Below, in pieces: positions 1 through 39,399 of a stretch of 39,399 nt of DNA. The notes under the pieces are model-generated. The model was not told the DNA's origin and ran no database searches. It worked only from the letters and a program-made list of their open reading frames with translations. Made by a program: the position numbers and the translations under genes. The stretch spans positions 1 through 39,399 of the forward strand of contig CAIQPO010000043.1 of the NCBI GenBank assembly GCA_903873735.1. Reading direction: 5' to 3'. How positions within the stretch are numbered: position 1 is the first letter of the stretch; each line of letters starts with the position of its first letter. The stretch is from Candidatus Collierbacteria bacterium. Its GTDB lineage: Bacteria > Patescibacteriota > Microgenomatia > UBA1400 > MFAQ01.

Positions 1-1496
1 GACATCTTTCCTTTAAACTTTACCAAAAGTTTATCATTTATCAGTATTACCGCCCCGTTGTACATAGCATCTACCAATCTAGGTTCAGCATCGCTACAAA
101 GACCCCATCCATTATGCTCAAGCTTTAATGATTGTTCATGTAAAACCAGATCAGAAGCCAATGCCTCTCTAATCTCTTGCGAACAATCAAAATAATTTAC
201 TGCTGCTAGAAGTGCACCGGCTTGAAATCTAAACTGTGGCAATCTTGACACCAATCTCAATAGCTCCATCCCCTCTCTTGTACTCATTAAAACTTTTAAA
301 TTTTTCGAGGGATACCCATCTTCATCAATAGACACGTCTCTATCTAAATTATCTGACTCACTACTACTGAAAATATCTCTTACCACCATCGACCTAGAAG
401 TATAATCACCAAGTTCTTCAATAATTTTTAACAACCTCATTCCATCCTCATCAGATAAACTTTCCATCAAATCTTCCATACACTCAAAATCTGTTCTTTC
501 TAGACAGTCAGTATCAACAGCCTGGCTAGGTGCTGATTCTTCCTTATTTTCTTCTACAATTTTCCATATTTTTCTCATAAATCCCCTCGGCAAGCTCCTT
601 TCGATACCAATTTGATCTGCATTCATCCAATTTCCCATCGCTCTTGCTATAAACTTCTCATGTCCTCTAGAACTCCAAAAAGTCATACAATTATTTATTT
701 CTTGACACAAATCAGATAATCTTCCAATTTCTGGTTCAAGAGCTGTCCTAACATCTCTCATCCCATCCCATCTCAATCTAGTAGCTTTCTTTTCAAATGA
801 GCTTTGCAACATCTCTATCGGTCCATCACTATAAAAAGTATCCATTTCGTTTCCAGATGAAAAATGTTTACTTACTATCTCAATTTGACCACCAATCTCA
901 TAACAATTACGCACTAGAGACCATGCCTCGCTTCTTTCCGCATAGTATGTAGACTTTGTCATCTCCACCACTAGTGGCATCGCCACCTCCAACAGCTCCT
1001 TATCTCTCTGAAGGATAGGTTCTAAGTTAGAAACTATTCTATGAGAGCTTTCATCAGCTCTTTGCCTCCTGAGTTTTCTTCTTTCAGCCTCAAACAACAA
1101 TCCAACTGCCCCTACCTCATTTTCTGATAACCTAGCTCCCCTATTTCTAAGTTTGTATCTCTCAAGCTTCTCTCCTAAAGTGGCAAGGGCACTATCATAC
1201 TCAGTTACTGCATCAGAAGAGTCATTCACCTCAACAAAACCGGACAGAAATATCGCTAACTCTACAATACTCATCCTCTCTGAGGCAGTGTGCATCGCCT
1301 TTACAATAACTAAACTGTCATCACTCCACACCCCATCGCATCTATACTCCTCTGCCAGTTCTTCAGATAGCCGCGCTACCATCTTTCTTACTTCTGGGCT
1401 GCTAGAGTCGAGCATTAAACTTACATCAACCTCTTGCTTTTGCTCCTCTTCCCCCCTCGACGACCCAAACATATTTTCAATAAATCTCCATGTCAT
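1..1496 (-). CDS. hypothetical protein, C-terminally truncated by the window edge
   Basis: Minus-strand frame is open from ATG (plus 'cat' at 1494-1496) to base 1; translation begins MTWRFIENMFGSSRGEEEQKQEVDVSLMLDSSSPEVRKMVARLSEELAEEYRCDG. Absent from the ORF track because no stop lies in the window. Confidence 0.75.
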   Translation of the reverse strand, partial: MTWRFIENMFGSSRGEEEQKQEVDVSLMLDSSSPEVRKMVARLSEELAEEYRCDGVWSDDSLVIVKAMHTASERMSIVELAIFLSGFVEVNDSSDAVTEYDSALATLGEKLERYKLRNRGARLSENEVGAVGLLFEAERRKLRRQRADESSHRIVSNLEPILQRDKELLEVAMPLVVEMTKSTYYAERSEAWSLVRNCYEIGGQIEIVSKHFSSGNEMDTFYSDGPIEMLQSSFEKKATRLRWDGMRDVRTALEPEIGRLSDLCQEINNCMTFWSSRGHEKFIARAMGNWMNADQIGIERSLPRGFMRKIWKIVEENKEESAPSQAVDTDCLERTDFECMEDLMESLSDEDGMRLLKIIEELGDYTSRSMVVRDIFSSSESDNLDRDVSIDEDGYPSKNLKVLMSTREGMELLRLVSRLPQFRFQAGALLAAVNYFDCSQEIREALASDLVLHEQSLKLEHNGWGLCSDAEPRLVDAMYNGAVILINDKLLVKFKGKM

Positions 1497-1504
1497 ACAA
1501 AATC

Positions 1505-1720
1505 TCAGTTGAAAATATATTTTGCTAAAAATGGCCTTATTTCAGGAAACTTTTCTCCCATGACCACCATTTTTTTCTTTAATTCAAAAACTGAGATTCC
1601 ATCCAAAAGAAGATTATCCGCATATACCATCACTAACCTTTTTCTTTCCATATCAATATCAATACTAGACAAAAAACTGCCAATGTCTAACCTAATATTT
1701 ATTAGTTGATTATCCGTCAT
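1505..1720 (-). CDS. small hypothetical protein
   Basis: 71-aa ORF just upstream of the edge ORF and in the same orientation; no recognised domain. Confidence 0.5.
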   Translation of the reverse strand: MTDNQLINIRLDIGSFLSSIDIDMERKRLVMVYADNLLLDGISVFELKKKMVVMGEKFPEIRPFLAKYIFN

Positions 1721-1772
1721 ATCTTCGGGCAGATACGCGCGAATATACTAAACCTTTACGAAAAATGCAAAC

Positions 1773-3287
1773 TCACCCAAAAATCTCTTCTACACTCGCT
1801 TCCTTCTTAGTATCATGATCAGTACCTGCCTTAATCTCATCACCACCTGCCCTCACTTTTTCTCCCAAAACACACCTCACATTCATCGGTCCCCAGACAG
1901 CTGCCACAGCCTCCTCGACCACTTTTCTCTTTGAATCCTGTTCAAGTTGACTTTTGTGAAACGGATAAAACACTTCAAGCATTAACTCTCTACCATCAAT
2001 ATATTTTGGCATTGCAGATCGAAGCAAGCCAGCGATAGACTGATTCTTTGGCGCCAAGCCAGACAAAAATGTATCCCACTCTGTCTTTACTTTCTCTATA
2101 CTAGCCAGCTCTGTGACCGATGTCGTTCCTGCAGACTCCACTTTTAATTCGACAGTCGTGTGAACATCATCATTTTTCTCCACGCTATCAGATCTTTTAG
2201 TTTCTGTTCTTTCTACTTTATTCACTGCACCACCAGAGGCAAAGCCAGTACTAGCCACAGGAGTTGACTTATCTACCGCGGCAGACAGCAATGCCAGTTC
2301 AATCGGCAAGATTGGAATTGGTGAATACTTTACCTTCTCTGATGCTGTTACCAATCTGTCAATTAGCCTGGCATACCTTACAAAATCAGCCCCACCCATA
2401 CTTTCTTCCATCTTCACCCGAATATAAGCTAATAAATCCGACAAAAGTATTGTAGCCCTTACCCCTTCCTCTTCCAACACTTTAATAGCCCGAACCAGCT
2501 CTTCAGGCTGACCCGACACCGACAACTCTACCAATCTTCCAACGACTCTTGTACCTACCAAACCCAATGAGGATCTCGCGAGCTCCTCATTAACCAACGC
2601 CTGTCTTGATGCTAATTGTTCAAGAAGCTTGTGTCCCTCTCTAAAACTCCCATCCGCCGCCTCAGCCACCAACTCCAAGCCACCCTCAAACACTTCGAGA
2701 CCTTCACCCGAAACCGCTTTAGACAAAGACCTAACAATTTCTTTAGTTGTGGCTCTGGTAAAGTTAATTCTTGCGCAACGACTAATTATCGTTTCTGGCA
2801 CCTTGTGAGCCTCTGTGGTGCACAAGAAAAACATTGCATGTGCTGGTGGCTCCTCCAGTGTTTTAAGCAAGGCATTAAAGGCCTCGTTGGTCAACATGTG
2901 AACCTCATCAATAATGTACACCTTCTTCTTCAAGGACACGGGAGAAAGCCTAATCTTTGATCTCAAATCACGCACGTCGTCAATACTTCTATGTGACGCA
3001 GCATCCATCTCTAAGATATCAACCGAGCTTGATTTCAATATACTTTTACAGTTCTCGCACTCACCACAAGGCTCGACTAAGTTTACTTTCTTTTCACCAT
3101 TTTTCTTACAATTTACCGCTTGAGCCAATATCCTTGCTGCACTTGTTTTTCCCGCTCCTCTTGGTCCAACCAATAAATATGCGTGAGAAAAATTCCCAGA
3201 CTTCAACACCGACAAAAAAATCTCCCTCACACCATCAAGGTCTAGTTCCTCTATCTTTCTTGGTCGATATTTCTGGTAATAACTCAC
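1773..3287 (-). CDS. dnaX: DNA polymerase III subunit gamma/tau
   Basis: MSYYQKYRPRKIEEL, Walker A GPRGAGKTSAARI, zinc module CGECENC, IIDEVHML, LLKTLEEPPAHAMFFLCTTE. Confidence 0.95.
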   Translation of the reverse strand: MSYYQKYRPRKIEELDLDGVREIFLSVLKSGNFSHAYLLVGPRGAGKTSAARILAQAVNCKKNGEKKVNLVEPCGECENCKSILKSSSVDILEMDAASHRSIDDVRDLRSKIRLSPVSLKKKVYIIDEVHMLTNEAFNALLKTLEEPPAHAMFFLCTTEAHKVPETIISRCARINFTRATTKEIVRSLSKAVSGEGLEVFEGGLELVAEAADGSFREGHKLLEQLASRQALVNEELARSSLGLVGTRVVGRLVELSVSGQPEELVRAIKVLEEEGVRATILLSDLLAYIRVKMEESMGGADFVRYARLIDRLVTASEKVKYSPIPILPIELALLSAAVDKSTPVASTGFASGGAVNKVERTETKRSDSVEKNDDVHTTVELKVESAGTTSVTELASIEKVKTEWDTFLSGLAPKNQSIAGLLRSAMPKYIDGRELMLEVFYPFHKSQLEQDSKRKVVEEAVAAVWGPMNVRCVLGEKVRAGGDEIKAGTDHDTKKEASVEEIFG

Positions 3288-3442
3288 CTTTAAACCTTAT
3301 GGCTAATACTCCTCACTGTCAACTGGATTTAATTTACTCAATTACGAAAAAATTACCGATGATCCAACATCATCATCAAGCGCCATGCCTATCTGAAAAA
3401 CAAATAATTTATTACTATATAATACCGAAGATTATACGAACT

Positions 3443-3832
3443 TTATTCGTGATGTATGCCTAAAAGATGAAGAAGCCCATGACAGGCTAGAAACTCTATC
3501 TCATCATCAAGGAGTTTATTCCACTGCATTGCTTGTCTCTTTGCCTGCGGATAGCAAATCACAATATCCCCCAAAGACATTCCATCTGGATCTTCAGGAG
3601 CATCTCCCCCTTCTTTCATAGGAAACGACAACACATCTGTTACCTCATCTCTATCAAAAAACTTCTTCTCAAGCTCTCTAATTTTTCTCTCCCCCACCAC
3701 AGACAGACTTATTTTGTATTCGCCTGTCTCTTCGGTGTTTTCAGTTAGCACACGCACCAGTGCCTCTTTAATCTGCTTTCTGTTAAACGGATATCTAGAG
3801 TCTGCATCTATTGTTAGATCAAGTTTTACCAT
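3443..3832 (-). CDS. ybeY: endoribonuclease YbeY / rRNA maturation factor
   Basis: C-terminal metal motif HGLLHLLGIHHE and DVLSFPM. Confidence 0.92.
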   Translation of the reverse strand: MVKLDLTIDADSRYPFNRKQIKEALVRVLTENTEETGEYKISLSVVGERKIRELEKKFFDRDEVTDVLSFPMKEGGDAPEDPDGMSLGDIVICYPQAKRQAMQWNKLLDDEIEFLACHGLLHLLGIHHE

Positions 3833-3848
3833 TGGCTATATTTTAGCC

Positions 3849-3875
3849 GAAAAAAAACCCAGATAAAATCTGGGT
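3849..3875 (-). terminator. intrinsic terminator of the 3884-4120 gene
   Basis: Minus strand ACCCAGATTTTATCTGGGT followed by a T-run. Confidence 0.85.
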
Positions 3876-3883
3876 CAATCATG

Positions 3884-4120
3884 CTACTCGGCGAAAGCCG
3901 GTATCTTCTCCTTGATCAGGTCGGAGGTGTCTTCATCGTCAACTGGGCGAACATCATGCCCGCAATCAGGGCAGACCGCCTTGACATCTACCGGCATCTC
4001 ACCGGCCATCTTGAATTCAAAGTCGACAAACCGCTGAACATCGTACAGGTGCTGACAACCTTCGCAGCGACAAAGTACAGGGAAATGCAAACCATCATGC
4101 TGACGGCGAACAACAGACAT
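3884..4120 (-). CDS. small zinc-ribbon-like hypothetical protein (GC-rich orphan class)
   Basis: 78 aa with CRCEGCQ and CPDCGH; strong SD GAGGAGG; own promoter and terminator. Confidence 0.75.
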   Translation of the reverse strand: MSVVRRQHDGLHFPVLCRCEGCQHLYDVQRFVDFEFKMAGEMPVDVKAVCPDCGHDVRPVDDEDTSDLIKEKIPAFAE

Positions 4121-4139
4121 AGAAACCTCCTCAAATTAA

Positions 4140-4185
4140 AAAGTTCGGATTTGAGTATTCTACCCTATAACCTAAAATAAGTCAA
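4140..4185 (-). promoter_or_regulatory. sigma70-like promoter TTGACT-17-TAGAAT plus 5' element GAACTTT
   Basis: Minus strand; -35 at 4180-4185, -10 at 4157-4162, element at 4140-4146; overlaps the yqeY 3' end. Confidence 0.7.
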
Positions 4186-4187
4186 AA

Positions 4188-4619
4188 TTACCCAGGGAAA
4201 TTTTTACTTACCAGCCTGTTCACCACGCTACCATCTACTTTTCCTCTAAGCTTGCCCATCACCAACCCCATTAGTCTCCCGCCTCTCACACCACTCGTCT
4301 CTGCTTCAGCCTTAATCACAGACAGCACCTCTTCCTCATCCATCATTTTTGGTAAATATTTTTGAATTTCTTCCAGTTCGTATTTCTCTTGATCTGCCCT
4401 CTCTACTGCTCCTGCTTTCTCATAAACTTCAATCGACTCCCTTCTCTTTTTCTGCTCCTTCATCAGCACTTTGATTATCTCCTCATCATTCAACTCACTT
4501 TGCTTATCCACCTGGGCATAACCAATTTCTGTAAGCAGCAATCTGATTACACCCAGCAAACGAACATCTTTGGCTTTTTGAGCCTCTACCATGTCCGCTT
4601 TTATTTGTGAATAAAGCAT
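4188..4619 (-). CDS. yqeY: GatB/YqeY-domain protein
   Basis: YqeY-like sequence (VIRLLLTEI, QKKRRESIEVYEKAGR-like, EEIQKYLPKMM) adjacent to rpsU, a common pairing. Confidence 0.9.
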   Translation of the reverse strand: MLYSQIKADMVEAQKAKDVRLLGVIRLLLTEIGYAQVDKQSELNDEEIIKVLMKEQKKRRESIEVYEKAGAVERADQEKYELEEIQKYLPKMMDEEEVLSVIKAEAETSGVRGGRLMGLVMGKLRGKVDGSVVNRLVSKNFPG

Positions 4620-4625
4620 TTTTTA

Positions 4626-4853
4626 TTATTTTTTAGTGATACCTGCAAGTCTCTTATTTCTTCTTCTAATCTTAGCAGAAGCCTTTCTTAGCTCAGTCAT
4701 TTTGATATTCTTAAGCTTTGATGGCTTTTGGTATCCAGTCATGCCCACAGACTTGACCCGTTCAAGACCCTGATCTTCAAAAGTCAGTTTCCTAAATTCA
4801 TTGATCATCTGTTGTGCATTTTGTCCTTGCTTCTTGCGCACGACAATTGCCAT
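4626..4853 (-). CDS. rpsU: 30S ribosomal protein bS21
   Basis: 75-aa basic protein, YQKPSKLKN...KIRRRNKR; neighbour of yqeY. Confidence 0.8.
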   Translation of the reverse strand: MAIVVRKKQGQNAQQMINEFRKLTFEDQGLERVKSVGMTGYQKPSKLKNIKMTELRKASAKIRRRNKRLAGITKK

Positions 4854-4890
4854 AAAGATACACCTCCTTTTTTTAAATACAATCTACTTA

Positions 4891-5238
4891 TTAAGTTTGG
4901 CCGGCTGGTTCAGTCTTTGTTCCACCTAATATATGAATATGTTCATGACTAAAGTGGTTATATCCTGCCCCATTATTCACCAGCTTGTATCCAGTCTTAT
5001 CCAAACCCTGCTCCGATACAACGGCAAAAACGGCTTCCATTATTTTACCCCAAAACACCCCTGAATTACTAGAGGCTACTTCTTTCTTGTCTTTATGATC
5101 TTTTGGAATAACCAGTAGATGTACTGGTGCAACCGGATACTTGTTTTTTATACACAAAAACTTATCATTTTCCCAAACTTTCACTGAGGGCTCTACACCT
5201 TCAGTGATTTTGCAAAACAAACAAGATTGATCTTTCAT
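4891..5238 (-). CDS. HIT family protein (histidine triad)
   Basis: HIT motif HFSHEHIHILGG and N-terminal CLFCKI; start chosen at MKDQSC (longest ORF starts at 5253). Confidence 0.92.
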   Translation of the reverse strand: MKDQSCLFCKITEGVEPSVKVWENDKFLCIKNKYPVAPVHLLVIPKDHKDKKEVASSNSGVFWGKIMEAVFAVVSEQGLDKTGYKLVNNGAGYNHFSHEHIHILGGTKTEPAGQT

Positions 5239-5239
5239 G

Positions 5240-6322
5240 CTATACCTTACCAAACAACCTTAATATATCTCTAATGGTAATAAGCACCATTAGACCCAAC
5301 AAAAACACCATCCCCCCAGTATGGACATACCCCTCAATTTTATTTTTCAACTTTTTTCCAATAATAATTTCCAAAAACAAAAAGGCTATTCTGCCACCGT
5401 CCAGAGCCGGAAAAGGCATGATGTTCATTATTGCCAAATTTATTGACAATACTCCCATAAACATCAATATAGGTAAAATTCCACTTCCATAGACATTCTT
5501 TGTTGCCTGATAAATTCCCACTGGACCAGCCACATCTTTTGGTGCTCCTTTTCCTGAAAATACATCCACCACTAAATTCTTCAATCCCAAGGTTATTTCT
5601 CTACCCCAAGACAAAGCTTCATCCAGTCCTGCCATAATGCCTCTAAAAGGCTTTTCGTACCAGGGATAGTTTACTATCTTCACACTGGTAAGTGTCACTC
5701 CCAATGCTCCCTCCCCCTGAGGCGGATTTTCTCTAGGGATAAGTGACTTCTTGAGTTTTTCTCCCCCTCTGTTCACAGTCAGAACAATCTCTTTTCCTTT
5801 GTTTTTTGAAACGATGTCTATAAAACCAGATACATCTTTAAACGAAACCGCAACACCATCTACCTCTAAAACCTCGAACACATCTTCTGACTTTATTTCT
5901 ACTTTTTCCGCAGGAGAGCCTGAAGCCACCCCATCAACAATCACCAAATTAGTCTTCACTGGGATACCCACAAAAGAGTAGACTACTGCAAACAAGATTA
6001 CCCCCAAGACAAAGTTCATTACTACTCCTGCAACCAAAACACCAGCTCTTTGCCAGATTGGCTTGTTAAAAAACGCTTCCGGAGAAGATGCTTGAGACTC
6101 ATCCTCCATATCTTCACCCCAAAGTTTTACAAATCCTCCTATCGGTAACCAATTTAAGCTAAAAATTGTACCTCCTTTTGTAAATAACTTTCTAGCTCTC
6201 GGTGGTAAGCCAATTCCAAATTCTTCAACCCTCATCTTGAAAACTCTGGCCATCACAAAATGTCCAAGCTCATGAATTAATACCAAAACAGACAGAATCA
6301 CTATAAAAATTAAAATACCCAT
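5240..6322 (-). CDS. rseP: RIP metalloprotease RseP-like (M50)
   Basis: HELGH near N-terminus, PDZ-like middle, NIMPFPALDGGRIAFLFLE. Confidence 0.93.
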   Translation of the reverse strand: MGILIFIVILSVLVLIHELGHFVMARVFKMRVEEFGIGLPPRARKLFTKGGTIFSLNWLPIGGFVKLWGEDMEDESQASSPEAFFNKPIWQRAGVLVAGVVMNFVLGVILFAVVYSFVGIPVKTNLVIVDGVASGSPAEKVEIKSEDVFEVLEVDGVAVSFKDVSGFIDIVSKNKGKEIVLTVNRGGEKLKKSLIPRENPPQGEGALGVTLTSVKIVNYPWYEKPFRGIMAGLDEALSWGREITLGLKNLVVDVFSGKGAPKDVAGPVGIYQATKNVYGSGILPILMFMGVLSINLAIMNIMPFPALDGGRIAFLFLEIIIGKKLKNKIEGYVHTGGMVFLLGLMVLITIRDILRLFGKV

Positions 6323-6336
6323 TGCCTAATTTTACA

Positions 6337-6360
6337 TAAAAAACCCGCCAATTGGCGGGT
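6337..6360 (-). terminator. intrinsic terminator of the 6368-6655 gene
   Basis: Minus strand ACCCGCCAATTGGCGGGTTTTTTATG. Confidence 0.9.
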
Positions 6361-6367
6361 AAATCTT

Positions 6368-6655
6368 TCAAGCAGCAACAGGTAAAGCCTGCAGCTTTTC
6401 ATAGGCGAGGCGCACTTCAGTTTCCATTTCTGGACGGTAAGTGCAGATTCCGCGCGTGTCACGCGGCTGTCCTTCAATGTACTGCGCCGTTGACGGTGAA
6501 CCAATACATTCGCCCTCTGGCAGAATATGACGACTCTCTCCTTCATCGAAGACCATCTGATTTCTGGTGTAACCCATCAATTCATAGAGCAACCAGGCGT
6601 CATTGTTGGGTTGCACTGGCTGGCCACAGCGATCACAGGTAGGTAAGTTGCACAT
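6368..6655 (-). CDS. small CxxC hypothetical protein (GC-rich orphan class)
   Basis: Start reassigned to MCNLPTCDRCGQ (internal to the 123-aa ORF), preceded by SD AGAGGAGATGAT. Confidence 0.75.
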   Translation of the reverse strand: MCNLPTCDRCGQPVQPNNDAWLLYELMGYTRNQMVFDEGESRHILPEGECIGSPSTAQYIEGQPRDTRGICTYRPEMETEVRLAYEKLQALPVAA

Positions 6656-6685
6656 ATCATCTCCTCTGACAACAAAGTCCAGTTT

Positions 6686-6730
6686 AAAGAGCAATTGATG
6701 CATTATAGGGTATATTCTCCTAAAAGTCAA
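6686..6730 (-). promoter_or_regulatory. promoter TTGACT-17-TATAAT plus GCTCTTT (one mismatch to GHACWTT)
   Basis: Minus strand; -35 at 6725-6730, -10 at 6702-6707, element at 6686-6692. Confidence 0.75.
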
Positions 6731-6755
6731 AAAACCCACCCCTTCTAAGGGTGGG
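6729..6755 (-). terminator. intrinsic terminator of the 6764-7111 gene
   Basis: Minus strand CCCACCCTTAGAAGGGGTGGGTTTTTTGAC. Confidence 0.9.
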
Positions 6756-6763
6756 CAATCATC

Positions 6764-7111
6764 TCAACACATCTTGTTAATTCTGCTTTCCAGATCAGCC
6801 ATCTGCTGAGCAATAATCTGATCCCAGTCAGAGGTATAAGCTTTAGCAGGATTTTCAGGCTCAACATAATCTCCAAGCACGTCGCCCGCCCTAACCTTGA
6901 AAACAGCCCCATTCAACAGATGAAGCTCGATCAGGTTATCCTCAAGACGTACTACACTCAAGCATGCTGGAGATGTTTTTGCCTGCTGCTCAAAGGCAGA
7001 AAGTGCAGTCAGCTGATTTGACCCTACTGCCGTAAAACCAGGAACAACTTGAAAATCCTTCCCCGGCCATGAAGCTTCTAGAGCAAAAACCTTCTCTGGA
7101 ATAGAGTTCAT
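6764..7111 (-). CDS. hypothetical protein (GC-richer orphan class)
   Basis: 115 aa; SD TGGAGGTGACGA-ATG; own terminator. Confidence 0.7.
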   Translation of the reverse strand: MNSIPEKVFALEASWPGKDFQVVPGFTAVGSNQLTALSAFEQQAKTSPACLSVVRLEDNLIELHLLNGAVFKVRAGDVLGDYVEPENPAKAYTSDWDQIIAQQMADLESRINKMC

Positions 7112-7137
7112 TCGTCACCTCCAAAGACTTCAGAATA

Positions 7138-7158
7138 AATGTTCGATGCTTAATTATA
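7138..7158 (-). promoter_or_regulatory. -10 TATAAT followed by 5' element GAACATT
   Basis: -10 at 7153-7158 and element at 7138-7144 (minus); no good -35. Confidence 0.5.
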
Positions 7159-7165
7159 CTATAAG

Positions 7166-7729
7166 TTACACGTCCATGATTTCGTCCTCTTTTGCCTTAG
7201 CCAACTGCTCAATCTTTGTATTGTAATCACCCGTAACTTTATCCAGCTGCTCATGTAACATGAATATCTCATCCTCCGATACAGCCCCAGTATCTTTTAG
7301 ACCATCAACCTTCTCCTTAACATCTTGTCTTGCCTGCCTAAGCATCACCTTTCCACTCTCTGTTTTTTGCTTTAGTAGTTTTACGAAATCCAACCTTCTC
7401 TCTTGTGTTAAAGGAGGCAAAACGATCCTAATCTGATCACCAGATACCGCTGGAGATAATTGCATCTCGCTCTCCGCAATCGCCTTCTCAATTTCTCTTA
7501 TTAGACTTTTATCGTAGGGAGAAATTACCAACATGTTTGTGTCTGGAGCAGAAATAGTAGCTACTTCTACCAATCTCATCTTCGTCCCATACGCAAAGAC
7601 TAATACATTCTCTACCATATCAGGCTTAGCTCTACCGACCCGCACAGTAGACATATCTTCCTTCACAAGCTCCATCACCTTATCAAACTTTTGTTTTAAC
7701 AGTACTATCAGTTCGTGTTCCATTTGCAT
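7166..7729 (-). CDS. frr: ribosome recycling factor
   Basis: STVRVGRAKPDMVENVLVFAYGTKMRLVEVATISAPDTNMLVISPYDKSLIREIEKAI; RRF-typical. Confidence 0.95.
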   Translation of the reverse strand: MQMEHELIVLLKQKFDKVMELVKEDMSTVRVGRAKPDMVENVLVFAYGTKMRLVEVATISAPDTNMLVISPYDKSLIREIEKAIAESEMQLSPAVSGDQIRIVLPPLTQERRLDFVKLLKQKTESGKVMLRQARQDVKEKVDGLKDTGAVSEDEIFMLHEQLDKVTGDYNTKIEQLAKAKEDEIMDV

Positions 7730-7742
7730 AATCTATTTTAAC

Positions 7743-8021
7743 TTATTGTTTTTTTTGATACCAATCTCTTCTTTTATCACCCAACACTACCTCCTCCGGA
7801 TTTCTACCTAAAAACTCTTCACCTTCTGTTTCAGGTAAATTTATAACTGCTTGGTCTAAACTCTTACCACCCAAACTGACCTTGCCACCCAATTCACCCT
7901 GATTTAAAGGAGGAGTGCTTTCTCTCGCCTTTTCCGCCTTCTTCCTACCCGCCTCTGCCCTAGCTTGCTGCTCGGCAATCATGTCATTCATTATCTTCTG
8001 CATTTCTGGTGTTACTTCCAT
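7743..8021 (-). CDS. hypothetical protein
   Basis: Start placed at MEVTPEMQKIMND within the 171-aa ORF; ends DWYQKKQ; upstream of frr in the same orientation. Confidence 0.55.
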   Translation of the reverse strand: MEVTPEMQKIMNDMIAEQQARAEAGRKKAEKARESTPPLNQGELGGKVSLGGKSLDQAVINLPETEGEEFLGRNPEEVVLGDKRRDWYQKKQ

Positions 8022-8105
8022 ACCATACAATTTACCACACTTACCCTTAAATAAAGTAAAATACATCCCTATAAACAGCACTTTGACCAAGAAAAGGAGG
8101 TACCC

Positions 8106-8396
8106 ATGAATACTCTCTATGTCCTTATGAGCCTTTTTGGCATTAATTTTCTTCCTAAAGGCTTCGCCCCCATCCCCGGTAAGACATTCTCCAAAGGAAG
8201 CGGCATAATTTACGGACACGAAATTGGGGCAAATAAAAACCTGCGTCTGGAATATCAAGGTGCCACCGCCAACCCGACTTTCAAAAAGGATAAAGACTCC
8301 ATCTGTGTTTATTTCGGCAACGGCTTTGTCTGCCTTTTCCCCGATGGCAGTGTGGTCATCACCGACTGTATCAACCTCTCACTCCAGGTATACTAA
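8106..8396 (+). CDS. hypothetical protein (GC-richer orphan class)
   Basis: 96 aa; SD AAGGAGG; followed by a terminator; GCACTTT in the leader at 8078-8084. Confidence 0.7.
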   Translation: MNTLYVLMSLFGINFLPKGFAPIPGKTFSKGSGIIYGHEIGANKNLRLEYQGATANPTFKKDKDSICVYFGNGFVCLFPDGSVVITDCINLSLQVY

Positions 8397-8397
8397 C

Positions 8398-8428
8398 CAA
8401 AAAAGCCCGCATATAGCGGGCTCTTTTA
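8398..8428 (+). terminator. hairpin terminator, possibly bidirectional with the tsf operon
   Basis: AAAAAAGCCCGCATATAGCGGGCTCTTTT. Confidence 0.85.
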
Positions 8429-8441
8429 TTAAAAATCTGAT

Positions 8442-8894
8442 TTATTCTTCTCCTAACTTAAACCTAGAAAACCTCATCACTCTGATGTTTTCTCCAGTTT
8501 TTCCTATCAAGCTTTTAACCAAGTTTTCAATAGTTATACCCGCATCTCTGATGTAGGCTTGAGCTAAAAGCTCATCTACATCTTTAGGATTCATTGAAAC
8601 AATCTGCATCGCCACCTCTTTACATAAAGTTTCAAACTCGGCTGTATCAGCCACAAAGTCTGTCTCACAGGCAATCTCCACCATAGCAGCAACTCTGCCA
8701 CCATTGTGGGTATAGCAATACACTTTGCCACTTCTCACCTCTCTGCTTGATTTACTTTCAGCTTTGGCTAAACCCTTGGCCTTGATAATTTCTTCAGCTT
8801 TTACCACATCTCCATTTGATTCCTCCAGTGCCTTCTTAGCGTCCATCACACCAGCACCAGTCTTCTCTCTTAATTCCTTTATTTTGTCCATCAT
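8442..8894 (-). CDS. tsf: elongation factor Ts (short form, 150 aa)
   Basis: IKELREKTGAGVMDAKKALEESNGDVVKAEEIIKAKG, EIACETDFVADTAEF. Confidence 0.93.
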   Translation of the reverse strand: MMDKIKELREKTGAGVMDAKKALEESNGDVVKAEEIIKAKGLAKAESKSSREVRSGKVYCYTHNGGRVAAMVEIACETDFVADTAEFETLCKEVAMQIVSMNPKDVDELLAQAYIRDAGITIENLVKSLIGKTGENIRVMRFSRFKLGEE

Positions 8895-8906
8895 AGCCTC
8901 AATAAA

Positions 8907-9785
8907 TTATTTTTTAATATCTTTAAGTCCTAAAGATAGGGCAGTTTCTACCTCTTTGACTACAATTTCCAATCCCTTTACGGAGTCATCATTCATTGGG
9001 ATGATGAAATCAACCATGTCAGGATTTGAATTTGAATCAACTAAACCAACTACCTTCACTCCTCTTGATTTAGCCTCTTTTACAGCCAATCTTTCCTTGT
9101 GAGTATCAAAAACAATCACCATCTCAGGAACATCCCTAAGGTTCACCAAACCACCCACTACTCTTTCAAGTCTAGCAATCTCCTTGTCAAACAATACTTG
9201 TTCCTTTTTGGTGTATTTCTTTAGCTGTCCAGAATCTCTCTTTGATCTTAAGGAAACTAATCTCTCGATTGTCTGTCTCACCTGTTTCCAGTTGGTAATC
9301 AAACCGCCCATCCATCTTTGGGATAAATAGGACACACCTATTCTCTTTGCCATTTCCTCGATCATGGGTTTTACTTGTCTTTTTGTACCAACTACCACGA
9401 TTCTCTTGCCAGATGATGCAGCTTGATTAATCTCTTTTGTAGCTTCAGCTAATTTACTTAATGTGATTTCCAAATCAAAAATATGAACTCCATTCTTCTC
9501 ACCCCAAAGATACTTCTTCATCTTTGGATTCCATTTTTTCACCACATGTCCGAAATGAGCTCCAGCTTCGAAAAGCTGTTCTACGGTTACTCCAACTTGT
9601 GGTTTAACTTCTTTCTCAACTTTTTTCTCTTCAACAACGGCTTCTACTTTTATTTCTTCAACTTCTTTTTTAGCAGCCACCTTTTTTACAGGAGTTTTCT
9701 TTACTACTTCTTTCTTAACAACTTTCTTTGTAGTAGTTTTTTTGGTCTCTACCTCGACCTTTTTTTCTTCGGCTTTTTTTGCCAT
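8907..9785 (-). CDS. rpsB: 30S ribosomal protein uS2 with a long Lys/Glu/Val-rich N-terminal extension
   Basis: S2 core EAGAHFGHVVKKWNPKMKKYLWGEKNGVHIFDLEITL, RWMGGLITNWKQVRQTI, GLVDSNSNPDMVDFIIPMNDDS; about 65-residue low-complexity N-terminus. Confidence 0.95.
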   Translation of the reverse strand: MAKKAEEKKVEVETKKTTTKKVVKKEVVKKTPVKKVAAKKEVEEIKVEAVVEEKKVEKEVKPQVGVTVEQLFEAGAHFGHVVKKWNPKMKKYLWGEKNGVHIFDLEITLSKLAEATKEINQAASSGKRIVVVGTKRQVKPMIEEMAKRIGVSYLSQRWMGGLITNWKQVRQTIERLVSLRSKRDSGQLKKYTKKEQVLFDKEIARLERVVGGLVNLRDVPEMVIVFDTHKERLAVKEAKSRGVKVVGLVDSNSNPDMVDFIIPMNDDSVKGLEIVVKEVETALSLGLKDIKK

Positions 9786-9856
9786 ATATCATCTCTTTTA
9801 GCTTAGGAGACATTTCAAGAGATTCATCTCCCAGCAAATTTGTAATTAACTGGAGT

Positions 9857-9876
9857 ATTTTATCACAACCAGCCTC
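9857..9876 (-). promoter_or_regulatory. putative rpsB promoter box GAGGCTGGTTGTGATAAAAT (extended -10)
   Basis: Near-identical block upstream of rpmB (33073-33091). Confidence 0.55.
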
Positions 9877-9920
9877 GTGAAGAAAGCATTAATTCAGCCA
9901 ATGTCCAAATACCCTATAAC

Positions 9921-9965
9921 TTGACTTTTACGCACAAATATGCTATCATCCACCATTAGCACTTT
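9921..9965 (+). promoter_or_regulatory. promoter TTGACT-17-TATCAT plus 5' element GCACTTT
   Basis: -35 9921-9926, -10 9944-9949, element 9959-9965. Confidence 0.75.
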
Positions 9966-9998
9966 AACCTGACTGACACTGACCTAAGCGGAGGCACT

Positions 9999-10556
9999 AT
10001 GTTTTGGCAAATCTATTTACCCTTGGGTGTTTTTGCCCTGTTCTTCATTATGGGAATTATCAGCGCCGTCAGATCAGACGATCCTGAAATCGTCGGTAGT
10101 GGATTCAGGGTAGGAGTAGCATTTGGAATACTCTTCCTCTTCTTTGGCTTCTTGATCAACACTTTTTTCGGCCCAAAAATTTCGGCAAGTTCAATACCGG
10201 ATATCGAACATCCAACATATCTTGCCTCTTTCAGTGGTGACAAAGAACTTTTTGGCACATATGGTGCTTTCATAGTCGCCAGTGGCACTCTCAGTGAAAA
10301 ACGGCAGTATGAGTACTATTTCTATCTGCCTGATTCAAACAAGATTGCCTTCGCCAAAGTCGATGCTGCAACCGCCCTTATTGTGGAGGATAGCCCAGAT
10401 CGCCCATACATGATCAAGATTAAATCAGTATGCCCGAAAATCGACCCCCAAGGCAACTTCTGGCTTATTACCAGCTGCAACAATTACATCCCCTACGTTA
10501 TCGAATTCCATGTTCCGCAAGGCTCCGTAGTTCAGGAATTCATCGCCAACCCCTAG
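9999..10556 (+). CDS. small membrane protein with two N-terminal TM helices (GC-rich orphan class; paralogue-like to the next gene)
   Basis: Hydrophobic N-terminus; soluble part GAFIVASGTLSEKRQYEYYFYLPD...IEFHVPQGSVVQEF; SD GCGGAGG. Confidence 0.8.
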   Translation: MFWQIYLPLGVFALFFIMGIISAVRSDDPEIVGSGFRVGVAFGILFLFFGFLINTFFGPKISASSIPDIEHPTYLASFSGDKELFGTYGAFIVASGTLSEKRQYEYYFYLPDSNKIAFAKVDAATALIVEDSPDRPYMIKIKSVCPKIDPQGNFWLITSCNNYIPYVIEFHVPQGSVVQEFIANP

Positions 10557-10565
10557 TGCTTTATC

Positions 10566-10592
10566 AACCCGTCTCCCAAGACGGGTTTTTAT
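10566..10592 (+). terminator. intrinsic terminator
   Basis: AACCCGTCTCCCAAGACGGGTTTTTATTT. Confidence 0.88.
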
Positions 10593-10597
10593 TTGAT

Positions 10598-10640
10598 TTG
10601 ACATACAAATAACTCAGTGATATCCTATAGGTCGTACTTT
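10598..10640 (+). promoter_or_regulatory. promoter TTGACA-17-TATCCT plus 5' element GTACTTT
   Basis: -35 10598-10603, -10 10621-10626, element 10634-10640. Confidence 0.75.
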
Positions 10641-10669
10641 CCCATTTCTGTTCGATGGAGACCAAACAC

Positions 10670-11224
10670 ATGCTCACACCAATCATCGTTTTGCTTATCG
10701 GCTTGCTCATCTTCCGCAAGGTGTACTTCTATGCGGACCCTGACATTCGCGATAGTCGACCAAGCTTCGACAAAGAAATGTTTATCCTCGTGGCGATCGT
10801 TGCCATCTTTGCGGGACTTTTGACTGGTGTACTCACCAGCATGGCTTTCCCCACTGTTTCTGTCGCCAACGACCCAGTAAAGCTGGAAACCATGGATATC
10901 AGCGGCCCCGAAATTCAGGGTCGATTCTTCCTGGGATCAGGCTACATCGACAGCGAAGAATACTACGTCTTCCGCTATTATGTGCCTGGCATGAACAATG
11001 TCCTCCGCGACGGCAAAGTCTATCGCTACGAACCGCGTTACCAGGTTATCAACCTGATTCGCGATCAAGAAGCTGACTCTGCCTACTATGTCACCTATCA
11101 TTACGAGTTCGCCTGGGATTGGGCCAAGTGGTTAGCATACAGCCCCATGGACACCACCCCGGAAATATATGATTTCCACATTCCGGCGAACGCCATCGTC
11201 CCGCAGATCAGCATCCAGAAATAG
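10670..11224 (+). CDS. small membrane protein with two N-terminal TM helices (GC-rich orphan class)
   Basis: Start at MLTPIIVLL favoured because TGGAGA SD lies 5' of it (ORF track start 10655); GRFFLGSGYIDSEEYYVFRYYVPG...YDFHIPANAIVPQ. Confidence 0.8.
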   Translation: MLTPIIVLLIGLLIFRKVYFYADPDIRDSRPSFDKEMFILVAIVAIFAGLLTGVLTSMAFPTVSVANDPVKLETMDISGPEIQGRFFLGSGYIDSEEYYVFRYYVPGMNNVLRDGKVYRYEPRYQVINLIRDQEADSAYYVTYHYEFAWDWAKWLAYSPMDTTPEIYDFHIPANAIVPQISIQK

Positions 11225-11230
11225 CACCTC

Positions 11231-11257
11231 CACCCGCCTCCATGGCGGGTTTTTTAT
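11231..11257 (+). terminator. intrinsic terminator
   Basis: ACCCGCCTCCATGGCGGGTTTTTTATT. Confidence 0.9.
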
Positions 11258-11260
11258 TCA

Positions 11261-12037
11261 TTAATTACCAGTTTCAGCCAAATTCACAAACAAAGACACA
11301 ATCGTCAGAGGACCAACTCCACCTGGCACAGGTGTAATCGCTCTAGCCTTTCTTATCGCTCCCTCACTAAAATCAGCTTTCGGATATCCCAAATCAATAC
11401 CCACAAATTCATCCTTTACCATATTCTCAGTAATCAATTCCCCCGCCCCCGTCGCACCTATCACCACATCAAAATCTCTTAATAGATTTAAGTCATCACC
11501 CCTATCAAAGCCAGAAACCACAAAACCTAATTGGAGCAACCTCTCGTAAAGACGTCTTCCCACCATTCCTTCATGTCCAACCAAAGCAACACTCAAATCC
11601 CGCGCAATATTTAGTTTTTCAAAAACTGTCTCCACCGCCAAAACTACTGCAGGCACGAAGCTACTTTTCGGGTTTAATCCGTCTACATCTTTAGCCTCTG
11701 GCACTGTATACAAAATTTGCTCAACATCAATTTCTTCGACCCCTTTCATTGGCAGCTGCACCAAAATTCCATCTATGTCAGCCCTTTCATCTCCATTTAT
11801 AATTGTCTTTAAGATCTCTTCTTTACCATTGGCAAAAACCACTTCAACCACCGCACCAATTCTCTCTCCTGCCTCTCGCTTTAGTCTCACATATGTACTT
11901 TCTCTCCCCAAACCATCACACTGAATAATCATAAGCTTTTTACCCCTCAATAACCCTTGAACCTTTAAGCTTTCTTCTATTAAGGCAGCTTCTCTTTTTC
12001 CATCAAAGACTATCTTATTACTGGATATTTCTTGCAT
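11261..12037 (-). CDS. folD: bifunctional methylenetetrahydrofolate dehydrogenase/cyclohydrolase (divergent)
   Basis: GRESTYVRLKREAGERIG, DGILVQLPMK, DVDGLNP, ITPVPGGVGPLTI. Confidence 0.9.
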   Translation of the reverse strand: MQEISSNKIVFDGKREAALIEESLKVQGLLRGKKLMIIQCDGLGRESTYVRLKREAGERIGAVVEVVFANGKEEILKTIINGDERADIDGILVQLPMKGVEEIDVEQILYTVPEAKDVDGLNPKSSFVPAVVLAVETVFEKLNIARDLSVALVGHEGMVGRRLYERLLQLGFVVSGFDRGDDLNLLRDFDVVIGATGAGELITENMVKDEFVGIDLGYPKADFSEGAIRKARAITPVPGGVGPLTIVSLFVNLAETGN

Positions 12038-13221
12038 AAGGTTGTTATTTTATCTAATAAATCGTTATTGGCTCCCCTATTAACCGAATGATCAATTACT
12101 TCAGCAATAATCTTCATCTCTTCCTCTCCAAGCCCCCTTGTAGTAATTGCCGGCGTACCGATTCTTATTCCTGATGGATTAAGTGGAGTACCTTTATCAC
12201 CAGGAATGGTATTTGCGTTTACCACAACACCTACTTTTTCAAGCTCCTTCGCCACTTCCCTACCCTTCCCCACTCCAACATCAACCACCATCAAGTGAGT
12301 ATCAGTTCCCCACACAACAAAACCTCTCCTTTTCAATTCACCAGACAATACTATTGCGTTACTCAACACTCGTTCGCAATACTCTTTATACCCTTCATCA
12401 CCAACTTCATACAAAGCCTGGCCTATACCTGCAATCGTATTCATGTGTGGGCCTCCCTGAAGTCCAGGGAAAACTGCCTTTTCAATCTTCTTTGCTAACT
12501 CACTATCCTTTGTCATTCCTCTTTTGGTCACCCCCAAAATTGCCCCCCTTGGGCCTCTTAATGTTTTATGTGTCGTGGTCATAACCACATCCACAAACGG
12601 TGACGGACTAAGCAGTGTTTTACCGGCAATCAAACCAGCAGTGTGTGAGATATCGGCTAATAAGATACAACTATTATCAGAAGTAATTTTACCCACTTTT
12701 TCCCAGTCGATTCTCCAAGGATATGATGTGCTCCCCACCACTACCAATTTTGGTCTTTCCTCCAAAATCACCCTTTCCATTTGTTCATAATCTATAAAGC
12801 CTTTTGTATCCAGACCAAACTTAAACGACTTAAACCATTTTCCCGTTATTGATACATCATGACCATGTGTTAAATGACCTCCACTACTAAGATTTAATCC
12901 CAATACTTTTTCTCCAGGGCTTAGAACAGCCAGATAAACTGCCAAATTTGCAGGGCTACCAGAGTATGGCTGAACATTAACCCACTCTAAGTCAAATATT
13001 TCTCTAGCCCTCATCTGCACATACTCTTCCAACTCATCCATGACAGCATTGCCCTGATAGTATCTCTTGTGGGGATAACCTTCGGCATATTTATCAGACA
13101 AACAAGAACCTACAACCTCCAATACCGCACTCGAAGTATGATTCTCTGAAGGAATGAGTGTAAGTGTGTTTTCCTGCCTCAGTCTCTCCTTATTGATTAT
13201 TTCCTTTATCAAAATATCCAT
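12010..13221 (-). CDS. glyA: serine hydroxymethyltransferase
   Basis: LTLIPSENHTSSAV, KYAEGYPHKRYYQG, TTTHKTLRGPRGAILG, FPGLQGGPH. Confidence 0.96.
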   Translation of the reverse strand: MDILIKEIINKERLRQENTLTLIPSENHTSSAVLEVVGSCLSDKYAEGYPHKRYYQGNAVMDELEEYVQMRAREIFDLEWVNVQPYSGSPANLAVYLAVLSPGEKVLGLNLSSGGHLTHGHDVSITGKWFKSFKFGLDTKGFIDYEQMERVILEERPKLVVVGSTSYPWRIDWEKVGKITSDNSCILLADISHTAGLIAGKTLLSPSPFVDVVMTTTHKTLRGPRGAILGVTKRGMTKDSELAKKIEKAVFPGLQGGPHMNTIAGIGQALYEVGDEGYKEYCERVLSNAIVLSGELKRRGFVVWGTDTHLMVVDVGVGKGREVAKELEKVGVVVNANTIPGDKGTPLNPSGIRIGTPAITTRGLGEEEMKIIAEVIDHSVNRGANNDLLDKITTLCKKYPVIR

Positions 13222-13254
13222 TCACCTATTATCTCACCTAAGAAGAAGATCCAA

Positions 13255-13881
13255 CTAGCACAATATACCAGCCATATTCATATAAGATAGGCAGTCTGAT
13301 ACCACCTCCTCTTTACTCTTAGATGCATCCACTACTCTCCAAAAATCAGGAAACTTTACCGATAACTCTAAGTAAGCATCCCTTACCCTTCTATGAAAAT
13401 CCAGCTCTTTCATGTCGTACCTATCAATATCACTACAACCTCTTTTCCTCAACAAAGCTAACTCTGGAGCCAAGTCGAAATGCAGTACCAAGTCAGGCAT
13501 CAAGCCTCTAGTAGCAATCTTACTTACTGCCACAATAATTTCTCTATCGATTTTTTCGCTCCCCTGATATGCATAAGTACTAAACCAATAACGATCAAGC
13601 AAAACCCCCCTGCTTTCTCTCTCTCCTTTGAGTACCGGCAGTATCTCATTTGCCACCAGGTTGGCTCTAGAAGCTGTGTAAGCGAAAAAAGATGCCATTG
13701 GGTCAATAACCAAATCTGGTCTCTGCTGTACTGCTTCCCTCATCAACTCTCCAAACTCAGTTCCCCCAGGTTCTCGTTTCAGCTCCCATAAAGGAAGATG
13801 TTCCATTAATCCATTTATCGCTGTAGTTTTACCACATCCACTACCACCCTCAGTCACCACAAACGGATATCTCTCATTCAT
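13255..13881 (-). CDS. tmk: thymidylate kinase
   Basis: P-loop EGGSGCGKTTAINGL, KREPGGTEFGELMRE, LLDRYWFSTYAYQG. Confidence 0.88.
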   Translation of the reverse strand: MNERYPFVVTEGGSGCGKTTAINGLMEHLPLWELKREPGGTEFGELMREAVQQRPDLVIDPMASFFAYTASRANLVANEILPVLKGERESRGVLLDRYWFSTYAYQGSEKIDREIIVAVSKIATRGLMPDLVLHFDLAPELALLRKRGCSDIDRYDMKELDFHRRVRDAYLELSVKFPDFWRVVDASKSKEEVVSDCLSYMNMAGILC

Positions 13882-14128
13882 ATGAGCTTGCTTCTTCTCT
13901 TGTCATAAACATGGTTTCTAGCACCTCATCTGGCAAAATTGCTTCCGAATCTCTTACATACCTTCTAAACTCTGCCAGAACCTGAAGATATCGCTCTTTC
14001 CTATCTACCCCCTTATCTGCCCTTTCCGGTAATGGTTTCTCCACCACCAACCCTTCCCCGCCCACATACCATCTATGGAATCTACTTTCAAATACCTGAG
14101 CACCAGCCTCGACAATATTTTTGGTCAT
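13874..14128 (-). CDS. hypothetical protein overlapping tmk
   Basis: 84-aa ORF overlapping the tmk start by 8 bp, consistent with translational coupling. Confidence 0.55.
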   Translation of the reverse strand: MTKNIVEAGAQVFESRFHRWYVGGEGLVVEKPLPERADKGVDRKERYLQVLAEFRRYVRDSEAILPDEVLETMFMTREEASSYE

Positions 14129-14189
14129 AAATACAAACTAATTCTTCTATCTTCAAAAGTCTAGACTTTTATTTTCCAGTTACAAGTCT

Positions 14190-14213
14190 TATACTTTCCC
14201 ACCAGCGTACCTT
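14190..14213 (+). promoter_or_regulatory. -10 TATACT followed by GTACCTT (one mismatch to GHACWTT)
   Basis: Upstream of the TTG-start gene at 14245. Confidence 0.4.
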
Positions 14214-14244
14214 TACAGGCTTCTTTTAGACACAAGGAGGTATT

Positions 14245-14463
14245 TTGTCCAAAAAAATTACCACAGTACTAAGTAAAAAGGAAAGGGCCAAGCTCCTAAA
14301 CCTTAACCCAACTCCTGGAAGTGAACTTACTCTTCATCGCAATCATCCCCATACCAGCGACGAACACCCTTTTCTGCATACAGACATTGTCCACGTTCGG
14401 TATCTTGGCGATGAAGTTTTTGAATATTTGTACAAAGAACACATTCCCTGTGAACCAAACTAA
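14245..14463 (+). CDS. small hypothetical protein, TTG start
   Basis: 72 aa; AAGGAGG SD before TTG; followed by a terminator. Confidence 0.6.
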   Translation: MSKKITTVLSKKERAKLLNLNPTPGSELTLHRNHPHTSDEHPFLHTDIVHVRYLGDEVFEYLYKEHIPCEPN

Positions 14464-14470
14464 ATCTAGT

Positions 14471-14498
14471 AAACGGCAATCTCTTGCCGTTTTTTTAT
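14471..14498 (+). terminator. intrinsic terminator
   Basis: AACGGCAATCTCTTGCCGTTTTTTTATC. Confidence 0.88.
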
Positions 14499-14502
14499 CT
14501 GT

Positions 14503-15774
14503 CTATCCCAGTAAATTTTTTATCATGAAGGTAGCCGCCAAAAACATTAACCCAATGGTAATTACCATAATTACATTGCTCAAACCGGACGACTTCCTTC
14601 TGCCTACTACTTCAGTTTTATTTGCTAGTACCAATATCATCACCAATAGCGGTACTGCGGCCACTCCATTAAAAATGGCCGCATAAAATAGTGCTTTAAT
14701 TGCATCTATCTTCAAAAAATTTATTAACAACCCGAGCAACGTGGCCAAAGTTATTGCCAAATAAAAAAACTTGGCTCTCTTAATATCCTTAGACAAACCT
14801 TCCGGTTTTCCCAAGGCTTCTGAAAAAGCATAGGCTAGTCCACCAGCCAGTATCGGAATTGACTGTAAACCAATTCCCACCATCCCAATAGTAAACAGCA
14901 AATAAGCTCCATTCCCAGCCAATGGCCTCAAGGCTTCTGCTGCTTCCTTGGCGGACGAAATCTCGAATATCCCATTTTGATGCAATACTCCTGCTGTCGT
15001 TAAAATAATGAAAAAGGTCATCAAGTTTGAAAAAATCATTCCAATAGCTGTATCTAATCTCATCTTCCTAATTTCGCGCCTAGAAACTTCTGGTCTAACT
15101 CCAAAATCTACAATCTTTTTATCAGCAATCTCCTCTTCCACCTCTTCTGATGTCTGCCAAAAAAATAAATAAGGTGATATTGTCGTACCCAAAAAACCCA
15201 CTACTGTCATCAACCAGTCTTCACTCCATACCGGCTTTATCAAAAATAAACTTTTCAGCGCCTCTCCCCAGTTGTTGGAAATCATCAAGCCTGTCACTAC
15301 ATAGGCAAGAAGTGACAAAGATAACCACTTTAACACCGCTGAATAGCGCTTGTAGGGCACAAACACCTCAATGAGTATTATTCCAACAGCCACCACACCC
15401 AGCCATATCTTTTTATCAAAACCAATCACCATTTCCAAGCTTTCTCCCATTACTCCCAAATTTGCTCCAATGTTTATTACATTTGCACAAGCAAGCAAAA
15501 CCACCGCAAACCACATCCAGTAGACAGAGAAATATTTCTTAATGAGGCTCGTAAGACCCATCCCAGTAATCATCCCCAAGCGACCACACATCTCCTGGAC
15601 TGCAATCATTGCAGGAATCAAAAACAGCGTCAAGAAATTCAGACCATATCCATATCTAGCCCCTGCAATAGAATACGTAGCTATTCCGCTTGGGTCATCA
15701 TCAGCTGCTCCGGTAATAAACCCTGGACCGATCCTTGAAAATAATCTCTTAATGAATCTCATTTCTTTAATCAT
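14503..15774 (-). CDS. NRAMP-like divalent metal transporter (divergent)
   Basis: GPGFITGAADDDPSGIATYSIAG, TTISPYLFFWQTSEEVEEE, multiple TM segments; start placed at MIKEMRF (longest ORF starts at a TTG at 15813, overlapping the divergent gene). Confidence 0.85.
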   Translation of the reverse strand: MIKEMRFIKRLFSRIGPGFITGAADDDPSGIATYSIAGARYGYGLNFLTLFLIPAMIAVQEMCGRLGMITGMGLTSLIKKYFSVYWMWFAVVLLACANVINIGANLGVMGESLEMVIGFDKKIWLGVVAVGIILIEVFVPYKRYSAVLKWLSLSLLAYVVTGLMISNNWGEALKSLFLIKPVWSEDWLMTVVGFLGTTISPYLFFWQTSEEVEEEIADKKIVDFGVRPEVSRREIRKMRLDTAIGMIFSNLMTFFIILTTAGVLHQNGIFEISSAKEAAEALRPLAGNGAYLLFTIGMVGIGLQSIPILAGGLAYAFSEALGKPEGLSKDIKRAKFFYLAITLATLLGLLINFLKIDAIKALFYAAIFNGVAAVPLLVMILVLANKTEVVGRRKSSGLSNVIMVITIGLMFLAATFMIKNLLG

Positions 15775-15806
15775 ACTAAATCGTTTCTTCTGATAAACTG
15801 ACTCCA

Positions 15807-17405
15807 ATGACAAGAGAAATTTACCCCCAATCAGAATTTGAACACCACCAAAGCCACTCCAAAGTTTATCTAGTACTAAGATCTGAAAATCCCAATACCG
15901 ACACTAACTCTGAAGAAAACTATGCCACTACTATAGCTGGCCAATCTGGGCGCACATGTTATTCTGCCAACATTCAGTTCCCTAGTGACTACAGACACAA
16001 ATCAGATAAATACCGCCAAGTAACAGATGGAGTGGTCAGATCCACTCGAGAAGCAGGTCACCTTACCACCCGCCAACATGTTCACTACACTTTCGCCCTC
16101 GAGGGTGTATCAAGACTAGCAGTCAATTTCTTCCACTCTCATCCACACTACAATTCTGAAGAAATGAGTCAAAGATATGTAACAATCAAAAACAAGGAGC
16201 TAATTTCACCACAAACAGAAAATCCCGAAACTGCTGCCCTACTAGAGTCAGCAAGGATTGGTCTCATCTCAGGCTACGAGGAAATTACAGCAAGTCTTAC
16301 ACCCCTAGCTTTGTCAGAGCTGCAGGCAAGGTTTCCCGGAAGAAAAGGTGAACGATATCAAGAATTTTTTGAAAAAGAGGCACAAAAAAAAGCCCAAGAA
16401 GTAGCTAGATATTTACTACCACTTGGGACACCAACCAATCTTTATCACACAATATCTGAGCTCACACTTGTTCGCCTATATCACCTGTCAGAAACACTTC
16501 CTAATGGGACTGAAGCCAAAGCCATTGTCCAAGCCATGGTTGACACAGTTGCGGCAATAGATCCTAGTATCATTGATGAAATTGGTAAACCATACCCCAA
16601 ACCATATTCCCATACTCTTGCTCAGCCACTTCCAAAAGAGGCAAAAACAAACTTTGATTTGGCTATGACGGATAGCTTTTCACTCCAAGACACTCACCCT
16701 AATTTTATTTCCTCCCTCGCCAGATCTGTACAACTTACGCTCGGACTCGACATTCCAGAAGAGGAGTTGATTGGCTTACTGTTAGACCCCAAACAAAATT
16801 CTCTAATAAGTTCTGTCTGGGGAGAAACCGTACTCGACCAACTTGGTCTATGTTTAAATCAAGTACATCTCACTGGTTTAGTCTCGTTAAGCCACACTGC
16901 CAACTATCAACTTCACCGACATCGAGGCTTTACTCACACTGAACCCCTGATATTGGATATACCAGATCTTGACGATATCGTTATCCCAGCACTTATAAAA
17001 ACAAACTCTGAAATTGAAAAGCGTTATCTAGAAATTCACCATCAACATCTCCAAACTCTTCACCAACTCCAGGAGCAAGGCGTTAGCCTCCAGGAACTAC
17101 AATATTTACTCCCCAACTCCACCAGAGTCAGAAAGCAAATATCTGGTCCTTTGGGATCATATCTTCACTTCATCAAGTCAAGAACTTGTTTAAATGCCCA
17201 AGAGGAAATCTATCAAATCGCAGTTCAGCTAACCCAACAACTATCAATTCTTGAACCATCACTTGTTCCTTATTTGAATCAGCCGGCTCCATGTGGCTTA
17301 AGGAATCGAGCCTCAATCACACCCTACTGTCCTGAAGGCTCTCGTTTTTGTGGAATAAAAATTTGGGATTTAAATATTTCAGACTATCCTCAACGCACCA
17401 TATAA
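15807..17405 (+). CDS. tandem (two-domain) ThyX-like flavin-dependent thymidylate synthase family protein
   Basis: Repeat 1: HYTFALEGVSRLAVNFFHSHPHYNSEEMSQRYV and AQEVARYLLPLGTPTNLYHTISELTLVRLYHLSE; repeat 2: SLSHTANYQLHRHRGFTHTEPLIL and LQYLLPNSTRVRKQISGPLGSYLHFIKSRTCLNAQEEIYQIA. Confidence 0.75.
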   Translation: MTREIYPQSEFEHHQSHSKVYLVLRSENPNTDTNSEENYATTIAGQSGRTCYSANIQFPSDYRHKSDKYRQVTDGVVRSTREAGHLTTRQHVHYTFALEGVSRLAVNFFHSHPHYNSEEMSQRYVTIKNKELISPQTENPETAALLESARIGLISGYEEITASLTPLALSELQARFPGRKGERYQEFFEKEAQKKAQEVARYLLPLGTPTNLYHTISELTLVRLYHLSETLPNGTEAKAIVQAMVDTVAAIDPSIIDEIGKPYPKPYSHTLAQPLPKEAKTNFDLAMTDSFSLQDTHPNFISSLARSVQLTLGLDIPEEELIGLLLDPKQNSLISSVWGETVLDQLGLCLNQVHLTGLVSLSHTANYQLHRHRGFTHTEPLILDIPDLDDIVIPALIKTNSEIEKRYLEIHHQHLQTLHQLQEQGVSLQELQYLLPNSTRVRKQISGPLGSYLHFIKSRTCLNAQEEIYQIAVQLTQQLSILEPSLVPYLNQPAPCGLRNRASITPYCPEGSRFCGIKIWDLNISDYPQRTI

Positions 17406-17430
17406 AAAAGCGGGCCGTTAGGCCCGCAGA
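17405..17430 (-). terminator. intrinsic terminator of the 17418-17939 gene
   Basis: Minus strand CTGCGGGCCTAACGGCCCGCTTTTTTA. Confidence 0.85.
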
Positions 17431-17939
17431 GCTTCGCATATCTCCACGTTGGAGATGCGAAAGAGATGGGGGCCCAGGTCTTTAACCAAAGGTTCGTCGT
17501 CTTGTACCGACCAACAAGCCTTGGCAAACAGTGAGTCTCCATCAATATCGTCGAGATAGAATCTCACTAAGTATGCCTGGCTTACCTCACGATAGCGTGC
17601 AATGTCCTGATCAGGCAGTGCGTGGACGGAAGGCTCTGATGCAAATCGGTATTTACCGCTTTCATCAGGGCAAATCACCGCCCAACATACCTGCTTACCA
17701 TTCAGCTTATGCATTGCTTTCAGCTTCTGGTAAAACAGCTCAGAGACTGCGTCAGCCGGATCGGTAATGACATGAAGGCCATCATCCTGCATTCCAAGCA
17801 CAGCCACTGCCTTGTCGCTCCAAAATACTTGAAACCGCGCCGGACCCTCATAAGGCCGAACAGCGCTCCCTTCCGGAAGCAACATTCGAATATCTTCTTC
17901 AGTCACAGAACCTGAAATTTGTAACACAGCATGGCACAT
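17418..17939 (-). CDS. hypothetical protein (GC-rich orphan class)
   Basis: 173 aa; SD GAGAGGAGG; own promoter and terminator. Confidence 0.8.
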   Translation of the reverse strand: MCHAVLQISGSVTEEDIRMLLPEGSAVRPYEGPARFQVFWSDKAVAVLGMQDDGLHVITDPADAVSELFYQKLKAMHKLNGKQVCWAVICPDESGKYRFASEPSVHALPDQDIARYREVSQAYLVRFYLDDIDGDSLFAKACWSVQDDEPLVKDLGPHLFRISNVEICEALRA

Positions 17940-17973
17940 AAGTTATTCCTCCTCTCTTTAAATAAGATTCATC

Positions 17974-18016
17974 AAAGTACAGCGCGTATTATAAGACCAA
18001 ATCCTATATATATCAA
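17974..18016 (-). promoter_or_regulatory. promoter TTGATA-17-TATAAT plus 5' element GTACTTT
   Basis: -35 18011-18016, -10 17988-17993, element 17974-17980 (minus). Confidence 0.75.
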
Positions 18017-20007
18017 GAAGCAGTCTCTACTTCTCCTTTTTGCTGTGGTTTGTGCCAACTTGCCCATGTACAGTTCGGGTAATCCTCACATCCATAAAAA
18101 TCTCTACCGGTCTTAGTTTTTTTAAGAACTACTCGCTTACCGCATTTCTCACAAGTCACTCCATCAACATATTCAATATACTGGTCTGTGTATTTACATT
18201 CTGGATATTTATCACAACTTAAAAACTTTCCAAACTTTCCATCTCTTATCACCACTTCTCCAGTTTTACACTCTGGGCATTTTTTTCCAGTAGAAATTGT
18301 GGGCACAGCTACCCTAGCACTTTCTTTATCTACTATTGCCAATCTATCCTTAAACGTATCCCAAAAATTACTTAGCATTTTTTCCCAGTTCTCCTTACCA
18401 TCAGCCACCAAATCCAAATCATCCTCCATCTTGGCTGTAAACTCATACTCCATCTCTGTTGGGAAGTTTTTCATTAAGAAATCAGTCACCGCTTCACCAA
18501 TTGAAGTAGCAAAAAATCTTCTTTCTCTTTGTTCTACATATCTTCTATCCTGAATGGTTGAAATAATTGCAGCATAAGTAGAAGGTCTACCGATTCCCCT
18601 CTTCTCCAACTCCCTTATCAAAGAGGCATCATTGTATCTTGCTGGAGGTTGGGTAAATTTTTGTTCCGACAACACTTTTTCTTTCTTCAATTTTTCTCCA
18701 GCTATCACTTCTGGAATTATTTGTGCCTCACCATTCTCCTTGGGAAATAGCTTCTTCCAACCTTCGAATTTAATTGTATTCCCATTACCAGTAAGCAAAT
18801 ACTTTCCACACAACACAGACACTCCAGTATCATCAAAAATCGCATCATTCATCTGACAAGCCACAGTTCTCCTCCAAATAAGCGAGTAAAGCTTAGATTG
18901 GTCAGCCATCATTCCATCTTGTCCTTTATAGGCACCAGGGGTAACACTGACATTTGTTGGTCTTACTGCCTCATGAGCTTCTTGCGCTACCACTTTCCCA
19001 CTTGCTTTATAAACTCTCGGCACATTTGACACAAAAGTCGCCCCATATTCTGACTCAATCTGTTTTCTAATCTGGTCAATAGCGGAATCAACTAAATTTA
19101 GAGAATCAGTACGATGGTAGGTAATGTCACCTTGTTCATATAATCTCTGAGCTACATTCATTGTCCTCTTTGCTGACCACCCAAAAGCATTTGCTGCAGC
19201 CTGCTGTAGAGTTGATGTTTTGAAGGGTGGGTGTGGAGCCACATGTCTTTCTGTCTTTGTAAGCTTGGAAACTTCATACTCGCCCTTCTCCAAATCAGAT
19301 ACAACTCTACCAGCAATCTCTCCGCTATTAACTACTGCTTTCTTGTTATCGATCTTTGCCAGCTGAATTTCAAATGCTTTACCGTTTTTTGTTGTCACCA
19401 AAGCGGAAATCTCCCAATACTCTACCGGTTTAAATTTTTGGATCTCTCTTTCCCGCTCTACTATCAACCTCACCGCAACGCTCTGGACTCTTCCAGCTGA
19501 TAAACCCCTTCTCACCTTTTTCCACAAAATTGGAGACAATTTATAGCCCACCAATCTATCCAAGAAGCGTCTAGCTTGTTGGGCATTCACCAGATTCATA
19601 TCTACCTGTCTGGGATTGTCCAAAGCCTCAAGAATTGCCTCTTTGGTAATTGAGTGAAAAGTAATTCGTTTTACTTCTGTCCCCTTTTTAAGTGAACTTC
19701 TAAGAAGTGATGACACATGCCAAGCTATTGCCTCCCCTTCACGGTCAGGATCTGATGCCAATATAATTTCACTGGCTTTTTTTGCCTCCTTCTCCAACAG
19801 GCTTACTTGTTCATCTTTTCCTTTCATCACTTTATATTCAGGAATGAAATCATAGACCGCTTTACCCTTTTCTTTAATTTCTATTCCAAATTTACTTTCA
19901 GGTAAGTCACGAACATGACCCATACTGGCCATGATCTTGAAATCACTTCCTAAGTACTTAGATAAACTTTTTGTTTTTGTGGGTGATTCGACAATGACTA
20001 AACGCAT
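18013..20007 (-). CDS. topA: DNA topoisomerase I
   Basis: MRLVIVESPTKTKSLSKYLG, ASDPDREGEAIAWH, HRTDSLNL, C-terminal CxxC zinc modules. Confidence 0.97.
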   Translation of the reverse strand: MRLVIVESPTKTKSLSKYLGSDFKIMASMGHVRDLPESKFGIEIKEKGKAVYDFIPEYKVMKGKDEQVSLLEKEAKKASEIILASDPDREGEAIAWHVSSLLRSSLKKGTEVKRITFHSITKEAILEALDNPRQVDMNLVNAQQARRFLDRLVGYKLSPILWKKVRRGLSAGRVQSVAVRLIVEREREIQKFKPVEYWEISALVTTKNGKAFEIQLAKIDNKKAVVNSGEIAGRVVSDLEKGEYEVSKLTKTERHVAPHPPFKTSTLQQAAANAFGWSAKRTMNVAQRLYEQGDITYHRTDSLNLVDSAIDQIRKQIESEYGATFVSNVPRVYKASGKVVAQEAHEAVRPTNVSVTPGAYKGQDGMMADQSKLYSLIWRRTVACQMNDAIFDDTGVSVLCGKYLLTGNGNTIKFEGWKKLFPKENGEAQIIPEVIAGEKLKKEKVLSEQKFTQPPARYNDASLIRELEKRGIGRPSTYAAIISTIQDRRYVEQRERRFFATSIGEAVTDFLMKNFPTEMEYEFTAKMEDDLDLVADGKENWEKMLSNFWDTFKDRLAIVDKESARVAVPTISTGKKCPECKTGEVVIRDGKFGKFLSCDKYPECKYTDQYIEYVDGVTCEKCGKRVVLKKTKTGRDFYGCEDYPNCTWASWHKPQQKGEVETAS

Positions 20008-20048
20008 ACTTAATAAGATTACAACATTTTTTAGTGAGGGTATTCTAG

Positions 20049-20082
20049 CAAAAAAAATCTCCTGTGATAAATCACAGGAGAT
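20049..20082 (-). terminator. intrinsic terminator of the putative ncRNA
   Basis: Minus strand ATCTCCTGTGATTTATCACAGGAGATTTTTTTT. Confidence 0.93.
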
Positions 20083-20567
20083 AAGGCATCAAATGAGAGC
20101 AACCGGAGAGGGCGGCTAAGCCGCAAACATTGGGCTTGCCGCCCTCCCGGAAAAGAAAATACAGCATCACCTTTAGGTAGCCTAAAGACTCAATATGCAC
20201 TCTCGGGCCACATTGCCCGAAGCACGGAGTCTGGCACTACCTACTAAGCACGTGGCATGGAGCCACGCCCTACCCCATCTGGAGGAGGGTTGGCTTAGTC
20301 CGCATTGCGGCGTGCTGTTTCTGAAGTACCCCAAAAAGGGTATTTTATGCTAAGGCCGCGGAACGGTCTAGGCATCTTCAGCCAAGTCAGGATATCGAGG
20401 ACTTGGACTCTTACCCCGCCGCGAGGGAAAAAGAAAAAACGCGGGGCTTACAACCACAAGGGGCCGGTGCAGTGTCGCTGCTTTCGTCGGCTTCCCGAGA
20501 TAAAGACATTCATATCTTCATTTCAGGAAGTCGACTCTCATTTAATTAAAGTTCACTCAAAAAGAGT
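20049..20567 (-). ncRNA. putative large structured RNA of unknown class
   Basis: No good ORF; consensus promoter upstream; closing helix AAATGAGAG (20535-20543) with CTCTCATTT (20091-20099); hairpins CCAAGTC/GACTTGG, CGTGGC/GCCACG, TCGGGC/GCCCGA, CTTTAGG/CCTAAAG and a long one at 20103-20150; ends at an intrinsic terminator. Confidence 0.75.
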
Positions 20568-20573
20568 ACGGGT

Positions 20574-20602
20574 ATAATATCACCACATTATCACTTTGTC
20601 AA
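20574..20602 (-). promoter_or_regulatory. promoter TTGACA-17-TATTAT for the putative ncRNA
   Basis: -35 20597-20602, -10 20574-20579 (minus). Confidence 0.8.
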
Positions 20603-20620
20603 GTACTATGAGTTTGATAC

Positions 20621-22162
20621 CTATTTTTTCATCAAAACTGGCATCATCTCTTTAACCACTGGACCAGCCACAGCCGACCCTTCTCCACCAGCTTCCACCA
20701 ACACCGTAACAACAAGCCATTCCTTTATGTCATCACCTTTGGGTACCACTACGCTAATCCAAGCATGCGGCTCATCCTTTTCACCTCCCTGCTGAGCGGT
20801 ACCTGTTTTGCAATAAATTTTCCCCCCATATTCAAAAAGTGGAAATGCCGTTCCACCCTCTCTACAAGTCATTTCCATACCTTTCTTAACCACTTCAATA
20901 TTTTTCTTAGTAATACCCACCTCGCGGCATCCTTTTATCCCCACCAGGAGCGGAGTACACCATTCTCCACTAATTACAGCAGCAGTCATTCTATTAATTT
21001 GAAGCGGTGTTACGAGCAAGTCACCTTGTCCAATAGACATGTGATAAGTATTCCCCAAAAACCACTTTGCACCTGAGTATTTTTCTCTCCAATATGGAGT
21101 CGGGACAAAACCATCTGCCTCAAATGGTAGATCTATTCCTGTCTTCTTTCCTAAACCCGTCGTCTCCGACCATTTGACCAACGACTCAACACCCAACATT
21201 TCACCCAATTTATAGAAAAAGATATCGTTACTTCTAGAAAGAGCTTTCTCCACATCCAAAGCCCCTTCAACCTTTCCATATTTATCCAAAAACCAATTAC
21301 CAAATCTGTATTCTCCAATTTTTATCTCTCCAGTATCCTCAATTATGGTTTCAGATGTAATTTTTCCTTCAGACAAACCAGCCAAGGCCGTAAGGACCTT
21401 ATAAACCGATCCAGGCGCAAACTGTCCAGAAACTACTCTATTGTACAAAGGCTTCTTATCATTATCCGACACAATAGACTGTACATCTTTAAACTCCCCA
21501 CCGTAATCGCTCCGTTTCCCAGAATTAATAAATAAGTTTGCATCATAAGATGGTAGGCTTACCAGAGCCAATACTTCACCATTAATTTTAGCGACCACCC
21601 CCGAAGCGCTCTTTCCAGTAGTATTGAGCATCGACTTAAGTGACAAAAACATGCTCTTTTGGATATCCAAGTCAATATTCGTTTTAATGTTCTCCCCAAA
21701 GACGGGATTTATTCTGGAAATTTCTTTGATATTTACTCCCTCTGCACTCTCCTCTACCAATACCTCACCCCAAGTACCCATCAAGCGATTGTCATATATC
21801 TTTTCTAACCCAGACTTACCCACCAGAGTCTCATTGCTACATTTGCTACATTTTTCCAAATCTTCCCTTGATGCTCTCGATAAATACCCAGTCACCCCCG
21901 CCAACATCTCGCCATATGGATAAAATCTAAACGTCTTACCACTCACTTCAATATTCAAAGCCATACTTTTACCAGTTCGATCTGTAATTATTCCCCTTGC
22001 TGGTAATATCGACACCCTCCTTACCATGTTCCCCTTTGCCATACCTTCATAGTAATCCCCCATAAACACGCTTAAAAACACTACCCTCGACAAACCCACT
22101 GACAACAGTAGCATCAAGGCAATTTTCAAGACAAAAAATGATATTCGTCGTTGACTCATCAA
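20621..22162 (-). CDS. mrdA: penicillin-binding protein 2-like transpeptidase
   Basis: FAPGSVYKVLTAL (SxxK), SRSNDIFFYKLGE (SxN), CKTGTAQ (KTG); adjacent to mreD. Confidence 0.88.
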   Translation of the reverse strand: MMSQRRISFFVLKIALMLLLSVGLSRVVFLSVFMGDYYEGMAKGNMVRRVSILPARGIITDRTGKSMALNIEVSGKTFRFYPYGEMLAGVTGYLSRASREDLEKCSKCSNETLVGKSGLEKIYDNRLMGTWGEVLVEESAEGVNIKEISRINPVFGENIKTNIDLDIQKSMFLSLKSMLNTTGKSASGVVAKINGEVLALVSLPSYDANLFINSGKRSDYGGEFKDVQSIVSDNDKKPLYNRVVSGQFAPGSVYKVLTALAGLSEGKITSETIIEDTGEIKIGEYRFGNWFLDKYGKVEGALDVEKALSRSNDIFFYKLGEMLGVESLVKWSETTGLGKKTGIDLPFEADGFVPTPYWREKYSGAKWFLGNTYHMSIGQGDLLVTPLQINRMTAAVISGEWCTPLLVGIKGCREVGITKKNIEVVKKGMEMTCREGGTAFPLFEYGGKIYCKTGTAQQGGEKDEPHAWISVVVPKGDDIKEWLVVTVLVEAGGEGSAVAGPVVKEMMPVLMKK

Positions 22163-22584
22163 TATCTTAGTCTAATTGAATCTTGTGACTCAAACCACTT
22201 AAGAAACATTACAAATACCAATACCACTGAAATTAGCTCAAAAACAGACCAATTAATGTTAAAAACTTTATCAAAGACAATATTTGCTACCACCACCAGC
22301 ACAACCTGTACCATGCCTCCGATTTTCTTGATATCCGGAAATAACGATACAAGCCCACAAACAATTAATAAAAATAAACTTGGCACACCAATCGGCAGAC
22401 CATGAATACTCCCGACGACAAGCCCTAAAACTAGTGCCATCCAAAAAATTTCCTCACGATCTGAAAACAAAATCAAAGCTGGCCAATACCAACCAAATGC
22501 AAACAGACCCTCACCTAATAAAGTTAAGATAAATGTGATCGCTATCGCTTTTGTGATATTCTTGTCTTGATCTACAAAGTTCAT
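22159..22584 (-). CDS. mreD: MreD-like rod shape-determining membrane protein
   Basis: Hydrophobic ~140-aa protein between PBP2 and mreC; start codon 2 bp from the divergent mreC start. Confidence 0.7.
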   Translation of the reverse strand: MNFVDQDKNITKAIAITFILTLLGEGLFAFGWYWPALILFSDREEIFWMALVLGLVVGSIHGLPIGVPSLFLLIVCGLVSLFPDIKKIGGMVQVVLVVVANIVFDKVFNINWSVFELISVVLVFVMFLKWFESQDSIRLRY

Positions 22585-22586
22585 TT

Positions 22587-23348
22587 ATGAGTAGTAGCAA
22601 AATTAGTTTATTACTTTTACCACTTCTGGTGTCCATCCTACTATCAACGCTTAGTAATCTCAAGGTAGGAAAAGCACTCGAATCGGCATTAAATTATTCA
22701 CTTTCTCCAATCCTTTTTCCACTAGGGCAAGGTAGAGCTTTTATTACTCAAAAAGTTTTACTAATTAAGAACGCCCCATCAGTTTATAAGGAAAATCAAA
22801 ATCTATCTCAAGAAAACACTTCGCTAAAAAGCGAAAATCAAACCTTAAAAGACTTATTATCTGAAAACAAAATCACCCACAAATACAACCAATATCAGAT
22901 CGTTCCGATTAGAATCACCAGAGTTACAAATTTAATCACCGCCACCACTAATCAAGACTTTACTCAAATCGCAAAAGGTCAACCAGTTGTTAGTGGCAGC
23001 AACTTAATCGGTTTTGTCGATCAGGTCAAAGCTCCAATTATTGAAATTGTCCCTCTTGACTCAGATTCATGCCCCACTTTCCCAGTCAGGACTAGCTCAA
23101 ATCAAATTGCCAAGTACTCTCACGAAAACCGAATATCTATCATTTCTGACATCCCTAGTGTTAGCCAAATAAACCTAAATGACACCATATTCACCGAAGC
23201 CTCTCCCACCACACCCGCAAATCTTGTAATTGGCACAATAAAAAGGATCATCTCTAGTCCTCAAGAACCAATACAAAAAGCTGAAATAAACTTAGAATCA
23301 AGTTTTTCAAACAATCCAAGTGACTTGGTCATAATCACTAAACCATAG
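22587..23348 (+). CDS. mreC: rod shape-determining protein MreC
   Basis: N-terminal TM, coiled-coil ENQNLSQENTSLKSENQTLKDLL, GQPVVSGSNLIGFVDQV...IIEIVPLDSDSCPTFPVRTS. Confidence 0.88.
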   Translation: MSSSKISLLLLPLLVSILLSTLSNLKVGKALESALNYSLSPILFPLGQGRAFITQKVLLIKNAPSVYKENQNLSQENTSLKSENQTLKDLLSENKITHKYNQYQIVPIRITRVTNLITATTNQDFTQIAKGQPVVSGSNLIGFVDQVKAPIIEIVPLDSDSCPTFPVRTSSNQIAKYSHENRISIISDIPSVSQINLNDTIFTEASPTTPANLVIGTIKRIISSPQEPIQKAEINLESSFSNNPSDLVIITKP

Positions 23349-23353
23349 GAAAA

Positions 23354-23941
23354 TTAATACCCAAGTAGCTGAAACCCTACCACCGAAAGTAAAGTCGCCA
23401 AAGCTGCCCCAGCCATCACTTGAGTTAAGGTGTGTTTTCTCAAATAAACCCTTGACCAAATTACAAGCAACAGTATAGACACCATCCATCCATAACTTCT
23501 CCAACCCCAAAATACATTCAATGTCACCATCAGTAATGCATTCACTCCTCCATGGACTGATATTTTCCAGTAGTTATTAATCCACATAAAGCACAGTGAC
23601 ACAAACAACAAAAGCCCCAAGACCTCTGCCAATCGGATTTCACCAGCAAGTGCTGTCACTACCACCCCTAAAGTGTGGCAACCAAGAGTAAATAAATATA
23701 ATGGCTTCCTCTCCTCTCTCTTTGTCACATCAAAATCTGTAAGCTTTCCTTTTTTGGCCCTAGTGATAGCAAATATCGCTGGGGTTATCACATCTACAAT
23801 CATCAACACAGCACTAAACACAAATACTTTTTCAATAGGCACCGAATATCTCACCGCCATAAGCATAATTACCGGGATTTCCCATGCCGGCTCAAACGCC
23901 CTTGATACCAACCAAGCTAATCTCCTTAAAGTCTTTTTCAT
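23354..23941 (-). CDS. PAP2-like membrane phosphatase
   Basis: Start at MKKTLRRLAW inside the longer ORF; NNYWKISVHGG and SRVYLRKHTLTQVMAGA match the PAP2 SxH and SRxxxxxHxxxxVxxG motifs. Confidence 0.7.
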   Translation of the reverse strand: MKKTLRRLAWLVSRAFEPAWEIPVIMLMAVRYSVPIEKVFVFSAVLMIVDVITPAIFAITRAKKGKLTDFDVTKREERKPLYLFTLGCHTLGVVVTALAGEIRLAEVLGLLLFVSLCFMWINNYWKISVHGGVNALLMVTLNVFWGWRSYGWMVSILLLVIWSRVYLRKHTLTQVMAGAALATLLSVVGFQLLGY

Positions 23942-23948
23942 ATTTTTA

Positions 23949-25094
23949 TTATGACAGAATAATTCTTTTTGCTCTTTCCTTAATCTCTCTCCAGCTTCTA
24001 ACTCGCTCTGCTTCTTGATATGGAGTGATTGTCTTAGTTCTATAGAGATCAAATGCCTCCAAAGACACAACTCTAGCATTTGGACAATTCTCAGATACCC
24101 ATTTTTTAACTTCCTCAATGTGACCCAAATTGCACATCACCACCTCAACCATATCCATAGTAACCTCCTCACCTATTTGTATGCCATCTGGCACACTAAT
24201 CATTGATGGTGCCTCCACTCCCAAAACTTTTTCAGCATGATTCACTACTTTATCTCTACTTGTACCAAAAACCACAGGCCATCTGTCAAACCAATTCACA
24301 AAACTATATCCCATTCTTGGCAAGCTATCTGCATAAATTTCATTTAATCCATACTCCTTCTTGTCATGAGCTCCAACAATAACATCAACATTGTCCTCTG
24401 CATATTCACCAGTCAGTAATCTATGTCCTGTTTCTCTTGCCCTACTAGCTGCCAATATCGCCCGCTTCTCTGATATTCCAGGTAAGGCAGCCGAATTCGT
24501 CACATGATATAAGTTGCTCAGCACCTCGCCTCCCTTTTCTTGCATTTCAATTAATTCCTCCACAACTCTAACATCTACTAACTCTGCTTCAGAATACTTG
24601 TCCGCTACTGGCAAATAGACATACTCTCCTGGTCTTGTGAACTCACCTTGAACAGGACTAATCGTCATTTCCATATCGTAAATCTCAATCACTGCATCCG
24701 GATCTCCCACTCGCCACATAAAATTATTTATTCTATTTCCCAAGGTTCTCATAGCTTCATGTCTACCTTTTTTACCATAGGCCTGGTAGAACCCTTCTGG
24801 AGATTTAATCTTCTCTTTGATGGCATTGTAGTCTTCTCTGTCTTTTAGTGCCAAATAACACTCATACAAAAACTTAATCTCTTGCTCTGTATCTCTTGTT
24901 TGTGACCCTCTCCTTCTCCAGCAATCTCCCATGAGAGCTCTAGCCCTTTCATCAATCAATTCAGGTAAGACTTCTGGTTCCACTCCATTTTCATTAGCAA
25001 TCTCTTCAAATGTCTTTGGTGTGTATCTTTCAAGATGTGTTTCAACCCTTACCTCTACAGGTCTACCTGCATATTCCCAACCTCTAGTTTCCAT
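23949..25094 (-). CDS. hypothetical protein; possible ADP-ribosyltransferase-like fold
   Basis: LSNLYHVTNSAALPGISEKRAILAASRARETG resembles the hYHxT...LxxIxxxG opening of DarT/ART-like proteins; tentative. Confidence 0.5.
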   Translation of the reverse strand: METRGWEYAGRPVEVRVETHLERYTPKTFEEIANENGVEPEVLPELIDERARALMGDCWRRRGSQTRDTEQEIKFLYECYLALKDREDYNAIKEKIKSPEGFYQAYGKKGRHEAMRTLGNRINNFMWRVGDPDAVIEIYDMEMTISPVQGEFTRPGEYVYLPVADKYSEAELVDVRVVEELIEMQEKGGEVLSNLYHVTNSAALPGISEKRAILAASRARETGHRLLTGEYAEDNVDVIVGAHDKKEYGLNEIYADSLPRMGYSFVNWFDRWPVVFGTSRDKVVNHAEKVLGVEAPSMISVPDGIQIGEEVTMDMVEVVMCNLGHIEEVKKWVSENCPNARVVSLEAFDLYRTKTITPYQEAERVRSWREIKERAKRIILS

Positions 25095-25103
25095 TATTTA
25101 ATC

Positions 25104-26171
25104 TTACCTCAATCCACCCACTACTCTTACCTTAGAAAGCAGCTTGTCATCCTCAAGTACTTTCGCACACCCTCGAACCACAGCTTCAAGTGGGTTTTCA
25201 GTTACCCACACAGGCATTCCAGTTTGCTCTGATATCAATTTATCAATATTTCGAATTAACGCTCCACCTCCTGCCATCACCAAACCCTTTTCTAAAATAT
25301 CAGACACCAAATCTGGTGGTGTTTCTTCAATTATTAAATGAATCTCAGATAATATCTGATTGATTACCGGCATCATTGCTTCTCTAATCTCAACACTATC
25401 AAGCTTTAAAGACTTAGGCAAACCATTATCCAAGCTTCTTCCTCTCACCACCACCTGTAAGGGGTTACCTTCTTTTTCTCGCTTCAAAGGATAAGCAGAT
25501 CCAACAGCAATTTTTACCTCTTCTGCTGTACTTTCTCCTAAAAGCATGTTGTACTTTAATCGAACATAATTCATGATCGATTCTGTTAATTCATCGCCTG
25601 CTACCCGCAAACTTCGATTTAACACCAAACCTCCAAGAGAAATTACTCCAATCTCGCTCGTTCCTCCACCAATATCACAAACCATATGACCTTCTGGCTT
25701 CTGGACCTGAAGTCCAGCTCCAATTGCAGCTGCCATTGGTTCTTCTACCAAAAATGCAGCCCTTGCTCCCGCAGATAAAGCCGCCTCCTGGACTGCCCGT
25801 CTTTCCACCTCTGTCACACCACTGGGTATACCAATTGCTACTCTAGGTCTAGGAATCTTCATTCCCAAGCCTTTATAGTATTCGTGCACCTCAACAATAT
25901 AATGCTTGAGCATGGCTTCAGCTGCATCAAAATCAGCTATTACACCATCTCGCAGTGGTCTCACCACTTCAATATTGGCTGGATTCTTACCCAGCATCTT
26001 CTTGGCCTCGTCACCAATTGCCAAAATCTCCTTCGACTTCATTTGTCTCGCCACCACCGATGGTTGTTTTATCACCACCCCCTTACCTCGCACGTGAACT
26101 ACGGTGTTTGCCGTTCCCAAGTCTATCCCTACATCCAGAGTGGCTAGCCTCCATAGTTTTTCCAGTATCAT
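25104..26171 (-). CDS. mreB: rod shape-determining protein MreB
   Basis: VGIDLGTANTVVHVRGKGVVIKQPSVVA, VCDIGGGTSEIGVISLGG, MAGGGALIRNIDKLI. Confidence 0.97.
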   Translation of the reverse strand: MILEKLWRLATLDVGIDLGTANTVVHVRGKGVVIKQPSVVARQMKSKEILAIGDEAKKMLGKNPANIEVVRPLRDGVIADFDAAEAMLKHYIVEVHEYYKGLGMKIPRPRVAIGIPSGVTEVERRAVQEAALSAGARAAFLVEEPMAAAIGAGLQVQKPEGHMVCDIGGGTSEIGVISLGGLVLNRSLRVAGDELTESIMNYVRLKYNMLLGESTAEEVKIAVGSAYPLKREKEGNPLQVVVRGRSLDNGLPKSLKLDSVEIREAMMPVINQILSEIHLIIEETPPDLVSDILEKGLVMAGGGALIRNIDKLISEQTGMPVWVTENPLEAVVRGCAKVLEDDKLLSKVRVVGGLR

Positions 26172-26239
26172 TTTAAAAAGTCTATCTTAATACGCCTAAT
26201 CATATCAAACTATGCTATCATTGCGTACCCCCAAATATC

Positions 26240-26294
26240 TTGACTTTTTAGCTCAATTATGATATATTATAGGACTGTATTTGGCTAGCACTTT
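26240..26294 (+). promoter_or_regulatory. promoter TTGACT-17-TATATT plus 5' element GCACTTT
   Basis: -35 26240-26245, -10 26263-26268, element 26288-26294. Confidence 0.7.
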
Positions 26295-26341
26295 GAGAGT
26301 GTAAGACTCCCCTTTTCAGTAAAACAACAGGAGATACTCAG

Positions 26342-26905
26342 ATGAAGAGATTCGCAGCCTTTATCGTGTTCTGTGTTCTGGTGGCAGCCATGTTTTTTGG
26401 GTTTGTACGCCCGGACCCCACGGAGTGTGGGAATTTCCATCCCCACCTCGACCAGTTCGGGAACAATCCCGCAGAAGTACTAAAGGCCATGGACTGGCTC
26501 ATCAGCTCTGGCAACTTCAACGCCTGGCAAGATGGGGCCCGCATTGTCCTGCAATTTAAATATGCAGGGCGCCTTGGCTTCGGTGCCTTTGGTACTGGCA
26601 ACCCCACCTTCTTCTTCCCTGACAACGGCATCGAGTACATCAGACAGCAGACAAATGGCCTCAACAAAATCACCAGCCAAAAGTCTCTCGATCAAATCAC
26701 TAACCACCTGTACTCATGTCGCAACAGCTTTGCCCGGCAGTATCAGCTAGCTGAAGTCCCTGTCCCTGCTCAACAACCAGCTCAGCAGCCTGCGGTCAAT
26801 TTTTCTCTCGACAGCTTGGCTCCACTGGCCATGACCGCCATGTTGGCAATCATCGTTATTGGCTGTGGCGCGCTGACCTTCGGGCGCAAACTGGCAATGG
26901 GGTAA
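26342..26905 (+). CDS. membrane-anchored hypothetical protein (GC-rich orphan class)
   Basis: N-terminal signal/TM, Pro/Gln linker PAQQPAQQPA, C-terminal TM; own promoter and terminator. Confidence 0.8.
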   Translation: MKRFAAFIVFCVLVAAMFFGFVRPDPTECGNFHPHLDQFGNNPAEVLKAMDWLISSGNFNAWQDGARIVLQFKYAGRLGFGAFGTGNPTFFFPDNGIEYIRQQTNGLNKITSQKSLDQITNHLYSCRNSFARQYQLAEVPVPAQQPAQQPAVNFSLDSLAPLAMTAMLAIIVIGCGALTFGRKLAMG

Positions 26906-26930
26906 ACACAACTCAATATGTAGTCAACAA

Positions 26931-26957
26931 AACACGGTCCACCAGACCGTGTTTTTT
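26931..26957 (+). terminator. intrinsic terminator
   Basis: AACACGGTCCACCAGACCGTGTTTTTTTATT. Confidence 0.92.
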
Positions 26958-27571
26958 TATTCCTGAACTTGAGAAAACCTCTTACCAATCATCACATCCA
27001 CCCCAGAAATCCACTTTTCAGCAGAACCTCCAAGCAGACTCACCTCAGGACTCATTAGATATCCTTCATTCTCCTTAACTGCTGAAAATACCGGCTCGAT
27101 CACAGACCACCTCTCCTCTGTGTCTTTGGGAGCAACATTGCTTGCCACGAATTTTTCTACTAGCTGAATTACTGGTAACCAAAGCTGGGTTGGTAATGCA
27201 CCCATTTTTTGTTTTTCTCTTACCAACTCCGCTAAAGTGGTAAAGTCTGACTTCATCTCTTCCAAATCAGGTAACCTGATCACTCCATCTGGACCCACAG
27301 GAGGCTCAATCACTTCAACAGGCAAAACTGCACTATCAGCTACAGGATCTGGAGGTAAGTAGAATTCGTCATCAGGATCAGCAATTTCTGGCTCAGGAGG
27401 AGTAGTTCTTAGTGCACAATATCCTCTAATTTTTGTCTCAAGTAATCCAATTCTATCTACAGACGCAAAAAGCTCTCCTGCTAATGAATTATCCTGCTCA
27501 CCCGCTCCCTGTGTTGTATCTGGCATATATAAGTCAATATAAACCACCTCTTTCTGATAAACTAGTCCCAT
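26957..27571 (-). CDS. hypothetical protein
   Basis: 204-aa ORF; start codon interleaved with the divergent gene's ATG; Pro/acidic-rich middle. Confidence 0.6.
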   Translation of the reverse strand: MGLVYQKEVVYIDLYMPDTTQGAGEQDNSLAGELFASVDRIGLLETKIRGYCALRTTPPEPEIADPDDEFYLPPDPVADSAVLPVEVIEPPVGPDGVIRLPDLEEMKSDFTTLAELVREKQKMGALPTQLWLPVIQLVEKFVASNVAPKDTEERWSVIEPVFSAVKENEGYLMSPEVSLLGGSAEKWISGVDVMIGKRFSQVQE

Positions 27572-29684
27572 GGCTACTTCAGAATCAGTCTACACAAAAT
27601 ATATTCGTTTTTGTTTCTACGCTCTCCTATTTTTTACTCCCCTAATTCTCTGGACCAAAACCTCTGAAGTTTTTGAGTTTAATAAAATGCTTTTTGTTTA
27701 TGCGAGCACTGCCATTATCTCCACCCTTTGGATAATAGACTCGGCTCAAAAAGGCAAGTTCTCGCTTGTACGTACTCCACTTGATCTTCCCATTGCTCTA
27801 TTCTTAATATCTCAATCAATCTCTACCCTCACTTCAATCGACAAACATACCAGTCTCTTTGGTTATTACTCAAGATTCCACGGGGGTCTCGCATCCACCA
27901 TTTGCTACCTAATACTTTATTTCGCATTTACTTCACATTTCATCGGCAAAATTAAGGAGGTTAAACTCACCTTGTTATCGATAATTGCCTCATCTACTAT
28001 CGTCTGTGCCTACGGTATTCTTGAGCATTTCGGCATTGATAAACACATCTGGGTTCAGGATGTACAAAGTAGAGTCTTCTCGACTCTCGGGCAACCCAAC
28101 TGGCTCTCTGCATATCTCATCACTATCCTACCTCTTAACATATACTTCTATCAAAAAGCACAATCAGGTTTTCTTAAATATTTTCTTTTAGCAGCTGCCT
28201 TGTCAAACTTAGTTACCATTCTCTTTACCAAATCTAAGTCAGGAATCGGTGCCACCATCCTCACACTCCTAATTTACTTTTCCTTCCAAACTCTGAAAAA
28301 CAGACAATATCTAAAACTAAAAACTACTGCGATTATTTTGTCCTCTTTCCTTGTAATTACTTTTATCATCGGCACCCCCTGGACCTCAAACCCAGCATAC
28401 ATCAACAAGGCTCTAACATTAGGCGGTCCTACTTTTCCCTCATTTGAAAAGTACCTAAACCGTATCGGTCTCACCACCCAAGTAAAACCCATCGATACTA
28501 CAAAAATAAGCCAACAAGAGGTCAAACAACTTGATCTAGAAGCGAAGGGGATAAGAGTGGGTGGTTCTGACTCAATGGACATTAGAAAGGTAGTCTGGCA
28601 AGGAGCCATAAAACTTGGCTTAAAATATCCCTTCTTTGGTCCGGGTGTTGAGACTTTTGGTTACACCTACTACACAGTAAGGCCTGCCTCACACAACTTG
28701 CTCTCTGAATGGGATTTCTTATACAACAAAGCACACAATGAGTATCTAAACTTCCTGGCTACCACTGGCTTCATCGGTTTAGGCACTTACCTTTTCCTCA
28801 TTATCTCAACTCTATTTCTTTTGGTAAAAACAATAAAACATCCAGACTCCGGAGAGCTATCTCTTGCTCTTCTATCAGGATATATCTCCATTCTTATTAC
28901 CAACTACTATGGCTTTTCGGTTGTTAATGTGGCTTTACTATTTTTCCTTATCCCAGCCTTTATCTTTACATATTCACCTCCAAAGAATGTCTTCATATCC
29001 ACAGTTTCAATACACCTTCCATTTATCACATCCGCAATTGCCATTACCCTATTACTATTCACCCTCTACCAGACACATATCACCTGGAAAGCAGACATCA
29101 ACTACGCCACTGGCAAAGCACTAATGCAAGTCAACTATGACTATCTAGCTGACGCCATCTCTAGCCTGTCTAAAGCCGTTAACTCCAGACCAAACGAACC
29201 TGTTTTCAGATCCACCCTTGCCGAGTCTCACGCTATGGCTGCAGTCTACATTAATAGCCTACTTCAAACTCCAGAAGCCTCTGCTGCATCAACCCAACAA
29301 AAACTCAAAGAACAAAGACAGCTCTATACAAATTCCGCTATTGCCAATGCACAAGAATCTATAAAACAAAACCCGTTTCACACCAATTTTTACAAAAACA
29401 AAGCAAAAATTGAAATTATGCTAGCTAGCACCGATCCTATTTACTACGAGCAAGCAATAAAGACTTTTGAAAAGATTATTGAGCTCTCACCTACTGAAGC
29501 CAAAATGTACTACAACTTAGGACTTATACACTACACCCTAGGTAATCTAGAACAAGCCAAATCTTACTACGCCAAAGCTCTGGAACTCAAGCCAGACTAC
29601 TTCAAATGGGAAGAATTCATGAAAACACTTTCAGATAGACAAAAGGAACTAGACAAGGCAAAAACCAATAAAAAAGGCAGGTAA
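27570..29684 (+). CDS. O-antigen ligase/polymerase-like membrane protein with C-terminal TPR repeats
   Basis: Many TM helices; Wzy_C-like KAHNEYLNFLATTGFIGLGTYL; TPR AKMYYNLGLIHYTLGNLEQAKSYYAKALELKPD. Confidence 0.85.
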   Translation: MATSESVYTKYIRFCFYALLFFTPLILWTKTSEVFEFNKMLFVYASTAIISTLWIIDSAQKGKFSLVRTPLDLPIALFLISQSISTLTSIDKHTSLFGYYSRFHGGLASTICYLILYFAFTSHFIGKIKEVKLTLLSIIASSTIVCAYGILEHFGIDKHIWVQDVQSRVFSTLGQPNWLSAYLITILPLNIYFYQKAQSGFLKYFLLAAALSNLVTILFTKSKSGIGATILTLLIYFSFQTLKNRQYLKLKTTAIILSSFLVITFIIGTPWTSNPAYINKALTLGGPTFPSFEKYLNRIGLTTQVKPIDTTKISQQEVKQLDLEAKGIRVGGSDSMDIRKVVWQGAIKLGLKYPFFGPGVETFGYTYYTVRPASHNLLSEWDFLYNKAHNEYLNFLATTGFIGLGTYLFLIISTLFLLVKTIKHPDSGELSLALLSGYISILITNYYGFSVVNVALLFFLIPAFIFTYSPPKNVFISTVSIHLPFITSAIAITLLLFTLYQTHITWKADINYATGKALMQVNYDYLADAISSLSKAVNSRPNEPVFRSTLAESHAMAAVYINSLLQTPEASAASTQQKLKEQRQLYTNSAIANAQESIKQNPFHTNFYKNKAKIEIMLASTDPIYYEQAIKTFEKIIELSPTEAKMYYNLGLIHYTLGNLEQAKSYYAKALELKPDYFKWEEFMKTLSDRQKELDKAKTNKKGR

Positions 29685-29697
29685 TTTACCTGCCATC
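29673..29697 (-). terminator. hairpin terminator between convergent genes
   Basis: Minus strand GGCAGGTAAATTACCTGCCTTTTTTA. Confidence 0.8.
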
Positions 29698-30061
29698 ACC
29701 TACCCACCTGCCTTAGGAAAAACAAATAATCCTTCCAAGTCAGTGCTACTACCACCGTATCATTTTGCCTTAACACCTTTATGTCGGCTGTTGGGTATGT
29801 TTCAATAAATTGCGTAAGCTGCCCCTCAGTCATCATTATAAAAAACATCGCCACTAATCTTTCAGGAAAGACCTCCACCACACAGCCAATTCTCACAAAT
29901 CCAGCCAGGTTTTCAATCTTTCGAGTCCCGATCAAACCCTTCATATTTTTACGACCCCACACAGCCTTACCCGCAAGCGATGCCCTTTTAACATACAGCA
30001 TCAACTGCCTGTCGGTCTCTTCCCTTTTACTACCAGAAAGAAAAACTTTCTCTCTTATCAT
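29696..30061 (-). CDS. hypothetical protein (monocistronic)
   Basis: 121 aa; SD CGGAGG; own promoter and terminator. Confidence 0.7.
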   Translation of the reverse strand: MIREKVFLSGSKREETDRQLMLYVKRASLAGKAVWGRKNMKGLIGTRKIENLAGFVRIGCVVEVFPERLVAMFFIMMTEGQLTQFIETYPTADIKVLRQNDTVVVALTWKDYLFFLRQVGR

Positions 30062-30090
30062 TTTCGCCTCCGTCGTGTCTAAAGTTTCTC

Positions 30091-30135
30091 AATGTTCGAT
30101 TTGTATATTCTAAACTCCATCTATTACATTAACAA
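30091..30135 (-). promoter_or_regulatory. promoter TTGTTA-17-TAGAAT plus 5' element GAACATT
   Basis: -35 30130-30135, -10 30107-30112, element 30091-30097 (minus). Confidence 0.65.
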
Positions 30136-30176
30136 CCCCACATTACAGGGTATTTGGTAAAATATATTATTCCGAT

Positions 30177-30713
30177 ATGAAAATTCTTGTATCACCAGAC
30201 CCATTTCTAAAAATTGTAGCCAAGCCGGTTGAAAAGATTGATAAGAAACTTCTAGACCAGCTTAGCGACATGACTCAAACCCTAAAACAGGCTCAAGACC
30301 CGGAGGGTGTTGGCTTGGCAGCTACACAGGTAGGTATTGATAAGAGACTCTTCATTCTCAATCTCCACAACCAAATAGAAGTCATCATAAATCCCAAAAT
30401 CATCCAAGTTTCCGAAGCAAAACTATCAGAAATCTACACCAAGAAAAAGGACAGGTGGCTTGAAGGCTGTCTTTCACTTCCCCAAATCTGGGGTTTCGTA
30501 GACAGACCTTTCTGGGTAGATATTGAATACCAAACAATCAAAAACAACCAGCTTGTTTCAAAAACCAGAAGATTTGAAGGGGTTGAGTCATCCTATGCTC
30601 TACATGAATATGACCATCTGGATGGAATTCTTTTCACCGATAGGATTCTTGAACAAAAAGGCATTATCTATCAAGAAACGGAACACGGCTTATCTCCCAT
30701 AGACTTGATATAA
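30177..30713 (+). CDS. def: peptide deformylase
   Basis: GVGLAATQVGIDKRLFIL, EGCLSLPQIWG, HEYDHLDGILF. Confidence 0.96.
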   Translation: MKILVSPDPFLKIVAKPVEKIDKKLLDQLSDMTQTLKQAQDPEGVGLAATQVGIDKRLFILNLHNQIEVIINPKIIQVSEAKLSEIYTKKKDRWLEGCLSLPQIWGFVDRPFWVDIEYQTIKNNQLVSKTRRFEGVESSYALHEYDHLDGILFTDRILEQKGIIYQETEHGLSPIDLI

Positions 30714-30738
30714 AAAATCCCCGCCTGAAGCGGGGAAT
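30713..30738 (-). terminator. intrinsic terminator of the 30742-31230 gene
   Basis: Minus strand TTCCCCGCTTCAGGCGGGGATTTTTTATA. Confidence 0.88.
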
Positions 30739-30741
30739 CTC

Positions 30742-31230
30742 TTACCAGAGCACGACAAAGGAGACAAATAACCATACAGCCAAGAGGAGAAACGTGATAA
30801 ACATCGTAAACTCTGATGTTCCCACTTGACCCACCTGGTTAGTGGCAGTAAGCTCCACTGGGTTGTCAGCATTTACCACCTTGATGTACACATCGGTGGA
30901 ACATTTTTCTACTACCACCACCGTCCCTGGTCTAAGTACCAGCGAAGAGGTGTAGCCGTAAGGCGCACCACCTTCTGCCCGAGTTGAATCGATGTATTCA
31001 CCGTCAACCTTAAGCAAAAAAGTGTCACGGCTCACAATTGTTACCGACAGCTCCTCTTCGCGTTGTGGGTTGGCGTATGATACTGTCACTTTGCTACCAA
31101 CCCCAAGCTCCATAGATAAGTCGTGCCCGACCTGGTGACCGTTTTTGGTGGCATAAGACACACCACCCAAGAAAACGACAATCACCGCAGCTACAAATAC
31201 GAAGGTAAGCAATTTTTCCCAGAATTTCAA
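30742..31230 (-). CDS. membrane-anchored hypothetical protein (GC-richer orphan class), TTG start
   Basis: N- and C-terminal hydrophobic segments; AAGGAGG SD before TTG. Confidence 0.75.
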   Translation of the reverse strand: MKFWEKLLTFVFVAAVIVVFLGGVSYATKNGHQVGHDLSMELGVGSKVTVSYANPQREEELSVTIVSRDTFLLKVDGEYIDSTRAEGGAPYGYTSSLVLRPGTVVVVEKCSTDVYIKVVNADNPVELTATNQVGQVGTSEFTMFITFLLLAVWLFVSFVVLW

Positions 31231-31242
31231 AACAGCCTCCTT

Positions 31243-31292
31243 AATGTACGATATTTACCCTATAGAATATCACAGGTATAATATATTTGCAA
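31243..31292 (-). promoter_or_regulatory. promoter TTGCAA-17-TATTCT plus 5' element GTACATT
   Basis: -35 31287-31292, -10 31264-31269, element 31243-31249 (minus). Confidence 0.6.
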
Positions 31293-32179
31293 TGAAAAAG
31301 AACTTAGTCTATTTTGGCTCACCCCAATTCTCTGCAGAAATTCTCGAAAGCCTCCTTACCAACCCCGAAATTAATTTGGTGGGTATTGTCACTCAAAAGG
31401 ATAAACCAGTAGGTAGAAAACAAATTATTACACCATCACCTGTATCCCAAACTGCCGAAAAACACCAACTACCCACATTCAAACCAGACAGGCTAGACGA
31501 TGCAAACTTGGCTCACATTAAACTTCTCAAGCCAGATATCTTTCTTGTCGTTTCTTATGGCAAAATTATTCCACAATCCTGGCTAGATTGTCCCAAAGTT
31601 GGCACTTTCAATGTTCATTTTTCACTCCTTCCCAAGTATAGAGGCGCTTTGTGTATCAGCGAAGCCATCAAAAACCAAGACAAAGAAACAGGGGTCACCT
31701 TAATGGAGATGGACAGTAAACTCGATCACGGCAATATCATCTCCCAATCCTCAATCACCATTGATACCCATGACGACTACGCTACTCTGTCCACAAAACT
31801 TACTCAAGAAGCCATTAAAATTATCGAGCGTAAATTACCCGAAATCTGTGCTCAAAAATATCACTCACTACCCCAAGATGAGTCACTGGCCACTTACACC
31901 CCACTCCACAAAAACATCACCAGACAAGATTCATATATTCCTCTCACTACGTTACTCAAAGCCACTGATGGAATAGGCAGCTCCGAGACCTATGCCCTAA
32001 TCAGATCCCTATCCCCGGAACCGGGTGCGTGGACCACAGTGCAGGGAAAAGACTTAAAAATCATAAGTTGTACCCTTATAGATAGAAAGTTAGTCTTGAA
32101 CCAGGTTCAACTTAGTGGCAAGCAACCAATCAGCTGGAAACAATTTTCTGCAGGATACAAATCAACTTTCAAAGCTTAA
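31292..32179 (+). CDS. fmt: methionyl-tRNA formyltransferase
   Basis: LVYFGSPQFSAEILESLL, GTFNVHFSLLPKYRGA, GVTLMEMDSKLDHGNIISQ; start at MKKNLVYFG. Confidence 0.95.
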   Translation: MKKNLVYFGSPQFSAEILESLLTNPEINLVGIVTQKDKPVGRKQIITPSPVSQTAEKHQLPTFKPDRLDDANLAHIKLLKPDIFLVVSYGKIIPQSWLDCPKVGTFNVHFSLLPKYRGALCISEAIKNQDKETGVTLMEMDSKLDHGNIISQSSITIDTHDDYATLSTKLTQEAIKIIERKLPEICAQKYHSLPQDESLATYTPLHKNITRQDSYIPLTTLLKATDGIGSSETYALIRSLSPEPGAWTTVQGKDLKIISCTLIDRKLVLNQVQLSGKQPISWKQFSAGYKSTFKA

Positions 32180-32841
32180 GTCAGAATTATCTTCGCCGCC
32201 AATCTCTGCATACGCTTAGGATCATCACCAAACATCTCAGCTTCGTAGTTTACATTCAAACTAGACTCAACACCCACGAGCTTTGTTCTCTTACCATCAG
32301 ACTCTCCAAACGCCACCAATAAATCATCACCATAATCAGTAATCTCAAAAGACATCTCCTCCCCCTTCACTCCAAACACCCCAGACATAGACTGTCTCAA
32401 ATTATCAAAAGATACAGTTCTAACTACCTCTGGATCTTCATCAGACAACAAGTCAGCCATGGTAATTTCCATTATCTTCTCATCAAACATTATCGTCACA
32501 TAAAAATCTACCTTTTCCTTAATCATCCATCTCAAAAAATCCAAAACTTTCTTCCCACCACAAGGCATAGTCTCAACCTCCTTTGCATTCATACTGGAAA
32601 GATATGGCCTCAAATTTACCGACATCGTAGCCAGACTTCCATCATCCAAATACTGATAAATCAGACCGAATTCAGGAAAACTAGTTAGTAGTGAACCATC
32701 ATCCAAAATTTCACCCACCATCTCACCATGCCTAGTGTAAGCTACTATTCCACCTTCATCAGTGTAAGCGAACAAGCTACCACCGGTTTCTGGACCAGAA
32801 CTATTTGGCAGATTATTGAAATCCTCTTTATTTCGCGGCAT
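32176..32841 (-). CDS. hypothetical protein
   Basis: 221-aa ORF overlapping the rpmB 3' end by 14 bp. Confidence 0.6.
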   Translation of the reverse strand: MPRNKEDFNNLPNSSGPETGGSLFAYTDEGGIVAYTRHGEMVGEILDDGSLLTSFPEFGLIYQYLDDGSLATMSVNLRPYLSSMNAKEVETMPCGGKKVLDFLRWMIKEKVDFYVTIMFDEKIMEITMADLLSDEDPEVVRTVSFDNLRQSMSGVFGVKGEEMSFEITDYGDDLLVAFGESDGKRTKLVGVESSLNVNYEAEMFGDDPKRMQRLAAKIILT

Positions 32842-33061
32842 TAACCTTTTGAGCTTCTCGCTCTGATTGTCTTATCGATCTTTTACAGATCGTGCAAACT
32901 TTTATCTTCAATCTCTTACCTTCAATAACAAGGTGATGAACGTGAAGATTTGGTTTTCTTACATGCTTAACTCTTCTCTTGGAAAAGCTAACTAAATTTG
33001 CAGTCTGAATTCCCTTTCCGCAAATTGCACATTCGTATCTGGAATAAGTTGTTTGTTTCAT
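32828..33061 (-). CDS. rpmB: 50S ribosomal protein bL28 (zinc-binding form)
   Basis: Start at MKQTTYSRYECAICGKG; KRRVKHVRKPNLH; VCTICKRSIRQSE; GGGGAG SD. Confidence 0.85.
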   Translation of the reverse strand: MKQTTYSRYECAICGKGIQTANLVSFSKRRVKHVRKPNLHVHHLVIEGKRLKIKVCTICKRSIRQSEREAQKVNAAK

Positions 33062-33072
33062 AAAGCTCCCCA

Positions 33073-33091
33073 ATTTTATCACAACAGCCTC
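33073..33091 (-). promoter_or_regulatory. putative rpmB promoter box GAGGCTGTTGTGATAAAAT
   Basis: Near-identical to the block upstream of rpsB. Confidence 0.55.
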
Positions 33092-33116
33092 ACATAAGGT
33101 ATACTTTATTGGATAT

Positions 33117-33734
33117 ATGATTTCACAATTATTTTCGTCGCCAGTATTTTTTGTCCTATACTTTATCAGCTTGCTAATAGCGATAACCATTCATGAGTTT
33201 TCTCACGCATTAGCAGCCGACAGACTTGGTGACCCTACACCTAGGTCACAAGGCAGACTTACACTTAATCCCCTGAAGCATCTTGACCCAATAGGTACTA
33301 TCTCTATGCTCCTTGTTGGCTTTGGTTGGGGTAGACCAGTAGAATTTGATCCCTACAATCTCGACAAGCCCAGAAGAGACGCAGCAATCATTTCACTCGC
33401 TGGTCCGGTTAGTAATATTCTTCTAGCAATAGCCTTTTCTCTAGTTCTAAAATTTTTTCCTCAAAGTCTTGTGATTAGCCTACTATCTTATTCCATCATC
33501 ACCATTAATGTATCTCTTGCAATCTTCAACCTAGTACCAATTGGTCCTCTCGATGGTCAAAAAATCCTATCTGGAATTCTCCCAAGAGATCTTGCCTATG
33601 AGTTTGAAGCTATCATGCATCGTTATGGTACACTCCTACTTCTACTCTTTATAGTTCCCTCGTTTGGCGGTCAAACGCCAATCCACAGTCTTATCAGTCC
33701 AATCATCGGAGCTATACTCAAACTTCTAGTTTAA
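33117..33734 (+). CDS. site-2 protease family protein (M50)
   Basis: ITIHEFSHALAADRLGDPTPRSQGRLTLNPLKHLDPIGT; NLVPIGPLDGQKIL. Confidence 0.93.
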   Translation: MISQLFSSPVFFVLYFISLLIAITIHEFSHALAADRLGDPTPRSQGRLTLNPLKHLDPIGTISMLLVGFGWGRPVEFDPYNLDKPRRDAAIISLAGPVSNILLAIAFSLVLKFFPQSLVISLLSYSIITINVSLAIFNLVPIGPLDGQKILSGILPRDLAYEFEAIMHRYGTLLLLLFIVPSFGGQTPIHSLISPIIGAILKLLV

Positions 33735-34354
33735 AGACTTCTTCTCCTCGAAAGGAAGCTAAACACTCCCACAATTAAAAGTAAGGCACCAAATCCGAGT
33801 AAGACAATTTTAAACACAGCTCCTAGGGTAGAACCCAAGCCGCCCTGCTCTGCTTCTTCAACTTGTTCATCTTTTGGAGTAATCACCGCTTTTTTCTGTG
33901 TTGGTGTAGGAGTAATCAAAGACTCTGCTGGAGATACACCTGCTCCAAAATCAATATCTCTGACCTGACCAATGAGTAATACATCTTCTGACGGTTTAGT
34001 CACGTAGCCATCTCTTTCTACGGTAACAAACAGCTTGCTAAATTTCTGATCAACTTGTCCATAAAACTTACCATTTATCACCTCTCCCAATCTCCTAACC
34101 CTTTCTCCCTCATCAGACATCCACAACACATATCTATTTTTTTCAGGAGTCAATGCAATTTTTAGATCACGACAGGTTGCCATGATCTTGTAAACATTAT
34201 CAATAAATACCGAGGCAGCGAAACATGCTCCACCACTACCATTACTACGTAAATCTGCAATGCCTTCACTGGCATTTATCTTAGATGGCATCAACCCCAT
34301 CACCACAAAAAATAAAAATGCCGACAGAAACATTCTTTTCTTATCCATAACCAC
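33731..34354 (-). CDS. exported, C-terminally membrane-anchored hypothetical protein
   Basis: N-terminal signal peptide and C-terminal TM followed by RRRSL. Confidence 0.65.
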   Translation of the reverse strand: MVMDKKRMFLSAFLFFVVMGLMPSKINASEGIADLRSNGSGGACFAASVFIDNVYKIMATCRDLKIALTPEKNRYVLWMSDEGERVRRLGEVINGKFYGQVDQKFSKLFVTVERDGYVTKPSEDVLLIGQVRDIDFGAGVSPAESLITPTPTQKKAVITPKDEQVEEAEQGGLGSTLGAVFKIVLLGFGALLLIVGVFSFLSRRRSL

Positions 34355-34365
34355 AATTTTACACC

Positions 34366-34396
34366 AAAAAAATCCCTACCAAAGTTGGTAGGGATC
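34366..34396 (-). terminator. intrinsic terminator of the 34415-35149 gene
   Basis: Minus strand ATCCCTACCAACTTTGGTAGGGATTTTTTTGG. Confidence 0.9.
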
Positions 34397-34414
34397 ATCT
34401 CACAAGCGGAGGGG

Positions 34415-35149
34415 CTAATACTCACCACGGGACTCAGCCAACTCACGATCGCGACGACGCTTTTTGGAGCCGTCATGACCACGTTCGTCAGCATATTCTC
34501 CCGTTTGAGAGCCACCCTTCTTGCCGCCCTTTTTGCCGCCCTTCTTGCCCTTCGGCTTGTCAGCCATGGGGGCGTCATTTGGGGCGACAGTCGCAACCGG
34601 AGCTGCCGGCTTCTTCTCGTCGGGCTTGTTGTAGCATACCCGGCAGAAGCGGAAGGGGCGGGCGCCGTCTTTGCGAGGCGGGATGGGTTCGCCACAGTCC
34701 TGGCAGAAGCCACCGTCCCATTGGAAAGTAGCCATCTCCTGCGAGATGTCGGTGATCAGCTTGACCACCTTGGTCGCCTCTGCTTTCGCCTCAGCAGCAC
34801 GAACCCGCAACAGGTCGTGGTAAGCCACATCAGCTTCGACCACCCTGTCGCGAAATGCCAGGTCAAAGAGCGCTTGGCCTTTGTGGCCCTTGGCGTTCTC
34901 TTCCCGGACAAATTCGGCGGCCTGGTCGAGAAGCTTGTAGTAGGCTTCCGTGGCCAGCTCGAGATCCGGCAGCTTGGCTGCAAAGCGCTTGATCGCGCCG
35001 TGCACGTCAAGCAGCTGCTGCACCGAGGCCGCGTCCTTAGCTACCTGCATTTTCTTCCAGTAGTGGGATTTTACCCCTTCATACTGAGCAGGAAGGTCCT
35101 CGATGGCCTTGATGATCTGCGACACGATGCGATCGATTCTTTCAGGCAT
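34415..35149 (-). CDS. zinc-finger protein with Lys/Gly-rich tail (GC-rich orphan class)
   Basis: Start at MPERIDRIV after AAGGAGATGAGACT; CQDCGEPIPPRKDGARPFRFCRVCYNK (DksA/TraR-like ribbon); KGKKGGKKGGKKGG. Confidence 0.8.
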   Translation of the reverse strand: MPERIDRIVSQIIKAIEDLPAQYEGVKSHYWKKMQVAKDAASVQQLLDVHGAIKRFAAKLPDLELATEAYYKLLDQAAEFVREENAKGHKGQALFDLAFRDRVVEADVAYHDLLRVRAAEAKAEATKVVKLITDISQEMATFQWDGGFCQDCGEPIPPRKDGARPFRFCRVCYNKPDEKKPAAPVATVAPNDAPMADKPKGKKGGKKGGKKGGSQTGEYADERGHDGSKKRRRDRELAESRGEY

Positions 35150-35176
35150 AGTCTCATCTCCTTTGTGAAATAGGTG

Positions 35177-35222
35177 AATGTGCAAGTGGGAATATATTAC
35201 TCCTATAGGTTTATATTGTCAA
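35177..35222 (-). promoter_or_regulatory. promoter TTGACA-17-TAATAT plus 5' element GCACATT
   Basis: -35 35217-35222, -10 35194-35199, element 35177-35183 (minus). Confidence 0.75.
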
Positions 35223-35223
35223 G

Positions 35224-36744
35224 CTACAAGTCCTTCACCATATACTGACCTTCCAACCTATAACCCAAGTTAAGATAATATTCTCTTGTGCCTATGGCTG
35301 AAATAATTGCCATTTTTTTATATCCATTTGTTAAGGCAATCTTTTCTGCCTCAATAAGAAGCTTCTTTCCCAATCCCCTATGCTGAGTTTTATCTTGTTC
35401 ATGAGTATTTAGCGATAAAACTTGACCATATGTGTGCACTTCTCTAACCACTGCTGCTCCTTTTATACCCAGCTTCTTTGCAATCTCACTTTCCTCATCA
35501 GGTAGTCTCAATCTAAGCATTGAATATAAATATGTATTATCTTCAAATGACAAAAACAGCTCCCTCCCTCCCAACGTTTTTCTATCATTACATCTTAACT
35601 CCAATCCTTCAGTCTGATGAACATTTCCCCTCACTTCTCTACATCTGATACATTTACAACTTCTCCCCTCCTCTTTTAGTTGTTTTTGTAATACTTGTCT
35701 TAGGTTTGTCCGCTGAGTTCCTACCGCCACCCATTTTTTGCTTATATCTCGCACCAGTCTATCAATCCTACAATAAACAGGTGTAAGCGTTTTTACCTCT
35801 TTCAACACTTCGATAAGCTTACTTTCATCATATGGTCTATACTCTCCCCGCTTCCACATTTCATACATCTCCGAACCTGGAATTGTCATTGCTGGATACA
35901 CCTTAAGATAGTCTGGACCAAAACGAGAATCCTCAAACATTAACTTTGCCATCTCATTATCTTTTTCAGGAGAAGAACCAGGCAAATTAGGCATAAAGTG
36001 ATAGCAAATTTTTAGTCCTGCATCTCTGCACATTCTAGTTGCTTCGGCTACTCTTTCCAAAGAGTGTCCTCTTTTAATTATACTTAGTATCTGTTCATCA
36101 AGCGCCTGCACTCCCATCTGTACTTTCGTCACCCCCATCGATCTCCATAAAACAATTTCATTTTCATTAATCCAATCAGGTCTTGTCTCAACTGATATCC
36201 CCACCACTCTTCTTTTTGCTGTCTGATTGAATTCAATTGCTCCCTCAAGTGACTCACTCACCACTCCATTTACCCCATCGTACATACCCTTAAAAAACTC
36301 TATCTTATATTCTCTTGTATACGCAGAAAATGTGCCTCCAATAACAATCAAGTCAATCTTATCTGTAGGGTGCCCGGTTTCTTCCATTTGTTTTATTCTG
36401 CCTTCAACTTGCAATCTTGGGTCAAAATTAAGCATTTTAGCTCTCTGCGCTGCTGGCTCATCGGAAAGATAAGACTTCGGCATCCCTTCTTCTAGTGGGC
36501 AATACACGCACTGCCCAGGACAAGGAAATGGCTTCATCATCACCGCGAATGGCGCCACACCACTTTCAGTTCTCACTCCTCTTGTTCTCAAGTACTCCCT
36601 CAAGTCAATATCATCAATATGTGGCCAAATATCAGAGTTTCTTGGCATCTGCCTTAACTCCCTTGACCATAGCCTGCGATAGTCCTCAAAATTTTCTAAA
36701 GTGATTTTCTCTCTGTCTCGCACTATTAATTCTTCTAGATTCAT
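35224..36744 (-). CDS. elp3: Elp3-family tRNA uridine(34) acetyltransferase (radical SAM + GNAT)
   Basis: Radical SAM KPFPCPGQCVYCPLEEGMPKSYLSDEPAAQRA; GNAT end QHRGLGKKLLIEAEKIALTNGYKKMAIISAIGTREYYLNLGY. Confidence 0.95.
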   Translation of the reverse strand: MNLEELIVRDREKITLENFEDYRRLWSRELRQMPRNSDIWPHIDDIDLREYLRTRGVRTESGVAPFAVMMKPFPCPGQCVYCPLEEGMPKSYLSDEPAAQRAKMLNFDPRLQVEGRIKQMEETGHPTDKIDLIVIGGTFSAYTREYKIEFFKGMYDGVNGVVSESLEGAIEFNQTAKRRVVGISVETRPDWINENEIVLWRSMGVTKVQMGVQALDEQILSIIKRGHSLERVAEATRMCRDAGLKICYHFMPNLPGSSPEKDNEMAKLMFEDSRFGPDYLKVYPAMTIPGSEMYEMWKRGEYRPYDESKLIEVLKEVKTLTPVYCRIDRLVRDISKKWVAVGTQRTNLRQVLQKQLKEEGRSCKCIRCREVRGNVHQTEGLELRCNDRKTLGGRELFLSFEDNTYLYSMLRLRLPDEESEIAKKLGIKGAAVVREVHTYGQVLSLNTHEQDKTQHRGLGKKLLIEAEKIALTNGYKKMAIISAIGTREYYLNLGYRLEGQYMVKDL

Positions 36745-36757
36745 CGCTTTATTTTAA

Positions 36758-36784
36758 CCGAAAAAACCTACCATTAAGGTAGGT
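36758..36784 (-). terminator. intrinsic terminator overlapping the stop of the 36774 ORF
   Basis: Minus strand ATACCTACCTTAATGGTAGGTTTTTTCGG. Confidence 0.8.
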
Positions 36785-37079
36785 ATATCACAAACTTCTT
36801 GCTTGTATCCAGTTTAGCTAGATTACTCTTTTTCCAAAAAATTATGTACACATCTCCATTAGGCATAATCACTTCTTTCGTGACATATACCTCTCCAAGT
36901 TCGGGGTGTTCATCGACTACCAACACACGATTGTCGTCTTTACCCTCAATCTCACGAACGAAATATGTTTTTAAAGCCCGTTTTTCAACCAGTTCACACC
37001 TCCCTAATGTTTTCCATATTTTACTACACAAATACCTGAATAACTTGAAAAATCTAATATTATCGGATATAATACGCAC
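36774..37079 (-). CDS. small hypothetical protein (start uncertain)
   Basis: 101-aa ORF; a GGGAGG SD lies 6 nt before an in-frame CTG at 36990-36992, which would give a 72-aa product. Confidence 0.5.
   Translation of the reverse strand: MRIISDNIRFFKLFRYLCSKIWKTLGRCELVEKRALKTYFVREIEGKDDNRVLVVDEHPELGEVYVTKEVIMPNGDVYIIFWKKSNLAKLDTSKKFVIYLP
37045..37073 (+). promoter_or_regulatory. promoter TTGAAA-17-TATAAT
   Basis: -35 37045-37050, -10 37068-37073; upstream of the 605-aa gene with SD AAAGGAG. Confidence 0.75.
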
Positions 37080-37112
37080 GAACGCACCCTAACATTCAAA
37101 GGAGAAAAACTT

Positions 37113-38930
37113 ATGATTGGATACATTGTCATTGGAGTTTTGCTGTGCACTCTGGCTGGGCTGGTTCCCCAATTAATCTCAAGGGACACCATGGCCAGGT
37201 CTGTCAAATGGGCCATCGCTGCCCTAGTTGGCAACATTATCTTCATCAGCGCCCAGGTCTATCTCGCCCCGCCGGCACATGTTGGACCGCTCGATGGCTA
37301 CCAGTTTCTCTGGCTTCCGCTCCTGGTGAATACAGTCATCGGCCTCGGCATCGCCCTCTTCAAATCTGATTCTTTTGATGGAGATGAAGAGACCAGTACC
37401 ATCAACATGCTTGCCGGTGCTGGTAATGGCGCCATACTCCTCATCCTGTTCGTTGTCATGGCTATCATCGCCATGGCGACTACTTGGGGTGAAGGAAACG
37501 CCAAGGCAAGAGCTTACTTTTTACCCATAGAAGAGGTGCAAATCGACCCCTCCTTGGGAACAAACGCTCCCGAAAGTTTTCCCGACAACGACCCCGCCCA
37601 CATCATCATGGTTGAAGAAGCCACCGCCCGCCATATCGGCTCACGAGCCATTGGCCAAACCGGCGTAAACTTCGGCTCAACCTACAAACCCGGTACCTAT
37701 ACCAAACAAATGGTACAGGGACACATGTACTGGGTGGCACCGGTGGAGTACCAAAACTTCTTTGCCAACCTCAAACTCCCCACCACCCCAGGCGTGATTG
37801 TAGTCGATGCAGAAAACCCCATGACCGAACCTCGATTCGACCAGACGTGTCAACTGCGGTATGTCCAAAGCGCCATCCTCAACCAGGATCCCATCCGCTA
37901 TCTTTACATCAGCGGCTACGATCAATATCTCTTTGTCGATCCTACATTTGAATACGACGACAACTGGGTTCCGTATATTACTGTGGATGGAAGCATTTAC
38001 CAGAGGGGGCTCTACGGATCACAGGTGGTCAAAGTCTTTACCATCAATGTCTGCACCGGTGAGATCGCTGAATACAGCTTGGCTGACAAACCGGCCTGGA
38101 TTGACCGCATTCTGCCACTGTCTGCCATTGATCAAAACCTCGACGACTACGGCAATTTCTACAAGGGAACCTGGCCAGTGATGTTCAACACCACCGGTCA
38201 AGGAATTGAAACAAGGGCAGACGACACTACCCCCACAGCCTACTCCTCCGTCTCAAAGAGCCCAGTCTATCAGTATGTCATGACCAGCAAAAACACCACC
38301 GACTTTAGCTCGCTGGGTATCATCCTGGTGGATACCAATTCTTACACTGCCAGGCGCTTCCCCATCTACGGCCTGCTGGTAGGCTCCAAGGTAACAGATG
38401 CCTTCATGGATATTGAGTGGAACAAGGCAGGTGATAGTCACAACTACGATATCACCGAACCAGTTCTCTACAATATCTACGGCCGCCTTACTTGGGTCAC
38501 CACCTACATCAACCCCGCAAGTAATGGTATGGCAGACTACAAATCCATCGCTTTCCTGGACGCCTACTTCGTCAGCTCGGCCAATGTCATCCGCGCCGAG
38601 ACCAAAGAAGAGGCTTTGTTGATGTACCAACTCTGGCAAGCAAACCGCCCTTCAAACGACACCGACCCTGGCAGCACAGCCAATCTTGTGCCCTTGTCCG
38701 GCGAGATCATCCAATTCAATGCCGAAGTAAAAAATGGCAACACCATTTACTACTTCATGATCAAGGGTGAAGATGGTGTGGTGGTCAATACTATCTTCTC
38801 AGTCACCCCCACCGACGCGGTTCGCGAAATTCGTTTCACCGAATACGGCGACCAGGTGAGCTTTACCTACGTCGAACTCGGTAGCGGCAGCGCTTCCGTC
38901 TCCTCCTTTGATAACCTCAACGTACCATAA
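37113..38930 (+). CDS. large membrane-anchored hypothetical protein, three N-terminal TM helices and an extracytoplasmic-like domain (GC-rich orphan class)
   Basis: 605 aa; hydrophobic N-terminus then soluble region MYWVAPVEYQNFFANLKLPTTPGVIVVDAENP; own promoter and terminator. Confidence 0.85.
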   Translation: MIGYIVIGVLLCTLAGLVPQLISRDTMARSVKWAIAALVGNIIFISAQVYLAPPAHVGPLDGYQFLWLPLLVNTVIGLGIALFKSDSFDGDEETSTINMLAGAGNGAILLILFVVMAIIAMATTWGEGNAKARAYFLPIEEVQIDPSLGTNAPESFPDNDPAHIIMVEEATARHIGSRAIGQTGVNFGSTYKPGTYTKQMVQGHMYWVAPVEYQNFFANLKLPTTPGVIVVDAENPMTEPRFDQTCQLRYVQSAILNQDPIRYLYISGYDQYLFVDPTFEYDDNWVPYITVDGSIYQRGLYGSQVVKVFTINVCTGEIAEYSLADKPAWIDRILPLSAIDQNLDDYGNFYKGTWPVMFNTTGQGIETRADDTTPTAYSSVSKSPVYQYVMTSKNTTDFSSLGIILVDTNSYTARRFPIYGLLVGSKVTDAFMDIEWNKAGDSHNYDITEPVLYNIYGRLTWVTTYINPASNGMADYKSIAFLDAYFVSSANVIRAETKEEALLMYQLWQANRPSNDTDPGSTANLVPLSGEIIQFNAEVKNGNTIYYFMIKGEDGVVVNTIFSVTPTDAVREIRFTEYGDQVSFTYVELGSGSASVSSFDNLNVP

Positions 38931-38937
38931 GATCCAT

Positions 38938-38968
38938 CAGACCCCGCAATTGCGGGGTCTTTTTTTAC
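38938..38968 (+). terminator. intrinsic terminator
   Basis: AGACCCCGCAATTGCGGGGTCTTTTTTT. Confidence 0.93.
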
Positions 38969-39003
38969 TTGCTGCTACCCTGCTTTAGCGTCATAATAAA
39001 ACT

Positions 39004-39399
39004 ATGTCGCAAGACCAAAGCATTATCAGTCAAGTTAAAGACACCTACAACCTAATCGCCGACAACTTTTCCCAGACCAGACAATTTGTTTGGAAAGATC
39101 TAAGCCCTCTCCTTGAAAAAATACCACCCAAATCCTCTATCCTTGATGTTGGTTGCGGCAATGGCAGAATCATCAAAAGCCTGCCCAGAGATATCAAATA
39201 CACTGGCATAGATATTAGCAGTAAGTTACTTGAAAAAGCTGGTCAGTCGTTCCCCGAACACCATTTTATCGAAACAGACATCACCAAACCAGAAATCTGG
39301 AAACACTTAGGCCAATTCGATTACATTCTAGCCATCGCTTCACTCCATCACATCCCTTCAACCACAAATCAGCAATTTGTGATTGATCAAATCAAGAAA
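39004..39399 (+). CDS. class I SAM methyltransferase, Trm9/ALKBH8-like, truncated by the window edge
   Basis: VKDTYNLIADNFSQTRQFVWKDL resembles the Trm9 YNxIAxxFSxTRxxxWP signature; SAM motif I ILDVGCGNGRII. No stop in window, so not in the ORF track. Confidence 0.8.
   Translation, partial: MSQDQSIISQVKDTYNLIADNFSQTRQFVWKDLSPLLEKIPPKSSILDVGCGNGRIIKSLPRDIKYTGIDISSKLLEKAGQSFPEHHFIETDITKPEIWKHLGQFDYILAIASLHHIPSTTNQQFVIDQIKK

Follow-up and report, generated by a model that had tools for sequence, protein, structure and literature searches.

Few large structured RNAs are known in bacteria, and several of them have no known function. The ornate large bacterial RNAs OLE, ROOL and GOLLD are several hundred nucleotides long, adopt elaborate multibranch folds, and their function is open (PMC12286853). 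The raiA motif RNA (ModT), a structured bacterial RNA of wide interest as a stand-alone RNA, is conserved in more than 2,500 species (PMC11706538). Terminator-controlled leaders such as the PyrR binding site place a terminator just before the gene that they precede. Here we describe a locus in Candidatus Collierbacteria (Microgenomates, CPR), between a PBP2 gene and topA, where one to four strongly folded predicted RNA genes per genome match no Rfam family. Their promoters, and in several of them the overall architecture, are shared between species, while the sequence of the RNA itself has changed almost beyond recognition.

We analyzed a 39,399-nt stretch of Candidatus Collierbacteria DNA (contig CAIQPO010000043.1 of assembly GCA_903873735.1), hereafter the window. 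The original prediction, made from sequence alone, proposed a structured RNA gene of about 515 nt on the minus strand between topA and the PBP2 gene, with its own promoter, a long-range closing stem and a terminator. The sequence and coordinates are as predicted, and the internal helices that were listed are present in the minimum free energy (MFE) structure. The features of the locus are as follows, with the RNA ends inferred from consensus promoter and terminator signals.

20621..22162, minus strand: PBP2-type transpeptidase gene upstream (Pfam PF00905, PF03717)
20574..20602, minus strand: promoter of the RNA, TTGACA-17-TATTAT
20050..20570, minus strand: predicted large structured noncoding RNA, about 520 nt
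20554..20568, minus strand: small 5' hairpin TACTC/GAGTG in the MFE structure
20535..20543, minus strand: closing stem P1, 5' arm, in the MFE structure
20486..20535, minus strand: first long hairpin P2, in the MFE structure
20091..20099, minus strand: closing stem P1, 3' arm, in the MFE structure
20050..20082, minus strand: intrinsic terminator with T8
20042..20070, minus strand: probable promoter of topA, TTATCA-17-TAGAAT, overlapping the terminator
18013..20007, minus strand: topA downstream (Pfam PF01131, PF01751)

The promoter (TTGACA at 20602-20597, TATTAT at 20579-20574, spacer 17) matches the consensus at 11 of 12 positions and has TG before the second hexamer. The terminator consists of an 11-bp stem at 20082-20057 followed by T8. 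Between them, AAATGAGAG (20543-20535) pairs with CTCTCATTT (20099-20091), and this closing stem is 11 bp in the MFE structure. The RNA folds at -228.9 kcal/mol, compared to -165.4 +/- 5.6 for dinucleotide shuffles (z -11.3), and z is -9.3 when the terminator is removed. The antisense strand gives -9.5, as expected where most of the stability is in hairpins. The same measure gives only -3.3 for the RNase P RNA and -3.7 for the tmRNA of the same genome, so this RNA is very stable even for a structural RNA. GC content is 0.54-0.57 in the core, compared to about 0.35-0.47 in the flanks. No minus-strand ORF of 60 aa is present, and reading frames under genetic code 25 gave nothing convincing. A 90-aa antisense ORF has no convincing Pfam match and no relative in other species. 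Elsewhere in the window, we note a ThyX-type thymidylate synthase gene (15807-17405, plus strand) of 532 aa with two matched stretches, much longer than the usual single domain.

The original prediction reported that RNase P, tmRNA and SRP RNA features were not recognizable, and suggested either a new large ncRNA class or a very divergent member of a known one. To test this, we compared the window with all Rfam 15 families. No family reached its gathering score, and scanning with permissive filters gave only chance matches, the best being a PyrR-site match (E=1.8) that leans on the terminator. RNase P RNA and tmRNA are encoded elsewhere in the genome. A small SRP RNA was not found in the draft genome, but the stretch does not match the SRP models either. 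These results support the reading of a new large ncRNA class; very divergent membership of a known family is not excluded but has no support.

We next asked whether relatives carry RNAs at the same place. The closest TopA is 72% identical. We read the gap between the PBP2 gene and topA in the 15 other genomes of the family (G001 to G015; g2 to g6 denote genera), of which G002 could not be read. One to four units of promoter, noncoding body and terminator are present in G001 (g2), G004 (g4, cut by the contig end) and all of G005-G013 (g5), or 11 of 14 readable relatives. They are absent from G003 (g3) and from G014 and G015 (g6), so the RNA is not essential for the group. Seventeen RNAs of relatives, with spans set by hand, have fold z-scores from -3.6 to -11.0, and no Rfam family matches in the nine relative loci scanned, even with permissive filters. 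In G008, G009 and G010, a promoter in the last codons of the PBP2 gene precedes a unit of about 100-120 nt with two hairpins and a T-run, just after the PBP2 stop codon (our locus labels L250 and L263 in G009, L045 and L071 in G008 and G010), a possible further small RNA of the cluster. The RNA is one of a tandem set in a hypervariable locus, which could not be seen from the window alone.

In the complete genome of G008, the gap before topA ranks first of 219 intergenic gaps for fold stability, above RNase P and tmRNA, and its RNAs are single copy. The same genome contains three copies of a structured element of several hundred nt (TGCCTGCGAAGCAGGCACT ... AATATCAG.TAGTAAAAT ... TTCGTTATAACA) next to small genes and without Rfam match, at L102:18680-19616, L100:17264-18040 and L100:11118-11583 (genome 438681, 397264 and 391118), which looks like a mobile or repeated RNA or DNA element. 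Hairpin-rich stretches at genome 663942-664561 and 756300-756600 (in L114 and L118) lie beside tRNA genes and repeat pieces of the tRNA's 3' half, such as GGGATTCGAAT. The G008 tmRNA (L089:229-642, genome 160229-160642) has an unusually long tag, VNKEDKLLGFVASGVKSLANEIKSFTPVYAFA. In G006, a palindromic repeat-like insert lies in frame inside the topA gene (L075, about 2030-2140), reminiscent of palindromic elements in Rickettsia genes.

The promoter of the window RNA aligns with that of the corresponding RNA in seven relatives, spacer and flanks included. After the promoter, identity collapses. The window RNA has 36-44% identity to the relatives, while shuffled sequences in the same procedure give 31-51%. 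In contrast, the RNase P RNA of the window has 65-75% identity to its relatives and topA DNA has 59-69%. Between G008 and G009, identity is 55% for this RNA, 90% for RNase P and 81% for topA. Rfam's class A RNase P model finds no match in G006, G007, G010 and G013, two of them estimated 99% complete, although the other twelve genomes of the family have one. The loss of identity may reflect fast drift under a fold constraint, or replacement. Intergenic DNA diverges fast anyway; what is unusual is that strong folds, promoters and terminators persist.

Among relatives that can still be aligned, helices covary strongly. Three alignable RNAs (G006, G009 and G010) give a consensus structure with z -16 against column shuffles, and 20 of 150 pairs have a sequence with changes on both sides. 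The first long hairpin is shared by seven RNAs of g5, including two neighbours in one genome, and has 10 of 23 pairs with two-sided changes and 96% paired cells (88% in shuffles, 30-49% when slid). Closing stems of unlike sequence occur in the window (AAATGAGAG/CTCTCATTT), G013 (ATAAATGAATTTG/CAAATTCATTTAT), G009 and G010 (AATATACATT/AATGTATATT) and G008 (AATATGCAT/ATGCATATT), and shuffles do as well in 16, 0, 3, 2 and 10 of 300, respectively. The closing stem of the window taken alone is therefore only mildly unusual, and several other RNAs, G006 among them, have no significant contiguous stem by this simple test. A TCTC/GAGA hairpin can be drawn in G013 and G009 at the place of the small 5' hairpin of the window. 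These data indicate that structure is under selection in relatives. For the window's copy, which is too diverged for covariation to be tested beyond the closing stem, structure is shown only indirectly.

A sequence search for the window RNA in 15 family genomes, 374 class genomes, phages and plasmids gave nothing convincing, and promoter patterns were not found in viral contigs. A covariance model (R1) built from three relatives found, in 281 class genomes and at the strict cut-off used, only one of the sequences it was built from, plus a weak match in G008 at the right place; the window does not match R1. A GAAATG shared in the first hairpin of five RNAs is no better than the best chance 6-mer. 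Palindromic 6-nt words are not enriched in hairpin loops (4 of 65 loops, 2.4 expected). In what was searched, this RNA is confined to one family, although RNAs of this kind at other places in other CPR groups would be missed by sequence, promoter patterns and one model with strict cut-offs. Compared with OLE, ROOL and GOLLD, it shows no sequence or model match, its sequence is far less conserved, and it is found between housekeeping genes of CPR bacteria in tandem sets, not near phage tRNA islands. Extensive conserved secondary structure, as in these ornate RNAs, is seen in relatives, and in the window by folding only. The raiA RNA does not match either. Relative to leaders such as the PyrR binding site, the locus has a probable separate topA promoter, tandem independent units and no conserved sensor core.

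We favor the interpretation, with a probability of roughly 0.6, that the window carries a stand-alone noncoding RNA gene belonging to a lineage-specific cluster of large structured RNA genes that Candidatus Collierbacteria carry between the PBP2 gene and topA. In this reading it is transcribed from its own strong sigma-70-type promoter, ends at its own intrinsic terminator and folds into a compact multibranch domain closed by a long-range stem. Gene signals, extreme fold stability, like place and promoter in relatives, and covariation in alignable relatives support this view, whereas its expression, in the absence of expression data, and its action in trans are inferred. Own promoter and terminator, tandem independent units and probable separate topA start signals right after the last terminator argue for an RNA acting in trans. 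A body free to change while the fold is kept argues against base-pairing to a fixed target or a conserved ligand pocket, and for action by shape. The RNA most likely acts as a stable folded scaffold, protein-bound or self-assembling, in which overall shape is kept while sequence is free to change or is driven to change; this last step is inference and has no direct evidence.

Other explanations appear unlikely. The terminator ends about 45 nt before the topA start codon and all genes are co-directional, so the RNA could be a long cis-acting leader that senses something and controls read-through into topA. However, a probable topA promoter lies at the terminator; its consensus match (9 of 12) is near chance level in itself, but TACAAT or TAGAAT lies at the like place in relatives. 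In addition, G005 and G010 have three or more RNAs in series, each with its own promoter and terminator, no sensor core is conserved, and G015 has topA right after the PBP2 gene without any RNA. It is similarly doubtful that the folding reflects noncoding debris, in which dispersed palindromic repeats have piled up in a tolerant gap. Repeat-like hairpins are indeed seen near and inside these gaps in G003, G010 and G013, and both strands fold equally well. Yet the window RNA has no second copy in its genome at E<=0.01, the G008 RNAs are single copy, promoters are conserved, and both long-range and hairpin pairings covary. A very divergent member of OLE, ROOL, GOLLD, raiA, SRP or group I or II introns is the least likely, because only size and complexity and the failure to find a small SRP RNA in the draft genome speak for it, against the absence of any Rfam match in the window or nine relative loci.

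Interestingly, a hypervariable body behind a fixed promoter would also fit a diversifying decoy, defence or incompatibility RNA, whose body changes because phages, plasmids or neighbours select for difference. The RNAs of G006 and G009 align at both ends with a poorly alignable middle, and G006 and G010 share 99 identical nt inside the first RNA, then nothing, where topA is 81% identical. That segment is at the very end of a G006 contig, where an assembler breaks on a shared word, so it may be a true shared module or an assembly edge, and we count it as a hint of exchange only; with one genome per species, strain variation could not be seen. No defence gene is associated, and no virus, phage or plasmid in the collections searched carries the RNA by the searches made. 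This explanation has no direct support and remains improbable. A broader possibility, still speculative, is that promoter and overall architecture are fixed while the structured bodies are diversified and exchanged between species, as an RNA counterpart of variable surface or defence loci.

We found no description of large structured RNAs of this kind for CPR bacteria in the open papers searched, and the small genomes of these bacteria make a noncoding locus of up to 2 kb costly. A set of RNAs that keeps promoter and fold while losing sequence identity between related species would be invisible to Rfam-style searches, and suggests looking for others by place and fold rather than by sequence.
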